64,000 nt of DNA, from the NCBI RefSeq assembly GCF_900095305.1, contig NZ_FMDO01000013.1, positions 62,001-126,000 of the forward strand. The letters run 5' to 3'. A program made the position numbers and the translations under genes. Position 1 is the stretch's first letter; each line of letters begins with the position of its first letter. Shown piece after piece: positions 1-64,000 of the stretch. Source of the DNA: Proteiniborus sp. DW1. GTDB lineage: Bacteria > Bacillota > Clostridia > Tissierellales > Proteiniboraceae. A model generated the notes under the pieces. It made no database searches, was not told the origin of the DNA, and saw only the letters and a program-made list of their open reading frames with translations.

Positions 1-1959
1 GCACAAGAAAAAGCTTCTATAGCTGTGCCATATATTTTAAATAAACCATTTTCATATGAAGCTACCCTAAGTATTAAGGCAAGTCTTTCAAATAATTTTG
101 TAGAATTTAAAAGAAAGATATCCTTACAATTTAGCGGCTATGATGGTAGATTCGGCGGAGAAACAGACGAGTATTGGTGTGTGTTTAATGGAAATTACTC
201 GTTACAGTTAACTAAATTTAATAATGACTTAATATTAAAGAGAATACCTGAAACCAGACATGAAGTGGTAGTATTTTATCCAAAGATTGGCTTACCATTT
301 TCTCTAGAATTCTCAAAAGAAAGACCTTACACAGTAGAGAACTACTGTGGAGAGGATTATATTGCTTTAAAAGCTTTTTATAAGTCAAGAGACTTTAAAC
401 ATATTCAGATAGTATCTATATCTAAATTATATGCTAATGGTTTAGTTGAACACAGCTACGAGGTGCATAATACCAGTGATGTAGATGCTGATGCTGAAGT
501 ATGGTTAAGTCAGAGCTACTATTATGGGCTTGCAGATGCTGTTATTCCATATGAAGATAAATACATAGAAATAGATGGAGAAGATAGTAGCGGTTTAGAG
601 TTTTGGGATAGCAGTAAAATTACTGAGAACTGGATTTTCTCCAGTGAAAAAAGTGCAACTATCGGTCTATGCTGGCCAGAGAAGGATAAAATAAAATTTA
701 ACGGCTGGTATTTGTCAATTGAAAAAAATCTAGGTAAGATTCCTGCACATGCAAATATATGCACAGAACCATGCTATATGGCAATAGATACTTTTAAAGA
801 TTGGAAGGAATTAAGAAAATTTGCATTGAAGGATAATTGTCAAGACAGGAGTAGATTGAGTACGACTGATAAGCTTGAACTAAATATTAACAATGGAAAT
901 CCATTTGTAGGTAATGGCTTTGATGTGAAGATAAAAGATTATAGAAAATCATATTTTGATGGAAAAATGAAACTAAGCTCGACTAAGGAATCCTTTAAAG
1001 AGCTTGAGAAAAAATTCAGCGTTACTGATCAAATTAATGAAACTGTATTTTCTGTTAATGGAGGTAATATCCCTAAGATTGATACACTTTCATTAGACAT
1101 TGATTTCGATGCAGTATTGCTACAAAAGAAATCTGCAGTATTTAAAATTAATGAAAATGTAATATTTAAGAAGAATAAAAATATGGAGAAGGGAATAGAG
1201 ACATTATCATTGGATAACGGAGAAATAACAATTAAAACCTCTCCACAGTTTTCAAATACTATACACTCTCTATTATATAAGTCTAAGGAATGGTTAGATA
1301 CTTCATTTCCTTCATCTAGACCTAAATCATGGTGGAATCCATGGTTTGGTGGGATAGCAACATTGCCAGATGAAATGACTAACAGGTCATTTAATGAAGA
1401 AGATAGAGAAGCAGATTTCGTACAGCTAAAAGATAGTGTGGGAAATACTTGGAGTGGAATAGTCATAAAAACAAATATTAAGAAAAATGAAAAACTCAAG
1501 GGACTTAAGATAGCGCAATACTATTTAATGCTTCCAGGAGTTCCAGTTTTGTGCCAAACTACTGAAATTGTTCAAGAGACAGGTTATTATTTTAGCTCTA
1601 TGCCTTTCATGACAGATATGTATTTTAAGCTAGATGATGAGTATAAAAACAACATGGTAACCATAGAGACTCTTTCAGGACAATTAACAACTTATAAGGC
1701 TGTAAAGGATTATGAAATGAAAACAAAAGGAACCCTGTTTTTCAGTAGTGTAAATAGAGAAGATAAATTGATGGTATATAATAATGGAGATATTCCTGCA
1801 GGCTGTTTTACTAATAGTGAAGTAATAGGAGCTTATATAATTAACAAGATGGATATTAAGAATAATGAGAGAATTTTTTTGCCACCAAGTTTCCTAATAT
1901 TCACTAAAGAAGTAATGAATCATGATTTGTTTAAGGTTTTAAAAAATATAAAGTTTTAG
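1..1959 (+). CDS. Unrecognised large protein, 5' end outside the window
   Basis: The frame is open from base 1. A GTG at 25 could be read as a start, but no ribosome binding site precedes it and the frame continues upstream, so the gene probably begins before the window. The visible 652 codons show no signal peptide, no membrane segment and no catalytic motif that I recognise. Composition (many aromatic and beta-branched residues, a WWNPWFGG motif near residue 440) suggests a beta-rich, possibly carbohydrate- or peptide-binding fold, but this is a guess. It ends 12 bases before an amidohydrolase gene, so the two are probably cotranscribed. No function is assigned. Confidence 0.75.
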   Translation, partial: AQEKASIAVPYILNKPFSYEATLSIKASLSNNFVEFKRKISLQFSGYDGRFGGETDEYWCVFNGNYSLQLTKFNNDLILKRIPETRHEVVVFYPKIGLPFSLEFSKERPYTVENYCGEDYIALKAFYKSRDFKHIQIVSISKLYANGLVEHSYEVHNTSDVDADAEVWLSQSYYYGLADAVIPYEDKYIEIDGEDSSGLEFWDSSKITENWIFSSEKSATIGLCWPEKDKIKFNGWYLSIEKNLGKIPAHANICTEPCYMAIDTFKDWKELRKFALKDNCQDRSRLSTTDKLELNINNGNPFVGNGFDVKIKDYRKSYFDGKMKLSSTKESFKELEKKFSVTDQINETVFSVNGGNIPKIDTLSLDIDFDAVLLQKKSAVFKINENVIFKKNKNMEKGIETLSLDNGEITIKTSPQFSNTIHSLLYKSKEWLDTSFPSSRPKSWWNPWFGGIATLPDEMTNRSFNEEDREADFVQLKDSVGNTWSGIVIKTNIKKNEKLKGLKIAQYYLMLPGVPVLCQTTEIVQETGYYFSSMPFMTDMYFKLDDEYKNNMVTIETLSGQLTTYKAVKDYEMKTKGTLFFSSVNREDKLMVYNNGDIPAGCFTNSEVIGAYIINKMDIKNNERIFLPPSFLIFTKEVMNHDLFKVLKNIKF

Positions 1960-1971
1960 GAGAATAGTCAT

Positions 1972-2829
1972 ATGAAAATAATAGATGCTCATTTACATTT
2001 TTCAAAAATTGAAAGCTTTAAAAAGACAGCTAAGGAAATTTCATTTGTAGATTACTCTGCAATAGGTCTAAACAAGGAGTTTGAGAACAATAACATTATA
2101 ATGGGGATTGGGATGGGAGTAACAGAGGAGCTAAGAGGAGGGTTCCCTGATATTTCCTCTTCTAATCCTATGAACTTAGACTTGGAGGCTAAATTACCAA
2201 GTAATTTAGCATATTGTGTTGGCATAAATCCTGTTAAATTGATAGATGAACGAAAGGAGCAAGAGCTTTTTCAAATAGAAGAGGAACTAAAAAGGGATGC
2301 CATTGGCATAAAGATATATGCAGGGTATTATCCGTTTTATGTTTACGATGCTGTATATGAACCAATATATGCCCTAGCTGAGAAATATGATGTGCCTGTT
2401 GTGATACATAGTGGAGATACCTATTCTGATAGAGGCTTACTTAAATATTCTCATCCCTTGGCTATAGATGAGTTAGCAGTTAAATATAGAAATATAAGAT
2501 TTGTAATAGCACACTTAGGTGACCCATGGGTCATGGAAACAGCAGAATTAATCTCTAAAAACTCAAATGTATTTACTGACATTTCAGGATTGATTGTTGG
2601 AGATGAGAAAGAAGTTGAGAGATGGAAAAATGAAAAGCTTTTTGTAGAGCATATTAAAAGAGCACTTATATATGCAGATAATTATTATAAGATACTATTT
2701 GGTTCAGACTGGCCACTAGTTCAAATAGGTCCATATATTGAGTTTATAAAGGAACTTATTCCTGTAGAATTTCACGAACATGTATTTTATAGAAATGCAC
2801 TACATGTATTTAGTAAGCTAGATAAGTGA
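1972..2829 (+). CDS. Amidohydrolase-family (TIM-barrel) metal-dependent hydrolase
   Basis: A 285-residue protein of the amidohydrolase 2 type. The N-terminal DAHLHF motif (residues 5-10) supplies the first HxH metal ligands. Further metal-site motifs are VVIHSGD near residue 145, IAHLGDPW near 180 and the C-terminal FGSDWP near 243, which carries the catalytic Asp. The substrate cannot be read from sequence; relatives hydrolyse or decarboxylate small cyclic or amide substrates. The length is normal for the family. ATG at 1972 follows AGGAGAATAGTCAT. It sits 12 bases after the preceding gene, probably in one operon, and is followed by a short AT-rich inverted repeat with a T-run that may end the transcript. 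Confidence 0.85.
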   Translation: MKIIDAHLHFSKIESFKKTAKEISFVDYSAIGLNKEFENNNIIMGIGMGVTEELRGGFPDISSSNPMNLDLEAKLPSNLAYCVGINPVKLIDERKEQELFQIEEELKRDAIGIKIYAGYYPFYVYDAVYEPIYALAEKYDVPVVIHSGDTYSDRGLLKYSHPLAIDELAVKYRNIRFVIAHLGDPWVMETAELISKNSNVFTDISGLIVGDEKEVERWKNEKLFVEHIKRALIYADNYYKILFGSDWPLVQIGPYIEFIKELIPVEFHEHVFYRNALHVFSKLDK

Positions 2830-2863
2830 AAAAATATTGCAGTTGATAAGAATTAAATACATT

Positions 2864-2881
2864 TTGATTATTAGTAATCAA
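2864..2881. promoter_or_regulatory. Palindrome TTGATTA-N4-TAATCAA, copy 1
   Basis: A perfect 7-4-7 inverted repeat, 54 bases before the start of the GNAT gene at 2936. The same arms with the same spacing recur at 3729-3746 before the tldD-like gene. It could be an operator for a dimeric regulator. Because GTTTTT follows directly, it could instead be a weak AT-rich terminator for the amidohydrolase gene. Confidence 0.45.
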
Positions 2882-2935
2882 GTTTTTGAACTTTGCAACG
2901 ATCTATTAGAGAAAATTTAAAAGGAGTGAAGCATT

Positions 2936-3709
2936 ATGAGAACAAACTTTATAAAATGCGATTTTTCTGAATTAGATGAGTTTATTAGTGAGTATAAAGC
3001 TCTATTATTATCACCGATGGATTCTTTTTTAGAGGACCACATTAGTGAAAGTGAACATTTTTTAATTACTATAGACAACAATAGGGCTGGCTATTTTTCA
3101 GTACATAAAAAGGAATTATTAACACAATTTTATCTAAGTAAAGAATATAGATATTTAGGACAAGAGATTTTTTATAAAGTAAAGAAGGTGCAGTATATAA
3201 ATCAGGCCTTTGTTTCTACAGGTGATGAATTTTTCCTTTCACATGCATTAGATGAGTATAGGAGTATTGAGAAACAAGCTTACTTTTTTAGAGATTCAAT
3301 GAAGCAAATTAAAGAGGATAAGATAGATAAAAGTCTTAGTATTAGGGTTGCGGAGCATTGTGATATTGAAGAAATTCAAAAAAATAGTGGAAAATTCTTT
3401 GATAATCTGAATGAAAGTATATTAAATGAAGAAATCTATATTGTTAGCAAAGATAATAATATAGTAGGCTTTGGAATTATGGAAAGAGGTACTATAATGA
3501 AAGAGTATACCAGTATTGGAATGTATACCTTAGAAGCATTTAGGCAAAAGGGAATAGGAAGAAACATCTTATTGATGTTAAAAGAGATAGCATACAAGAA
3601 AAATCTAAAGCCAATAGCAGGTTGTTGGTATTATAATCATAACTCGAAAAAAACACTTGAGAGTGCAGGAATGCACTCAGATACAAGATTGCTGAAAATT
3701 CACTACTGA
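2936..3709 (+). CDS. GNAT-family N-acetyltransferase
   Basis: A 257-residue protein. The C-terminal half (about residues 135-257) has the GNAT fold signature: the acetyl-CoA-binding segment is seen as TLEAFRQKGIGRNIL (the R-x-x-G-x-G/A pyrophosphate loop), followed by a helix and the CWYYNHNSKKTLESAGM motif typical of acetyltransferase C-termini. The N-terminal 130 residues are divergent and may be a degenerate second GNAT domain. The substrate is unknown. ATG at 2936 follows AAGGAGTGAAGCATT. It appears monocistronic, between two copies of a TTGATTA palindrome. Confidence 0.8.
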   Translation: MRTNFIKCDFSELDEFISEYKALLLSPMDSFLEDHISESEHFLITIDNNRAGYFSVHKKELLTQFYLSKEYRYLGQEIFYKVKKVQYINQAFVSTGDEFFLSHALDEYRSIEKQAYFFRDSMKQIKEDKIDKSLSIRVAEHCDIEEIQKNSGKFFDNLNESILNEEIYIVSKDNNIVGFGIMERGTIMKEYTSIGMYTLEAFRQKGIGRNILLMLKEIAYKKNLKPIAGCWYYNHNSKKTLESAGMHSDTRLLKIHY

Positions 3710-3728
3710 TGAGTATATCACATATTTT

Positions 3729-3746
3729 TTGATTAATTGTAATCAA
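3729..3746. promoter_or_regulatory. Palindrome TTGATTA-N4-TAATCAA, copy 2
   Basis: The second copy of the 7-4-7 palindrome, here extending to 8-4-8 with one more T/A pair, 56 bases before the tldD-like start at 3803. It is not followed by a T-run, which favours an operator over a terminator. The position relative to the start codon is nearly the same as in copy 1. Confidence 0.45.
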
Positions 3747-3802
3747 AGTGATAAACTAGTAATATATGTTATTTAATAACAATATTTTGAGGGGGTGCAA
3801 CA

Positions 3803-5233
3803 ATGCAGGTTAGTATGTCAAGGTATTTGCAAGAAAAGAAATGGCTATTAAAGGAGATAGTTTCTGAATTATCTAAGTCTTTTGGTTATGTATCAGTATT
3901 AGGAACAGATATATGTGGCAAGACATATTCTGTCTATAAGACAGGAGCTGGTATTAGCGATTCTGAATGGACTGAAAGAGGTTTTGTAGTTAGAGTTCAT
4001 AATGGATACAACTATTCTGAGTATTCCTTTAATGAGCTTTCAGAAGAAAAATTAGATTTTTTAATTAAGACTGTAAAAGATAAGGTTCATGAAGATATCA
4101 AAAATTTAAAGGATAAATCAATTAATATGAGCACTTATCCAGTAATTGAAGAGGAAAAAATTACAGATAGTCTTTTTAAAGAGGTACAAATACTACCAGA
4201 AGCAGTAAGCGCAGAAGAAAAGATTAAAAAGATGACTAGAATTAAAGATGAAGCCTTTACATATTCAAGTTTACTAGTGGACTTCAGAATAAACTATGGA
4301 GAATGTCATGTATCGAAAGTATTTATTTCCAAAGACAAAGATTTAGAACAATCCTACATATGGAGTCAAGGAAGTCTTTCGGCAGTAGTTAGAAAAGATA
4401 ATAATACAAAATTCTACTATGATAGTGTAGCAGGCCTAAAAGGTGTTGAGATACTTGATGAGATCCAGCATAAATCAAAGGAAGTAGTAGAGTGTGCCGA
4501 AAAACTTTTAGATGCTAAAAAGATGACACCAGGAGAATATGATGTTATTTGTTCACCAGAAATAGCAGGCTTAATAGCTCACGAAGCATTTGGACATGGT
4601 GTAGAGATGGATATGTTTGTTAAAAACAGAGCAAAAGCTGTTGAATTTATCAATAAAGAAGTAGCCTCACACTTAGTTACTATGCATGATGGAGCAGCAG
4701 CTACTGAAAATGTCTCTTCTTACTTTTTTGATGATGAAGGCGTTTTAGGAACAGATACTATAATAATAGATAAAGGGATATTGAAAACTGGAATATCAGA
4801 TTTACTTTCAGCTATTAGATTAGGAACAAAACCAACTGGAAATGGTAAAAGGGAATCCTTTGAAAGAAAAGCTTACGCTAGAATGACTAACACTTTCTTT
4901 GAAGGGGGCAAGGATAAACTGGAAGATATGATTGCATCTATAAAGGAAGGATATCTTCTAGATTGTATGTTAAGTGGTATGGAGGATCCAAAGAACTGGG
5001 GTATTCAATGTATGATACTTTTAGCAAAGGAAATTAAGGATGGAAAGCTAACAGGAAATATCATGTCTCCAGTTATTATGACTGGATATGTGCCGGATGT
5101 TTTAAAATCCATCTCTATGGTTTCTGAGGAAGTTGAGATATTTGGTTCAGGAGCTTGTGGAAAGGGCTACAAAGAATATGTAAAAACAGCTGATGGAGGC
5201 CCATATATTAGAGCAAGAGTGAGGTTGGGATAA
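3803..5233 (+). CDS. TldD/PmbA-family metalloprotease, TldD-type subunit (pair 1)
   Basis: A 476-residue protein with the TldD zinc motif HEAFGH (His260, Glu261, His264), so this is the catalytic subunit. In characterised systems TldD and TldE form a heterodimer that degrades unfolded peptides and trims modified peptides such as microcin B17. The GNGKRESFERKAYARMTNT segment (about 348-366) and the C-terminal GSGACGKG region match the family. The start follows GAGGGGGTGCAACA. The stop overlaps the next start (TAATG), so the two subunits are translationally coupled. It is clearly diverged from the second TldD at 22021. No precursor peptide gene is visible nearby. Confidence 0.9.
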   Translation: MQVSMSRYLQEKKWLLKEIVSELSKSFGYVSVLGTDICGKTYSVYKTGAGISDSEWTERGFVVRVHNGYNYSEYSFNELSEEKLDFLIKTVKDKVHEDIKNLKDKSINMSTYPVIEEEKITDSLFKEVQILPEAVSAEEKIKKMTRIKDEAFTYSSLLVDFRINYGECHVSKVFISKDKDLEQSYIWSQGSLSAVVRKDNNTKFYYDSVAGLKGVEILDEIQHKSKEVVECAEKLLDAKKMTPGEYDVICSPEIAGLIAHEAFGHGVEMDMFVKNRAKAVEFINKEVASHLVTMHDGAAATENVSSYFFDDEGVLGTDTIIIDKGILKTGISDLLSAIRLGTKPTGNGKRESFERKAYARMTNTFFEGGKDKLEDMIASIKEGYLLDCMLSGMEDPKNWGIQCMILLAKEIKDGKLTGNIMSPVIMTGYVPDVLKSISMVSEEVEIFGSGACGKGYKEYVKTADGGPYIRARVRLG

Positions 5234-6534
5234 TGATAGAGAAAATAAAAGAAATATTATCAAATATAAAAGGCATAGATGGATGGAAACTCAATGAAAA
5301 AAGAGTAGAATCAAAGGAGTTATTTTTCATAAAAAAAGAACTTGATATGAACAGAGCTAAAGATGTACACCATATTAAGCTTACTGTTTATAAGGATTTT
5401 GGTGAAGATGGCAAAAAATACAGAGGTTCATCTACAACCTTATTGCATCCTACTATGAATGATGAAGAAATCACAAATGCAATAGCTAATGCACTATATG
5501 CAGCTAGTTTTGTAAAAAATCAATACTATCCATTAGTAGATCCTAAGGTGGAAATTCAGCCTACAATGGAAAATAAGTTTTCAAGAGAACCTTTGTCAAA
5601 CTGGATGCCAAGACTAACAGAAGAAATATTTAAGGCTGACAAATATGATAAGGGATGGATAAACTCAGCAGAGCTTTTTTTAGACAAGATAAAACATCGA
5701 ATATTAAATTCTGAGGGAGTAGATGTGTCATACGAAACCTATAGAGGAGAACTTGAATTTATTACAAATTGGAAAGAGTATGAAGAAGTAGAACTCTACA
5801 AAGATATACTTTTTGCAGATTATGATGAGAAACTAATAAGTGAATCAATAGATGAAATGCTTAAAATAAGTAGAGACAAGGCTATAGCAAAACCAACACC
5901 TGTGCTGAAAGACATTCCAGTAATATTATCTGGAGAACCAGTTAAAGAACTTTTTAACTATTATTATGCTCAGGCATCAGCTCGTTTAGTTTATGAGCAA
6001 ACATCAACTGCTAAGCTAGACCGAAGTATACAAGGTGACGAGGTAAAAGGAGATAAAGTTAATATTTCTTTAGAACCTTATCTAGAGAATTCTACTGCTT
6101 CAGCACCTTATGATGAAGATGGTCTAAGACTTTCAAAAGTTTTACTTTATGAAAATGGTGTCTTAAAAAGATATTGGGGAGATACAAGATTTTCACATTA
6201 TTTAGGCATTAAGCCAACAGGAAATATTAGAAATATTGTAGTAGAAGGTGGAAGTAAGACTCTAGAAGAAATTAAAGACGGACCTTATTTAGAGCTTAAA
6301 GTATTTTCAGATTTTCAAATGGATACACTGACAGGTGACTTTGCAGGAGAAATCAGACTAGGCTGGTATAATGATGGAGAGAAAACAGTACCAGTGACAG
6401 GAGGCTCTATTTCAGGAAATATCAGTGATGTCCATAAAGAGATGTACTTATCAAAAGAAACTCAGAAAATAAATAACTTTAGTGGACCAAAATCAATTAA
6501 GCTATTTAATGTAAGTATAGCAGGAGTGGAATGA
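5233..6534 (+). CDS. TldE/PmbA-type partner subunit (pair 1)
   Basis: A 433-residue TldD/PmbA-family protein that lacks the HExxxH motif, as expected of the non-catalytic TldE partner. Family features are the IKPTGNIRNIVVEGG segment and a C-terminal half with MDTLTGDFAGEIRLGW. It starts inside the stop codon of the preceding gene (TAATG). It is followed by a terminator-like hairpin at 6588-6622, which probably ends the transcript. It presumably forms the heterodimer with the 3803 product. Confidence 0.88.
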   Translation: MIEKIKEILSNIKGIDGWKLNEKRVESKELFFIKKELDMNRAKDVHHIKLTVYKDFGEDGKKYRGSSTTLLHPTMNDEEITNAIANALYAASFVKNQYYPLVDPKVEIQPTMENKFSREPLSNWMPRLTEEIFKADKYDKGWINSAELFLDKIKHRILNSEGVDVSYETYRGELEFITNWKEYEEVELYKDILFADYDEKLISESIDEMLKISRDKAIAKPTPVLKDIPVILSGEPVKELFNYYYAQASARLVYEQTSTAKLDRSIQGDEVKGDKVNISLEPYLENSTASAPYDEDGLRLSKVLLYENGVLKRYWGDTRFSHYLGIKPTGNIRNIVVEGGSKTLEEIKDGPYLELKVFSDFQMDTLTGDFAGEIRLGWYNDGEKTVPVTGGSISGNISDVHKEMYLSKETQKINNFSGPKSIKLFNVSIAGVE

Positions 6535-6587
6535 GCAGATATCTAAAATCTTCGATTTTGTAAGACTTCTTAAATAGACTTAACCAA

Positions 6588-6622
6588 AAACACCGTTAGA
6601 TTGATTAAATCCAACGGTGTTT
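6588..6622. terminator. Bidirectional terminator between tldE-like gene and pepF
   Basis: A 13-bp stem (AAACACCGTTAGA / TCCAACGGTGTTT, one mismatch) with a 9-base loop. A run of five T follows the stem on the reverse strand, and TTTGATT on the forward strand, so it can serve both convergent genes. Confidence 0.75.
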
Positions 6623-6628
6623 GATTAT

Positions 6629-8404
6629 CTATTTTACTGTATCTGCAAGCTCAATAAATCTTTCAATATCCTGTTCAACAAGCTTCAAAGAGCTTCTCCA
6701 GAAATCTATGGAGCGAACATCTATGCCTACCATCTTAGTTACATCTGCAATATTATTTCTTCCAGTGGCCACTAGAAGCTTATTATATTCAGGAACAAAA
6801 TCATTGCCACGCTTTAGATATTCTGCGTAAATTCCTTTAGCAAATAGTAAACCAAATGCATATGGGAAGTTATAGAAATTTCTTCCTGCAGAATAATAAT
6901 GGGACTTGTTAATCCACATATAAGGATGTAGATAATTATGGTCTAGTCCGTCTCCATAAGCTTCTTTTTGGGCGTTTATCATTAATTCTTTTAATTCCTT
7001 CACGGATAGTGCACTATCTTTTCTCCTTTCGAAAAGATTGGTTTCAAAAATATAACGACTTAGTATATCTACTATAACTTGCCCAGCATCTGAAATAGAT
7101 GATTCTAATATTCCAAAGGCTTCTTTCTGAGAAGCTTCTTTTAATGCTGCATTAACTACTATGGTTTCACAAAAAATAGAAGCTGTTTCAGCTAATGGCA
7201 TAGGATAGCTGCAATTTAAAATTGGCTCATTTTTTAAGCAGTGACCATGATATCCATGACCTAGCTCATGAGCTAGTGTAGTCATATTGCTAAAGCTTCC
7301 GTTGAAGTTTGCCATTATACGGCTTTCCTGAATTGGACGAAGATTAGAACAGAATGCTCCTCCGCGTTTTCCTTCTCTAGGTTCTGCATCAATCCAATTG
7401 TTTTCAAAAGCATTATCAGCAAAGTTTGCAAGTTCATCACTAAAGCTTCTGAAATTCTTTACAATATAATCTCTGGCTTCATCATAAGTAAATGTAATAT
7501 TTACTTCTCCCATTGGAGCAAACATATCATAAAAAGGAAGTCCATTTGAATGACCTAGAAGTTCAGCTTTCTTTCTAAAATATTTGCGAAATGCTGGCAA
7601 ACTTTCCTTCATAGCAGCAAGCATAGCATCAAGAGTTTCTTTATCCATTCTAGATTTTAATAATGTTTCTTCTAATGGAGAAGAATAACCTCTAAGACCT
7701 GATGTTGTGATTACTTCGCCTTTTATTCCATTTAAGCAAGCAGCAGAAGATTCTTCAATTTTTTTATATGACTCAAGCTCAGCATAATAAGCTGTTTTCC
7801 TCACTTCAGGGTCCTTTTCATAAGCTAAGTTTCTTACTGCTGGTAATGGTAGCTGCTTTTTTTCTCCATTTAGTTCAATATCTACTAATAGTGTAGATGT
7901 TATCATGTTTTGAAGCTTAGACCAAGCTGTAGAGCCTGTGTTTCTCATTTTAGAAATAATAATCTCTTCTTTTTCACTAAGTAGATACTTAGCATCATTT
8001 GCAGCTTCTCTTATTATAAATTCATGCTCTTTTAATAAATCTGATGCGTTAAATAATTCATTAAGATTTTCAATGCTTCCAATCCATTTTTGATAGCTAA
8101 CAAAAGCTTTTGTTAATTCTGAATATTTAATGCTTAACCTATCTGACACCTTAAGTGCTTCTTCATTTTTTGCATCTACACTAGCTGTCAGGTGTGCAAA
8201 TGAAGATAATTTAGAAAACAAAGTTACAAATTCAGACATGCGTCTTATGTACTCTTCTGCTTTTTCTACTGCATTCTCTTTAGAATTAAAGCTTAGCTCT
8301 GTCCATTCTTTAAATTCATCAATTTTTTTACAGAGCTTATCCATGTCAGCTTTAAACTCCTGTGATTCAAAAGATGGATAAAGCTCTTTTAAACTCCACC
8401 TCAT
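6629..8404 (-). CDS. pepF: Oligoendopeptidase F (M3B family)
   Basis: A 591-residue cytoplasmic zinc endopeptidase that cuts oligopeptides of roughly 7-17 residues. The zinc site is HELGH (His379, Glu380, His383) followed by GYHGH; the third ligand region is LAETASIFCETIV about 25 residues on. The HNYLHPYMWINKSHYYS and FYNFPYAFG segments are classic M3B. The second ATG (8404) is preferred because it lies 8 bases from GAGGTG, whereas the first (8410) lies only 2 bases away. It is convergent with the tldDE-like genes and probably a single transcription unit. Confidence 0.93.
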   Translation of the reverse strand: MRWSLKELYPSFESQEFKADMDKLCKKIDEFKEWTELSFNSKENAVEKAEEYIRRMSEFVTLFSKLSSFAHLTASVDAKNEEALKVSDRLSIKYSELTKAFVSYQKWIGSIENLNELFNASDLLKEHEFIIREAANDAKYLLSEKEEIIISKMRNTGSTAWSKLQNMITSTLLVDIELNGEKKQLPLPAVRNLAYEKDPEVRKTAYYAELESYKKIEESSAACLNGIKGEVITTSGLRGYSSPLEETLLKSRMDKETLDAMLAAMKESLPAFRKYFRKKAELLGHSNGLPFYDMFAPMGEVNITFTYDEARDYIVKNFRSFSDELANFADNAFENNWIDAEPREGKRGGAFCSNLRPIQESRIMANFNGSFSNMTTLAHELGHGYHGHCLKNEPILNCSYPMPLAETASIFCETIVVNAALKEASQKEAFGILESSISDAGQVIVDILSRYIFETNLFERRKDSALSVKELKELMINAQKEAYGDGLDHNYLHPYMWINKSHYYSAGRNFYNFPYAFGLLFAKGIYAEYLKRGNDFVPEYNKLLVATGRNNIADVTKMVGIDVRSIDFWRSSLKLVEQDIERFIELADTVK

Positions 8405-8614
8405 ATCCATATCACCTCAAATTATTTATTTTTGTATATTTTATATACATACTAATAATACAATTAAAATATAATATAATCAATAAAAATATTTAGACTC
8501 ACGAAATACAGTTTATATGAAACTGCCATTTTTTATTGTGAAAACCTTACATATTAGTATAGTAAGTTTTTTGATAATATATCTATATGACAATATAACT
8601 TGGAGGGAATTTTA

Positions 8615-9019
8615 ATGTTGAGAAATTTACTATTAAAAGGATATGGGAATGAACAAAGATACAACTGTTCAGAAAAAATATTATATGGAGCTAATGAAGT
8701 CTATAATCTAGGCTTAGGAAAGGAAACTATGAAGCTAGCTGCTGGATTTGGCGGAGGTATGGGCATAGAAAATACATGCGGAGCTCTAGCAGCATCAGTT
8801 ATGGTATTAAGTAAGCTTTTTGTAGAAAACATAGCTAGTGAAAGTGATATAAAAGAAATAACTAGTGAGTTTTTAAATAGATATAAAAATGAAATGAAAA
8901 GTGTTGAATGTGCTTCACTGAAGAAGGACTACAAAAATGAGGAAAAGGGTTGCCATGATGTAATTATCAAAGCTGCAGAGATATTGGATGATATAGTAAC
9001 TGAGAGAATGCAGGGATAA
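8615..9019 (+). CDS. C_GCAxxG_C_C family redox-type protein
   Basis: A 134-residue protein. The GIENTCGALAAS segment (around residue 49) with an earlier Cys near residue 12 and later Cys residues near 105 and 114 fits the C_GCAxxG_C_C family, small proteins proposed to bind metal or be redox active and common in anaerobes. The ATG at 8615 lies 7 bases after GGAGGG; an upstream in-frame TTG lies inside that binding site and is not the start. Two hairpins follow (9015-9060 and 9077-9100). The function is not established for the family. Confidence 0.8.
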   Translation: MLRNLLLKGYGNEQRYNCSEKILYGANEVYNLGLGKETMKLAAGFGGGMGIENTCGALAASVMVLSKLFVENIASESDIKEITSEFLNRYKNEMKSVECASLKKDYKNEEKGCHDVIIKAAEILDDIVTERMQG

Positions 9020-9060
9020 AACAGATTCTATAAATGTTTGCTTAATGTTTCTGTTTTATC
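9015..9060 (+). terminator. Stem-loop overlapping the stop codon of the C_GCAxxG gene
   Basis: An 11-bp perfect stem (GATAAAACAGA / TCTGTTTTATC) with a 24-base loop; the left arm contains the stop codon. It has no T-run, so it may stabilise the 3' end rather than terminate transcription. Confidence 0.45.
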
Positions 9061-9076
9061 AACGATATAATGTAGA

Positions 9077-9100
9077 AGAGACTAGTTCACTCTAGTCTCT
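9077..9100. terminator. Terminator hairpin between convergent small genes
   Basis: A 9-bp perfect stem (AGAGACTAG / CTAGTCTCT) with a 6-base loop, lying across the 3' end of the reverse-strand cysteine-rich gene and downstream of the forward C_GCAxxG gene. The T-tract is weak on both sides. Confidence 0.6.
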
Positions 9101-9352
9101 TTCACTTCCTATACGAATCACTTCTTCCATCTTGCTCATTATGTATTCATATCCTCCGGGACTGTGGGGAATAATACATTTTGAACAGTCCTTTATATCA
9201 CAATTATAAACAAAGTTTCCACCACATTTATCTTTTAGCATATAAAGTGGGCAATAGCAAAATAAGCAGTTAAATTTTTCAGTATCTTTAACCTGATGGC
9301 AAGGGAAGTATTCGCATTTTGAATTTTGTACAAACTTATAATTATGACCCAT
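9092..9352 (-). CDS. Cysteine-rich small-domain protein (putative zinc-binding)
   Basis: An 86-residue protein with eleven Cys, several as CEYFPC, CLFCYCP and CDIKDCSKC. It matches the cysteine-rich small domain often found alone or beside cobalamin or anaerobic metabolism genes. The IIPHSPGGYEYI segment near the C-terminus is conserved in that family. ATG at 9352 follows AAGGAGAGTTTGAA. No partner gene is evident. Metal binding is inferred from the cysteine spacing. Confidence 0.8.
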   Translation of the reverse strand: MGHNYKFVQNSKCEYFPCHQVKDTEKFNCLFCYCPLYMLKDKCGGNFVYNCDIKDCSKCIIPHSPGGYEYIMSKMEEVIRIGSERD

Positions 9353-9497
9353 TTCAAACTCTCCTTAATAAATACTTTATTAAACTATTTATATTATATA
9401 ATATAATAATACATATTGCATTAAGATAAATACACTGAAATATATTTTCAAGCTCATACAGTATTTAAATGCATTTCTAAAAAGTTTCTGTACAGAG

Positions 9498-10010
9498 GTG
9501 ATTAAAATAAAAGCAATTTTCTTAGACAGGGATGGTGTCATCAACGATAATAAAAAGCATGTTAATAAGCCTGAGGATTTAATAATATATGAAGCTGCTA
9601 AAAATGGGATAAAGCTACTTTATAATGAAGGTTATATGATTTTTGTTGTGACTAATCAGGGTGGTATTGAACTAGGACATTTAACTCATGAAAGGCTTGA
9701 TAGGATACATGAAAAATTAGTTGCTGAACTTGAGCCTTTTTGCAAAATAACAGAGATAATGTACTGTCCTGACTTTAGTAGAGAGTCTGACTGTAGGAAG
9801 CCAAAGCCTGGTATGATATTAGAATTAGCAGAGAAGTATGACATTGATTTAAATAATAGCTGGATGATAGGAGATATGGAAACAGATATTGAAGCAGGGA
9901 ATAGTGCAGGCTGTAAAACAGCTAAAATAGGACAAAAAAGTGAAAATGCAGATATAAATGGAAAGGATTTAGAAGAAGTAGCTTATAAAATAGTTAGCTA
10001 TAAAGCCTAA
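9498..10010 (+). CDS. HAD-IIIA family phosphatase (histidinol-phosphate / heptose bisphosphate phosphatase-like)
   Basis: A 170-residue HAD hydrolase. Motif I is FLDRDGVIND (nucleophile and acid Asp), motif II is VVTNQGG, motif III is the Lys of KPKPGM, and motif IV is IGDMETDIEAG. A Cys cluster typical of GmhB zinc sites is partly present (CPDFSRESDC). The family dephosphorylates sugar or histidinol phosphates; the substrate here is unknown. The start is uncertain: the best binding site, AGAGGTG, overlaps the GTG start, which would otherwise lack one, so an ATT or ATA start a few codons on is possible. It stands alone before a 490-base gap. Confidence 0.85.
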   Translation: MIKIKAIFLDRDGVINDNKKHVNKPEDLIIYEAAKNGIKLLYNEGYMIFVVTNQGGIELGHLTHERLDRIHEKLVAELEPFCKITEIMYCPDFSRESDCRKPKPGMILELAEKYDIDLNNSWMIGDMETDIEAGNSAGCKTAKIGQKSENADINGKDLEEVAYKIVSYKA

Positions 10011-10500
10011 CATTTTACAAACAGGTAATATTTGCCTATTATATAAGCATATAAAAGCAAAAATACATATAAAAACAAATACGAATTGATAGACTAGATA
10101 AGTGATAAGAGGTCTATTAATTTTTTTTTAACGAACAAAAAATCCTCTTTATTCAAAGAAATAAAATATACCATATCTAAATGCCAATCAATCATAATAA
10201 GATACATTAGGAATTTTATTAATTACTATGTTCCAGTATCAAAGAAAATAACAGAGAAATCTTTTCAATTTTTTTGACTGGAACGATAATTTCATATATT
10301 AATACCGTTGAAATGAATATAAGATATTTAGATGCTAACATTACTGAAAGCTATAAAATGCAGATAAAATTATTTACTAATAAACCTTCCCTTGTTTTTT
10401 GATATCAGGAAGGGTGAAGGTTTTTTAATAATAAATAAAATTTTGCATATAATATATTGTTTAAGATGGATAAATATAAAATCAAAAAGAGGTGAGAAGA
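10011..10500. other. Gap without a protein gene; possible small-RNA locus
   Basis: No credible coding frame. Visible elements are an inverted repeat GTTCCAGT (10230-10237) / ACTGGAAC (10277-10284), a promoter-like TTGACT-N17-TATTAA at 10274-10302, and a strong terminator at 10383-10426 with no gene before it on the forward strand. Together these could frame an RNA of about 115 bases. Confidence 0.35.
10383..10426 (+). terminator. Orphan intrinsic terminator
   Basis: The arms AAACCTTC and GAAGGTTT, plus inner pairs CCTT/AAGG, form a bulged stem followed by a T-run. The nearest upstream forward gene ends 370 bases earlier, so it probably ends a different, unannotated transcript. Confidence 0.6.
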
Positions 10501-11337
10501 ATGAAACTAGCAATAGTAACTAGTACCATAGCGCCTTTAATGCTAGAACCTAAATTTAATACAGAAAAAATAGATGAAGCTTTATGTGGTATGACTTTAG
10601 AAATTTTAGAAGAACTTTCTAATGGATGGTATTATTGTATTACTGGCTATAGATATAAAGGATATGTTCATGATAGTTGTATATCCATTGATACTGAAAA
10701 AACATGTAAATGGAAAGAAGAAGCAAAAAATATTATTAATCATAGATATGTAGATGTCTTAGCAAAGCCTAAATATCAGTCCCATATTATTCATAATCTA
10801 GTAAAAGGCTCTAGAATTAAGCTTACTGATGAGACCTCTGATGTATGGTCTAAGATAATCCTACCTGATGGTAGGAAAGGTTGGATAAAATCAGTGTATA
10901 TAAGTCAATATTTAAATTCTTTTAAAAACATACCAGAGGAAGAGTTAAGAAATAATTTAGTCAATACTGCCTTAGACTATATGGGAACTCAATACAGATG
11001 GGGAGGGAAATCACATCTTGGAATAGACTGCTCAGGCTTATGCTCTATAGCATATTTAATAAATGGAGCTACTATTTATAGAGATGCTCAAATAAAAGAA
11101 GGATATGATATGAGAGAAATATCTAGAGAAGAACTAAATAAAGGGGACTTGATATTCTTTCCAGGTCATGTTGCTATGTATATAGGTGGTGATAAATATA
11201 TTCACTCCTCATCAAAAAATAGCGGAGTACGAATTAACAGCTTAAATCCAAAGCATATTGATTATTGGGGAGAACTTGCAAAGACAATAATTAAGTATGG
11301 GAGCATATTTAAAAAACAATTAAGAATCAATGATTGA
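10501..11337 (+). CDS. SH3-domain NlpC/P60 cell-wall peptidase
   Basis: A 278-residue protein with two bacterial SH3-like domains (about residues 1-55 and 75-140) and a C-terminal NlpC/P60 domain (about 155-265). The catalytic Cys is in the GIDCSGLCS motif, the His in FFPGHVAMYIG, and the third polar residue in KYIHSSS. Such enzymes cut gamma-D-Glu-diamino acid bonds in peptidoglycan stem peptides. There is no signal peptide: ATG at 10501 after GAGGTGAGAAG gives a non-hydrophobic N-terminus. It may therefore work on recycled muropeptides in the cytoplasm, as YkfC-type enzymes do. A GTG at 10492 overlaps the binding site and is rejected. Confidence 0.88.
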   Translation: MKLAIVTSTIAPLMLEPKFNTEKIDEALCGMTLEILEELSNGWYYCITGYRYKGYVHDSCISIDTEKTCKWKEEAKNIINHRYVDVLAKPKYQSHIIHNLVKGSRIKLTDETSDVWSKIILPDGRKGWIKSVYISQYLNSFKNIPEEELRNNLVNTALDYMGTQYRWGGKSHLGIDCSGLCSIAYLINGATIYRDAQIKEGYDMREISREELNKGDLIFFPGHVAMYIGGDKYIHSSSKNSGVRINSLNPKHIDYWGELAKTIIKYGSIFKKQLRIND

Positions 11338-11352
11338 GAATTTTTTATCAGA

Positions 11353-11378
11353 GGAATGACAGAGGGTTATTCTTTTTT
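11353..11378 (+). terminator. Terminator after the NlpC/P60 gene
   Basis: A 7-bp stem (GAATGAC / GTTATTC, one wobble) with a 5-base loop followed by six T, 16 bases after the stop codon. Confidence 0.65.
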
Positions 11379-11554
11379 GTTCTAACCTGATTGTCTGAAT
11401 GTTCTTATAAGAAGATCGAGTTAGATCAAACTGATTAAGTCAAACCTAATTTGTAGGTTTATGATAGGAGTGTCAGCTAGGATTAAATTAGTGAAGAGTA
11501 GTCAATAAAAGACAATTGTGTTGAAAGAGACTGCGAAATTTATTTATCGAAATT

Positions 11555-11617
11555 TTCTAACATTTTATTAACAAATAATAGAAAATAATTGAAAATTCTA
11601 ATACTTTAGTATATTAT
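11555..11617 (+). promoter_or_regulatory. Promoter of the first S41 gene with an ArsR-type half-site
   Basis: TTGAAA (11589-11594), 17-base spacer, TATTAT (11612-11617). Upstream, TTCTAACATT (11555-11564) is the exact complement of the AATGTTAGAA half found in the arsR/S41 intergenic palindrome and in the opp promoter. The rest of the 347-base gap (11338-11684) holds no gene I can identify. Confidence 0.55.
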
Positions 11618-11684
11618 TTATGCTAAGACATTTTTATATAAGGACCTTGATAAAATTGCTTGTATTAAAGAAAGGAGTGTACTA

Positions 11685-12950
11685 ATGAGCAGAAAGGCAC
11701 CTAAGAGGAGAAAAAAGACAGTTAGAAGAAATATCATTATTACAGTGTCAATAGTCCTAGCATTAATTATATTAGAAAGAAGCTATAATAGCATGGCTAA
11801 GTTCCAAACAATTGCAGAAGAAACTTCTTACTATGGAATAATAGATGCAAAATTTACATATTTCGAAAAGAAAAAGGATTTTGATTACATATGTAGTGTA
11901 CTAGAAGAATACTATCCTTTCTTTAAAGTAAATGAAAGACTAAACGATGTAGACTGGCTAAAAAATAAAAGTAAGTATAAAAGAATAATTAGAAATACAG
12001 AAAATGATACGGAATTTATAGCGGCTATGAACAATATTTTAAATGATTTGAATGATAAAAATACGTTTATTTTAACAGGTGATTTATATAAGCGTTTTTA
12101 TAAACACTATTATCCTAAAAGACGTGATATTTTTCATTATGATAGAGTAGTTGCAAGATACAACTTTGACGGGACCTTTGAATTAGATCCAAATAATGAC
12201 TTTATATTTCATAATGGGCCTGTTTTAGATACCAAGGTACTAATTAAAGATGAACTGGCATATATGAGAATCAAGGCTATGTCTTATTACCATGTTGAAG
12301 AAGACTATCCTAAGATAAAGAGCTTTTTAAAGGAAGTAGAAGACTACGATAAGCTCATTATAGACATAAGAGGAAATGAAGGTGGCTTTGATGAGTATTG
12401 GGAAAAAGTAGTAGGGTTACTAATAGATAATGTGCACAGTGCTGAGTATTATTCTTTCTTTAAGCAAAAACCAAAATCAATACTTGATTCTTTTGTAATT
12501 TCTAATGACAAAACAATAAAATATTTGGCTGGAGAGGTACTTGATCAATTTCCACCAGAAATAAAGGAAGACTTTAACTTTTATAAAAGGAACCTAGTTA
12601 GTATAGAACCAGAGGGAGATGTGAGTTTTAAAGGTAAAGTATACTTATTAGTAGATAGTGAAGTCTTTTCAGCTGCTGAAAAATTTGCAGCCTTTGCAAA
12701 AGATACAGGATTGGCCAAATTAGTTGGAGAGACCACAGGTGGAGGAATGACTTTTGATGAGATTCCTATGGCATATACGCCATATGGAGGATACATAATA
12801 TGCTACAGTAGAGAGCTTGTTATGAATTCTGATGGTACAATAAATATGGAAACAAAGACTATACCACATATTGTAGTGGATGATACTGATCCGAATGATG
12901 ATTTTAGGCAGGACAAGTGTATTCAAGCTGTAATTCAAGATAAGATTTAA
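11685..12950 (+). CDS. S41-family serine peptidase, membrane-anchored (paralogue 1)
   Basis: A 421-residue protein with a basic N-terminus and one membrane anchor (about residues 17-31), then an extracytoplasmic domain. The S41 core is visible as LIIDIRGNEGG (about 223-233) and VFSAAEKFA with the probable nucleophile Ser329, followed by LVGETTGGG. The VFSxAE context resembles the tricorn/IRBP-like branch rather than CtpA, and no PDZ domain is obvious. It closely resembles the 14511 protein, both ending in a DPNDDF/TPNDDF-KCIQAV tail. ATG at 11685 follows AAAGGAGTGTACTA. A terminator hairpin overlaps its stop. Confidence 0.88.
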   Translation: MSRKAPKRRKKTVRRNIIITVSIVLALIILERSYNSMAKFQTIAEETSYYGIIDAKFTYFEKKKDFDYICSVLEEYYPFFKVNERLNDVDWLKNKSKYKRIIRNTENDTEFIAAMNNILNDLNDKNTFILTGDLYKRFYKHYYPKRRDIFHYDRVVARYNFDGTFELDPNNDFIFHNGPVLDTKVLIKDELAYMRIKAMSYYHVEEDYPKIKSFLKEVEDYDKLIIDIRGNEGGFDEYWEKVVGLLIDNVHSAEYYSFFKQKPKSILDSFVISNDKTIKYLAGEVLDQFPPEIKEDFNFYKRNLVSIEPEGDVSFKGKVYLLVDSEVFSAAEKFAAFAKDTGLAKLVGETTGGGMTFDEIPMAYTPYGGYIICYSRELVMNSDGTINMETKTIPHIVVDDTDPNDDFRQDKCIQAVIQDKI

Positions 12951-12978
12951 GACAAGGGGATGACACTTGTCTTGTTTT
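12949..12978 (+). terminator. Terminator after S41 paralogue 1
   Basis: An 8-bp perfect stem (AAGACAAG / CTTGTCTT) with a 9-base loop and GTTTTCT following; it begins in the stop codon. The remaining gap to 13204 holds nothing I recognise. Confidence 0.7.
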
Positions 12979-13204
12979 CTATTTCAAGTATGATAGTACT
13001 CGTAGAGAACATTAAAACCTGATACTCAGATACAAAAGCAAATGCATCTGTAGTTTTAAAAGACTTATTGATTTATACATTATACGGAAATAGAACTGTT
13101 TTATCTTCTAGTATTATAAAAATACTTATAAAGATATAGGCATTGCAAGTATAAGAAAGTATCAAAAGTAGTTTATAGCTATTATTTTATAAAAACTAAT
13201 CATT

Positions 13205-13264
13205 AATATGAAATAACAATAAAGACATGACTTTTAAGTCACGTCTTTATTGTTATTTCATATT
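13205..13264. terminator. Near-perfect 29-bp inverted repeat at the 3' end of arsR
   Basis: Arms 13205-13233 and 13236-13264 are complementary at 28 of 29 positions, with a 2-base centre. The right arm overlaps the arsR stop codon. It is longer than usual terminators and lacks a clear T-run; it may stabilise or end convergent transcripts, or be the relic of a mobile element. Confidence 0.6.
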
Positions 13265-14315
13265 AGCCTACTATCTCATTATAAGCCATTTCAAGCATTT
13301 TCTTTAAGTTTTCTTTGTTAGTTGTATAATAATAACGGTTGCTTATACTAGGTTCAAAGTTTAGAATACCTAGCTCAAGGAGTAGATTTAGATGGTAAGA
13401 TAAAGTAGCAGTAGTCAAGTTAAAATAATCAGCTAACTCCTTATTATACCAAGGACGCTCACTAGTGACTTTTATAATTTCTAACCTTTTTTCATCGGAA
13501 AGAGCTTTAAACAAGGTTTTACATTTTTCTTGAGTTAATCTATTATTGAACCTAGGTTCTATATAATGACCAAATTCCATAATAAAAGTATCATCTATAT
13601 AATAATGAACAAATCCTAAGTCTATGAAAAAGCTAACGAACAGCCTCAATTTTTTTTCTTCAGCTACTATTTTAGAATAATCGCCTAAACCAATAGTATT
13701 TAAAAAGTACGTAGGATCTTTTTGAAACAAGTTATTATGTTTCATGCATCTTTTTTCCATAAATTCACATACTTTTTTTTCGAAAGGTAGATAATATAGT
13801 TCATAAAATATCTTGAATACTTCTAGTATTTCATTTTTAAATTCTTCAGAATGATTCTTTATTTGTATAAAAAGTGAGGCTAATTCTGCACTATATAGAT
13901 TTGTTAGGACGCTTTTTATTTCTTCATTATCACTTTCGAGAGGAATGTCTAGATTATATCTTTGAAAAATCTCATGAATTATATCCATACCATTTACTTC
14001 TTTCAAAACTTCTATCAATTCTTGAGGTTCATTTAGCTTTTCAATTATAACTAATTCAAAGCAAAAGTCTAAAACTCCTGGAAACTTAGAAACTATGAAT
14101 AATATATTATTCATGAAAAAGGGAGAAACATTATCATCAACATAATTTAACCATTCTTTCACATCTTTACTTGGTGAAAAATCTAAAAGTCCCTTTGCAG
14201 AATCCCCCTGAAAATCTTTACTGTTCCAATTAACTTGTTGCATTTTGTGAATTCCATACTTATACACTGAAGCAATAAGCTCCAAGGCCCTATTATATTC
14301 TATTTTATATTCCAA
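13263..14315 (-). CDS. ArsR-type winged-helix regulator with long N-terminal domain
   Basis: A 350-residue protein. The last 85 residues form an ArsR-like winged helix: LFKALSDEKRLEIIK, then ELADYFNLTTATLSYHLNLL as the recognition segment and a beta wing ending RYYYTT. The N-terminal 260 residues are helical and presumably sense a ligand; there is no Cys metal site of the ArsR/SmtB kind, so a metal is unlikely to be the signal. It is divergent from the second S41 gene, and a 13-4-13 inverted repeat lies between the two promoters. Autoregulation and control of the S41 genes and opp operon are inferred from shared operator-like sequences. Confidence 0.82.
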   Translation of the reverse strand: MEYKIEYNRALELIASVYKYGIHKMQQVNWNSKDFQGDSAKGLLDFSPSKDVKEWLNYVDDNVSPFFMNNILFIVSKFPGVLDFCFELVIIEKLNEPQELIEVLKEVNGMDIIHEIFQRYNLDIPLESDNEEIKSVLTNLYSAELASLFIQIKNHSEEFKNEILEVFKIFYELYYLPFEKKVCEFMEKRCMKHNNLFQKDPTYFLNTIGLGDYSKIVAEEKKLRLFVSFFIDLGFVHYYIDDTFIMEFGHYIEPRFNNRLTQEKCKTLFKALSDEKRLEIIKVTSERPWYNKELADYFNLTTATLSYHLNLLLELGILNFEPSISNRYYYTTNKENLKKMLEMAYNEIVG

Positions 14316-14373
14316 ACTATTCCCCCCCGTGGTTTATTTACTGTATTACCATAATATAATATTGGAGATAATA

Positions 14374-14447
14374 AATCAATATAATGTTAGAAATTATTCT
14401 AACGTTATAAGATAAATATTGAACATATATAAAATTTGATATATAAT
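14374..14447. promoter_or_regulatory. Divergent arsR/S41 promoters flanking a 13-4-13 palindrome
   Basis: Forward promoter: TTGAAC (14419-14424), 17 bases, TATAAT (14442-14447). Reverse promoter: TTGATT with its complement at 14374-14379, 17 bases, TATTAT. Between the two -35 boxes lies a palindrome at 14380-14409 with core AATGTTAGAA-ATTA-TTCTAACGTT and one mismatched pair. This is the arrangement expected of an autoregulator's operator. Confidence 0.7.
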
Positions 14448-14510
14448 AATTTGTGAAAACGTTAACCTAATTATACTATAGCTATATTATAAGGCTGAAG
14501 GGGGATTAGA

Positions 14511-15755
14511 ATGAATAGCAAAGGGACTGCAAGGATTAGTGTTTTTGTTTTGGTAATGCTACTATCATTAAGCACATTAGTAGCATGTTCTAATGAAGAA
14601 TACATAACAACAGCAAATGAAGCATCCTATTATGGAATAGTAGAAACTAATCTTAGTACAGAAGAAAAATTAGAAGATTTTCAATACATGTATAATCTTT
14701 TAAAAGAAAATTATACTTTTTTTAAAGTAAATGAAAGATTATATGGCATTGATTGGTTAGGAAATCACAAAAAGTATGAAAAAATAATTAAGAACACAAA
14801 AAATGATGCAGAATTTTTTGTAGCTATAAATAATATTTTAAGCGATTTAAACAACGACCACACACATGTTTTTTCAGGTGAAGTATATAAGCGTTATTAT
14901 AAACATTTTTATCCTTTTGAACACGAGGTTCTTAATTATGAAAAGTCCAAAGAAAGATATGGATTTAATGGTAACGTGGAAACAATAGAGTTAAATCCTA
15001 ATTCAAACTTCTTAATAAGCGATGAACCAGTACTAGAAACTAAAGTATTAATTGAGGACGAACTAGCATATATGAGGATTAAGTCTATGTCTAATTACCA
15101 TATCACAGAAGATTACCCCAGAATTCAAAAGTTCCTAGAAGAAGTAGAAGATTATGAGAAGCTTATTATAGACATTAGAGGCAATAGCGGGGGTTTTGAT
15201 GACTATTGGAAAAATATTGTAGGATTTTTAATAGATGAAACATATAAGGTGGAGTATTATTCCTTCTTTAGAGGAGACTACAGAGACAAATATGAAATGT
15301 ACAAGGTAGCTACAGGAAAGCCAATAGAAAAGCTAGATGAAAGCATATTGGAGAAGTTTCCGGAAGAAGTAAAGACAGACTTTGACTATTATGATAAAAA
15401 CTTTGTTATAGTACAACCTTGGAATTTAGTTGATTTTAAGGGGAAGGTTTACTTACTAGTAGACAAATATGTTTTCTCATCTTCCGAAAAATTTGCATCC
15501 TTTGCTAAGGATACAGGCTTTGCTACACTAGTTGGAGAAACAACTGGAGGAGATAGGGTGTTTCCAGAAATCCCTTTTGCCTACTTACCAAATAGTGGAT
15601 TAGTATTCAGATTTAGTAGTGAGCTAGGGATAAATGCTGATGGCACTATAAATATGGAAACTAAAACCGTGCCTCATATTATAGTAGATGATCCTACACC
15701 TAATGATGATTTTAAACAAGATAAATGTATCCAAGCAGTTATAAATAATAAGTAA
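14511..15755 (+). CDS. S41-family serine peptidase, lipoprotein (paralogue 2)
   Basis: A 414-residue protein with a lipoprotein signal peptide ending in LVAC, so it is anchored outside the membrane by a lipidated Cys. S41 features are LIIDIRGNSGG and VFSSSEKFA with probable nucleophile Ser323, then LVGETTGG. It is a clear paralogue of the 11685 product but uses a lipid anchor instead of a transmembrane anchor. It is transcribed from a near-consensus promoter divergent from arsR. ATG at 14511 follows AAGGGGGATTAGA. It probably digests extracellular proteins into peptides for the Opp system just downstream. Confidence 0.88.
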   Translation: MNSKGTARISVFVLVMLLSLSTLVACSNEEYITTANEASYYGIVETNLSTEEKLEDFQYMYNLLKENYTFFKVNERLYGIDWLGNHKKYEKIIKNTKNDAEFFVAINNILSDLNNDHTHVFSGEVYKRYYKHFYPFEHEVLNYEKSKERYGFNGNVETIELNPNSNFLISDEPVLETKVLIEDELAYMRIKSMSNYHITEDYPRIQKFLEEVEDYEKLIIDIRGNSGGFDDYWKNIVGFLIDETYKVEYYSFFRGDYRDKYEMYKVATGKPIEKLDESILEKFPEEVKTDFDYYDKNFVIVQPWNLVDFKGKVYLLVDKYVFSSSEKFASFAKDTGFATLVGETTGGDRVFPEIPFAYLPNSGLVFRFSSELGINADGTINMETKTVPHIIVDDPTPNDDFKQDKCIQAVINNK

Positions 15756-15884
15756 ATGAGTTGGTGTGTAGGAAATGGTTTTATTAAAGGAAATAGCAAC
15801 GGAATGCTTAAACCTCGAGATATGGCTACACGTGCTGAAGTAGCTACTGTTTTGAAGCTTTTTATAGAAGCTATTTCTAATTAA
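15756..15884 (+). pseudogene. Remnant of an S-layer homology (SLH) domain
   Basis: A 42-codon frame directly after the S41 stop. It translates to a tail typical of an SLH domain: VGNGFIKGNSNG, a Pro, then TRAEVATVLKLFIE. SLH domains anchor proteins to secondary cell-wall polymers and occur in threes at the ends of large proteins; here only the last part of one is left. No ribosome binding site is present. It indicates that an SLH protein once lay here and was deleted. Confidence 0.7.
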
Positions 15885-16087
15885 CTAACTTTGTTCTAAA
15901 TAGGTTTATATATAGCAAAAAGTTGTGAATTGAGCAATTAAGAAATGAGGTGCACTATTTAAAGTGGGTCTTAGTTTTGAAAAATTATATTTCATAGATG
16001 AACTTAGAGCAGGTAAGTGAAATTGGGAGATTAAATTTTGTTAAAAAAGTTAGTCATTAATTTAACAAAAATGACATTAGAAAAGTG

Positions 16088-16116
16088 TTGACTAATGTTA
16101 GAAAATATTCTATACT
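16088..16116 (+). promoter_or_regulatory. Promoter of oppABCDF with ArsR-type half-site in the spacer
   Basis: TTGACT (16088-16093), 17-base spacer, TATACT (16111-16116). The spacer holds AATGTTAGAA (16094-16103), identical to the left arm of the arsR/S41 palindrome, followed after 4 bases by TTCTA. Binding there would block RNA polymerase. The rest of the gap from 15885 shows no gene. Confidence 0.7.
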
Positions 16117-16231
16117 AAACCCAAGAAACATAGAAAAATTTTATATCTATACCAGACATGGTAAAAACTAAAATTTTGGAGTTAAGAGAAATTCTCAACA
16201 ACTCCAAAAAATTAAAATGGAGGGACAGTAC

Positions 16232-17959
16232 ATGAAAATGAAAAAGTATTTATCTCTAGCAATTGTATTAGTGTTACTCCTAACAACTCTTGTAGGTTGT
16301 GGGGAAAACGGTTCCGATGCTGACGTTTCAAAACAAGGAACTGAAGGCGGACAAGCTACTACACAAGAACAATCAAATAATCAAGAAATTGACAGTGAAC
16401 AATATTTAAATGTAGTTCTAGGTGCTGAGCCAAGTACACTAGATCCATCTAAAGGCTCAGATATGTATTCAAATGGAATACTTAACAACGTGTTAGAACC
16501 ACTTACAAGACTAGAGGAAAAAGAAGAAAATGGAAATATTGTCAACTTTGTTGCACCTGCTGGTGCAGAGTCTTGGGAACCTAATGAAGATGGGACAGTT
16601 TGGACATTTAAAATAAGAGACAATATGTGGTCAGACGGAGTACCTGTAAGAGCACAAGACTATGAATATGGTATAAAAAGATCAGTAGCTCAAGAAACAG
16701 CATCTCCATATGCATTCTTATTAGAGCCTATTAAAAATGCAAGCAAGGTTAACAGTGGGGAGCTTCCAGTAGATGAGCTTGGAGTTAAAGCTATAGACGA
16801 AAAAACTCTTGAAATAACTCTTGAATCTACAACTCCATATTTCTTGTCGCTAACTTATCAAAGAGTTACTCTACCACAAAGACAAGATATAGTTGAAAAG
16901 TTTGGTGACAAATATGGTTCAGAGCTTGATACATTGGTTTATAATGGACCATTTACACTAACAAAATGGGTGCATAATAGCGAACTAGTTCTTACTAAGA
17001 ACGAAAATTATTGGGATAACGAAACAGTTAAATTACAAAATATTAATCTTAAGATAATTCAAGACGAAAATGCTAGATATAACTCTTTAGCTAATGGTTC
17101 TATTGATAGTACAGAGGCTAATAGACCAGAGTGGAGAGAAAAATTCATGGCAGATGAAAACTTACGACATCTTGAGATAATTAACCCTACTACTTTCTTT
17201 GTATTCTTCAATACTCAAGATGAAGTGTTTGGTAATGCTAACATAAGGAGAGCTTTCTCAGCTGCTATCAGTAGAGAAGAGATAGCTAATGTTATATTCA
17301 ATGGAGTAAACGTACCAGCTCAAGGTTGGGTTCCACCAAGTATGTCAATTGGTGACCAAGAATATCGTTCTATTGTTGAAGAACCAATTCAAACATTAAT
17401 TAATGAAAATCCAGATCCTAAGGCATTATTAGTTAAAGGATTAGAGGAACTAGGTTTAGATACAAATCCAGCAAATCTTACTATAAAAATTAGTTTAGGT
17501 GGAACAGATCAATGGTTTAGAACTTATGGTGAGTATTTACAACAAATGTATAATAAAAACCTAGGAATTAATGTAGAAATAGAAACACTCGACTGGCCAG
17601 TGTTTAGTGCTGCAGCTGAAAAAGGTGATTTCCAAGTAGGTTATATGGCGTGGGGAGCAGACTTTAATGATCCTATATCAATGCTAAGCCTATTAAAATC
17701 AGATGCTGGTGCTATAGCAACTGGTTGGGCAAATGAAAGATATGATGAACTTATTAACTTAGCAGCTAAAGAAATGGATCAAGAAAAACGTTTAGAATAC
17801 TTCAAAGAAGCTGAAAAAATACTATTATATGATGAAGCGGCATTAGCACCAGTAGTTTATCCTAGATCAAATGTATTTAGATACAAATATGTTCATAATT
17901 TAGGAGTCACACCATTTGGTACTCAAGGATATAAATACGCATATACTCAAGGTAGATAG
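16232..17959 (+). CDS. oppA: Oligopeptide ABC transporter, substrate-binding lipoprotein OppA
   Basis: A 575-residue lipoprotein: signal peptide ending LVGC, an acidic Ser/Gln-rich linker (about residues 22-50), then a family-5 solute-binding domain with the GAEPSTLDPSKG opening and a C-terminal lobe ending in the YKYAYTQGR tail. It captures peptides at the cell surface and delivers them to OppBC. The ATG at 16232 lies 8 bases after GGAGGGA; the ATG at 16217 precedes that binding site and is rejected. It is the first gene of the operon, and a 14-bp hairpin separates it from oppB. Confidence 0.92.
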   Translation: MKMKKYLSLAIVLVLLLTTLVGCGENGSDADVSKQGTEGGQATTQEQSNNQEIDSEQYLNVVLGAEPSTLDPSKGSDMYSNGILNNVLEPLTRLEEKEENGNIVNFVAPAGAESWEPNEDGTVWTFKIRDNMWSDGVPVRAQDYEYGIKRSVAQETASPYAFLLEPIKNASKVNSGELPVDELGVKAIDEKTLEITLESTTPYFLSLTYQRVTLPQRQDIVEKFGDKYGSELDTLVYNGPFTLTKWVHNSELVLTKNENYWDNETVKLQNINLKIIQDENARYNSLANGSIDSTEANRPEWREKFMADENLRHLEIINPTTFFVFFNTQDEVFGNANIRRAFSAAISREEIANVIFNGVNVPAQGWVPPSMSIGDQEYRSIVEEPIQTLINENPDPKALLVKGLEELGLDTNPANLTIKISLGGTDQWFRTYGEYLQQMYNKNLGINVEIETLDWPVFSAAAEKGDFQVGYMAWGADFNDPISMLSLLKSDAGAIATGWANERYDELINLAAKEMDQEKRLEYFKEAEKILLYDEAALAPVVYPRSNVFRYKYVHNLGVTPFGTQGYKYAYTQGR

Positions 17960-17972
17960 GAAAGGTACTTTG

Positions 17973-18005
17973 ATAGCAGTTTATGGGCATGCCATAAACT
18001 GCTAT
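17973..18005 (+). terminator. Intercistronic hairpin between oppA and oppB
   Basis: A 14-bp perfect stem (ATAGCAGTTTATGG / CCATAAACTGCTAT) with a 5-base loop and TTTG after it. Placed between the binding-protein gene and the permease genes, it probably allows partial termination or protects oppA mRNA, giving more binding protein than transporter. Confidence 0.75.
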
Positions 18006-18033
18006 TTTGTCAAATATGGTAAGGAGGAAGATT

Positions 18034-18969
18034 ATGGGCAGGTACATTATAAAGAGAGTTGGATATATGTTACTTACTTTATGGATTATAACAACGCTGA
18101 CGTTTTTCTTGATGCATAGCATACCTGGAGATCCATTATCACATATGGCAAAAAATTTACCAGATCAAATTAAAGCCAATTATTATAAAAAATATGGACT
18201 AGATCAGCCTGTTCATGTACAGTATGGTAAGTTTATGAAAAATGTACTTACAGAGGGCAATCTAGGAGAATCATTAAGATATCCTGGTAGATCAGTTACT
18301 GAGACTATACTAAAAAATGCTAAAGTATCAGGAAGATTAGGACTTCAGGCAATAGCTATTGGAGTAACTATAGGTATTACTCTTGGAATAATAGCAGCAT
18401 TAAATAGAAATAAATGGCCAGATTATTTAGTTATGTTTATTGCAATTTTAGGAGTTACTGTTCCAGTATTTATTATTGCAGCACTACTTCAGTATGTATT
18501 CACGGTGAAATTTGAACTCTTACCTACAACTGGTTGGGGTAAGTTTAAGCATACAATACTTCCTACAGCAGCTATGTGCCTAGGCTCTATAGCCACATAT
18601 GGAAGATATATGCGTTCAAATGTGCTAGAAGTTATAAATCAAGATTATATACTTACAGCACAAGCTAAGGGAGTTACACCATTTAATGTTGTAAGAAAAC
18701 ACGTACTTAGAAATGCTATACTTCCTTGCATTACTATTCTTGGACCACAAATTGCTGGTATTTTTACAGGTTCTTTTGTCATTGAAAGAATATTTGGTAT
18801 TCCTGGCTTAGGATTTTATTATATAAATTCCATCAATGATAGGGACTTTACTATGATTATTGGTACTACAGTTTTCTATGCAGCGCTATTCGTAGTTTCC
18901 CAACTAGTGGTAGATTTACTTTACGGTGTTGTAGATCCTAGGATTAGAGTTTCAAAAAACAGCAGATAG
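18034..18969 (+). CDS. oppB: Oligopeptide ABC transporter permease OppB
   Basis: A 311-residue inner-membrane permease with six predicted membrane segments. The first is near residue 10-30, followed by a long extracytoplasmic loop with GDPLSHMAKNL. The cytoplasmic EAA-type loop, which docks on the ATPases, is seen as YILTAQAKGVTPFNVVRKH. The ATG at 18034 sits 8 bases after AAGGAGG; the upstream in-frame start at 18007 precedes it and is not used. Length and layout are standard. Confidence 0.92.
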   Translation: MGRYIIKRVGYMLLTLWIITTLTFFLMHSIPGDPLSHMAKNLPDQIKANYYKKYGLDQPVHVQYGKFMKNVLTEGNLGESLRYPGRSVTETILKNAKVSGRLGLQAIAIGVTIGITLGIIAALNRNKWPDYLVMFIAILGVTVPVFIIAALLQYVFTVKFELLPTTGWGKFKHTILPTAAMCLGSIATYGRYMRSNVLEVINQDYILTAQAKGVTPFNVVRKHVLRNAILPCITILGPQIAGIFTGSFVIERIFGIPGLGFYYINSINDRDFTMIIGTTVFYAALFVVSQLVVDLLYGVVDPRIRVSKNSR

Positions 18970-18981
18970 GAGGTTAAGAAT

Positions 18982-19917
18982 ATGGAAAGTGTTTCTGCAA
19001 ATAAATTTAGAAAAGTTGGTATAGATACTTCTAAGTCTGAGACAATTGCCCGACCAAGTATGAGCTATTGGCAGGATGCTTGGAGAAGATTAAAGACAAA
19101 TAAGGTTGCTATGCTAGCTATTATAATACTTATGCTTATAGTGATTATGACAATAATAGGCCCACATATAAATGGATTCAAATATGAGGAGATCAACAAA
19201 GACGCAAATGGTGTAGTTAAGATGAACTTAAAGCCAAATTCTGAGCACTGGTTCGGAACAGATATTTTAGGTAGAGATTTGTTTTCTAGAGTATGGCAAG
19301 GAGGACGAGTATCTATAATTATCGGAATTACTGGTGCTTTAATAGCTACTGTAGTAGGTAGTATATACGGCGCCATAGCAGCCTACTTTGGTGGAAGAGT
19401 TGATACAATTATGATGAGAGTCGTTGAAGTTCTAATTTCTATACCTTATCTAATAGTTGTTATTTTAATTTCCATAATTACAGATAGCAAAAGTCTAGGT
19501 ACTATGCTTCTTTCTCTAACTCTAACTGGTTGGTGTGGTATGGCAAGACTAGTTAGGGGACAGATGCTACAGATAAAACAACAAGAATATATTATGGCAG
19601 CAGAAGCCTTAGGTGTTAGGCCATGGAAGATTATAACTAAGCATCTAATACCAAATTCTCTTGGAGTAATTCTAGTTTCCATTACATTTGATATTCCAGG
19701 TTATATATTCTCGGAAACCTTCTTATCTTATATAGGATTGGGTATTCAAGCTCCTAATACTTCTTGGGGAGCATTAGCCTCATCAGCTCAACAATTTATT
19801 ATGTTTTATCCTTATCAAATGTTCTTCCCAGGACTTATGATTGCTTTGACTATGTTGTCATTTACATTACTAGGTGATGGACTTAGAGATGCTTTAGATC
19901 CTAAACTAAGACAATAA
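18982..19917 (+). CDS. oppC: Oligopeptide ABC transporter permease OppC
   Basis: A 311-residue permease of normal architecture: a cytoplasmic N-terminus, first membrane segment near residues 48-68, an extracytoplasmic loop of about 50 residues, then HWFGTDILGRDLFSR and five more membrane segments. The EAA-type loop is YIMAAEALGVRPWKIITKH. It gives a direct in-window reference for the 619-residue OppC-type protein at 59517, which has about 285 extra residues in the same first loop. The gene starts 12 bases after oppB, with GGAGG before the ATG. Confidence 0.92.
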   Translation: MESVSANKFRKVGIDTSKSETIARPSMSYWQDAWRRLKTNKVAMLAIIILMLIVIMTIIGPHINGFKYEEINKDANGVVKMNLKPNSEHWFGTDILGRDLFSRVWQGGRVSIIIGITGALIATVVGSIYGAIAAYFGGRVDTIMMRVVEVLISIPYLIVVILISIITDSKSLGTMLLSLTLTGWCGMARLVRGQMLQIKQQEYIMAAEALGVRPWKIITKHLIPNSLGVILVSITFDIPGYIFSETFLSYIGLGIQAPNTSWGALASSAQQFIMFYPYQMFFPGLMIALTMLSFTLLGDGLRDALDPKLRQ

Positions 19918-19929
19918 GGAGGAGCTACA

Positions 19930-20955
19930 ATGAATAAGATACTAGATGTTAAAGACTTAAATATATCTTTTCATACTTATGCAGGAGAAGTTAAAGCAGT
20001 AAGAGGTATTAGCTTTGATTTAGAAAGAGGAGAGACTTTAGCTCTTGTTGGAGAGTCTGGTTGTGGAAAGACTGTTACAGCAAAGGCTATTCTAAGACTA
20101 CTAAAAGAGCCACCAGCAGAAATAAAAGCAGGTTCACAGATTTTATTTGATGGTGAGAATGTTATAAATATGAATAAAAAGAGATTAAGCTCTTATAGGG
20201 GAGAGGATGTAAGTATGATATTCCAAGACCCTATGACTTCTTTAAACCCAACTATGACTGTAGGTAAGCAAATTATGGAAGCCTTAAAAATACACAAGAA
20301 GATGAAAAAAAGAGAGGCAGAAGAAGAGGCAATTAGGCTTCTTGAAACAGTTAATATCCCTAATGCAAGGGAAAGAATAAAAGCATACCCTCATGAACTA
20401 TCTGGAGGAATGAGACAGAGGATAATGATTGCAATTGCGCTGTCATGTAACCCAAAGATTATTATAGCTGATGAACCAACTACAGCCCTTGACGTTACTA
20501 TTCAAGCACAGATTATGGACTTGCTTAATGAGTTAAAAGTAAAGTTTAACACAGCAATTATCCTTGTAACCCATGACCTTGGAGTGGTTGCAAATTTTGC
20601 AGATAGAATTCAGGTCATGTATGCAGGTAGCATTATAGAAACTGGAACTAAGAATGAAATTTTTTATAATAGTATGCATCCATATACTTGGGCTTTATTA
20701 AATTCTGTACCAAGACTTGATACTAAGAGTAAAGAGGAGTTATATTCCTTAGGTGGTACTCCACCTGATTTGATACTTCCTTTACAAGGGTGTCCCTTTG
20801 CATCTAGATGTGAGTATGCAATGGAAATATGCTTAGAGCAAAAGCCTGAGGTAACTGAATTGTCTAGCACTCATAAACTATCTTGTTGGCTTCAACATCC
20901 AGATGCTCCTAAAGTAGAAAGACCTAAGTCATTGAGAGGTGAAATACATGAGTAA
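19930..20955 (+). CDS. oppD: Oligopeptide ABC transporter ATPase OppD
   Basis: A 341-residue ABC ATPase. Walker A is GESGCGKT, the Q-loop FQDPMTSLNP, the signature LSGGMRQR and Walker B IIADEPTTALD, with His in VTHDLG. The C-terminal oligopeptide extension carries a Cys-rich segment (CPFASRCEYAMEIC), probably binding an iron-sulfur cluster as in other OppD/DppD proteins. The gene follows oppC by 12 bases and overlaps oppF. Confidence 0.92.
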   Translation: MNKILDVKDLNISFHTYAGEVKAVRGISFDLERGETLALVGESGCGKTVTAKAILRLLKEPPAEIKAGSQILFDGENVINMNKKRLSSYRGEDVSMIFQDPMTSLNPTMTVGKQIMEALKIHKKMKKREAEEEAIRLLETVNIPNARERIKAYPHELSGGMRQRIMIAIALSCNPKIIIADEPTTALDVTIQAQIMDLLNELKVKFNTAIILVTHDLGVVANFADRIQVMYAGSIIETGTKNEIFYNSMHPYTWALLNSVPRLDTKSKEELYSLGGTPPDLILPLQGCPFASRCEYAMEICLEQKPEVTELSSTHKLSCWLQHPDAPKVERPKSLRGEIHE

Positions 20956-21904
20956 TAATAACTTAATAGAAGTAGTAGATTTAAAAAAGTACTTTAAAGT
21001 AGGCAAAAATGCAACATTAAAAGCAGTAGATGGGGTGTCCTTTAATATAAAAAAGGGTGAGACATTAGGTTTAGTTGGAGAGTCAGGATGTGGAAAAACT
21101 ACTTGTGGTAGAACTATACTAGGTATTTATGAAGCAACTGGTGGGCATGTTTATTTTGATGGAAAAGATGTTCATTCAATGAGTCGTAGTGAAAAATTAA
21201 AATTTAAAGGCAGGGCTCAGATTATATTTCAGGACCCTTATGCTTCTCTAGACCCTAGAATGACTATAGGAGAGATTATTGCAGAGGGAATGGATGTACA
21301 TCACAAGCTAAGTGACACAGAAAGACGTAAAAAAATAGAAGATTTGCTTCAGAAAGTAGGCTTAAATTCAGAGCATAGATTGAGATTCCCTCATGAGCTT
21401 TCAGGAGGACAAAGACAGAGAATAGGAATAGCTAGGGCCTTAGCTGTAGAGCCTGAGTTTATAATGTGTGACGAGCCTATTTCTGCGCTTGATGTTTCTA
21501 TTCAAGCTCAAATAGTAAACTTACTAATTAAGCTACAAAGAGAAATGGGATTAACATATTTATTTATTTCACATGATTTATCTATGGTAAAGCATATCTC
21601 AGATAGAGTAGGTGTTATGTATTTAGGTTCAATGGTTGAATTAGCTAGTAATAGAATTTTATATGAAAAACCACTGCATCCTTATACTCAAGCATTGATC
21701 TCAGCAATACCGATACCAGATCCAAAGGTAGAAGAAACAAGAAATAGAATTAAACTAGAAGGAGAGGTACCAAGTCCTATTAATCCACCAGAAGGATGTA
21801 AATTTAGACAAAGATGTATGTATGCTAAAGATATATGTGGCGAAGTAACCCCAAAACTAAAGGAAGTAGACAAGGAACACTTTGTTGCATGTCATCTATT
21901 TTAA
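20948..21904 (+). CDS. oppF: Oligopeptide ABC transporter ATPase OppF
   Basis: A 318-residue ABC ATPase. Walker A is GESGCGKT, then the usual spacing of about 50 residues to the Q-loop FQDPYASLDP, the signature LSGGQRQR and Walker B IMCDEPISALD. The C-terminal CKFRQRCMYAKDIC segment matches OppF. The ATG at 20948 overlaps the oppD stop (ATGAGTAA), with GAGAGGTGA upstream; the in-frame GTG at 20939 lies inside that site. It is the reference for the enlarged OppF-type protein at 62375. Confidence 0.92.
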   Translation: MSNNNLIEVVDLKKYFKVGKNATLKAVDGVSFNIKKGETLGLVGESGCGKTTCGRTILGIYEATGGHVYFDGKDVHSMSRSEKLKFKGRAQIIFQDPYASLDPRMTIGEIIAEGMDVHHKLSDTERRKKIEDLLQKVGLNSEHRLRFPHELSGGQRQRIGIARALAVEPEFIMCDEPISALDVSIQAQIVNLLIKLQREMGLTYLFISHDLSMVKHISDRVGVMYLGSMVELASNRILYEKPLHPYTQALISAIPIPDPKVEETRNRIKLEGEVPSPINPPEGCKFRQRCMYAKDICGEVTPKLKEVDKEHFVACHLF

Positions 21905-21942
21905 ACCCATAGGAGAGTATGGATTTCCAGTAAAATGTGATT

Positions 21943-21990
21943 TAACAAAGATTTTCCCTAAATTTAGAATTGCTACTGAAGTCTTTGTTA
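21943..21990 (+). other. Stem-loop between oppF and the second TldD gene
   Basis: A 9-bp perfect stem (TAACAAAGA / TCTTTGTTA) with a 30-base loop and no T-run. It is a weak terminator at best, so transcription from oppABCDF may continue into the TldD/TldE pair. Confidence 0.4.
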
Positions 21991-22020
21991 TATAAATGGA
22001 CAGATTAAGGGGGCAATAAA

Positions 22021-23409
22021 ATGTTAAATAAATCAACTATAGATGACATATTTAATATAGCTTTATCAAGCGGCGGAGATTTTGCAGAAGTATTTGTAGA
22101 AGACAACTTTTCTACAGAGATAGCCACTGTTGGAGGACATATTGAAAGAGGAATGAGTGGTAGGGATTATGGAATAGGCATTAGAATATTTGATGGATTA
22201 AACAGTATGTATGCCTATACCAATGATTTATCAAAGGATAATTTGCTAAATATTGCCAAAAAAGCATCTAAAGTTCTTAAAGGTGCTAAAAAAGATTTAG
22301 TAGTTAACTTTGACAAGTTAGTAGAGCCTAGTATTCATAGATATAAGATACTACCAAGTAGTGTAGACTTGTCAAGAAAAATTGAACTTATGAAAAGAGC
22401 TACAACTGCTGCAAAGAACTATGACGAACTAATATCTCAAGTTACAGTAAATTATTTGGATCAAGAGCAAAATGTGCTTATAGCAAATACAGAGGGAGTA
22501 TTTGTAGAGGATAAGAGAGTAAGAACTAGGATGCTAATATTAGTAGCAGCAGAGCATGGAGGGCAAATAGAAACAGGTTATATAGGACCAGGGGCTTTAA
22601 GGGGACTGGAGTTTTATGACACAATAAATATTGAAGATTATGCAAGAGAAGCAGCTAGAACTGCTAAAACTATGGTGCTTGCTGAACATTGTCCTGCAGG
22701 TGTTATGCCAGTAGTAGTTGATAACGGGTTTGGAGGACTAATGTTCCATGAAGCTTGTGGTCATAGTTTAGAAGCTTCATCAGTTGCAAAGGGTCTTTCC
22801 GTATTTTCTAATAGAGTAGGGGAGCAAATTGCATCAGATATTGTTACTTTAGTTGATGATGGTTCTATTGTTAATTCATGGGGGTCACTTGGAGTAGATG
22901 ATGAAGGTAAGAAAACTCAAAAGAATATCCTTATAGAAAATGGGATTCTAAAAGGATATATGATTGACAAGCTAAATGCAAGAAGAATGGGTATGGAATC
23001 AACTGCATCAGGTAGGAGACAAAATTATAGATTTGCGCCAACTTCTAGAATGACTAATACTTATATAGATAATGGAAACAGTACTAAGGAAGAAATAATT
23101 CAAAACACTGAGAGAGGTTTATTTGCAAAATACTTGAATGCCGGATCAGTCAATCCTGCTACAGGAGATTTTAACTTCTCGCTTTCAGAAGCTTATTTAA
23201 TTGAAAATGGTAAAATAACTAAGCCTGTTAAGGGTGCTACTCTTATTGGTAATGGAAACAAGATGCTTCAAGATGTAGATATGGTAGGTAACAACCTACA
23301 AATAGGACAGGGTTATTGTTATGCAGCTAGTGGTGCACTATTTATCGGAGCAGGACAGCCTACTATTAGAGTAAAATCTATGATTGTAGGTGGAAGGGAG
23401 GAAGCATAA
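22021..23409 (+). CDS. TldD/PmbA-family metalloprotease, TldD-type subunit (pair 2)
   Basis: A 462-residue protein with the zinc motif HEACGH (His243, Glu244, His247) followed by SLEASS, so it is catalytic. The N-terminal VEDNFSTEIATVGG segment and the C-terminal GQGYCYAASGALFIGAGQP region match canonical TldD more closely than the 3803 protein does. ATG at 22021 follows AAGGGGGCAATAAA. Its stop overlaps the start of the partner by one base. Its place right after the opp operon suggests it processes imported peptides, which is inference. Confidence 0.92.
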   Translation: MLNKSTIDDIFNIALSSGGDFAEVFVEDNFSTEIATVGGHIERGMSGRDYGIGIRIFDGLNSMYAYTNDLSKDNLLNIAKKASKVLKGAKKDLVVNFDKLVEPSIHRYKILPSSVDLSRKIELMKRATTAAKNYDELISQVTVNYLDQEQNVLIANTEGVFVEDKRVRTRMLILVAAEHGGQIETGYIGPGALRGLEFYDTINIEDYAREAARTAKTMVLAEHCPAGVMPVVVDNGFGGLMFHEACGHSLEASSVAKGLSVFSNRVGEQIASDIVTLVDDGSIVNSWGSLGVDDEGKKTQKNILIENGILKGYMIDKLNARRMGMESTASGRRQNYRFAPTSRMTNTYIDNGNSTKEEIIQNTERGLFAKYLNAGSVNPATGDFNFSLSEAYLIENGKITKPVKGATLIGNGNKMLQDVDMVGNNLQIGQGYCYAASGALFIGAGQPTIRVKSMIVGGREEA

Positions 23410-24749
23410 TGGATATTCAGATATTATTCCAAAAAGGAAAAGAGTATGGAATTGAAGACATGGAAGTCTATATTGTGAGAAATTCATCTACAGCCTTCAA
23501 TATTTACGAAGGAAATTTGGAGGGCTATAATGTAGCAGATGAAAAGATCTTATCCCTTAGAGGTATTTACAATGGAAAAATGGGATATTCTTATACTGAA
23601 AAGCTTATGGAAGACTCCATTGATGAATTACTTAAGAATTTAATCCAGTATGCAGAAAACAACGACAGTGAAGATATAGAAGTATTATCTGCTCCAGATA
23701 ATAAATATGAAAATACTGAAAAAAAGGCAAATAAATTAGATAAATATACAGATGATGAGAAAATAGAGTTTTTGAAGTCTATTGAAAAAGCTGCCTTTGC
23801 TTATGATGAAAAGGTAAAAGCAGTAGAATCCTGCAGTTACTATGAACGTACCAATTCAGTTTTCATAGTAAATACAAAGGGCTTAGAGCTAGAGGATACA
23901 TATAGTGTAGCAGTTATAGATCTTTCCGTTGTAGCCAATAATGGAAATGAAATGCAGACAGGCTACACTCATATGGTTATAGATGATTTATTAGATGAGT
24001 ATAAAGATGTATTAGTTAAAGAAGCAGCTTCAGATGCTGTAAGTATGCTGGGAGCTACATCAATAGAGTCTAGAAACTATGAAATAATATTGAGAAATAA
24101 TGTATCAGCAAACCTGTTTAGCAATATGTTGCAAGTGTTTTTAGGAAATATTGTTCAGAAGAATTTATCCTTAATGAAGGGAAAAATTGGTGAAAAAGTA
24201 GGAGTTTCAGATTTAAATATAGTAGAGAATCCATTAATGGATAAAGGAATAGTATGTAGAACCTTTGATGATGAAGGTACCCCTACTTACTCCAAGCACA
24301 TAATTAAGAATGGTGTTTTAAAAACCTTCCTTCATAACAAAAAAACAGCAGAAAAAGCTGGCTTAAAGTCAACTGGAAATGGTTTTAGAAATTCTCACAA
24401 AAGCTCCATAGGAGTTGTATCTACTAATATGTATATTGAAGAAGGAGAACAAACCCTAGAGGATATGATAAGTTCTGTAGATGAAGGAATTATGATTACA
24501 GATATACAAGGATTGCATGCCGGCATAAATCCAACATCAGGAGACTTTTCATTGTCATCTAATGGTTTTTTAATAGAGAAAGGACATATAACAAAATCAT
24601 TGTGTCAGATAGTTATTTCAGGAAATTTCTACAAACTGTTAAACGATATACAAGCCATAGGAAATGATACTAGGTTTTCATTTCCAGGCGGAAATTATTT
24701 TGGTTCCCCCTCAATTAAAATAAAAAGTTTAACAGTGGCTGGTAAATAA
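23409..24749 (+). CDS. TldE/PmbA-type partner subunit (pair 2)
   Basis: A 446-residue TldD/PmbA-family protein without HExxxH, hence the non-catalytic subunit. Conserved features are the LKTFLHNKKTAEKAGLKSTG segment and GINPTSGDFSLSSNGFLIE. It starts within the TldD stop codon. A very stable terminator hairpin follows 8 bases after the stop, ending a likely transcript of tldD-tldE that may also include the upstream opp genes. Confidence 0.9.
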   Translation: MDIQILFQKGKEYGIEDMEVYIVRNSSTAFNIYEGNLEGYNVADEKILSLRGIYNGKMGYSYTEKLMEDSIDELLKNLIQYAENNDSEDIEVLSAPDNKYENTEKKANKLDKYTDDEKIEFLKSIEKAAFAYDEKVKAVESCSYYERTNSVFIVNTKGLELEDTYSVAVIDLSVVANNGNEMQTGYTHMVIDDLLDEYKDVLVKEAASDAVSMLGATSIESRNYEIILRNNVSANLFSNMLQVFLGNIVQKNLSLMKGKIGEKVGVSDLNIVENPLMDKGIVCRTFDDEGTPTYSKHIIKNGVLKTFLHNKKTAEKAGLKSTGNGFRNSHKSSIGVVSTNMYIEEGEQTLEDMISSVDEGIMITDIQGLHAGINPTSGDFSLSSNGFLIEKGHITKSLCQIVISGNFYKLLNDIQAIGNDTRFSFPGGNYFGSPSIKIKSLTVAGK

Positions 24750-24756
24750 TATAAAA

Positions 24757-24801
24757 AAACAAGTTAAGCTCTGGTGTAAGGCACCAGAGCTTAACTTGTT
24801 T
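24757..24801 (+). terminator. Strong terminator after TldD/TldE pair 2
   Basis: A 20-bp perfect stem (24757-24776 with 24782-24801) and a 5-base loop. The outer pairs are A-T rich, giving an AAA...TTT flank at the base. Confidence 0.85.
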
Positions 24802-24919
24802 AATGAACTATGATTTTCTTTTTCAAAGTGCTATAATAAAACATAGAAAAATCATTAATATCCTTGGGATATAAGGGTATTAATATATTATAAAAACATA
24901 AATAGAGGAGCGTTGATAA

Positions 24920-25873
24920 ATGAAAATAGTTGTACTGGAGCCTTTAGGTATATCAGAAGAAGAGATTAGAGCTATAGCAAAACCTATCACAGACAAGGGA
25001 CATGAACTAATAGTACATAATCAAAGAACAACAGAGATAGAAGAATTAAAAGAAAGAGTTAAGGGAATGGATGTAATAGTCCTAGCTAATATGCCACTAA
25101 AAGGCGAGGTTATAGAATCAAATGATAAATTAAAATTGATTTCAGTAGCTTTTACTGGGGTAGACCATGTAGACTTAGAGGTATGCAAAGAAAATCATAT
25201 AATTGTTTCAAATTCAGCAGGATATAGTACAGCATCAGTGGCTGAGCTTACATATGGTTTGATTATCTCATTATTAAGGAACATAGTTCCACTAGACAAT
25301 GCTACTAGAAGTGGAAAAATCATGGCTGGATTTAGCCAAACAGATTTACAGGGTAAGATTTTAGGAGTCATAGGAACAGGGGCCATAGGAAGTAGAGTAG
25401 CGGAGATAGGATTAGCTTTTGGATGCAAACTAGTGGCTTACAATAGAAGTGAGAATGAAGAACTTAAAAATAAGGGAGTGACATATCTACCCTTAGAAGA
25501 ACTACTAAAAGAAAGTGATATAGTAACTATACACCTTCCACTTACAAAAGACACAAGAGGACTAATTGACGCTGAAAAACTTAGCTTTATGAAAAAAGAT
25601 GCACTGCTTATAAATACAGCTAGAGGTCCTATAGTAGACAACAAAGCCTTAGCAGAAGCTTTAAATAATGGAGACCTAGGAGGAGCGGGTATAGATGTAT
25701 TCGATATGGAGCCACCACTACCATTAGATTATCCATTACTGAAAGCACCAAATACAGTACTAACTCCACATATAGGCTTTGCAACTAAAGAAGCCATGAA
25801 AAGAAGAGCACAAATAACATTTGATAACATAATCCAGTGGCTTGACGGAAATCCACAAAATAGAGTTATATAA
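24920..25873 (+). CDS. D-isomer-specific 2-hydroxyacid dehydrogenase
   Basis: A 317-residue NAD(P)-dependent dehydrogenase. The nucleotide-binding motif is GVIGTGAIGSRVA (about residues 150-162). Catalytic residues sit in NTARGPIVD (Arg), DVFDMEPPLP (Glu) and TPHIGFAT (His). The family reduces 2-keto acids to D-2-hydroxyacids or works as phosphoglycerate dehydrogenase; without an ACT domain, amino-acid-derived 2-keto acids are plausible substrates. The leader carries a 10-bp stem-loop at 24856-24882. It is a single gene with a terminator at 25904. Confidence 0.9.
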   Translation: MKIVVLEPLGISEEEIRAIAKPITDKGHELIVHNQRTTEIEELKERVKGMDVIVLANMPLKGEVIESNDKLKLISVAFTGVDHVDLEVCKENHIIVSNSAGYSTASVAELTYGLIISLLRNIVPLDNATRSGKIMAGFSQTDLQGKILGVIGTGAIGSRVAEIGLAFGCKLVAYNRSENEELKNKGVTYLPLEELLKESDIVTIHLPLTKDTRGLIDAEKLSFMKKDALLINTARGPIVDNKALAEALNNGDLGGAGIDVFDMEPPLPLDYPLLKAPNTVLTPHIGFATKEAMKRRAQITFDNIIQWLDGNPQNRVI

Positions 25874-25903
25874 TAAAAATTTTACAACTATATTTATAAT
25901 ATT

Positions 25904-25930
25904 AACTAGGGCTTAGGCTCTAGTTTTTTT
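25904..25930 (+). terminator. Terminator after the 2-hydroxyacid dehydrogenase
   Basis: A 9-bp stem (AACTAGGGC / GCTCTAGTT, one G-T pair) with a TTAG loop, followed by a T-run. Confidence 0.85.
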
Positions 25931-26003
25931 ATGTCATAAAATAAAGCTTATCAAAAGTTTACATTAATATCTATATATACCCTAATAAGTTAGGGGGATA
26001 AGC

Positions 26004-26575
26004 ATGAGTAAGAGAATAAAGAGTATTTTATTAATAATACTTGTATTATTTTTGGTAGCATGTTCCGAAGATGTAATTAAGCCTGAAACTGACTTAGAGG
26101 ATTCTTTAGAGGCTACTATGAAAATACTTACTTCAGAGGGGTTTAAAGGTAGGCTTGCAGGTACAGAAGGTAAAGAAAAGGTTGCTTTTTTTATTGAGAA
26201 TAGATTCAAAAAAATTGGACTAGCCCCTTATACTGGGGAAAGTTACTTTTAGGTGGGAAAATTACTTTAGATAATGAGAATTTAATAAGTAAAGAACTAA
26301 TAGATAAAATAAAAATAAGCCTAGATAAAAATAGTATAGAATATGTAGATATGTATTATGGATTGAGCGATCATCAAAGCTTTGTTGATAATAATATATG
26401 TGGAGTGACTATTGGACAGGAAAATCTTAATGATATACATACTTCTAAAGACACAAATGATGACATGAGAAGTGTATATAAATATTCCAATACCGAAGAA
26501 GACATTATCAATCTAATTGAAGAGTTAGATCTGGAGGAAAGCATTGAAAAGATTATTAATGACCTTGGGATATAG
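26004..26575 (+). pseudogene. Broken M28-family aminopeptidase lipoprotein
   Basis: The first frame (26004-26252) has a lipoprotein signal ending LVAC and the segment TSEGFKGRLAGTEG, the usual N-terminus of M28 lipoproteins. It stops at 26250. The -1 frame continues with YYGLSDHQSF and DIHTSKDT, the C-terminal part of an M28 zinc peptidase including the last His ligand. The central part with the other zinc ligands is missing, so a deletion with a frame change has removed the active site. An intact relative would be much longer. The start codon has a good GGGGGA site. Confidence 0.8.
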
Positions 26576-26584
26576 GATATAAAT

Positions 26585-26623
26585 ATAATCAAAACTACCT
26601 ATTAAGATGGTAGTTTTGATTAT
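26585..26623. terminator. Bidirectional terminator between the M28 remnant and pepT
   Basis: A 15-bp perfect stem (26585-26599 with 26609-26623) with a 9-base loop. The AATC/GATT ends give modest T-runs in both directions. Confidence 0.75.
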
Positions 26624-26703
26624 TGAGTTTAATTGTCTTGCCTTGACATTTTCTATTAAGCACCAAATTTCTATATTACATAAGTAGTAAAACTTAAATT
26701 GAC

Positions 26704-27936
26704 CTATTTACTACCTTTACTATACAGTTCTATAATCTTCAAAATAACTTCCACAGCTTTTTCCATAGATTCTACAGGGATAAATTCATATTTTCCATGA
26801 TAGTTGTGCCCACCAGTAAATAGATTTGGACAAGGTAGTCCCATATAAGATAGTCTAGCACCATCAGTACCACCACGGACAGGAGTTATTAAAGGAGTTA
26901 TTCCTAACTCTTCCATAGCTCTTTTGGCAGTGTCAACTATATGCATTACAGGTTCTATTTTTTCCTTCATATTATAGTACTGGTCTTTTATCTCTAAATG
27001 AACAGTGCCTTCGCCGTATTTAGCATTTAAGAAATCTACTACTTTTTGCATGAGACCCTTTTTCTCTTCGAATTTATCCCTAAAATGATCTCTTATAATA
27101 TAGCTTGCTTTTGTTTCTTCAACATCTCCATTTAAAGATGAAAGAAGGAAAAACCCTTCATAGCCTTCTGTATATTTGGGCTTTTGATTTTCAGGCAGCA
27201 TAGAATTTAGTTCCATGGCTATCTCCATGGAATTTATCATCTTATTCTTAGCGGAACCAGGATGAACATTTCTACCTTTTATAGTTAGTTTAACACCAGC
27301 AGCGTTGAAATTCTCATATTCCAGCTCTCCTAATCTACCGCCATCCACTGTATATGCAAAATCTGCATTGAACTTCTTCACATCAAAGTAGTCCGCTCCT
27401 CTTCCCACCTCTTCATCAGGTGTAAAGGCAACCTTTATATCACCATGCTCTATTTGAGGATTATTTACCAGATATTCTATAGCAGTCATTATTTCTGCTA
27501 TGCCTGCCTTATCATCTGCTCCCAGTAAAGTAGTGCCATCTGTAGTGATTAGAGTTTTTCCTATGTATTCTTTAAGCTCTGGGAAATCCTTTGGAGATAG
27601 AACTATATTGTTTTCTTTATTTAGAATAATATCTCCACCATCATAATTTTCAACTATTTTAGGCTTTACATTTTCTCCTGACATATCAGGACTAGTATCC
27701 ATATGAGCAATAAAACCAATAGTAGGTACTTTTTTATCTGTGTTCGAAGGAAGAGTAGCCATTACATAACAATTTTCATCTACTGAAACATCCTTAAGGC
27801 CTAGTTCATTTAATTCCTTAACTAAGAGATTTGCCAGTTCAAATTGTTTTTTTGAGCTAGGAAAATCCTGAGAATCGTATTCTGATTTTGTATCTATGGC
27901 TACATAATTTAAAAACCTATCAACTACTTTTTTCAT
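26704..27936 (-). CDS. pepT: Peptidase T (M20 tripeptidase)
   Basis: A 410-residue cytoplasmic dizinc tripeptidase that removes the N-terminal residue of tripeptides. Metal and catalytic motifs are IAHMDTSPD (His, Asp), LGADDKAG (bridging Asp), [10 protein letters not shown] (Glu-Glu), TVDGG (Asp) and GGHNYHG near the C-terminus (His). The length is standard. ATG at 27936 lies 5 bases after GAGGTGA; the GTG nine bases upstream is inside that site. It is a single gene. Confidence 0.93.
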
Positions 27937-28126
27937 ATATGTCACCTCGTCAAATATATTTATATTTACTATTTCATTTTATACTTATTATAATGTATTT
28001 AAAAATGAAATAGAAGAACTTGGAACAGAAAAATTATAAATTTATATTATTTTCAAATGTTCAATCTGGAGTTAAATTTAAAATGCAAAAATTTAATAAA
28101 AATTTACATATAAATGTTTAGTGTTG

Positions 28127-28171
28127 TTGACCCTGGGTAATATAGTAATAGATAGTTGATAATAATTATCA
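28127..28171 (+). promoter_or_regulatory. Promoter with a perfect 7-1-7 Fur box
   Basis: TTGACC (28127-28132), 18-base spacer, GATAGT (28151-28156), then TGATAAT-A-ATTATCA at 28157-28171, which is the exact Bacillus-type Fur consensus. Iron-loaded Fur bound there would cover the start of transcription. The next protein gene on this strand is 730 bases away, so the target is probably the short RNA immediately downstream. Confidence 0.75.
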
Positions 28172-28240
28172 AAGAAAAACTACCCCCAAAATGAATAATT
28201 CCCCCCTTGACTACAGGGCCACCCCCCCTGTAGTTTTTTT
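28163..28240 (+). ncRNA. Candidate FsrA-like, iron-responsive C-rich small RNA
   Basis: A predicted transcript of about 78 bases from the Fur-box promoter to a strong terminator. It contains CUACCCCCAAA (C-run 28183-28187), UUCCCCCC (28201-28206) and a terminator loop with seven C (28222-28228), but no start codon with a binding site. In Bacillus subtilis, FsrA is a Fur-repressed small RNA whose C-rich single-stranded regions pair with G-rich ribosome binding sites to save iron. C-runs are striking in such AT-rich DNA. The match is in architecture, not homology; the transcript is inferred. Confidence 0.6.
28210..28240 (+). terminator. Strong terminator of the candidate small RNA
   Basis: A 9-bp perfect stem (ACTACAGGG / CCCTGTAGT), a 7-base loop rich in C, and a T-run directly after. 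Confidence 0.85.
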
Positions 28241-28321
28241 ATTCGTTAGGAAAGTGCTACTTTTTCAGCAAAAACAAAAAAATGTATATAGGTGTGAACT
28301 CTGTTTTTTTGTCCTGACAGG

Positions 28322-28441
28322 CTGCTATTAAAAATAAATAAGTATAAAGGAATAGTTTTTGTTTGCTTGGATAATGAAAGGGATATATATAAAACTAAAT
28401 ATGAAGTAGATAAGCTTAAAAGGTATTTGTTTAAAAAGTAG
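28322..28441 (+). pseudogene. Unrecognised gene fragment
   Basis: A 39-codon frame without a start or binding site, with plausible protein composition (segment YKGIVFVCLDNERDIY) and a TAG end. It looks like the tail of a lost gene. The rest of the stretch from 28442 to 28780 is AT-rich with short broken frames and nothing I can name. Confidence 0.25.
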
Positions 28442-28781
28442 TGTAACTATAATTCAATATGATTGCTGACTTTTTAGAATTATGGATTATATAGTGATAT
28501 AATACAAAGAATAATTTAAAATTTGATATGGAGGTGAGTGCAACTATATATTAAATAAAAAATTAAATAATTCTCTAAGATGTATAAGCTTTCTTTAGTA
28601 GTAAATAGGCAAGTAAAAATAAAGGTAAATTCGGTTAGAAAAGGAATTAAATGGGCAAACATGAAGTGAAATCACCACAATAAATTGATTTTATCGGAAA
28701 TTGTCGCAGATTGTAATACGAAAAAAGGTGTAGACTGGGCAGAAATGAATAGATTATCTTGTATTTATTGTCAGAAAATGC

Positions 28782-28834
28782 TATAATTTATACTATATAT
28801 GGATAAAGATGTTATAATTTATACTATATATGGA
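28782..28834 (+). repeat. 22-bp direct repeat upstream of the Spo0E-like gene
   Basis: A 22-base unit beginning TATAATTTATAC occurs at 28782-28803 and, identically, at 28813-28834, a 31-base period. Each copy contains a perfect TATAAT, so the duplication may double a -10 element 70-120 bases before the Spo0E-like start. Confidence 0.7.
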
Positions 28835-28904
28835 ATTGAATTGGAAAGATATCTGGTTGAATTTTACCGTTTGTTGTCTATTTTTTATAAGGAAGTGAGA
28901 TTCT

Positions 28905-29087
28905 ATGTGCAATTGTTATACTGAAGCTATAAAAACTGCTATAGAAAACAAACAAGAAGAATTGAATAAACTTTTAGAAAGCGAAATAGTAGATAAAACA
29001 AAAGCTCTAGAGCTAAGTATTGAATTGGACAAGCTAATATATAAGTATTATTCCTATACTATGCGAACAATAAATGCTCTATTATAA
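28905..29087 (+). CDS. Spo0E-family aspartyl-phosphate phosphatase-like protein
   Basis: A 60-residue helical-hairpin protein with the family signature LSIELDKLIYKYY (about residues 38-50). Spo0E proteins dephosphorylate the sporulation master regulator Spo0A and so delay sporulation; many clostridial members are uncharacterised. The size is typical. ATG at 28905 follows GGAAGTGAG. Upstream is a tandemly repeated TATAAT-containing element. It suggests that the host can form spores. Confidence 0.8.
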   Translation: MCNCYTEAIKTAIENKQEELNKLLESEIVDKTKALELSIELDKLIYKYYSYTMRTINALL

Positions 29088-29209
29088 AATAGCTAATTTC
29101 CTAGAATTATTGCTCTTTGGGTTTATTACTAATCCATAGGGTTCAATACTTATCGCTATTTTTAGAATATTTCACATAGATATATAAAGCATTACAATCA
29201 TAAGAATAG

Positions 29210-29236
29210 AAAAAAGCGGTGAATACTCGCCGCTTT
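29210..29236 (-). terminator. Terminator after the ZIP transporter gene
   Basis: Read on the reverse strand: AAAGCGG/CCGCTTT stem with extra wobble pairs, then six T. It lies about 50 bases past the stop. Confidence 0.75.
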
Positions 29237-29286
29237 ATCGTTGCATATTTCTGATAGAAGTATTCAGAAAGTGGGACTAGGTTTAA

Positions 29287-30069
29287 TCATCCCAAGGTAA
29301 CATCTAACAGCATCATTATAGCAAATCCAATGACTACTCCATAAGTAGCTTGCCTCTCATAACCATTTTTATGAGTTTCAGGAATTATCTCATCGCTGAT
29401 AACAAATAGCATTGCTCCAGCTGCAAAGGCTAATATTAGAGGCAATAAAGGTGCAGCTATATGAACAAGCGCTAGCCCTATGAAAGCACCTATTGGCTCT
29501 ACTAAACCTGTTAACAATGCAATTAAAAAAGCCTTTCCTAGAGAATAGTTTTCTCTAACTAAAGCTAATGCAACTGCCATACCTTCAGGCAGGTTTTGGA
29601 GGCTTATACCGATAGCCAAAGTAATTCCGTTAGATACATTCCCATCACCAAATCCAACACCTACTGCAAGTCCCTCAGGGAAGTTGTGTATGGCTATGGC
29701 AATTATAAATAGCCACATTTTAGCTAAAGACGATTTGTTTCCCTCTTCACGCTTGTCAAGTAAATGAATATGAGGAGAATGCTTATCAGTAAGGTCTAAA
29801 AATACTCCTCCAAGAATAATTCCGATTAATACAATACCAGCTCCCTTTAAACCACCTCCGCCAGCTTCTATGGCTGGAATAACTAAAGAAAAAGATGTTG
29901 CAGCTAGCATAACTCCTGCAGCAAAGCCTAGCATTGTGTCAAGTGTTTTATTGGATACATCTTTAGCGAAAAAGATAGGAAGAGCACCTAAACCAGTAGA
30001 AAGCCCTGCTAAAATGCTAGTTATGATTCCAACAAAAATAACATTTTCTGAATTTAAAATAGCTGTCAT
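29287..30069 (-). CDS. ZIP-family divalent metal transporter
   Basis: A 260-residue membrane protein with about eight membrane segments. The metal-binding transmembrane motifs are HNFPEGLAVGVGF (segment IV) and LQNLPEGMAVALAL (segment V), which define the ZupT/ZIP group. A short His-containing cytoplasmic loop (SPHIHLL) lies between segments III and IV. It imports zinc or other divalent metals such as iron or manganese. ATG at 30069 follows AAAGGGGAATTTT. No Fur or Zur box is evident at its own start. Confidence 0.9.
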   Translation of the reverse strand: MTAILNSENVIFVGIITSILAGLSTGLGALPIFFAKDVSNKTLDTMLGFAAGVMLAATSFSLVIPAIEAGGGGLKGAGIVLIGIILGGVFLDLTDKHSPHIHLLDKREEGNKSSLAKMWLFIIAIAIHNFPEGLAVGVGFGDGNVSNGITLAIGISLQNLPEGMAVALALVRENYSLGKAFLIALLTGLVEPIGAFIGLALVHIAAPLLPLILAFAAGAMLFVISDEIIPETHKNGYERQATYGVVIGFAIMMLLDVTLG

Positions 30070-30240
30070 AAAATTCCCCTTTCAGATGTAAATTCAATTA
30101 AAATATGTAGAATAATCGTCAAAATAAAGGTATAGTTTAACAATTTATTAATACCCTATATTTATCTATTATATCAAAAAGTTCACAATAAATGCTAAAT
30201 TTGATAATATTGAATTAAAGATTTTACACGAGGTGATATT

Positions 30241-30942
30241 ATGTCTGGTGATTTTTATAAAGTGTTAGTAGTTGATGATGATATAGAAATATGTAATATG
30301 ATAGAAATGTTTTTGTTAAGAGAAAGATTTCAAGTAGTAAAGGCATATGATGGGGAAGATGCATTAGAAAAATTCATGAAAGAAATGCCAGATATAGTCA
30401 TACTAGATATTATGCTTCCTAAAATTGATGGGTATGATGTGTGCAGAGAAATAAAGAAAGTAAGTGAAGTACCTATTATAATGCTTACAGCAAAGGGAGA
30501 AACCTTTGATAAAGTACTAGGTCTTAGACTTGGCGCCGATGACTATATGGTAAAACCTTTCGAGCCTGAGGAGTTGATTGCAAGGATAAGAGCTGTTCTT
30601 AGGAGAGTTAATCCTAAGGAATATAATAGTAGAGACAAAGTCATATTGCCTTCATTAATGGTAGATATGGATGAATTCAGTATAAAAGTAAATGATCAGA
30701 TCATGAGCCTACCAAAAAAAGAAATGGAACTTATATACTTTTTAGTTTCAAATCCTAACAAATTATTTACCAGAGATCAGCTTATAGAGCAAATATGGGG
30801 ATATGATTTTGTAGGTGAAACAAGAACTGTTGATGTTCACATAAAAAGATTAAGAGAAAAGCTTAAAGGAGTTGAGGACAAATATGAGATAAAAACAGTG
30901 TGGGGAGTGGGCTATAAATTTGAGGTGAAAAAAGGTGTTTAA
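30241..30942 (+). CDS. OmpR/PhoB-family response regulator
   Basis: A 233-residue regulator. The receiver domain (1-120) has the acidic pocket DDD (12-14), phosphoacceptor Asp56, Thr83 and Lys105. The C-terminal winged helix (about 135-230) has the YDFVGETRTVDVHIKRLREK recognition region. It is translationally coupled to the kinase gene (8-base overlap). The htrA gene directly after the kinase has three 11-bp-spaced direct repeats in its promoter, the typical binding pattern of this family, so HtrA control is likely, as by CssR in Bacillus. Confidence 0.93.
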   Translation: MSGDFYKVLVVDDDIEICNMIEMFLLRERFQVVKAYDGEDALEKFMKEMPDIVILDIMLPKIDGYDVCREIKKVSEVPIIMLTAKGETFDKVLGLRLGADDYMVKPFEPEELIARIRAVLRRVNPKEYNSRDKVILPSLMVDMDEFSIKVNDQIMSLPKKEMELIYFLVSNPNKLFTRDQLIEQIWGYDFVGETRTVDVHIKRLREKLKGVEDKYEIKTVWGVGYKFEVKKGV

Positions 30943-32353
30943 TACAGTATTTAAAAAGCTAGTATCAGTATATTTTATTGTAATATTAGTGATATTTGCT
31001 GTATTGGGAGCATCAATGATAAAAATGTTCGAAAATTATTATTTTGAAAAAAGAAGTGAAGTCTTAATTGCCGAGGGACAAAAACTTAATTCAACAGTAA
31101 TAAAATACCTTAATCGTCAGGTTACTTATGAAAGACTTGAGCTTGAAATGGAATCCATAGAAAGATTTTTAAACACAAAGGTATGGGTCGTAGATAAAAT
31201 GGGATATGTATATGGAGTATCTAATAGATCTGAGACTAGACTAATAGGGAGACAGCTAACAGAAGATGATATTGTAAGTGTATTGAAGGGAAATATTATT
31301 GCTAAAAGGGGAAGCTACGACGAGTATTTTAATAGTCCAGTAATGACAGTAGGAATACCAATATTTATCAATGGCAAAGTAGAAAATGGTATTTTCATGC
31401 ATTCGCCAATATATGAGGTTAAGGAAACTTTAAAGGAGACATATAAAATAATCATCTATTCAATGCTCATATCAATGACTATAGCATTAGTATTACTCTA
31501 TTTTATTTCCCAGAGGATTTCAAGGCCTATAAAGGAAATGAATGAAATTACTAAGGTAATAGCTTCAGGAGAATTTGACAAAAGAGTTTCTATAATGTCA
31601 AAGGATGAAATAGGACAATTAGCTGTTTCTTTTAACTATATGGCAGGAGAGCTAGATAAGCTAGAAGAAATGAGAAAGGGATTTATAGCAGATGTTTCAC
31701 ATGAACTAAGAACACCACTAACACTTATCAAAGGATACGTGAAGGGGCTTATGGATGTGGAATTATCTGAAGAGACCAGGGAAGAATACTTAGACATAAT
31801 CTATAGAGAAACAGGTAGACTTACTGAGCTTATAAACAATCTTTTAGATTTGTCAAAAATGGAATCAGGGAAAAATATACTCAATATGGAGAAGTTTGAT
31901 ATTAACGAGTTGATTAGAAGAACTATAGTTAATTATAGCAACAAGCTTGAAGAAAAGGACATCAATATAGAAGCTAGATTTGCACAGGATCCTACACTAG
32001 TAATGGCGGATAAGGATAGTATTTCCCAGGTAATATCGAACTTAGTAGATAATGCAATAAAATTCATGAATAATGGCGGAAATTTATTTGTTAAAACTGA
32101 AATGAAGGAAGATAAAGTATTTATATCAATTAAGGATACGGGAATAGGAATACCAGAGAATGAGCTTAATAATATTTGGCAAAGATTTTATAAAGGAGAT
32201 AAATCAAGATCTAGACAAATAAAGGGAACGGGACTAGGACTTTCAATAGTAAAGGAGATCATAAAAAGTCACAATGAGCAAATATGGGTGGAAAGCAAGA
32301 TTGGAGAAGGAACGGTGTTTTGCTTTACATTGAAACTTTGTGATAACGAGTAG
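30935..32353 (+). CDS. Membrane sensor histidine kinase
   Basis: A 472-residue kinase. Two membrane segments (about 9-29 and 168-188) enclose an extracytoplasmic sensor of roughly 135 residues, followed by HAMP (about 190-242), HisKA with His256 in DVSHELRTPL, and an ATPase domain with NLVDNAIKF (N box), DTGIGIP (G1) and GTGLGLSIV (G2). The GTG start overlaps the regulator's stop by 8 bases. The signal is unknown; given the neighbouring HtrA, envelope or secretion stress is the leading guess. Confidence 0.92.
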   Translation: MFNTVFKKLVSVYFIVILVIFAVLGASMIKMFENYYFEKRSEVLIAEGQKLNSTVIKYLNRQVTYERLELEMESIERFLNTKVWVVDKMGYVYGVSNRSETRLIGRQLTEDDIVSVLKGNIIAKRGSYDEYFNSPVMTVGIPIFINGKVENGIFMHSPIYEVKETLKETYKIIIYSMLISMTIALVLLYFISQRISRPIKEMNEITKVIASGEFDKRVSIMSKDEIGQLAVSFNYMAGELDKLEEMRKGFIADVSHELRTPLTLIKGYVKGLMDVELSEETREEYLDIIYRETGRLTELINNLLDLSKMESGKNILNMEKFDINELIRRTIVNYSNKLEEKDINIEARFAQDPTLVMADKDSISQVISNLVDNAIKFMNNGGNLFVKTEMKEDKVFISIKDTGIGIPENELNNIWQRFYKGDKSRSRQIKGTGLGLSIVKEIIKSHNEQIWVESKIGEGTVFCFTLKLCDNE

Positions 32354-32463
32354 ACATGTATTATTTTGAGAATATGCAAATATGCCTAATGAAATTGAGA
32401 ACTGAGGAGGAGAATTAAGGACTAAAAATGGTTTAATGATTGATTAACTATTGTTAGTATGAA

Positions 32464-32492
32464 TTTACAATCTGTTCATATTTTATTAAAAT
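32464..32492 (+). promoter_or_regulatory. htrA promoter with three 11-bp-spaced direct repeats
   Basis: TTTACA (32464), TTCATA (32475) and TTAAAA (32486) are 11 bases apart, the phasing bound by OmpR/PhoB-type dimers. TTTACA with TAAAAT (32487-32492), 17 bases apart, can also be read as a promoter; a perfect TATAAT lies at 32501-32506. Confidence 0.55.
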
Positions 32493-32570
32493 ATTTTGTC
32501 TATAATATAGTTAAAGAAGGGTATTTACCTAATACTAATATATACAAATTAGCGAGTAAGGAGGTTTTTT

Positions 32571-33899
32571 ATGGATTACTATAATATGAACAATAATTAT
32601 AATGACTCTAATGATGGTTACAATAACAGCGATACAAATAGAGGATATAGTACAAATGATAATTATTATACAAGCAATAATATAAGCGAAAACCATAATT
32701 CACTCTATAATAATGATTATATTACAGGAAATGGTTTTATCATGTACAACAATGAAGATGAAAATAAAAAATATGAAAAAAAATACAAAAAAAGCAGACT
32801 ACTAAATATTGTACTTGCTTCATTGCTTATTGGAGTTATTTTAGGAGGAGCATTTACTTATGGAATACTGCAATTTAACGAAATAGATTTCTCAAAACCA
32901 GCAGAGGCAACATCTCCTAATAACACTACCAGCACTAATACTCCTAAAAAGCTTTTAAGCACAGATTGGTATACAAACCCTGTAGTAAAAGTGGCGGATG
33001 AAGTGCTTCCATCAATAGTCATGATTAAAAACAAAGTAAATATTAGTAGAGGATTTGCAGTTCAACAAGTAGACAGAGGCACAGGTTCAGGAATTATATA
33101 CAGAAAAGATGGGTATATAATTACAAATCAACACGTAATAGCTGGTGCTACAGAGTTAATAATAACTTTACATGATGGTACAGAATATAAGGGTAAAGTA
33201 TTAGGTCAAGATACAAAAACTGATTTAGCAGTAGTTAAGATAGAAGCAGATAATCTTCCGGCAGCTAGGTTTGGAGATTCAGATAAATTAATGGTAGGAG
33301 AGCTTGCAGTAGCCATAGGTAATCCAGCAGGTGAAGAGTTTTCAGGAACAGTAACAGCAGGTATAATAAGTGCATTAAACCGTTCATTAAATATAGGAGA
33401 AAAGAAAATGAAACTAATTCAAACAGATGCAGCAATAAATCCTGGAAATAGTGGGGGAGCATTAGTTAACCAAAACAGTGAGGTAATTGGGATAAATAGT
33501 GTGAAACTTGCATCAGCAGAAATTGAAGGAATGGGATTTGCTATTCCAATTAATGATGCATTACCTATAATAAATGAACTAATACAAAATGGATACGTAA
33601 AACGACCTTGGATGGGAGTAGGAATATCCACTATAACAGAATCTATATCTCAGCAATATAACCTGCCAATAGGTGTGTATATAGGCCAGGTATACTATAA
33701 TAGTCCAGCAGAGAAAGTAGGACTTAAGCCAAGTGATGTAATAGTAAAAATAGATGAAGTAAAGGTCGAGACTGTAGAAGACTTATCTAACATTATAGAA
33801 GGGTATAAACCTGGAGACACTATTAGACTAACAATATATAGAAATGGAAAATATACAGATGTAGACCTGACACTAGATATAATGCCCCCAACAAACTAA
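32571..33899 (+). CDS. htrA: HtrA/DegP-like trypsin-type serine protease with PDZ domain
   Basis: A 442-residue membrane-anchored protease. An Asn/Tyr-rich cytoplasmic segment (1-75) precedes one membrane anchor (about 83-105). The protease domain has the triad His188 (TNQHVI), Asp218 (KTDLAV) and Ser294 (GNSGGAL), followed by a PDZ domain (about 345-435). It degrades misfolded secreted proteins outside the membrane. The 75-residue low-complexity N-terminus is a feature of Firmicutes HtrA. It directly follows a two-component operon, and its promoter carries regulator-type repeats. Confidence 0.92.
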   Translation: MDYYNMNNNYNDSNDGYNNSDTNRGYSTNDNYYTSNNISENHNSLYNNDYITGNGFIMYNNEDENKKYEKKYKKSRLLNIVLASLLIGVILGGAFTYGILQFNEIDFSKPAEATSPNNTTSTNTPKKLLSTDWYTNPVVKVADEVLPSIVMIKNKVNISRGFAVQQVDRGTGSGIIYRKDGYIITNQHVIAGATELIITLHDGTEYKGKVLGQDTKTDLAVVKIEADNLPAARFGDSDKLMVGELAVAIGNPAGEEFSGTVTAGIISALNRSLNIGEKKMKLIQTDAAINPGNSGGALVNQNSEVIGINSVKLASAEIEGMGFAIPINDALPIINELIQNGYVKRPWMGVGISTITESISQQYNLPIGVYIGQVYYNSPAEKVGLKPSDVIVKIDEVKVETVEDLSNIIEGYKPGDTIRLTIYRNGKYTDVDLTLDIMPPTN

Positions 33900-33955
33900 G
33901 TTTTCCTACAAATTTTAGTTTGATAATATTTAATTTTAATCTTTAATCATATAGG

Positions 33956-34013
33956 AAATGCAATAGGAGTATTAAGCCAGATTTTGCAGTGGAGTACTAC
34001 TATTGCATTTTTT
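33956..34013. terminator. Terminator after htrA
   Basis: A 16-bp stem with one mismatch (33956-33971 with 33995-34010), a 23-base loop and a T-run. Its end overlaps the stop codon of the small reverse-strand gene at 34012. Confidence 0.75.
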
Positions 34014-34107
34014 ATATCAATTCATTTTTACTCAACACATAAAGAATTAAATATCCAACAACAATAAATATTATAGTAAAAATTATTTCAAAAATTAAAC
34101 TTCTCAT
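34012..34107 (-). CDS. Predicted 31-residue single-span membrane protein
   Basis: ATG at 34107 is preceded by GAGGTGAAGCTTG, a strong and well-spaced binding site. The 31 residues are MRSLIFE, one hydrophobic segment of about 20 residues, and a polar SKNELI end. It is one of two such tiny genes in the window; the other is at 53288. The translation signals are good but there is no homology evidence. The function is unknown; comparable small proteins modulate membrane enzymes. Confidence 0.55.
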   Translation of the reverse strand: MRSLIFEIIFTIIFIVVGYLILYVLSKNELI

Positions 34108-34201
34108 CAAGCTTCACCTCATGAAAATATCCATTATAGAATAGTATTATCAACATAGGAGCAAAATATAGATATTAAATTCTACTAGGAGTTGATAATA
34201 G

Positions 34202-34930
34202 TTGAAAGTGGTTATAGAAGTCATTGTACAGACATTTTTAGCTTTTTTTGCAATACTATATATCACTAGGTTATTGGGCAGACAGCAGGTATCACAATTA
34301 ACCTTTCATGAATACATAAATGGAATTACCTTTGGTTCAATAGCTGCCACCCTGGCAACAGATGTTGAGCAAAGAACCTGGCAGCATTTTATTGGACTAG
34401 TTTTATTTGGAGCACTTACTTTTCTAATGTCTTATATAACTATGAAGAGTAGAACAATAAGCAAGGTCCTAGAAGGAGAGCCAGTCGTAATAATACAAAA
34501 TGGAAAGATACTTGAAAAAAACTTAAAACGCATCCGTTATCATATGGATGAGCTAAATGAGATTTTAAGAGAAGCTGGTTGCTTTTCTCCCAACGACGTA
34601 GAATATGGTCTTTTAGAGGCAAATGGCAAGTTAAGTATCATAAAAAAAGCGGATAAGAGAACCGTTACAGTAGGAGATCTAGGTTTAGTTCCAAGCTCTG
34701 AAACAATACCTACGGAGCTAATTATAGGTGGTCAAATCATATATGAAAATTTAAAGAAGATGAAGATAGACGGCAAAACATTAATGAATAATCTGAAAAT
34801 GTATGGAGCCAGCAAAATAGATGAAGTAATGTATGCCACCCTAGACCACGACGGAAATTGGTATGTAGATAAGTTTGATGATAATCTAGCTGAAAAGCTT
34901 GATATGAGTGAAGATAATAAAGGTGTGTAA
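34202..34930 (+). CDS. DUF421 (YetF-like) membrane protein
   Basis: A 242-residue protein with three N-terminal membrane segments (within residues 1-80) and a cytoplasmic alpha/beta domain repeated twice (about 85-150 and 150-225). The QLTFHEYINGITFGSIAA segment between the first two spans is characteristic. Family members are linked to spores or the envelope in Bacillus, but the biochemical role is unknown. The start is TTG at 34202, 10 bases after AGGAG; no ATG is suitably placed. It is a single gene, ended by a hairpin at 35056. Confidence 0.85.
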   Translation: MKVVIEVIVQTFLAFFAILYITRLLGRQQVSQLTFHEYINGITFGSIAATLATDVEQRTWQHFIGLVLFGALTFLMSYITMKSRTISKVLEGEPVVIIQNGKILEKNLKRIRYHMDELNEILREAGCFSPNDVEYGLLEANGKLSIIKKADKRTVTVGDLGLVPSSETIPTELIIGGQIIYENLKKMKIDGKTLMNNLKMYGASKIDEVMYATLDHDGNWYVDKFDDNLAEKLDMSEDNKGV

Positions 34931-35055
34931 AATAGATACTTTTCTATACCATATTTTATTAACCACTAAAAGATAAGAAGAATTCATAGTGTGTTAAAAT
35001 ATTTTAGAAAATTTAAAAATTTGACAATTATTTAAAAGAAATTGACAATTGACCT

Positions 35056-35092
35056 AGGTATTGCGTATATTATATGCAATACCTTATTTTTT
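35056..35092 (+). terminator. Terminator after the DUF421 gene
   Basis: A 9-bp perfect stem (AGGTATTGC / GCAATACCT), an 11-base loop and TTATTTTTT. The first ATG of the DUF885 fragment lies inside this hairpin, which argues that the fragment is not translated normally. Confidence 0.75.
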
Positions 35093-35421
35093 CATTACAG
35101 TCAGAGCTTTATAGGGCAGTAAGATTAGTCGTAGATACAGGTATTCATTACAAAGGATGGACCAGAGAGGAAGCTATAAAATACTACAATGAAAATACAA
35201 GGATTAGTGGAGTAAACGAAGTAGACAGGATGATAGTTTGGCCAGGTCAAGCGTGTGCCTATAAGATAGGTGAGATTGAACTGCTTAGACATAAGGCCAT
35301 GGCTGAGCTTGGTGATAGCTTTGATATAAAAGAACTTCATGATGTCATTTTAATGGATGGAAATATGCCGTTAAAAATACTAGAGAAACAGGTTGATGAA
35401 TATATTCTTTATAAGAAATAA
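35074..35421 (+). pseudogene. C-terminal fragment of a DUF885-family protein
   Basis: A 115-codon frame. The segments RLVVDTGIHYKGWTREEAI, VWPGQACAYKIGE and LGDSFDIKELHDVIL are the conserved C-terminus of DUF885 proteins, predicted metal-dependent peptidase-like enzymes of about 550-600 residues. Everything upstream, including the HExxH region, is absent. The frame starts inside a terminator hairpin and has no binding site. It is a deletion remnant. Confidence 0.8.
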
Positions 35422-35441
35422 CCCATATTAATTATTACCTT

Positions 35442-35481
35442 AAGCAACCTATTGGACTGAATAAGGTAAAATAGGTTGTTT
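35442..35481 (+). terminator. Hairpin after the DUF885 remnant
   Basis: A 12-bp stem (AAGCAACCTATT / AATAGGTTGTTT, one wobble) with a 16-base loop; probably the former terminator of the intact gene. Confidence 0.6.
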
Positions 35482-35640
35482 AATATTTTATTAAGCTTAA
35501 GTGGTAGTCTAGTCTTAAATTTTATATCAGTATATTATTTGCTTAAAAACAAAGAGGATAAAAAGGCTAGATGATAAAGTAATGACAATAGATACTCAAG
35601 ACGACATAGATTAATCAAGGGGATATGGAGATAGAGATAT

Positions 35641-36390
35641 ATGATAAATAGTAAAAGTAATCAAACAGGGTCAAGTATAGTGGCAATAGCCTTATTATTA
35701 ATTTTCCAGCAACTCGCCAGTAAAATTGGAAATCTTATTGCTAACTGCTTTAGCTATAAGGTAATAGATGAATATGGTATTTATGCATATATATCTGTAC
35801 ATCATATTGTGCAGATGCTTATAGCATCAGCAGCCACTATAATAATTGCTAAAAAATATAAAATTGATTTTGGTTTTAGTGCAGGAGATAAGAAAATAGG
35901 AATGAAGTATGTGTTAGCTTTTACAACTGCTCTACTTATATTTACTATAATCTCATATGGAATTAGATATTTTAATAATCAATTTCTACAATATGACTAT
36001 CCACTAAATGCGATTAATGTCCTTGGTTCATTAGGCTTTCAACTATTGTTGTCAGGGTCATAAGAAGAAATTTTATTTCGTGCTTTAACTATTGGGATAC
36101 TCACATTTTGGAGTGGCAGTAATAAGGGGAGAAATTTTACTAAATTGAATATTTCTTATGAGGTTATTGTAGCAGCTGTATTATTCTCAGTTGCACATAT
36201 TAAGTGGACTATCAATCCATTTTCAATAAGTATGAATTACTTTCAACTGATATACTGCTTTGTTCTAGGGATAGCCTATGGGAAAGCATATCAAGAAAGT
36301 AACAGTGTCATATATCCAATAATAATGCATAGTGTTTCAAATGTTATTTTAGTAGGTTTAGGATACATATTTGAATTCATAAGTGCCTAG
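35641..36390 (+). pseudogene. CPBP (CAAX-type) membrane protease broken by one stop codon
   Basis: A frame of 249 codons interrupted only by TAA at 36061-36063. The codons after it read EEILFRA, motif 1 of the CPBP intramembrane protease family; motif 2 appears as FSVAHIKW and motif 3 as IIMHSVSNV. All other parts and about seven membrane segments are intact and in frame, so the mutation looks recent. The truncated 140-residue product would lack all catalytic residues. Confidence 0.85.
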
Positions 36391-36461
36391 CAGGATTAGC
36401 GATTATTTTGCAATAGTACAATGATTGCGCACATAGTTAAAAAATGACAATAGGGGGAAAA

Positions 36462-37235
36462 ATGAATACTCTTAGTAGAATAATAGATACAGAATTAGAA
36501 TATTTAAAATGTTTTTCAGATTTTAATGATGAGGGCAACATAATAAGATTTAGCGATGATATCATACCGGATATGTATTCACACAATTTGACTTACTTGA
36601 AACAGCCAATCTCAGGAAAAGAATTTTGTGACTTTGTAGAAAAAGAAATTGAAGAAGCTAGGAAAAAGGGGAAAAACTTTCTTAACCTACAATTTGATTT
36701 TGAGAATGAAAGTGTAAATGATTACAATAAGCAATCAAATTGGGAAGTAACAATATATGATTATTATCAGTTTCAAATGGAGCAATTAGATAAATTAAAT
36801 GTTAGGCAAGATTGCACTATTAGAAAATTGAATGATGAACAAGTAGATAAGGCTTTGGAATTTGATATTAGAGTTAATGGAGAAGACCTCGGAAAATCTT
36901 TCATTAGGAGAAGATTCGAGAGGAGAAGTAGGGTGTACCTAGCAGAAGGCTTAGTTGATAGTTATTTATGCTATTTTAATGGTGAAATAATTGGTCATTG
37001 TGACTTGTTTCTGAATGATGAGGTGGCAAAGATTGAGGATTTTGATGTGGCTCCTGAAATGCAACGAAAGGGATTTGGAACAACTATTTTGAAAGAGATG
37101 ATCTTAATTGCTAGGGCCCAGGGTGCTGAAGTAGTATATTTAATCACTGATAATGATGATACAGCCAAAGAAATGTATAAAAAATGTGGAATGATCAAAG
37201 TTGGTGAGAAAAGGGAGCTAATATTTAACTTTTAA
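36462..37235 (+). CDS. GNAT-family N-acetyltransferase
   Basis: A 257-residue protein. The acetyltransferase domain lies in the C-terminal half, with FDVAPEMQRKGFGTTILKEM as the acetyl-CoA loop and TAKEMYKKCGM near the end. The N-terminal 110 residues are specific to this subgroup. ATG at 36462 is 4 bases after AGGGGGAAA; the ATG at 36444 lies before that site. It is intact although surrounded by broken genes. The substrate is unknown. Confidence 0.82.
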   Translation: MNTLSRIIDTELEYLKCFSDFNDEGNIIRFSDDIIPDMYSHNLTYLKQPISGKEFCDFVEKEIEEARKKGKNFLNLQFDFENESVNDYNKQSNWEVTIYDYYQFQMEQLDKLNVRQDCTIRKLNDEQVDKALEFDIRVNGEDLGKSFIRRRFERRSRVYLAEGLVDSYLCYFNGEIIGHCDLFLNDEVAKIEDFDVAPEMQRKGFGTTILKEMILIARAQGAEVVYLITDNDDTAKEMYKKCGMIKVGEKRELIFNF

Positions 37236-37241
37236 TATCAA

Positions 37242-37432
37242 TATCATTATGGAGAAGTTAGAGCATTTAATTTACCTAATTCGGGTTTATCAGTATGGTA
37301 TCAACTAAGTATTTTCAACATAGAGATGTAGATACTGATTCAATCTATCCAGATATTGAAGTTGAGAATACCTTTGAAGATTATATAAATGGTATAGATC
37401 CAGTGATGAAAAAAATACTAGATGAAAATTAA
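37242..37432 (+). pseudogene. C-terminal remnant of an S41 peptidase, frameshifted
   Basis: Two short frames join to resemble the C-terminus of an S41 peptidase: GEVRAFNLPNSGLSVWY, then after a frame change near 37303 TKYFQHRDVDTDSIYPDIEV and EDYINGIDPV before the stop. The catalytic part is missing. It differs from the two intact S41 paralogues at 11685 and 14511, so it came from a third gene. Confidence 0.65.
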
Positions 37433-37568
37433 TAATCTTAGTACTAACATTAGCTAAGCAATATTTTTAACAAGTCATAAAATCAAATGAATAGTAGAAA
37501 TATTAAATGTAATTTTACCAAGTAGAAAAGTGAAGAGAGCTATTTCATAGCATAGGAGAGTGAGTATA

Positions 37569-38030
37569 GTGACAGTAGAGGAAAAAATGAGGTTAGTTTT
37601 AAGCTTGGCTGAAGAGGGGATGGAGCAAGGTGAGATACCTATTGCTGCTATTATCTTTCATGGAGATTAGATTGTTGCCAGGGCATATACTACGGAGAAA
37701 AAAGATGGACGATATTTGGTACATGCAGAGCTGCAAGCAATATGGGAAATGGATAAACTGAAGTATCCTTATAAGGCTAGAAAGGAAATGCAATTATTTA
37801 CGAACTTAGAACCCTGTATGATGTGTTTTGGTGCTGCGATACATTCTTTTATAGGTGAAATATATTATTCACTACAATCTCCTACTGATGGTGGAGCAGT
37901 TTGGACAGAAAAAACTTGGAGTGATTACCATACAGCATCAATATTTAAACTCCTTAAAGTACATGGTGGGATTCTAAAAGAAGAGAGTAGAGATTTATTT
38001 CAAAGGTTTTTAGAAATTAACCCTTTAGGT
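37569..38030 (+). pseudogene. Cytidine/guanine-type deaminase gene with a nonsense codon
   Basis: From GTG 37569 the frame reads a nucleoside/tRNA deaminase-like protein: EGMEQGEIPIAAIIFHGD, then TAG at 37668-37670, then IVARAYTTE, the zinc motif HAELQA (His-Ala-Glu) and EPCMMC (Cys-x-x-Cys). At this position relatives usually carry a sense codon such as Glu (GAG to TAG is one change). The 3' end runs out of frame into a methyltransferase fragment. Confidence 0.75.
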
Positions 38031-38379
38031 GGGGCTTCTGATTTGGAAAGAATGTGCAAGAGTTTTAAAAAAGAATGGTGTTTTAATTGCTGGTTTTGGT
38101 AATCCACTTCAATTCATTTTTCATCTTGGTGAGCTGGAGAAAGGAAATTTTGTAGTAAAACATAAAATTCCATATTCTGATTTAGAGAATTTAGATGATG
38201 AAGCAGTTGCAAGGGTATGCAAGGAAGATGGTTATATATTCGGGCACACATTAACTGACCAGATACAAGGACAAATAGATGCAGGATTTGCTATTGTTGG
38301 CTTTTATGAGGATACAGGTGGAACAGCATTGGATAAATTTATCTATACATCAATTGCAACAAGAGCGATTAAACTGTAA
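38029..38379 (+). pseudogene. C-terminal fragment of a SAM-dependent methyltransferase
   Basis: A 116-codon frame resembling the second half of a class I methyltransferase: ECARVLKKNGVLIAGFGNPL is the usual post-motif-II strand, followed by a long insert and FIYTSIATRAIKL at the end. The SAM-binding N-terminal half is absent and replaced by the deaminase remnant. A deletion joining two genes explains the arrangement. Confidence 0.65.
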
Positions 38380-38509
38380 CTCAGTGATATGAGATTTATT
38401 GAAAATGATAAAATCTAATTTATCATTAGGGTACTATAAGGATCTGAGATTTAACTAGACTAGAGAATTCAAGAACATGCAAAATATAAAGAAGCTGGGG
38501 TGGTAGAAT

Positions 38510-39283
38510 ATGGATGCTATACATATTGTTGAAAGAATCAATGGTCTTTTTAATGTAACGAATAAGGAAATTTATTTTAATGAGTCTGGGCTCACATATC
38601 ATGCAAATAAAGCAGTTAAAAAGTTAGGGTATTGTGTTAACTTAACCCTTGAAACTATAGAGGAGGCAAGAATTCATGGAGTTGATATGATGATCACTCA
38701 CCATGATGCGTGGGATGAAATCTATGGATTAAAAGAGGCCTGTGTAGAAAAACTAGCAGAGCATGGTATTAGTCACTACTATAATCACCTGCCCCTTGAT
38801 GATTGCGACTTTGGAACCAACGATAGCTTATTGAGAAAATTAAATTTTACAGATATTAATAAAACTCATGAGTGGGAAGGCTTATATTTTGGTAGAGTTG
38901 CTGAATATGATGAAGAAATTGAGTTTTATGAATTTGTAAAAAAAATTGAAGAGCTGCTTGAAGAACCAGTGAAATATTGGCAATTTAATAAGGAAAAGGT
39001 GAAGCGAGTTGGCTTAGTCTGTGGTAATGGAGGTACAACAACTTGTCTTAAGGAGTCAGTAGAAAACAAGTGTGATGTATACATTACAGGTGAAGTTAAT
39101 TTGTACTTGATTCAATATGCTAAGTTTAAAGGGATAAATCTTATCATTGGAAGTCATACTTTCACTGAAATCTTTGGAATTGAAGGTCTAGCATTGAGGT
39201 TGAAAGAGAGTATAAAAGAACTAGAAATAGTGAAACTCAATGAAGAACATTATGAAGCCAATATAGAATCCTATAATCGATAA
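38510..39283 (+). CDS. Nif3-like dinuclear metal-centre protein
   Basis: A 257-residue protein of the Nif3/YqfO family. Metal ligands are visible in MMITHHDAWD (His-His), HLPLDDCDFG (Asp region) and IGSHTFTEIFGIEG (His and Glu). The family forms toroidal hexamers with two metals per subunit; some are reported as GTP cyclohydrolase-like, but the role is unsettled. This member lacks the PII-like insert of longer relatives. ATG follows AAGCTGGGGTGGTAGAAT. It is intact inside a decayed region. Confidence 0.87.
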   Translation: MDAIHIVERINGLFNVTNKEIYFNESGLTYHANKAVKKLGYCVNLTLETIEEARIHGVDMMITHHDAWDEIYGLKEACVEKLAEHGISHYYNHLPLDDCDFGTNDSLLRKLNFTDINKTHEWEGLYFGRVAEYDEEIEFYEFVKKIEELLEEPVKYWQFNKEKVKRVGLVCGNGGTTTCLKESVENKCDVYITGEVNLYLIQYAKFKGINLIIGSHTFTEIFGIEGLALRLKESIKELEIVKLNEEHYEANIESYNR

Positions 39284-39484
39284 ATGGCATATACATGAGG
39301 GTCTTCCGGCTTCAGAGAAGGAGAGAGTTAAATATGTTATATATAATAAAGATGCCCACAGAGATTATGCTCCATGCAAGGTCTAGTAAAGACGATTGCC
39401 TGTATGGAGTAAATAAAATCGTCTAAATACATAGACTTTGCATTCACCAAAGTATCTAATAACTAGTGAAGGAGCAAAGTCAAA

Positions 39485-40223
39485 ATGGAAAAAATTAATA
39501 AGAAAATCATAAATGATTTAAGATATTTTTTGGTTTTACTAGGAAGCCAATCAATTTCTCAGCTTGGTAGTTCGATGACAAGCTTTGCATTGATTATTTG
39601 GGCATATCAAAAAAATGGAACTGTAATGTCAATATCTTTGCTTTCAGTATGTACTTATTTACCATATATATTGGTAAGTGTTTTTGCTGGTATATTTATT
39701 GACAAATGGAACAAAAAAGCTGTAATGCTTATTTCTGATGCTATTGCAGCCATATGTACTTTATGTGTATTAATACTAAAATACTCAAGTCTGTTGCAAT
39801 TGTGGCATTTATATATCATTAACAGCCTATTAGGATTGATGAACGCTTTTCAATCACCAGCCTCTAATGTAGCTGTTACACTAATTGTACCAAAGGATCA
39901 GTACAGCAGAGCCAGTGGTTTACAGTCTTTATCTGATTCTATTCTTAGAATTTTTACACCTATTTTTGCAACAACAATTATTTCTTTGAAAGGTCTGCAA
40001 GCTGTATTAGCTATTAGGATATCTATTAGGAGGTATATTATCAGACAAAGTATTTGAACCACTGATGTTGAAATCGGCTTTTATGCAACAAACCATTGGA
40101 AAGATAGTTGGTATAGGAAGAGGTTCAGGAATGGCATTTTTATTTATAATTGTAGGAATGACAGGTATTCTATTGAGTATGATATTTAAACACAATCCAA
40201 AAATAAACAAATTAGACAGATAA
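39485..40223 (+). pseudogene. MFS efflux transporter with internal deletion and frameshift
   Basis: The first frame (39485-40057) gives six membrane segments of a macrolide-efflux-like MFS protein, with the A-motif-like region GIFIDKWNKKAVML. After about 40018 the reading continues in another frame with GGILSDKVFEPLM, one membrane segment and the end NPKINKLDR. Complete relatives have about 410 residues; here roughly 150 central residues are missing. The start has a strong GAAGGAG site. Confidence 0.8.
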
Positions 40224-40314
40224 ATTCTTGTTTAATCAAGTGTCTTTCCAGTATATCTTCAGAAGAAGCAGACAAACTGCAAGGCTTCTTAGTATTTGAT
40301 GGAAGGAGATTATT

Positions 40315-41015
40315 ATGAGTAATACAGAAAAAACAGAGCTTATGATATTGGGAACTATTCATGGAATGCATAAGGACAACAAGTATTATAGTTATGATGA
40401 TGTATTTTCAATTATAGATAGTTTTAGGCCAGATGTTATAGGAGTTGAGATAAGAGAGGAAGATATTTTGCAGCCTAGAGAATATCTTGAAAAGTATTAT
40501 CCTTATGAAATGATAGAGGCAAAGTTTAGGTATGGAGATAGTTGTAAAATCTATGGCTTTGATTGGCTAGGGGAAAGTATAGAAGGTAATCTAATACCTG
40601 AAAAATACTTTGAAGCACTTGATATCAAAATATTAGAAAAGGAATTTTATTCAACAAAGGAATACAAAAGAGAAAAAAATATGATTGATGTAATTGATAA
40701 AATTAGAGTGCCTTTGATTATAAACCATACTGCTGAAGAATGTAATAACGGAAAGTACGACACAGCAGTTGATATACTATATAATTTATGTTTAAAGACA
40801 CACCTTACGAGAAGCTTAGCAATTTCTACAGAGAAAGAGATGCTCATTTAAGTAATAATATGATAAATATTATTAACAGGAATAAAGGGAGTAGAATAAT
40901 GTTTTTGACAGGAATTGACCATAGAGTTTTTGCAATTAAAGCTATAACTAGCTATTTTAATGATGAAGTTATAATCCGAGAAATCAATAAGAATATAATG
41001 ACTAAGGACATATAG
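40315..41015 (+). pseudogene. TraB/PrgY-like protein, frameshifted
   Basis: The first 160 codons carry ILGTIHGMHKDN and GVEIREEDIL, matching the GxxH-type motif and Glu of the TraB/TIKI-like fold, found in putative metalloproteases and pheromone-shutdown proteins. Near 40787 the homologous sequence switches frame and continues as MFKDTPYEKLSN to FLTGIDHRVFAIKA, a conserved C-terminal motif. One or two bases lost would explain it. The intact protein would have about 230 residues. The family assignment is tentative. Confidence 0.6.
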
Positions 41016-41068
41016 CATCATATATAATACAGCTGATAATAAGGAAATTTTATAGAAAAGAGAATTCT

Positions 41069-41179
41069 GTGTCTAAAAAATTTCCATTTCACTATATCTT
41101 GAATGAGCTATATATAGATTATTATATTGAGATGGTGTTATTTATGGATGAAAACAAAGGAGCTCTAAAAGAAATATAA
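41069..41179 (+). pseudogene. Short fragment of an unidentified gene
   Basis: A 36-codon frame (FPFHYILNEL near its start, FMDENKGALKEI at its end) without a binding site. The composition looks like a compressed remnant of a soluble protein with an internal deletion. The identity is not established. Confidence 0.3.
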
Positions 41180-41211
41180 GATTTTAATAGATAATAAGGG
41201 AGGATTATTAA

Positions 41212-41736
41212 ATGAGAAAGTTTATAATGATTATCTTTACAATGTTTATAGTATTTGGAGTTACAGCATGTAAAGATACGAGCCTACAAAAAGAAAAGGA
41301 TGATCTTATAAATGATATTGAGACTTCTATTGAAGCAGAAGAATCAAATAATGAATCAAACTATGATAAGATAAGTGCATATATGGAAGAAGAATGTCGA
41401 AAAGCTTTTTCTCCATACTACGAGTTGTTAGAGTTTCATATATCAGACTATAAAGAAGAAATTGTGAATGGAAATGTTGAAGCTACTTTTTTATATACAT
41501 TAATACATAAGAACTTTGATAAAGATCCAGATACAGTGGGATATATTAAAGAAGCAAAGGAAAGTGGCCATGAAAACTATCAACAAATGTATGATGAATA
41601 TTTACAACCAAAAGAAATGAATTTTCATCTAAAGGTTGCTATTGCTGAAAATGGTTCAATAACTTTGTATTCTAATATTTCACCTAAAGGAGTTGAATGG
41701 GAAGAAACGAAGATGACTGATTTTATTTTAAAATAG
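41212..41736 (+). CDS. Hypothetical lipoprotein
   Basis: A 174-residue protein with a lipoprotein signal peptide ending VTAC, an acidic Ser/Asn/Glu-rich stretch (about 40-55), then a compact mixed domain of about 120 residues rich in Tyr, Glu and Lys. It resembles small cystatin-like lipoproteins of Firmicutes, but I cannot name the family. ATG at 41212 follows AAGGGAGGATTATTAA. It is a single gene at the right edge of the decayed region. Confidence 0.7.
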   Translation: MRKFIMIIFTMFIVFGVTACKDTSLQKEKDDLINDIETSIEAEESNNESNYDKISAYMEEECRKAFSPYYELLEFHISDYKEEIVNGNVEATFLYTLIHKNFDKDPDTVGYIKEAKESGHENYQQMYDEYLQPKEMNFHLKVAIAENGSITLYSNISPKGVEWEETKMTDFILK

Positions 41737-41827
41737 GAGAGGCTAGCAATAGTTGTTACAGTACAGTATTTTATTTTGATAGGTCAAAGAAGTTCTATGT
41801 AAATAATTTGGACAATAGGGGTGAAAA

Positions 41828-42253
41828 ATGATTAACTATACAATTGAGAAGGGTACAAGAGAAGAATTAAATTATATTGATGATGAAATAATAAAATATA
41901 ACTCAGAGAAAGTACCATTTTTACAAGAACCATCTTTTATCTCAATTAATAGAGTAATGAAAGATGATGAGGGAAATATAATTGCAGGTATAATTGGCTT
42001 ATTATATTGTTGGAAGTGTCTATATATAGATATACTATGGGTTAAAGAAGAGTATAGAAAAGAAGGATATGGATCAATACTTTTGAAAGAAGTTGAAAAT
42101 GTAGCGAAAGAGCAGGGCTGCTATTTAGTCCATTTGGACACATTTGACTTCCAAGCAAAAGATTTCTATATTAAGCAGGGATATGAGATCTTTGGTGAAC
42201 TTAGCGATTGCCCCATAAATCATACAAGGTATTTCATGAAAAAAAACTTGTAA
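41828..42253 (+). CDS. GNAT-family N-acetyltransferase
   Basis: A 141-residue single-domain acetyltransferase. The acetyl-CoA loop is VKEEYRKEGYGSILLKEV (about 78-95), followed by HLDTFDFQAKDFYIKQGYE, the usual beta-alpha segment. Length and layout are typical of antibiotic- or small-molecule-modifying GNATs. ATG at 41828 follows ATAGGGGTGAAAA. The substrate is unknown. Confidence 0.85.
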   Translation: MINYTIEKGTREELNYIDDEIIKYNSEKVPFLQEPSFISINRVMKDDEGNIIAGIIGLLYCWKCLYIDILWVKEEYRKEGYGSILLKEVENVAKEQGCYLVHLDTFDFQAKDFYIKQGYEIFGELSDCPINHTRYFMKKNL

Positions 42254-42301
42254 CTGTTAGGGCTGCAAAACTTATACAGCAAATTGGTGCAGAAAATATC
42301 C

Positions 42302-42330
42302 TTGACATAATATTAAAATAAAAATATAAT
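42302..42330 (+). promoter_or_regulatory. Consensus promoter of the thrS T-box leader
   Basis: A perfect TTGACA (42302-42307), 17-base spacer and perfect TATAAT (42325-42330). Transcription would start near 42337, giving a leader of about 455 bases before thrS. Confidence 0.8.
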
Positions 42331-42336
42331 ATATTA

Positions 42337-42615
42337 AATAATACAATATAAAATGTAAAGCAATGATAGGACGAGTAAATTAGTAAACGGTCTAAAGAGA
42401 GGGGAAGCCGTGGCTGAAAGCGACCCTAGATTAGTCTAATTGAAAACTACCCTTGAGTTGTATCTGAAACCAGTTTACTGGGTAAGGATTTCCGTTGATT
42501 ACGTTACAATCACTTGAGTGGAATCTTTAAGCTTTTTAAAGATTCTAATTAGGGTGGTACCGTGGGAACATAGCTCTCGCCCCTAGATAACAATTCTAGG
42601 AGCGGGAGTTTTTTA
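42337..42615 (+). promoter_or_regulatory. Threonine T-box riboswitch
   Basis: The leader has a T-box stem I region (GAGAGGGGAAGCC and GGCTGAAAGC), a candidate specifier ACC at 42449-42451 in the AACTACCCTTGAG context (ACT at 42446 is an alternative), the T-box AGGGTGGTACCGTGGG at 42551-42566, and a terminator. Uncharged tRNA-Thr pairs with the specifier and the T-box and favours the antiterminator, so thrS is expressed when threonine is scarce. Confidence 0.92.
42573..42615 (+). terminator. Regulated terminator of the T-box leader
   Basis: A stem of about 14 bp (CTCTCGCCCCTAGA / TCTAGGAGCGGGAG with one wobble and one mismatch), a 7-base loop and a T-run. Confidence 0.9.
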
Positions 42616-42622
42616 TATTTAA

Positions 42623-42678
42623 TTGCAAAAAGTATTTCGTATCATTCTGAATGAAGTGAAGAATATCTCGTTTTGCAA
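42623..42678. repeat. Short repeat-like element in the thrS leader
   Basis: Bounded by inverted TTGCAAAA and TTTTGCAA, it contains TCATTCTGAATGAAGTGAAG. That core resembles short interspersed repeats of the TCATTCTGA-x-GAAGAATCT kind present in many bacterial genomes. A related piece (CGTTCGGAGTGAT) lies at about 42752. It sits between the T-box terminator and thrS. Confidence 0.4.
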
Positions 42679-42792
42679 AAGTAGCTAAACAATTGCTATT
42701 CTATCATTAAACTGCCGCCAAGCTATTGCTAAAGCAGGACCTTTCTCTAACGTTCGGAGTGATATAAGAAAAAGATTAAAGGAGGTTATAAA

Positions 42793-44706
42793 ATGTCAAA
42801 AATAAATATTACATTGCCAGATGGCTCAGTTAGACAATACGATAGTGGAATAAAAGTCATAGATATAGCAAAAGACATAAGTGAAGGATTAGCAAGGGTG
42901 GTTTTAGGAGCAAAAGCAAATGGAAGCTTACTTGGACTAAATGATGAAATTTACGAAGATGCAGATGTACAGCTACTGAAGTTCGAAGACGAAGGTGGAC
43001 GTGAAATATTTTGGCACACAAGTGCTCATATGTTAGCTCAGGCTGTAAAAAGACATTTTCCAGACGCAAAGCTAGCCATAGGTCCTGCAATTAAAGATGG
43101 ATTCTATTATGATATAGATGTGGAACACAGGTTTACGCCGGAGGATTTAGAAATATTAGAAAAAGAAATGGCTAAAATAGCTAAGGAAGATTTGGAGCTT
43201 AAAAAGTATGTGCTTCCGAGAGATCAAGCCCTAGATTTTGTAAAGAAATTTGGAGAAACTTATAAAGTAGAGCTTATAGAAGACCTGCCAGAAGATTCAG
43301 AGATTTCATTTTACCAACAAGGTGAATTCATAGACTTATGTAGAGGACCCCATCTGCCAAGTACTAAAAAGGTAAAGGCTGTTAAGCTAACAAGCATAGC
43401 AGGAGCTTACTGGAGAGGCGATGAAAAGAGACCTATGCTTCAGAGAATATATGGAACATCTTACGAGAAGCAAAAAGACCTAGATGCATATCTAGAATTC
43501 CTTGAAGAAGCAAAGAAAAGAGACCACAGAAGGCTAGGTAAGGAACTAGATTTATTTAGTATGCATGGAGAGGGACCAGGATTTCCATTCTTCCATCCAA
43601 AGGGAATGGTATTGTGGAATACTATACAGGACTTTTGGAAAAAAGAGCATGTTAAAAGAGGCTATGGAGAAATTAAAACTCCACTTGTGTTAAATGAGCA
43701 ATTATGGCATCAATCAGGACACTGGGACCATTACAAAGAAAACATGTATTTTACAACAATTGACGAAGGACAATATGCCATTAAGCCTATGAACTGCCCA
43801 GGCTCAATGCTAGTATATAAATCTAAAATGTTTAGCTACAGAGACTTGCCACTTAGATGGGCTGAATTAGGTCAAGTACATCGCCATGAGCTAGCTGGAG
43901 CATTACATGGGCTTATGAGAGTTAGAACATTTGTTCAAGATGATGCTCACCTGTTTATGCTACCAGAGCAGGTAAAGGAAGAGCTAATCAATGTAATAGA
44001 TTTAGCTGACTATATGTATCAAGTATTTGGATTTAAATATCATGTAGAACTTTCTACAAGACCAGAAAATTCTATGGGTACTGAAGAACAGTGGGAAAGA
44101 GCTACAAATAACCTAAGAGAAGCACTAGAAGAAAAAGGTATAGACTATATAATCAATGAAGGTGATGGAGCATTCTATGGTCCTAAGATAGACTTCCATC
44201 TGGAAGACAGTTTAGGACGTACTTGGCAATGTGCAACTATCCAATTAGACTTCCAGATGCCAGAAAGATTTGATTTAACATATATAGGTCAAGACAACGA
44301 AAAGCATAGACCAGTCATGATTCATAGAACTATATTAGGAAGTATGGAAAGATTTATTGGAGTGTTGATAGAGCATTATGCAGGAAAATTCCCTGTATGG
44401 CTATCACCAGTACAAGTAGATATATTACCAATATCAGATAAATACAATGAATACGCATATGGTATTCAAAAGAGACTTCAAGAAAAAGGTGTAAGGGTAG
44501 AAGTAGATGCTAGAGCAGAGAAAATAGGATTTAAAATAAGAGAAGCACAACTTGCTAAAACTCCTTATATGCTAATAGTAGGAGAAAAAGAAGCAGAAAA
44601 TGACCTAGTATCTGTTAGAGTAAGAGACCAAGGAGATATTGGTCAAATGGCAGTGGAAGAATTTAATGAGAAAATAGTGAAAGAAATAGAAGAAAAGGTA
44701 AAATAA
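42793..44706 (+). CDS. thrS: Threonyl-tRNA synthetase
   Basis: A 637-residue class II synthetase that charges tRNA-Thr. Domains in order: TGS (1-62), editing domain (about 65-240) with the HTSAHMLAQAV motif (His-x3-His) and CRGPH, catalytic core (about 240-535) with zinc ligand Cys in KPMNCPGS and motif 2 VHRHELAGAL, and anticodon-binding domain (about 540-637). The length is standard. It is controlled by the upstream T-box. ATG follows AAAGGAGGTTATAAA. Confidence 0.96.
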   Translation: MSKINITLPDGSVRQYDSGIKVIDIAKDISEGLARVVLGAKANGSLLGLNDEIYEDADVQLLKFEDEGGREIFWHTSAHMLAQAVKRHFPDAKLAIGPAIKDGFYYDIDVEHRFTPEDLEILEKEMAKIAKEDLELKKYVLPRDQALDFVKKFGETYKVELIEDLPEDSEISFYQQGEFIDLCRGPHLPSTKKVKAVKLTSIAGAYWRGDEKRPMLQRIYGTSYEKQKDLDAYLEFLEEAKKRDHRRLGKELDLFSMHGEGPGFPFFHPKGMVLWNTIQDFWKKEHVKRGYGEIKTPLVLNEQLWHQSGHWDHYKENMYFTTIDEGQYAIKPMNCPGSMLVYKSKMFSYRDLPLRWAELGQVHRHELAGALHGLMRVRTFVQDDAHLFMLPEQVKEELINVIDLADYMYQVFGFKYHVELSTRPENSMGTEEQWERATNNLREALEEKGIDYIINEGDGAFYGPKIDFHLEDSLGRTWQCATIQLDFQMPERFDLTYIGQDNEKHRPVMIHRTILGSMERFIGVLIEHYAGKFPVWLSPVQVDILPISDKYNEYAYGIQKRLQEKGVRVEVDARAEKIGFKIREAQLAKTPYMLIVGEKEAENDLVSVRVRDQGDIGQMAVEEFNEKIVKEIEEKVK

Positions 44707-44721
44707 CAAAATATATAAGTA

Positions 44722-44745
44722 AAAGCGACCGAAAGGTCGCTTTTT
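44722..44745 (+). terminator. Terminator after thrS
   Basis: A 9-bp perfect stem (AAAGCGACC / GGTCGCTTT) with a stable GAAA tetraloop and a T-run. Confidence 0.92.
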
Positions 44746-44920
44746 ATGCTTATGCATGCAAATTTAAAACACTTAGATTTTTATATGTTGAAATTAGTAA
44801 TTGATATAAATATTAGACTATTTTTGCAAAAATTTATCAGAAGGTACTGGGAATACAGAGATTGTTTGTGCTATACTTGATACTGATTTTGTACACTAAT
44901 TCTCATATTTTGGATATATA

Positions 44921-44949
44921 TTGTCTACATTTGCATTAAGTGATAAAAT
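44921..44949 (+). promoter_or_regulatory. Likely rsmE promoter
   Basis: TTGTCT (44921-44926), 17-base spacer, TAAAAT (44944-44949), about 60 bases before the rsmE start. The gap from 44746 contains nothing else I recognise. Confidence 0.5.
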
Positions 44950-45010
44950 GTAATATATTGTGATATATATAGGTAGGAACTCGTCATAAAAATGAAGGAA
45001 GGATTGTTAA

Positions 45011-45715
45011 ATGAACCTAATACTCTTATTTCAAGAAGATTTTGTTACAGAAAATAAAGTTAGATTAGTGGACAGGAGATTAAGACATGTATTAACTATT
45101 CATAGAGCTAAATTAGGAGATAGCCTAAGAGTAGGTCTATTAAATAATAAAATGGGAAAGGGCCTGATAACAAAACTTAATGAGGAAGTATTGGAAATGG
45201 AAGTAGAATTGACAGAATTTAGCCCGCCACCATTAAATATACAATTAGTTTTAGCTATGCCAAGACCAAAAGCCTTAAAAAGAATAATTCAAGATGTGAC
45301 TACTATGGGCATAAAGAAGATATATATTATAAAAACTTGGAGAGTTGAAAAGAGCTTTTGGAGTAGTCCAGTTTTAGAGGAAGAAAACTTATTTGAAAAT
45401 ATGATATTGGGACTAGAACAAGGCAAAGATACGATACTTCCAGAAATAGAAGTAGTTAAGCTTTTTAAGCCCTTTGTAGAAGACCGCATACCAGATATTG
45501 TTAAAGGTACAAGGGCAATAGTAGCACATCCTATTGCAGATAAAGAATGTCCAAGGAACATAAAAGAGCCCGTTACTTTGGCTATAGGGCCAGAGGGAGG
45601 ATTTATTCCCTATGAAATCGATATGTTTAAGAAGCAAGGCTTTGAAGTAGTCAGCTTGGGCAATAGAATATTAAGAGTAGAGACAGCAATCCCAGTAATA
45701 TTAGGTAGACTTTAG
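45011..45715 (+). CDS. rsmE: 16S rRNA (uracil-1498-N3)-methyltransferase
   Basis: A 234-residue SPOUT-class methyltransferase with an N-terminal PUA-like RNA-binding domain (about 1-70). The SAM-binding knot shows as LAIGPEGGF (about 191-199) and LGNRILRVETA (about 217-227). It methylates U1498 of 16S rRNA. It is slightly shorter than many relatives because it ends right after the knot. ATG follows GAAGGAAGGATTGTTAA. The next gene begins 150 bases later in the same direction. Confidence 0.93.
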   Translation: MNLILLFQEDFVTENKVRLVDRRLRHVLTIHRAKLGDSLRVGLLNNKMGKGLITKLNEEVLEMEVELTEFSPPPLNIQLVLAMPRPKALKRIIQDVTTMGIKKIYIIKTWRVEKSFWSSPVLEEENLFENMILGLEQGKDTILPEIEVVKLFKPFVEDRIPDIVKGTRAIVAHPIADKECPRNIKEPVTLAIGPEGGFIPYEIDMFKKQGFEVVSLGNRILRVETAIPVILGRL

Positions 45716-45865
45716 CCTGCTATTCTGAAGGCTAGTAGTGAATCTAGTATCTATGATATAAATTTAAGCAATACAAGCTATATTATTATAGTCTTTTAAA
45801 TATAATTGTATTGTTGTAATTTTTTTGCAAACTTACTTCGCATGTTACTTGGAGGGGAAAGTAAA

Positions 45866-48800
45866 ATGAATAGTGTGCTAAATGTTGGACTAGATGTAGG
45901 TTCAACTACAGTAAAGATGGTTATATTAGACGAGATGACTAATATTCTATACAAAAAATATTTAAGACATTTTTCAGATATTAAAAATACAGTTATTTCC
46001 ATGTTTGAAGATGCAAAGTCAATTCTAGAAAGAAATAGAATTACAATGATGATTACTGGTTCGGGAGGCCTATCTATTTCTAAAAAATTGGACGTGTCAT
46101 TCATACAAGAAGTTATAGCTTGCACCAATACTATCGAAAGATATATACCTTATACAGATGTTGCAATAGAATTAGGTGGTGAAGATGCTAAGATAACATA
46201 TTTAGGAGATTCCGTTGAGCAAAGAATGAATGGTACTTGTGCTGGCGGAACTGGAGCATTTATTGATCAAATGGCTGCCCTTTTGCAAACAGATGCAGAA
46301 GGACTAAACAATCTCGCTAAAGAATATAGGACAATATATCCAGTAGCATCTAGATGTGGTGTTTTTGCTAAAACTGATATTCAACCTCTATTAAATGAAG
46401 GAGCTGCTAAGGAAGATATTGCAGCATCAGTATTACAAGCAGTAGTAAACCAAACTATAAGTGGATTAGCTCAGGGAAAGCCCATAAGAGGAAATGTAGC
46501 TTTTTTAGGCGGTCCTCTGTATTTTATGTCAGAGCTTCGAAAGAGATTTATTGAGACGTTAAATTTAGAAGAGGATAATATAATATTTCCTGATGATTCA
46601 CAATATTATGTGGCATTAGGAGCAGCCTTATCTTCGAGAAGCGAGGAACCAATCCCCTTTGAATGTCTATATGAAAGGGTACCTGATATAAATAGAATTG
46701 ATACAGATGAAGAAAATAAGCTTATGCCATTATTTAAGGATGAAAATGAATATATTGAATTTAAAGAAAGACATAATAAACACAAGGTTAAGAGAGTACC
46801 TATAGAAGACTATAAGGGAAAAGCTTACTTAGGCATAGATGCAGGTTCTACAACTACTAAGGTTGCATTAATAGATGAAGAGGGAGGGCTATTATATTCC
46901 TTTTATGGAAGCAACATGGGAAGTCCTCTACAATCTACAATGGATGCATTAAAAGACTTATATAATAAGCTAAATGATGATATAAAAATAGTAAATTCAG
47001 CAGTTACAGGCTACGGAGAGCATTTGATAAAATCTGCCCTAAGAATAGATATTGGAGAAATAGAAACTGTAGCTCATTACAAGGCAGCAGAATTCTTTCT
47101 TCCAGGAGTAGACTTTGTCCTAGACATAGGTGGACAAGATATGAAGAGCTTAAAGATTCATGATGGTGTAATAGATTCTATTATGCTCAATGAAGCATGT
47201 TCTTCTGGTTGCGGTTCATTCATAGAAACCTTTGCAAACTCACTTAATATGGAGGTTAAGGACTTTGCGAAAGCTGGCTTAAGCTCTAAGAATCCTGTAG
47301 ATTTAGGAACTCGTTGTACAGTATTTATGAATTCGAAGGTTAAGCAGGCCCAAAAAGAAGGTGCTGATGTTAGTGATATATCGGCAGGAATATCTATTTC
47401 TGTAATCAAGAACGCACTATACAAGGTTATTAGGCTTAGAAGTGTTGAGGAGCTTGGGGAGAAAATAGTGGTTCAAGGTGGAACCTTCTACAATGAAGCA
47501 GTCTTAAGGGCTATGGAAATTATAGTGGATCGAGAAGTAGTTAGACCTGACATAGCAGGAATAATGGGAGCCTTTGGAGCTGCGATAGTTGCAAAGGAAA
47601 AATATAGGGAAGGCTATGAAACTAAACTACTAATGAAGGATGAATTAAAGGACTTCACGTCGGAGATATCAATGAGACGATGTGGATTATGTGGCAACAA
47701 TTGCCTGTTAACAATAAATCATTTTTCTGATGGTCGTGAGTATATATCAGGAAATAGGTGTGAAAGAGGAGCAGGTATTGAAAAAGTAGAAAATGACATA
47801 CCTAATCTTTATGAATATAAATACAAGAGACTCTTTAGCCACTATAAGCCTTTAAAGGTTGAAGAAGCAAAAAGAGGTACTATTGGTATACCTAGAGTAT
47901 TAAATATATATGAGGATTATCCTTTCTGGTTTACATTCTTTACGGAGCTAGGATATAGAGTAGTATTGTCAGGTCGCTCCTCTAAAAAGATTTATGAACT
48001 GGGAATGGAGACTATACCATCAGAATCAGTATGCTATCCTGGTAAGATGGTCCATGGACATGTTATTGATTTATTGAAGAAGGGAATTAAGAAGATTTTC
48101 TATCCTTGTATAGCTCATAATGTAATTGAGGACGAAACAGCAGGTAATCACTATAATTGTCCTATAGTTACATCTTATCCAGAGACTATAAATGCAAATA
48201 TAGAAGAGTTAAGAGAAGATGAAATTACATTCTATCACCCATTTTTACCTATAGATGATTCAAATAGACTTAAGAAAAGGATATATGAAAAGTTGGCTAA
48301 AGAAGGACTAAGCAAAAGTGAAATTTCTAATGCTGTAGATAAGGCATATATGGAGCTAGAAAAATACAAAGCAGATGTTAGGAAAAAAGGCGAAGAAGCA
48401 ATTGCCTATATAGAGAGGAATAATATAAAAGGTATACTATTGGCTGGTCGTCCATACCATATTGACCCAGAGATAAACCACGGAATACCAGAGATGATTA
48501 AATCCTATGGATTTGCAGTTATTTCAGAGGATTCAATATGTCATTTAGCAGAGGTAGAGAGACCTATTAGAGTTGTAGATCAATGGGTATATCATTCAAG
48601 AATGTATAGAGCGGCCACATATGTAGCCAAGCGGAATGACATAGAGCTAGTTCAGCTAAACTCATTTGGCTGTGGATTAGACGCTGTAACTACTGACCAA
48701 GTACAGGAAATACTAGAGCGGTTCGGTAAAATTTATACTGTAATTAAGATAGATGAAATAAATAATCTAGGTGCTGTTAGGATACGTATACGTTCCCTAA

Positions 48801-50143
48801 TGGCAGCCATAGCAGAAAGAGAAAAGCGAAACTTTGAGCCAGTAGAGCTTTATGGCATTCAAAAAAGAGTTATTTTCACAGAGAAAATGAAGAAAACCCA
48901 CACTATTCTGTCTCCGCAGATGTCGCCTATACATTTTCAGTTTTTACAAACTGGATTTAGGAAAGCCGGATATAATATTGAAATATTGCCATCAGTAGAT
49001 AAAAAAGCCATAGATGAGGGGCTTAGATATGTTCACAATGATGCTTGTTATCCTTCCATTATAACCGTAGGACAGATAATGGAGGCTTTGAAGTCTGGGA
49101 AATATGACTTAAACAATACTTCAGTTATCATATCCCAAACAGGAGGAGGATGTAGAGCTACAAACTACATTGCCTTTATAAGAAAGGCCCTAAAAGATGC
49201 AGGTATGGGGCATGTGCCTGTTATATCACTTAATGCTGGAGGACTTGAAAAGAATCCAGGATTTAAAGTAACCATACCTATACTAAACAACCTACTTATG
49301 GGGATGATTTACGGAGATTTACTCATGAGAGTTCTCTATAAAGTAAGACCTTATGAAAAAGTGCCTGGCTCTGCAAATAAGCTGTATGAGTACTGGGTAG
49401 AAAAATGTAAGGATGCTTTGGAAAATGGCACTAGAAAAGACTTCATAAGAAATATTTATGGTATAGTAGAGGATTTTGACAGCCTTGAAATCCATGAGGA
49501 TATGATTAAACCAAAGGTGGGAGTAGTAGGAGAGATACTAGTCAAATTCCATCCTACTGCTAATAATGATATAGTAGGCATATTAGAATCAGAAGGTGCA
49601 GAAGCAGTAGTGCCAGATTTAACTGACTTCTTTTTATATACTGCATTTAACAGCAAGACAAAGTATAGAGAATTATCTGGCTCATATAAGGGCTCATTAT
49701 TTGCAGGAGTTGCAATAGAAGCAATTGAATATTATAGAAAAGATATGAAAAAGGCATTAGCAAATAGTAAAAGATTTACACCGCCTGTATCTATAGAAGA
49801 ACTGGCAGAAGGAGCTGAAAAACACTTATCTTTATGTAATCAAACTGGTGAAGGTTGGTTCTTAACTGCAGAAATGGTAGAGCTTATAAATAGTGGAGTA
49901 CCTAATATAGTGTGCTTACAGCCATTTGCCTGTCTTCCTAATCATATTACTGGAAAAGGCATGATAAAAGAGCTAAGAAGAGCTTATCCTGAATCCAACA
50001 TAGCAGCCATTGACTATGACCCAGGTGCTAGTGAGGTCAATCAGCTTAATCGTATTAAACTTATGTTATCTGTAGCTTTTAAAAACCTTGAAAAAGAAAT
50101 AGAATTAAAAGGGCATCAGCAAGAAGCGGCTTTAACACATTAA
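45866..50143 (+). CDS. Giant 2-hydroxyacyl-CoA dehydratase activase-related protein
   Basis: A 1425-residue protein with two activase (BadF/HgdC-type) ATPase domains, starting at [11 protein letters not shown] and at [12 protein letters not shown] (near residue 325). Each has a cluster-Cys pair: CAGGTGAF with RCGVFAKTD, and CSSGCGSF with [10 protein letters not shown] Cys-rich linker (CGLCGNNC) leads to a DUF2229 domain (about 665-870) and a C-terminal HgdB-like half ([25 protein letters not shown]). Classical activases transfer one electron, driven by ATP, to 2-hydroxyacyl-CoA dehydratases. The function of the fused giant form is unproven. ATG at 45866 lies 9 bases after GGAGGGG; the upstream start at 45806 is rejected. 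Confidence 0.88.
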
Positions 50144-50148
50144 GATAA

Positions 50149-50175
50149 GGCTAGAAAGGAAAAAACTTTCTAGCC
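50149..50175. terminator. Hairpin after the giant activase gene
   Basis: A 10-bp perfect stem (GGCTAGAAAG / CTTTCTAGCC) with a 7-base A-rich loop. It has no T-run on the forward strand. Confidence 0.6.
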
Positions 50176-50224
50176 CTAACATATCATCTAGAGTCTATCT
50201 AAATGAAATTTGGATTGTTCACTT

Positions 50225-50971
50225 TTATTTTGGTTTACTAATAAATAATTCTACAATGATATTACCATATCTATTACTGTTCTGTGTGCCGATGCCTATA
50301 TGAGTATAATTTGGATTTAGAATGTTTTTTCCATGACCTTCAGAATTCATTAGAGCTTGATGAGCGCTTTCAACAGAAGGGTTACCTGCTAGGTTTTCAC
50401 CAGCGTGTAAATATTTGATGCCATGACTTTTTAACATATCAAAAGGGCTTCCGTAAGTAGGTGAGTTATGACTGAAATAATTATTGTCCACCATATCTTT
50501 AGCCTTTATTCTAGCTACCCTAGCAACATCCATATCTACAGTTAGAGGCTGAAGGTTTGCTTTTTGTCTTTCTTGGTTTACTAGATTTACCATTTGCTGT
50601 TCTTCAGCTGTTAATCTAACTACACCTTGTATTGGAGTATCTTTAACATCGTCTATTACAGGCTCTACATCATTTTCTGATACTGTTCCTATTTGATTAT
50701 GTTTTGTTTTTACGACATACCAATCTCCTGATTTACCTACCGTATTAAGCAAGGTCCCTTTATCAACTCTTTGTATTACATCAGATTCAGTATCAGTACC
50801 GTTTCTTATCTCACAATTATCTACTGTGGTTCTAACAGTTTTAACAGTATTCATGCCATCTATTGAAGATTGGTTTCTTAGCATTTCCTCAGTGCCTGGT
50901 CTTTGTGGCTGCCTAGCGCATGAAACCGTCAATAACAAGCAAAGAATTACGAGAGATATTTTTTTAAGCAT
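50225..50971 (-). CDS. SH3- and CAP-domain lipoprotein (YkwD-like)
   Basis: A 248-residue protein: signal peptide ending TVSC (lipid attachment), an SH3-like domain (about 45-105) and a CAP/SCP domain (about 125-245) with MVNLVNQERQKANLQPL, the HNSPTYGSPFDML segment, AGENLAG and MNSEGHGKNILNPNYTHIGIG. It resembles Bacillus YkwD and SafA-linked CAP proteins, whose activity is not defined. ATG at 50971 follows GGAGGTGCTAAA; the longer frame to 51067 lacks a binding site. It is divergent from sigI. Confidence 0.88.
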   Translation of the reverse strand: MLKKISLVILCLLLTVSCARQPQRPGTEEMLRNQSSIDGMNTVKTVRTTVDNCEIRNGTDTESDVIQRVDKGTLLNTVGKSGDWYVVKTKHNQIGTVSENDVEPVIDDVKDTPIQGVVRLTAEEQQMVNLVNQERQKANLQPLTVDMDVARVARIKAKDMVDNNYFSHNSPTYGSPFDMLKSHGIKYLHAGENLAGNPSVESAHQALMNSEGHGKNILNPNYTHIGIGTQNSNRYGNIIVELFISKPK

Positions 50972-51200
50972 TTTAGCACCTCCATTGTTATTATTAGAAA
51001 TTAAATTTAAATATATAATTGGTAAAGGTTTCCTAATCAATCTATTTATAAGCTTTAATATAATCATTTTGAAGAACTATAGTATAATTGATAATCAAAG
51101 GAAAATAAACTCTCAATATAATAGCGCTACAAATTACCTTAATAATTAGTTACAATTTATCGAATATATATTGATGCCCATATAGAAAAGAGGTGACTTG

Positions 51201-51908
51201 ATGTTTTTTAAGAGTTCTCTTGAAGATAGAGTAGAGAAAGCAAAAAAAAATACAGATGAAATGAACAAACTTATAGAAGAGTACAAGCCTTTTATAGCAA
51301 GTACAATTCAAAAAAGAACTGGACGGTTTTTAGAATATGGTCGTGATGACGAGCTGACTATTGGGATGCTAGCATTTAAAGAATCCATAGAATCTTTTAA
51401 TAAGAATAAAGGGAAGTTCTTAAGCTTTGCAAAACATGTCATTAATTTAAGAATGATAGATTACTATAGAAAAACAAAAAAAGATGGCAAAGTTATTTCC
51501 TTAGAAATGATTAGCCAACAGCATGATGGAAGTACTATTGATATAGGAGCAGCAAGAGCATTGGAAGAATATGAGAAAGAAAAGGAAAATGAATCTATAA
51601 AACTTGAAATCTTTCAATATAAAAATGAACTGAATAATTGGCAAATTGATTTTTCTGATTTAGTAAAGGTATCTCCAAAGCAGGAGAAGCTAAGAAGTCT
51701 TTACAAAGAGGTTGCAAGATTAATAATGGAAAATGAAGAGCTACTTAATATGTTGTTAGATAAAAAAAGATTGCCGATAAAAGAAATTGAAAATCTAACA
51801 GGAATACATCGAAAAAAGCTTGAAAGAGGTCGAACATATATAATATCACTAATAATAGTGATGAAGGGGGATTACCCTTACCTAAAGGAATATATAAACT
51901 GGAGGTGA
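51201..51908 (+). CDS. sigI: RNA polymerase sigma-I factor
   Basis: A 235-residue SigI-type sigma factor. Region 2 is LSFAKHVINLRMIDYYRKTK (about residues 73-92), and the C-terminal SigI-specific domain ends with an HTH (KEIENLTGIHRKKLERGRTYI). In Bacillus and clostridia SigI is held by the anti-sigma RsgI and activates wall-stress or polysaccharide-degradation genes. ATG at 51201 follows GAGGTGACTTG. It is followed after 4 bases by rsgI, as in other genomes. Confidence 0.92.
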   Translation: MFFKSSLEDRVEKAKKNTDEMNKLIEEYKPFIASTIQKRTGRFLEYGRDDELTIGMLAFKESIESFNKNKGKFLSFAKHVINLRMIDYYRKTKKDGKVISLEMISQQHDGSTIDIGAARALEEYEKEKENESIKLEIFQYKNELNNWQIDFSDLVKVSPKQEKLRSLYKEVARLIMENEELLNMLLDKKRLPIKEIENLTGIHRKKLERGRTYIISLIIVMKGDYPYLKEYINWR

Positions 51909-51912
51909 GACT

Positions 51913-52989
51913 TTGCGAGGGATAGTAATGGAAAAAGATAAAAATAGACTTATTATAATGACTACTGATGGTCAATTTTTAGAAATAAAGAACTATATTA
52001 ATCCAGTAGAAATTGGACAAGAGATAGAAGTTAAAAGTAGCTTTAATCATAAACTTGGAGTATTCAGGAGAGTTGCCTCCATAGCAGCCGCGATTATTTT
52101 ATTTTTGTCAGGTGGATACGGCGTATTTGGATATCATACTGTCTACGGTTATGTAGATGTGGATATCAATCCGAGGGTAGAGTTGTCATATAATCTATAT
52201 AAAAGAGTTATTGGAATAAAAGGACTTAATGAAGATGGAGAAAGTATTCTGACGCATGTCAAGGATTATAAAAACAAACCTATTGAAGTAGTAGTAAACA
52301 AAGTTATAGATAGTGCCATTAGAGAAAATTACATTAAAGAAAATAGCGAAAATGCAGTACTTGTTACTATAGCAGAAAGCAAAAATGAAATTGATGATAA
52401 TAAAATATTAGAGGAAATAAATACTCACATAAAGGATTCTTCAATTGAAGCTGAGGTAGTAGTTATAAAAAGCGACAAGAAATCCTACGAAGAAACCAAA
52501 CAAGATAGCACATCTCCTGGAAAGGCTAAGTTAATAGAAAAAGCAGTAAATGAAAACAAAAACATAGAACCAAGTGAGATTAAGGATAAGTCAATTAAAG
52601 AAATATTGAATATTATGAAAGAAAGTAAAAAAGAGAGTAAAGAAGAAGACAAGAAATTAGATAAAGAAATTAAAAACATTGAAAAAGAGAAGAGAGAAAT
52701 AGAAAAAAACATTAGAAAAATGGAAAAGAAAAAAGAGAATAGATCAAATGATAATAAAGATAAAAAAAGGCTAGAAGACAGAAAAAACAATAGAAAAGGA
52801 AATATAAGTAATGATAAGGTAAAAGGAAATACGGAAAGTAAAAAAAGTAAAGATAACAATTCAAGTGGCGATTTCAATAATAGTTCAAAGAATAAGAGCA
52901 AGGATAATAATAAACAGGATAAGGCTAACAAGGACAAAAATAATAAATCTAAAGAAACGCAGAGAAAAAATAATGGGAAGAACGATTAA
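51913..52989 (+). CDS. rsgI: Anti-sigma-I factor RsgI with charged disordered tail
   Basis: A 358-residue membrane protein. The N-terminal RsgI domain (about 1-50) binds SigI in the cytoplasm. One membrane span (about 57-77) leads to the conserved extracytoplasmic segment DVDINPRVELSYN. Residues from about 200 to the end are a Lys/Glu/Asn/Asp/Ser-rich, low-complexity, partly coiled-coil tail. There is no carbohydrate-binding sensor domain as in Clostridium thermocellum RsgI, so it resembles Bacillus RsgI, whose disordered tail is implicated in sensing wall state. The start is TTG at 51913 after GGAGGTGA. Confidence 0.9.
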   Translation: MRGIVMEKDKNRLIIMTTDGQFLEIKNYINPVEIGQEIEVKSSFNHKLGVFRRVASIAAAIILFLSGGYGVFGYHTVYGYVDVDINPRVELSYNLYKRVIGIKGLNEDGESILTHVKDYKNKPIEVVVNKVIDSAIRENYIKENSENAVLVTIAESKNEIDDNKILEEINTHIKDSSIEAEVVVIKSDKKSYEETKQDSTSPGKAKLIEKAVNENKNIEPSEIKDKSIKEILNIMKESKKESKEEDKKLDKEIKNIEKEKREIEKNIRKMEKKKENRSNDNKDKKRLEDRKNNRKGNISNDKVKGNTESKKSKDNNSSGDFNNSSKNKSKDNNKQDKANKDKNNKSKETQRKNNGKND

Positions 52990-53021
52990 AGAAATAATCC
53001 AAAAAAATAATCACATAAACT

Positions 53022-53050
53022 AAGCCCTTGCACTAAGCTAGGGCTTTTTT
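53022..53050 (+). terminator. Terminator after sigI-rsgI
   Basis: Stem AAGCCC / GGGCTT with a 12-base loop and a run of six T. Confidence 0.75.
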
Positions 53051-53054
53051 CACG

Positions 53055-53263
53055 GTGCACCCAGCATGGGCGTAAGCTAGTGGGTGAAAGTCCGATATTG
53101 AACAAAATCGTAACTAACCAAAGACTGATTAATTACGGTTTTAAAAGTTTATCTTCACATTATGAAAAATTCAGACTATCTTAATGAACTGCCGTATAGC
53201 GGACGGTACGTACGGTGGTGTGAGAGGACGGTAAATAAAATAATTATTTACCTCCTACTCGAT
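53055..53263 (+). mobile_element. Group II intron relic lacking its reverse transcriptase
   Basis: The 5' end reads GTGCACCCAGCATGGGCG then GTGGGTGAAAGTCC, the usual start of a bacterial group II intron. The 3' end carries domain V (CCGTATAGCGG, GTACGTACGGTGG), GTGTGAGAGGACGG and a domain VI-like hairpin closing with CCTCCTACTCGAT. Only about 209 bases remain, while complete introns have 600 or more and 1.8-2.5 kb with the maturase gene. It lies just after a terminator, a common insertion site for this intron class. Confidence 0.8.
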
Positions 53264-53287
53264 TTAATATGCGGACTGTATCATTCG

Positions 53288-53386
53288 CTAAAACATTGAA
53301 ATAATGATTAAGAGTACCACAATAGACACCACAATGGCAATAACACTATACAATACCTTTCTTCTTATGAAAAAAATTCTTGCCAT
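53288..53386 (-). CDS. Predicted 32-residue single-span membrane protein
   Basis: ATG at 53386 follows AAGGGGTGATATT. The product starts MARIFFIRRK (basic), then a single hydrophobic helix of about 20 residues rich in Val and Ile, and ends SMF. The positive-inside rule predicts a cytoplasmic N-terminus. It could be a real small protein or the N-terminal remnant of a membrane-anchored enzyme cut short by TAG. The signals are good but homology is unknown. Confidence 0.5.
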   Translation of the reverse strand: MARIFFIRRKVLYSVIAIVVSIVVLLIIISMF

Positions 53387-53577
53387 AATATCACCCCTTG
53401 AATATATTTCTAAGTTAGGGTATAGTATTCCATATTATAATCTATTTGTAAGAGTAAAGATATATTCATAAAACCTATACTGTAGGATACATTAAATTTT
53501 GTTATATGGTATATATTTACAGACTATGACAACTATAATATAATAATTATTAAGTTATATTATTTGGAGGTGTTCAT

Positions 53578-54429
53578 ATGAAAATTAGGATTTTAACAGA
53601 TAGTGCAAGTGATTTATCAGATGAATTAACTAAAAAGTTTGGAATAGATGTATTACCTCTTTCGGTTTTCTTAGGAGATATAGAATATAAAGATGGTGAA
53701 ACGATAGAACCAAAGGAGCTTTATGATAATATGAGGGCCGGAAAAGTGTATAAAACATCACAAGTAGCCCCTCAAGAATTCAAAAAAAAGTTTGAGGAAT
53801 ATGCAAAGAATAATGAATCCTGTATATATATAGGATTTTCGTCAGAATTATCAGGTACATATCAATCTTCTACCATAGCTAAGGAAGAAATACTAGAAGA
53901 ATATCCTAATTTTGATATAACCTTAATAGATACTAAATGTGCTTCGGGAGGTTTTGGATTAGTCGTATTAAAGGCAGCCCAAATGGTTATGGAAGGAGCC
54001 TCAAAAGAGGATATAGTCAAGGCAACTGAATTTTATGCTAAACACATGGAACATATCTTTACAGTTGATGACCTAGAATACCTCTTTAGGGGAGGAAGAG
54101 TAAGTAGAACTGCAGCAGTTTTAGGTTCACTATTAAATATTAAGCCTATATTGCATGTAGACAATGGGAGACTGGTACCATTAGAAAAAGTAAGAGGTAG
54201 AAACAAGGTCATAAAAAGAATGATGGATATAATCGAAGAAAGAGGAGTAAGATTAAGTGAGCAAACCATAGGTATGACTCATGGTGATGACTTAGATATA
54301 GCTTTAAAGGCTAAGAAAATGATGGAAGAAAGATTTGGCTGTAAGGACTTTATAATAAGAGACGTAGGATGTGCTGTGGGAGCCCATTCAGGACCAGGGA
54401 CGTTAGCAATTTTTTTCCTAAATAAATAA
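53578..54429 (+). CDS. DegV-family fatty-acid-binding protein
   Basis: A 283-residue two-domain protein with the DegV opening ILTDSASDL, the ligand-contact motif KTSQVAP (about 59-65), FSSELSGTYQS and the C-terminal GAHSGPGTLAIFF. DegV/FakB proteins bind a fatty acid for phosphorylation by FakA, feeding exogenous fatty acids to phospholipid synthesis; many clostridia carry several copies. No fakA is in the window. ATG follows GGAGGTGTTCAT. Confidence 0.92.
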   Translation: MKIRILTDSASDLSDELTKKFGIDVLPLSVFLGDIEYKDGETIEPKELYDNMRAGKVYKTSQVAPQEFKKKFEEYAKNNESCIYIGFSSELSGTYQSSTIAKEEILEEYPNFDITLIDTKCASGGFGLVVLKAAQMVMEGASKEDIVKATEFYAKHMEHIFTVDDLEYLFRGGRVSRTAAVLGSLLNIKPILHVDNGRLVPLEKVRGRNKVIKRMMDIIEERGVRLSEQTIGMTHGDDLDIALKAKKMMEERFGCKDFIIRDVGCAVGAHSGPGTLAIFFLNK

Positions 54430-54448
54430 ACTGAAGATATTTTTAAGT

Positions 54449-54498
54449 AAAGCTTCCTGTACGCTATAAAAAACATAGTATAATATAGGAAGCTTTTA
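54449..54498 (+). terminator. Terminator after degV
   Basis: A 10-bp perfect stem (AAAGCTTCCT / AGGAAGCTTT) with a long internal loop; short T-run. Confidence 0.65.
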
Positions 54499-54652
54499 GA
54501 TTATCGCTAGGGAATAGATTCTACTCAATAATGGAAAGAGGGTAATTTTATATGCAAATACTATATAAAACATGGTATACTATGGCTATATAGTTAAGAC
54601 ATAACCTATAAGGAAAGAGGATGTAGTACTTTAAATTGAAGGAGGTCATTAA

Positions 54653-55303
54653 TTGCCAAAAAAAACATTCTTCAATCTACCAAAAGAAAAGATAGATAAG
54701 ATTATTAAAGTGAGTATAGATGAATTTACGGAATATTCATATGAAAATGCAAGTATTAATAGAATAGTTGAAAGAGCAGAAATAGCTAAGGGAAGCTTTT
54801 ATCAGTATTTTAATGATAAGTTAGATTTGTACAGCTACATAGTAGGAAAAGCAGAAGATAGAAGGAAGGCATATATTTTAGAGTCTAGTAAAGGACAGGC
54901 TTTTCTTAGTTTTTACAGTTCATTAAGGAATATTTTTCTTGCAGAAATGAAATTTTTCATGGAGCTGCCAAAGCTTGCAACCATATCTCTAGATTTTAGA
55001 GAATCACGAGACATGGATTTAAAGAGAGAAGTTCTAAAGCATACTGTTGATACAACTAATATGTTTGAGGATTTGATATTAAAGGGCATAGATAATATGG
55101 ATATAGATGATAGCATAAACTCTAAGCTTTATGCTTATTTACTTGAGGCATTAAATATTTCAGTATTAGAATACTATATTTACGAAGTTAATTTAGATTA
55201 TAATAAAACTCTTGATTATATAGATAACATTGTTGCATTTCTGAAAAATGGAGTTAAAGTAAAGAAAAAAGCAATAAGAAACTTTGAAGACAGGTTTTAT
55301 TAG
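54653..55303 (+). CDS. TetR-family transcriptional regulator
   Basis: A 216-residue regulator. The N-terminal HTH (about residues 8-55) has the TetR pattern IVERAEIAKGSFYQYFNDKL. The helical C-terminal domain is a ligand-binding and dimerisation region without a recognisable effector site. The start is TTG at 54653, 8 bases after GGAGG. It is followed after 14 bases by a GNAT gene, so the two are probably an operon and the acetyltransferase may be its target. Confidence 0.88.
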   Translation: MPKKTFFNLPKEKIDKIIKVSIDEFTEYSYENASINRIVERAEIAKGSFYQYFNDKLDLYSYIVGKAEDRRKAYILESSKGQAFLSFYSSLRNIFLAEMKFFMELPKLATISLDFRESRDMDLKREVLKHTVDTTNMFEDLILKGIDNMDIDDSINSKLYAYLLEALNISVLEYYIYEVNLDYNKTLDYIDNIVAFLKNGVKVKKKAIRNFEDRFY

Positions 55304-55317
55304 ATGGAGGGAAGATT

Positions 55318-55848
55318 ATGTTCATAGGTAAAAAAGTAAAGCTTAGAGGATTGAAAATGGAAGATGTAGAACCTGCATATCAGTATATGTGTGACCCAGA
55401 AGTCTTACTTAATATAAGTCCAGGGATACCATATCCTATGACATTGGAAAGAGAGAAACAATGGTTTGAAAGCCAGATAGCCATGAAGGATACGTACAAT
55501 TTTGCAATAGAAGATATAGAAACAGGTTTATATATAGGAGGCTGTGGGATAAATAAAGTTGACTGGAAAAATCGGGTAGCTACAGTTGGAATTTACATTG
55601 GGGATAAGGACTTTAGGGGAAAAGGCTATGGTACAGAAGCCATGAAACTCCTAATTGATTTCATATTTAACGAGATGAACATTAATAGAATTCAGCTTTT
55701 TGTATTTTCTTTCAATGAAAGAGCCATAAGATCATATAAAAAGGTCGGGTTTATAGAGGAAGGCATATTAAAACAATCAGTATTTAGAAATGGTAGATAC
55801 TATGATGAGATAGTCATGAGTATATTGAAGGAAAATTATGTAAGATAG
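55318..55848 (+). CDS. RimJ/RimL-type GNAT N-acetyltransferase
   Basis: A 176-residue acetyltransferase. Family features are KVKLRGLKMEDVEPAYQYM at the N-terminus, the acetyl-CoA loop GDKDFRGKGYGTEAMKLL (about 95-112) and the C-terminal FSFNERAIRSYKKVGF. It resembles ribosomal-protein or polyamine (SpeG-like) acetyltransferases; the substrate is not determinable. It is probably cotranscribed with the TetR gene. Confidence 0.87.
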   Translation: MFIGKKVKLRGLKMEDVEPAYQYMCDPEVLLNISPGIPYPMTLEREKQWFESQIAMKDTYNFAIEDIETGLYIGGCGINKVDWKNRVATVGIYIGDKDFRGKGYGTEAMKLLIDFIFNEMNINRIQLFVFSFNERAIRSYKKVGFIEEGILKQSVFRNGRYYDEIVMSILKENYVR

Positions 55849-55864
55849 CGTGGAACAAACGTTA

Positions 55865-55890
55865 AAGACTCTGACCAAATAGAGTTTTTT
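55865..55890 (+). terminator. Terminator after the TetR-GNAT operon
   Basis: An 8-bp stem including one wobble (AAGACTCT / AGAGTTTT) with an 8-base loop and a run of six T. Confidence 0.75.
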
Positions 55891-55987
55891 ACTTTTGCAC
55901 TGACACTTTTAAGCAAAGTGTAATAAATAACAATTTATTGTTAAATATTGTTAGCTGGATTTGAGCTGTTTAATGTTACAGAATTTA

Positions 55988-56170
55988 TTGACTATTCAAT
56001 AAAAGTGTTGTATTATAAAAAAACACGATATAATCAGATTATAAATATTAAAAATCAACTGTATATTTTGAATATTACAATTTTATTACACGTAAAAATG
56101 TTTAAAATTCAACATTGCTAGACAAACTATAAAAAAACAAGTTGAAATATTCTGTATTATATATTAGAAT
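55988..56170 (+). promoter_or_regulatory. Two candidate promoters and long leader of the second Opp operon
   Basis: TTGACT-N17-TATTAT at 55988-56016 and TTGAAA-N17-TAGAAT at 56142-56170. They predict leaders of roughly 390 and 235 bases before the binding-protein gene at 56412. The leader holds AT-rich stem-loops (for example AAGCCT...AGGCTT near 56177-56203) but matches no riboswitch I know. No AATGTTAGAA operator is present. Confidence 0.45.
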
Positions 56171-56411
56171 ATAGAAAAGCCTAACTAACATAGCAAATAG
56201 GCTTATGCTAGGTAACAAAAAATTTATTTACTATGATAATTAGTTGGTAGATAGTATTTTTTTTATTTAGGGAAATATATCCATTAAATTATTTTATATA
56301 AGACAAGCATTAAATTACTACTCAGTACATATTAATAGATTTTAAGAGAGATATGATTTATCATATCTGCTTTTAAAATAAATAATAATCAATTAAGGGG
56401 GAAGAAAAATA

Positions 56412-58325
56412 ATGATGAAAAAAAGTTTAGTTTTATTACTAGTGCTGACTTTATCATTTTCAGCATTTCTAGTTGGATGTACTCCAAAAGAAGAAACAGT
56501 TGATACTCCAACTCAAACAGATACTCCAACTCAAACAGATACTCCAAGTGGAACTCAAGCACCAACCGAACCAATGGGACAAATTATAATTGGTAATGCA
56601 ACTGAATTATCAGGTGACTGGGTACCATATTGGACAAATAATGCAGCTGATTATGATATCTATAACTTTATTACAAGTTATTCTACAGTTGACATGACAT
56701 TTGAGGGAGAGTATTTAGTTAATGAAACTGTAGTAGAAAAGTATGATGTTACAGAAAATCCAAATGGTTCAAAGACATATACTTGGACTATTAGGGACGG
56801 TTTAACATATTCTGATGGTTCTCCAATTACAGCATTTGATTACGTAGCATCTGTTATGTTCTGGTCTTCACCACAAATTCAAGCAGATGGAGCGAAAGCT
56901 AGCTACGGTTATGACCTTGAAGGTTACAGTGCTTTTAACTCAGGTGAATCAAAAGTATTCTCAGGTGTTAGATTAATTGATGATAAAACTTTCTCTGTTA
57001 CTATTTCAGCAGAAAGACTTCCAAACTTTTATGAGTTAGCAAGTGCAAGCGTTGGTCCTACTAAATTATCTTATTGGACTGATGAAACAGTTACTATAAA
57101 AGATGATGGAGAAGGCTGCTACTTCTCTGACAACTTTACGACTGAAGCTTATAAATCAAGATGGGATGTAGCTAGATTTGGAACTTCTGATTACCCAGCA
57201 ACAGGACCTTATAAAATTGTTTCTTATGACGAATCATCTAAAACAGCTGTTTTAGAGGTAAACGACAAGTACATTGGGGACTATACTGGTCAAAAACCTA
57301 GAATTAAAACAGTTATCTATAAGTTAGTTAATGCAGAGACTTCAATGGATGAGTTAGCAACTGGGCATGTAGATTTATTATCTGGAATAGGAAGTGGTGT
57401 TGAAATCAATGCAGGTCTTGACCTTGTTGATAAGGGAGGAATTGCTTACACAGCTTATCCACGTTCTGGATATGGTAAGATTCAATTCCAATGTGACTTT
57501 GGACCAACTCAATTTGTTGAGGTTCGTCAAGCACTTGCATACCTTTTAGACAGAAACGACTTTGCTAAATCATTTACTGGTGGTTTTGGTTCAGTAGTTA
57601 ATGGACCTTACGGTGAATCAATGTGGTTCTACCAAGAAACAAAAAGTGAATTAAACGAAAAACTAAATCAATATTCATATAGTCTTGAAAAGGCAAAAGA
57701 AGTACTAGATCAAGGTGGCTGGAATCTAGACAAGGATGGTAATCCATATCAAAGTGGAATCCGTTACAAGAAGTTAGATGATGGAACATTAATGCCTCTT
57801 ATTATAGAATGGGCTTCTAGTGGTAATGAGGTATCAGAATTATTAGTAGTTAAACTAGTTGAAAACCCAGACTTAGCAGCAGCAGGTATTCAAATTAATG
57901 AAACAGTTATGACTTTTAATGAGTTATTAAATTACTTATACCGTGAAAGCTCAAAAGATCCTAAATATGCTGTACCAACTTACGGAATGTTTAACCTAGC
58001 TTCAGGCTTTACACCTATTTATGATATGAGTACATTCTATACACAAGATCCAAACATGGTTGAGGCTGGATATAATGATAACTTTATATTTGATGATGAA
58101 TTAGAAGAACTTTCTAAAGCAATGGTACTAACTGATCCACAGGATAGAGAAGGATTTAAGCAAAAATTTGTTAGCTTCGTTGATAGATGGAATGAATTAT
58201 TACCTGATCTACCACTTTATTCAAATATTTATCATGACTTCTACAATGATAAGTTAAAAGATTATAATATGAATCCACTTATAAAAATATCTAAAGCAAT
58301 TCTTTACTCTTATGTAACTGAATAA
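56412..58325 (+). CDS. Peptide-type ABC substrate-binding lipoprotein (second Opp operon)
   Basis: A 637-residue lipoprotein: signal peptide ending LVGC, a Thr/Pro/Gln-rich linker with tandem DTPTQT repeats (about 30-55), then a family-5 solute-binding domain with TIRDGLTYSDGSPITAFDYV and a C-terminal lobe ending YDMSTFYTQDPN and KISKAILYSYV. It is longer than usual OppA and diverged from the 16232 protein, so a different ligand is likely. The start is ATGATG after AAGGGGGAAGAAAAATA. A perfect palindrome separates it from the permease genes. Confidence 0.9.
   Translation: MMKKSLVLLLVLTLSFSAFLVGCTPKEETVDTPTQTDTPTQTDTPSGTQAPTEPMGQIIIGNATELSGDWVPYWTNNAADYDIYNFITSYSTVDMTFEGEYLVNETVVEKYDVTENPNGSKTYTWTIRDGLTYSDGSPITAFDYVASVMFWSSPQIQADGAKASYGYDLEGYSAFNSGESKVFSGVRLIDDKTFSVTISAERLPNFYELASASVGPTKLSYWTDETVTIKDDGEGCYFSDNFTTEAYKSRWDVARFGTSDYPATGPYKIVSYDESSKTAVLEVNDKYIGDYTGQKPRIKTVIYKLVNAETSMDELATGHVDLLSGIGSGVEINAGLDLVDKGGIAYTAYPRSGYGKIQFQCDFGPTQFVEVRQALAYLLDRNDFAKSFTGGFGSVVNGPYGESMWFYQETKSELNEKLNQYSYSLEKAKEVLDQGGWNLDKDGNPYQSGIRYKKLDDGTLMPLIIEWASSGNEVSELLVVKLVENPDLAAAGIQINETVMTFNELLNYLYRESSKDPKYAVPTYGMFNLASGFTPIYDMSTFYTQDPNMVEAGYNDNFIFDDELEELSKAMVLTDPQDREGFKQKFVSFVDRWNELLPDLPLYSNIYHDFYNDKLKDYNMNPLIKISKAILYSYVTE
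56502..56546 (+). repeat. 18-bp tandem repeat in the lipoprotein linker
   Basis: The 18-base unit GATACTCCAACTCAAACA occurs at 56502-56519 and 56520-56537, then its first 9 bases at 56538-56546. It encodes DTPTQT repeats in the flexible linker after the lipidated Cys, a site where unit number can change by slippage without breaking the frame. Confidence 0.85.
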
Positions 58326-58361
58326 GTTATAGAAAACTAAAATTATAGCAATTAATAACTC

Positions 58362-58393
58362 AAGAAATAGGGTATATATATACCCTATTTCTT
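58362..58393 (+). terminator. Intercistronic hairpin after the second binding-protein gene
   Basis: A perfect 32-base palindrome (AAGAAATAGGGTATAT and its complement) with a short T-run. It occupies the same place as the hairpin after oppA at 17973, so both operons seem to produce more binding protein than transporter. Confidence 0.75.
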
Positions 58394-58514
58394 AAATTAA
58401 ACATAATTATTTCGAAAAATTAATTATTTAGTAGGACTAATATGTGAGTACAAGTTTATATAATTAAAATTTTTAATAAGACTATAATAAAATTCGAATA
58501 AGGCAGGTAATAAA

Positions 58515-59501
58515 ATGATAAAATACACTTTCCAAAGAATTATATATATGATATTTGTATTTTCAATCATGTCTGTTATTCTGTTCACCTTGTACAATAT
58601 GATACCAGGTGACCCTGCTAGAGCAGAGGTACAGGCTTTAAAGGCTACATTGAAGCCTGGTGAATATGAAAAAGCATATCAACAAGCTAGACAGAGACTT
58701 GGATTAGACGACCCACTAATTGTTAGATATGGCAACTGGGCTAAGGGATTACTAAAAGGAGACTTAGGAATGTCTCAAGTTCATAAGCAACCTGTAAGTA
58801 AGATTCTAAGTACTCCTCTTAGTACCACAATATTTATTAACATTTTTTCTGTAATTATAGGGCTTGGGCTAACTATACCCTTGGGAATATTCTGTGCTGT
58901 AAAGAAAAATTCCGCATTTGACAAAGTGGTACAAGTATTAACAATAATAGGATACAGTATCCCAGTGTTTATTTTTGCATTATTATTTATTTATGCATTT
59001 GCTGTTAAGCTTGGATGGTTCCCAGTTAGTGGTATGAAAACTCCTAATTTCCAAGGTACACAGTGGGAAGCATTTAAGGATACAATGAAACATTTAGCTC
59101 TTCCGTTGATGGTTATGACTATAGGTTCTCTTGGTGGAATCACAAGATATGTACGTGCTGCAATGGTTGATGCTCTAAGTATGGATTATATAAAAACAGC
59201 AAGAGCTAAAGGTTTAAAGGAAAAGGTGGTTATATTCTCACATGCTTGGAGAAATGCACTTCTTCCTGTTGTAACTCTGATAATAGGTTGGTTTATGAGT
59301 ATATTCTATGGATCTTTAATTATTGAAAGAATGTTTAATCTAAATGGGCTAGGTAAACTACTGATAGACTCATTGAATAATCAGGATTATAATGTGGTTA
59401 TGGCGATACAATTACTTTATATGTTGATTGCTTTACTTGGTAACCTTATATCAGACCTTAGCTATGGTATTGTAGACCCACGTGTCAGAGTAAATAAATA
59501 G
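58515..59501 (+). CDS. OppB-type ABC permease (second Opp operon)
   Basis: A 328-residue permease with six membrane segments. The first extracytoplasmic loop has IPGDPARAEVQAL and DDPLIVRYGNW, and the EAA-type loop is YIKTARAKGLKEKVVIFSHA. The length is normal for OppB/DppB, so the insertions of this operon are confined to its other permease and one ATPase. ATG follows the weak site AGGCAGGTAATAAA. Confidence 0.9.
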   Translation: MIKYTFQRIIYMIFVFSIMSVILFTLYNMIPGDPARAEVQALKATLKPGEYEKAYQQARQRLGLDDPLIVRYGNWAKGLLKGDLGMSQVHKQPVSKILSTPLSTTIFINIFSVIIGLGLTIPLGIFCAVKKNSAFDKVVQVLTIIGYSIPVFIFALLFIYAFAVKLGWFPVSGMKTPNFQGTQWEAFKDTMKHLALPLMVMTIGSLGGITRYVRAAMVDALSMDYIKTARAKGLKEKVVIFSHAWRNALLPVVTLIIGWFMSIFYGSLIIERMFNLNGLGKLLIDSLNNQDYNVVMAIQLLYMLIALLGNLISDLSYGIVDPRVRVNK

Positions 59502-59516
59502 GGGGAGGTAAAAACA

Positions 59517-61376
59517 ATGACTGTTAAACAACTCAATGAAAATAATAAAGACAATAAAAATAAGAAAAGCTTTTTTAGCCTCCTCTTTTCTAACCTTTTT
59601 GGAAAAAGGAAAGAACTATCCATATTAGAGGAGGAACAGGTTCAAAGTCCTTGGCGAACAGTTATCAGAACTTTTAGGGAAAATAAAGTTGCTATGACTG
59701 GGCTAGTCGTATTTTTATTGATTTTTATAACTGTTATGATAGGTCCATTAATTAAACCTATTGATTTATCCTTTTTAGAAACATCTCAACAGAATGTTGC
59801 TCCTGGCTTTGATATTATGAAATTCCCAGAATCATTACAGGGAAATGTTGCAGACATATCAGTAGGTCCTACTTTTTCTGTAGCTGCATCAAAAGATGGC
59901 AAACTTCATATATGGGGTAAGACTAAAGTTAGTAGTGTTATTGATATTAGAAATTTACCCCAAGATGAGTCAAATAAAACTATAAATTTTGGTAAAGTTG
60001 AAAAAGTAGCTGCTGGGTTTGATCATGTTCTTGTTATGAATGACCAAGGGCAGATCTATGCTTGGGGTAGTAATCGTCAACAACAGGCTAATATTCCTAT
60101 GGAAGTTAGCTATCTTAAAAATATTAAAGATATATATGCGGGTTATCAATGTTCAATCGTGCTAACAGAAGATGGCAGAAGTATCTTTTTTGGTAACCAA
60201 ATGAATAATGATTATAATGAGTTCCATCCTTACCAAGGACAACTACAAAAAATAGCTGTTACTGCAGATGCAGCAGTAGGACTAACTTTTGATGGTCAAG
60301 TTGTTTATTTAGGGATGCAACAAAATGGTTATTCCACAGTACCAAGTAATATGGGAAAAGTTGTAGATATTGCTGCTACAGCTTCTACCATGGCTGCATT
60401 AAATGATGAAGGAAAAGTGATTGTTTGGGGTAATGTGACTAAAGGAGAAGCTGATGTACCTCAAACGGATGAAAAAATCGTATCAATTTATGGTGGAAGA
60501 TATCATTATACTGCAGTAACTGAAAAGGGAAATGTACTCGCTTGGGGTTCAAACTACTATAATGAGACAGTAGTTCCTGAAGAAGTGAAAAAAGCAGATA
60601 TGGATAGAGTTTACACTGGCTTCTACCAAAACTATGGGATTACCAAGGATGGTAAAATCATTACTTGGGGTTTGAAGGGCTATTTATGTGGAACAGATGA
60701 CTTGGGTAGAGATATATTTACAAGATTATTAAATGGTGGACGTATGTCTATGACTATAGGAGCAGTTGCAGTAATTATTTCCACAGTTATAGGAATAATA
60801 GTAGGTAGCTTATCTGGCTTCCTTGGAGGTAAGGTAGACATTGTATTACAAAGACTTTCAGAAGTAGTAGCAGCGTTACCATTTTTGCCGTTTGCAATGA
60901 TTTTATCTGCATTAATAGGAAATTCCTTGACATCTACACAAAGGATAGTCTTGATTATGGTTATCTTAGGATTATTATCATGGACTGGACTACAGAGACT
61001 GGTTCGTGCACAGGTTCTTTCAGTTCGTGAGCAAGAATATGTTGTGGCTGCAAGGTCATTAGGTATCAAAAAAGCTAATATTATTTTTAAACATATATTA
61101 CCTAATGTTATTTCCATTATACTTGTATCAGCAACCTTGAACTTTGCAACTAGTATGCTAACTGAATCATCTTTATCATATTTAGGTTTTGGTGTCCAAG
61201 CACCACATCCAACTTGGGGAAATATGCTTTTTGGAGCAAACAACAGTGTCGTAATCCAGAATTACTGGTGGAGATGGGTATTTGCTTCCATCGTATTAGG
61301 TATATGTGTTATCTGTATAAACCTAATAGGTGACGGCTTACGTGATGCAATTGACCCAAGATCTCAAGAACGTTAA
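59517..61376 (+). CDS. OppC-type ABC permease with an inserted seven-blade RCC1-like propeller
   Basis: A 619-residue protein, twice the usual OppC length. A charged cytoplasmic N-terminus (1-58) and the first membrane span (about 60-82) are followed by residues 111-390 with seven repeats, each ending in a G-x-x-x-x-W/F/L-G strand: HIWGKT, YAWGSN, IFFGNQ, VYLGMQ, VIVWGN, LAWGSN and ITWGLK. These define RCC1-type blades, about 40-47 residues each. At residue 392 the sequence resumes with GTDDLGRDIFTRLLNGG and five membrane spans as in OppC; the EAA-type loop is YVVAARSLGIKKANIIFKH. The propeller must face outward. It is probably a docking or gating domain for the binding protein or a surface ligand. 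The frame is continuous. Confidence 0.9.
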   Translation: MTVKQLNENNKDNKNKKSFFSLLFSNLFGKRKELSILEEEQVQSPWRTVIRTFRENKVAMTGLVVFLLIFITVMIGPLIKPIDLSFLETSQQNVAPGFDIMKFPESLQGNVADISVGPTFSVAASKDGKLHIWGKTKVSSVIDIRNLPQDESNKTINFGKVEKVAAGFDHVLVMNDQGQIYAWGSNRQQQANIPMEVSYLKNIKDIYAGYQCSIVLTEDGRSIFFGNQMNNDYNEFHPYQGQLQKIAVTADAAVGLTFDGQVVYLGMQQNGYSTVPSNMGKVVDIAATASTMAALNDEGKVIVWGNVTKGEADVPQTDEKIVSIYGGRYHYTAVTEKGNVLAWGSNYYNETVVPEEVKKADMDRVYTGFYQNYGITKDGKIITWGLKGYLCGTDDLGRDIFTRLLNGGRMSMTIGAVAVIISTVIGIIVGSLSGFLGGKVDIVLQRLSEVVAALPFLPFAMILSALIGNSLTSTQRIVLIMVILGLLSWTGLQRLVRAQVLSVREQEYVVAARSLGIKKANIIFKHILPNVISIILVSATLNFATSMLTESSLSYLGFGVQAPHPTWGNMLFGANNSVVIQNYWWRWVFASIVLGICVICINLIGDGLRDAIDPRSQER

Positions 61377-61389
61377 GGGGGGAGAGTAG

Positions 61390-62382
61390 ATGGCACTATT
61401 AGAAATTAAAGATCTGCACACTTATTTTGAAACAAAAAGAGGAACAGTAAAAGCAGTAAACGGTGTATCCTATTCTGTCGAAGCTGGAAAGACCCTTGGC
61501 ATTGTTGGAGAAAGTGGAAGTGGTAAGAGTGTTTCAGCAATGAGTATTATTAAGCTTTTAGATGGAAATGGTTATATACACAAAGGTGAGATTCTGTTTA
61601 ATGGAAGAAACCTTAAAAATGTATCAATTCGTGATATGGCAAAAATAAGAGGAAATGACATATCAGTTATTTTCCAAGAACCTATGACTTCTCTAAATCC
61701 TGTATTTACAGTAGAGAGACAAGTTTCAGAACCTTTTATGATACACCAAGGCATGTCAAAAAAGGAAGCAGCTAAAAAGGTAGTAGAAATGCTATCTCTT
61801 GTTAAAATACCAAATCCTGAAGCTGTTGCAAAACAATATCCTCATCAACTTTCAGGTGGTATGAGACAGCGTGTTATGATAGCTATGGCACTTGCTTGTA
61901 TACCAAAACTTTTAATAGCAGATGAGCCTACAACAGCTCTAGATGTTACTATACAGGCACAGATTTTGAAACTTATGAATGAATTAAAGGCTAAAATAGG
62001 AACTTCTATCCTATTTATTACACATGACTTAGGTGTTATAAATGAAATGGCAGATGACGTAGCTGTTATGTATTGTGGTCAAGTAGTAGAAAAGGCACCT
62101 GTTAAAACAATATTTGGAACTACTAGTCCTTATTCTCACCCTTATACTGAAGGACTTATGGTTTCTATTCCAAGATTGGATACACCTACAGGAGTTCGTC
62201 TAGAGGCAATACCAGGCGCGGTACCACATCCTTTGAATTTACCAAAGGGCTGTAAATTTGCTCCTAGGTGTAAATACGCAACAGATAAATGCCAAAACGA
62301 AGAGCCAAAATTAACAACTATTGAAAATGGCCATGAAATCCGTTGCTTCTATCCTAAGAAAGGGGTGAGATCCAATGGTTAA
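61390..62382 (+). CDS. OppD-type ABC ATPase (second Opp operon)
   Basis: A 330-residue ATPase of standard layout: Walker A GESGSGKS, Q-loop FQEPMTSLNP (Glu in place of the usual Asp after Gln), signature LSGGMRQR, Walker B LIADEPTTALD and the His of ITHDLG. The C-terminal CKFAPRCKYATDKC segment is the oligopeptide extension. ATG follows AAGGGGGGAGAGTAG. Its stop overlaps the next start by 8 bases. Confidence 0.9.
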   Translation: MALLEIKDLHTYFETKRGTVKAVNGVSYSVEAGKTLGIVGESGSGKSVSAMSIIKLLDGNGYIHKGEILFNGRNLKNVSIRDMAKIRGNDISVIFQEPMTSLNPVFTVERQVSEPFMIHQGMSKKEAAKKVVEMLSLVKIPNPEAVAKQYPHQLSGGMRQRVMIAMALACIPKLLIADEPTTALDVTIQAQILKLMNELKAKIGTSILFITHDLGVINEMADDVAVMYCGQVVEKAPVKTIFGTTSPYSHPYTEGLMVSIPRLDTPTGVRLEAIPGAVPHPLNLPKGCKFAPRCKYATDKCQNEEPKLTTIENGHEIRCFYPKKGVRSNG

Positions 62383-63940
62383 AAAGGAAAATGATAAAAA
62401 AGTATTAATTAGAATTCAAAACTTAAAACAGTATTTTCCTGTTAAAAAATCATCTTTCTTTCAAAAAGAGCAACTATATGTAAGAGCTAATGATGATATA
62501 TCTTTAGATATTTATGAAGGAGAGACCTTAGGTCTAGTTGGTGAAAGTGGTTGCGGTAAGTCTACTTTGGGTCGTAGCCTTTTACAGCTATACCAACAAA
62601 CAGATGGACGTACCATGTATTATGGTAGGGAACTTGATGAAATAGCACCTGTATATGTTTTAAACACATTAGATAATCTAGTGTCAGAACGACGCAAATT
62701 AAATGAACTAAGAAAAAAAGAAGAAGAAGCTCGAAAAAACTATGAATCACTTCAAGAAGGTGATGAAAAATATAACGCTTTAGAGAAACTTCGTATTGCA
62801 GAAAAAGAAGCTAGAAACAAATTCCTTGATATAGTACAATTAATTGGTGGATTTATATTAGAGGATGATTTGGAACCTATCTCTAAGATTCTAGTTAAAG
62901 AATTTGAAACTAGTATTAAAGCTAGAAAGCTTAGAGATAAAATTAACGAAGAGAAAATAAAACTAGAAGGAGCAAAGGCTCAACTTAAAGAAAAAGGAAA
63001 AAAAGATTCAGAGATAAATAGTGAATTATCAGGTTCTTTAGCGAAGATTAAAGATAATGAAAATGAACTTGGCAAAATAGAAAAAGAATTAGAATCTATA
63101 CGTTTAGAGATTAGCAGTATGTTGAATAAATATAGAGAACATCCTGACTTTGAAAAATATGAGTCTTATAAGGATAAAGGAATTAACTTAGCTAGACTTA
63201 CTGAAGAAGAAATGAGAATACTACGTAAGGATATGCAGTTAATTTTCCAAGATCCATATTCTTCGTTGAATCCTAGATTAACAGTAGGACAGATTATCTC
63301 TGAGGGACTATATGCACACAAGATGTTTTCTAAGAATGATCCAAAGATACAGGATTATTTATTAGAGACCATGGAAAAATGTGGACTAGCACAATATTTT
63401 ATTCACCGTTATCCACATCAATTCTCTGGTGGTCAAAGACAACGTATAGGAATAGCGCGTTCTGTTGCACTTCAACCTAAGTTCATAGTATGTGATGAGG
63501 CTGTATCTGCACTAGACGTGTCAATACAATCTCAGATTATCAACCTACTATTAGATTTAAAAGAGCAAGATGATTTAACTTACTTGTTTATTTCACACGA
63601 CTTAAGTGTTATTAAATATATTAGCGATAGAGTAGGAGTTATGTATTTAGGTAATATAGTAGAACTTGCCAATACTGAGGAGCTATATGCTCATCCAATG
63701 CATCCTTATACAGAGGCATTACTTTCTGCTATACCTACAACTGATGTTGAGAATAAAAAGAAAATTGAAATCCTTGAAGGAGATATACCAAGTCCAATAA
63801 GACCACCTTCAGGATGTAAATTCCATACTAGATGTAAATATGCTACAGATATATGTAAAAAGGTTACGCCAGTATTTGAAGAGGCTAGACCTAACCACTT
63901 TGTAGCATGTCACCACAGGCTTAATACTAAGGATGAATAA
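62375..63940 (+). CDS. OppF-type ABC ATPase with coiled-coil insertion
   Basis: A 521-residue protein, about 200 longer than OppF at 20948. Walker A is GESGCGKS (57-64). After GRTMYYGREL the normal fold is interrupted by about 180 residues of Lys/Glu-rich heptad-like sequence (roughly 95-275). It resumes with MQLIFQDPYSSLNP (Q-loop Gln292), signature FSGGQRQR, Walker B IVCDEAVSALD (Ala replaces the usual Pro) and SHDLS. The C-terminal CKFHTRCKYATDIC segment is present. The insert lies between Walker A and the Q-loop, next to the helical subdomain that contacts the permeases, so it could dimerise, brace the permease or bind a regulator. ATG overlaps the OppD-type stop. Confidence 0.9.
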   Translation: MVKKENDKKVLIRIQNLKQYFPVKKSSFFQKEQLYVRANDDISLDIYEGETLGLVGESGCGKSTLGRSLLQLYQQTDGRTMYYGRELDEIAPVYVLNTLDNLVSERRKLNELRKKEEEARKNYESLQEGDEKYNALEKLRIAEKEARNKFLDIVQLIGGFILEDDLEPISKILVKEFETSIKARKLRDKINEEKIKLEGAKAQLKEKGKKDSEINSELSGSLAKIKDNENELGKIEKELESIRLEISSMLNKYREHPDFEKYESYKDKGINLARLTEEEMRILRKDMQLIFQDPYSSLNPRLTVGQIISEGLYAHKMFSKNDPKIQDYLLETMEKCGLAQYFIHRYPHQFSGGQRQRIGIARSVALQPKFIVCDEAVSALDVSIQSQIINLLLDLKEQDDLTYLFISHDLSVIKYISDRVGVMYLGNIVELANTEELYAHPMHPYTEALLSAIPTTDVENKKKIEILEGDIPSPIRPPSGCKFHTRCKYATDICKKVTPVFEEARPNHFVACHHRLNTKDE

Positions 63941-64000
63941 TAGAGAAAGGCTTTGATGCTCTATGCTATTGCAAAGAAAAATAGATCGTGCAATGAATTG

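Follow-up and report, generated by a model that had tools for sequence, protein, structure and literature searches.

What is an RCC1-like propeller doing inside the permease of a peptide importer? The question is raised by a reading frame in a 64,000-nucleotide stretch of the Proteiniborus sp. DW1 genome (contig NZ_FMDO01000013.1; hereafter, the window), which had been predicted to encode an OppC-type permease with a complete seven-blade RCC1-like propeller in a loop outside the membrane, where it could select a ligand, hold the lipoprotein, or gate entry. We therefore asked whether the fused protein is real, how widely it occurs, with which genes it travels, and which role is the most probable.

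The propeller and its permease host

The frame is intact and exact and starts with ATG (Table 1). In its translation, the Pfam domains OppC_N (46 bits) and BPD_transp_1 (109.5 bits) follow each other in order, both above cut-off and with RCC1 repeats between them, and each of the 32 proteins in a family alignment (A2) has OppC_N, RCC1_2, and BPD_transp_1. The protein also matches OppC by sequence (phmmer E value of 3e-54), and its best NCBIfam match is the Opp4C equivalog NF045476, at 308.1 bits against a curated cut-off of 350, which it does not reach. By domain order, core fold, and operon partners, the protein is an OppC-type permease.

The inserted segment scored 111 bits against RCC1_2 (cut-off, 22) and 23.5 bits against RCC1 (cut-off, 21.7), and its WD40_RLD/RCC1-like match of 128 bits lay under the cut-off of 150 for that domain. 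It matches BLIP-II by sequence (phmmer E value of 2e-26), and the mean pairwise BLOSUM62 score between its blades was +31.7, versus −23.6 in 2,000 shuffles (standard deviation, 2.4; maximum, −15.0). An AlphaFold2 model of the whole permease, for which 31 relatives served as input, reached a mean pLDDT of 84.3 and a pTM of 0.76; its low-confidence part is the N-terminal tail, and the blocks of residues 91 to 390 were mostly at 86 to 95, with 76 to 83 at residues 141 to 160, the connection after blade 1. In this model, DSSP assigned seven blades of three strands each, starting at residues 111, 161, 203, 243, 282, 321, and 362 and thus spaced by 50, 42, 40, 39, 39, and 41 residues. The structure check proposed with the original prediction thus yielded a closed propeller, and Pfam, the model, and the fold matches together confirm the insert, as modeled, as a complete seven-bladed propeller of the RCC1/BLIP-II type. 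Its bounds are better set at residues 97 to 385 than at the 111 to 390 first given, because the alignment with BLIP-II begins at residue 97.

Table 1. Features of the propeller permease and its operon in the window (residue numbers refer to the encoded proteins)
Feature	Position	Strand	Basis
Family 5 substrate-binding protein (SBP), lipobox-like N-terminus, 637 aa	56412..58325	+	SBP_bac_5; lipobox read from sequence
OppB-type permease, 328 aa, ordinary size	58515..59501	+	Pfam, NCBIfam
OppC-type permease with inserted propeller, 619 aa	59517..61376	+	ORF, Pfam, AlphaFold2 model, 52 distinct full-length sequences
OppC_N domain, residues 44-95, contains TM1 (57-79)	59646..59801	+	Pfam, hydropathy, modeled helix 57-79
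Seven-bladed RCC1/BLIP-II-type propeller (as modeled), residues 97-385	59805..60671	+	Pfam, model, fold matches, blade-repeat statistics
Blade 1 strands, residues 111-134	59847..59918	+	DSSP on model
Blade 2 strands, residues 161-184	59997..60068	+	DSSP on model
Blade 3 strands, residues 203-226	60123..60194	+	DSSP on model
Blade 4 strands, residues 243-264; least conserved together with blade 5	60243..60308	+	DSSP on model, alignment conservation
Blade 5 strands, residues 282-305	60360..60431	+	DSSP on model
Blade 6 strands, residues 321-344	60477..60548	+	DSSP on model
Blade 7 strands, residues 362-385	60600..60671	+	DSSP on model
BPD_transp_1 permease core, residues 426-615	60792..61361	+	Pfam, OppC structures
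OppD-type ATPase, 330 aa	61390..62382	+	Pfam, NCBIfam
OppF-type ATPase with helical insert, 521 aa	62375..63940	+	Pfam, NCBIfam, alignment, model
OppF helical insert, about residues 89-268, modeled helices 102-251	62639..63178	+	alignment, model

In the model, the propeller is placed between TM1 and a long helix starting at residue 400. A hydropathy scan found no membrane-like stretch within the propeller; residues 1 to 56 hold 11 K/R and 7 D/E, and residues 80 to 399 hold 28 K/R and 37 D/E. The region between TM1 and TM2 is described as periplasmic in the Dpp permeases DppB and DppC (PMC12136057). Because of this TM1-TM2 position, the charge and hydropathy pattern, and the Dpp topology, the propeller should lie outside; family topology would make it extracytoplasmic and place it near the docking site of the SBP, which supports the external loop of the original prediction. 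Reasoning from strand topology, both propeller termini would be on the side of the A-B loops, and that side would point toward the membrane. The ordinary OppC at position 18982 of the window has, by our reckoning, about 25 to 35 residues between TM1 and the GTDxxGRD segment, rather than the approximately 50 given previously.

The model can be matched to known structures in two separate parts. It aligns with E. coli OppC (8z21_B) over 277 of the 278 residues of that chain, skipping the insert (Z score of 30.8), and superposes on BLIP-II (3qi0_A) over 256 of 268 residues (Z score of 30.4; 27% identity); in the solved structures matched, permease and propeller matches were always on separate chains. 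The OppC and DppC chains of E. coli (8z21, 8z1v series) and Mycobacterium tuberculosis (8j5q, 8wd9 series) have about 270 to 290 residues and no domain of such size between TM1 and TM2, where the window permease adds about 289 residues. The BLIP-II proteins (Streptomyces; 1jtd, 3qhy, and 3qi0) are described as tight protein binders with seven blades of three strands, the three-stranded blades being their special feature (PMC6121496). However, BLIP-II is a secreted, free-standing beta-lactamase inhibitor, whereas the window propeller forms part of a membrane permease. The propellers of UVR8, HERC2, and RCC1 belong to the same superfamily (Z scores of about 22 to 28) but are eukaryotic, have longer domains (~350 to 420 residues), and serve other functions.

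The solved Opp/Dpp permeases matched here agree with the view that an RCC1 fold lies outside textbook Opp architecture, but this view is qualified by MalF-P2 and AmiC, which are precedents for large extracellular domains on permeases of type I importers. To our knowledge, the fold of MalF-P2 is unrelated to propellers. MalF-P2 is described as a folded periplasmic domain (residues 91 to 271) of a type I importer permease (PMC3150292) and resembles the window propeller by layout, although MalF belongs to a different permease family. In pneumococcal AmiC, a predicted model has the extracellular domains ECD1 and ECD2 (residues 31 to 278), again likened to the window propeller by layout, as a large extracellular part on a peptide-importer permease (PMC11192437). 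At 498 residues, however, AmiC is larger than its partner AmiD (308 residues), and it is the TM1-TM2 coil of AmiD (residues 64 to 99) that occupies the position of the window insert; the passages of that account concerned with the AmiC domains mention no propeller (PMC11192437). In the open-access PMC papers searched, we found no description of an RCC1-OppC fusion, and the relevant passages of PMC10928387 do not describe one. The parts are known, and so, probably, is the principle; as far as could be seen, novelty lies in joining them, in the placement on OppC, and in how widely the fusion occurs.

Large inserts were also observed in other OppCs. On another contig of the same genome (L007:430-2325), a 631-aa OppC carries a large insert behind TM1, and the adjoining ATPase of 483 aa looks extended; in other genomes of the order, related OppCs (L055:168-1925, L056:2229-3995, and L057:3558-5387, minus strand) have a different large insert before the core. 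No Pfam domain was recognized within the inserts of the three proteins scanned (L007, L055, and L056). Because all four OppCs carry large inserts at the position of the propeller, the TM1-TM2 loop of OppC may serve more generally as an insertion site for extra domains.

Distribution, origin, and conservation

In the genome of strain DW1, which has several other OppC-like genes, RCC1_2 was matched only in the propeller permease gene (three matches). With this genome included in each count, 18 full-length propeller permeases were found in 17 of the 100 related genomes, one of which has two copies. Of 391 genomes sampled from the class, 17 have such a permease (12 of 223 genera), and of 398 sampled from the phylum, 14 do (7 of 267 genera); a full-length match was absent from both congeners examined (G001 and G002). 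The two copies in the one genome (G082) lie in tandem propeller operons (L052, 8960-10807 and 16962-18806, minus strand), and they are about 46% to 48% identical to the window protein. A contig scan with the single propeller sequence returned no relative, its six short patterns being probably poorly conserved, and a scan with an alignment (A1) succeeded: among the best 80 loci on named genome contigs, at least 39 (L059 to L097) have a propeller permease, two of them (L083 and L091) truncated by contig ends. The labels of the contigs with propeller permeases among these 80 loci include Tissierellia, Lachnospiraceae, Oscillospiraceae, Erysipelotrichaceae, and Anaerococcus, so that the fusion is shared with other anaerobes.

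After removal of three rows from genomes already represented (L059, L060, and L069) from 54 full-length rows and addition of the window's own sequence, 52 distinct sequences remained, and each of the 52 has seven blades. The search for long OppC homologs and their gene neighbors that had been suggested for this locus thus returned a family of full-length propeller permeases in which the operon is kept. In a tree of the permease core with 122 rows, all 53 propeller rows, counting the two truncated by contig ends, form one side of a branch with an SH-aLRT value of 95; this was a quick tree with several long branches elsewhere. Because the propeller rows form one clade on the permease core, a single fusion suffices, and we rejected repeated fusion, since these 53 rows need only one change. 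Two propeller permeases on contigs of metagenome-assembled genomes (MAGs), labeled Anaerolineaceae (L065) and Treponema (L074), were found among Bacillota rows in the tree, which may reflect transfer or mis-binning.

That the fusion is an assembly or frame artefact joining two genes is refuted by the open frame, by the confident model spanning both parts, and by the occurrence of the 52 sequences in independently assembled genomes, and we consider this explanation virtually impossible. The mis-assembled coding frame, named at the outset as the finding that could overturn the prediction, fails on the same evidence, and propeller permeases also occur in records with no MAG label (Clostridium sp. 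Cult1 and Anaerococcus sp. Marseille-Q5996). RCC1 repeats as such were found in 100 of 398 genomes of the phylum. Among the 30 RCC1 loci listed, 16 encode proteins with a single hydrophobic span near the start, and the only one with more than one span (L164) is a member of the propeller permease family; the single-span proteins fit a secreted-type source of the propeller domain.

Across the 52 sequences, mean conservation was 0.46 in the propeller versus 0.67 in the permease core, and blades 4 and 5 were conserved less than the other blades. Within the propeller, H170, Q211, H330, Q371, and Y373 are strongly conserved, although some of these residues may be blade-structural. We found no conserved propeller face in these sequences, with values of 0.53 for the A-B loops, 0.50 for the B-C turns, and 0.36 for the C-D-A connections. 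In all eight pairs above 80% identity, the dN/dS of the propeller was low (0.03 to 0.36, versus 0.035 to 0.131 in the permease core), although the propeller values are rough in the five pairs for which propeller dS exceeded 1. The propeller is under purifying selection.

The operon and its extended OppF

The recurring gene order is SBP-OppB-OppC/propeller-OppD-OppF. Among 53 propeller loci, the SBP was found in 44, OppB in 51, OppD in 52, and OppF in 46; in the nine loci with no SBP gene, the contig stops either within the operon or no more than about 500 bases upstream of OppB. The closest solved relatives of the window SBP are OppA proteins. In the loci viewed, no sixth gene was conserved beside the operon, and we found no neighbor outside the operon that recurs so as to indicate the substrate.

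The OppF of the window is itself enlarged by an insert that is modeled with high confidence as long helices. This insert is present in 44 of the 46 OppFs of propeller operons, and none of 26 OppF-like frames next to propeller-less OppCs reaches 440 aa (maximum, 436), a line that was picked after the lengths were seen. Because the propeller rows form one clade, a Fisher value for the joint occurrence of insert and propeller does not rest on independent samples. The insert as an obligate partner of the propeller was rejected, since two operons (L062 and L087) keep the propeller with an OppF that has no insert. The C-terminal parts of both ATPases in the window have four cysteines spaced as in the [4Fe-4S] site described for DppD (PMC12136057), and a loose form of this motif was found in 49 of 52 OppDs and 45 of 46 OppFs of propeller operons.

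Elsewhere in the window, a T-box leader (RF00230, 100.9 bits, Rfam; 42354-42587, plus strand) was found upstream of the threonine--tRNA ligase gene thrS (42793-44706, plus strand; 752.8 bits). Further downstream (45806-50143, plus strand) lies the gene for a 1,445-aa protein that matches the acyl-CoA dehydratase activase domain TIGR00241 at 247.7 bits.

Possible roles of the propeller

The most economical reading, drawn by analogy, is that the propeller enlarges the contact of the SBP with the OppC side of the permease. Three relatives of the system provide the analogy: in Dpp, a "scoop" of DppB fills the cleft of DppA (PMC12136057); in pneumococcal Ami, a prediction has the AmiC domains clamping the SBP, and the TM1-TM2 coil of AmiD touches lobe 2 (PMC11192437); and in the maltose importer, MalF-P2 contacts MalE (PMC3150292). 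The propeller takes the place of the AmiD coil on the OppC-type subunit, and its superfamily includes several proteins that bind other proteins tightly; the purifying selection on it also speaks for this reading. We give about an even chance to the proposal that the locus encodes a five-gene oligopeptide-type (type I) ABC importer in which the propeller in the TM1-TM2 loop of OppC provides the SBP with a docking platform or a clamp. As a platform for protein binding, the propeller would stand next to the pore on the outer face and would dock or clamp the membrane-tethered SBP from the side of OppC, across from the OppB loop, which in relatives enters the SBP cleft. Such a clamp would raise the local concentration of loaded SBP and help to place it over the pore, and it would perhaps seal the entrance, as is thought for MalF-P2 and the AmiC extracellular domains.

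Evolutionary distances were compared in 38 operons with five near-full-length genes, out of the 53 loci, and partial correlations were calculated for 36 of them, with L062 and L087 (no OppF insert) left out; distances based on fewer than 15 shared columns were replaced by the mean. Beyond permease core, OppB, OppD, and OppF core, propeller and SBP distances gave a partial r of 0.49, a value reached in 0 of 2,000 permutations, and the split by group gave 0.53 (11 loci) and 0.38 (25 loci). The propeller correlated at 0.52 with the C-terminal half of the SBP, at 0.30 with its N-terminal half, and at 0.47 with the periplasmic loop of OppB. The controls were not zero, however (propeller and OppF insert, 0.28; propeller and cytoplasmic N-tail, 0.36; OppF insert and SBP, 0.34), and correlations of this kind can be inflated by saturation in rapidly evolving parts. 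Moreover, the signal is not special to the propeller, because in the 38 operons the SBP correlates more with the permease core (raw r, 0.905; partial r, 0.70) than with the propeller (raw r, 0.825; partial r, 0.53). The correlation is therefore only suggestive of contact, a hint and no more. It also speaks against a clamp that no face of the propeller stood out by conservation, that ordinary OppCs manage without a propeller, and that propellers bind other things as well. Among the three roles originally offered, holding the lipoprotein is nevertheless the best supported, if indirectly, by the conservation of the operon and, with the caveats above, by the distance correlation.

Other roles have to be weighed against the docking platform. 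The propeller could itself bind the substrate (a peptide, glycopeptide, or glycan), concentrating or pre-selecting it at the pore and sharing this task with the SBP. The external position beside the pore would allow this, the variable blades 4 and 5 would suit changing ligands, and other propeller lineages are described as binding carbohydrates (PMC9218822). However, BLIP-II, the nearest fold, is a binder of proteins (PMC6121496), and capture is already served by the SBP, because its gene is present wherever the contig extends far enough; we therefore consider substrate binding by the propeller unlikely. A slightly smaller chance still is given to a passive spacer, shield, or stabilizer with no specific partner, kept since its removal would disturb folding. 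Such a role would agree with a domain that evolves faster than the core and in which we found no conserved face, but it sits poorly with the constancy of the seven blades, with the low dN/dS, and with the strongly conserved propeller residues, even if some of these only maintain the blades. It is also conceivable, and in our view the least probable of these roles, that the propeller binds an additional protein outside the cell, for example a peptidase or an enzyme acting on the cell wall, whose products would then be fed into the importer. The fold relatives BLIP-II, UVR8, HERC2, and RCC1 are all protein binders, and RCC1-repeat proteins are common in the phylum, as counted above; against this stands the lack of a sixth conserved gene beside the operon in the loci viewed, although a partner could be encoded elsewhere.

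Beyond the docking platform as such, we tentatively raise a broader possibility, to which we give well below even weight: the BLIP-II-like propeller may be a second, permease-borne receptor that couples high-affinity capture of a partner, either the SBP or an extracellular peptidase, to pore opening, and the family may then represent an undescribed subclass of importers. For ABC importers, a central question is how an SBP locates and engages its permease and how the two divide specificity between them. In the present family, which is broad enough for comparison and simple enough for deletion or swapping of the domain, a fold well studied for its binding of proteins would be situated at the junction of SBP and permease.
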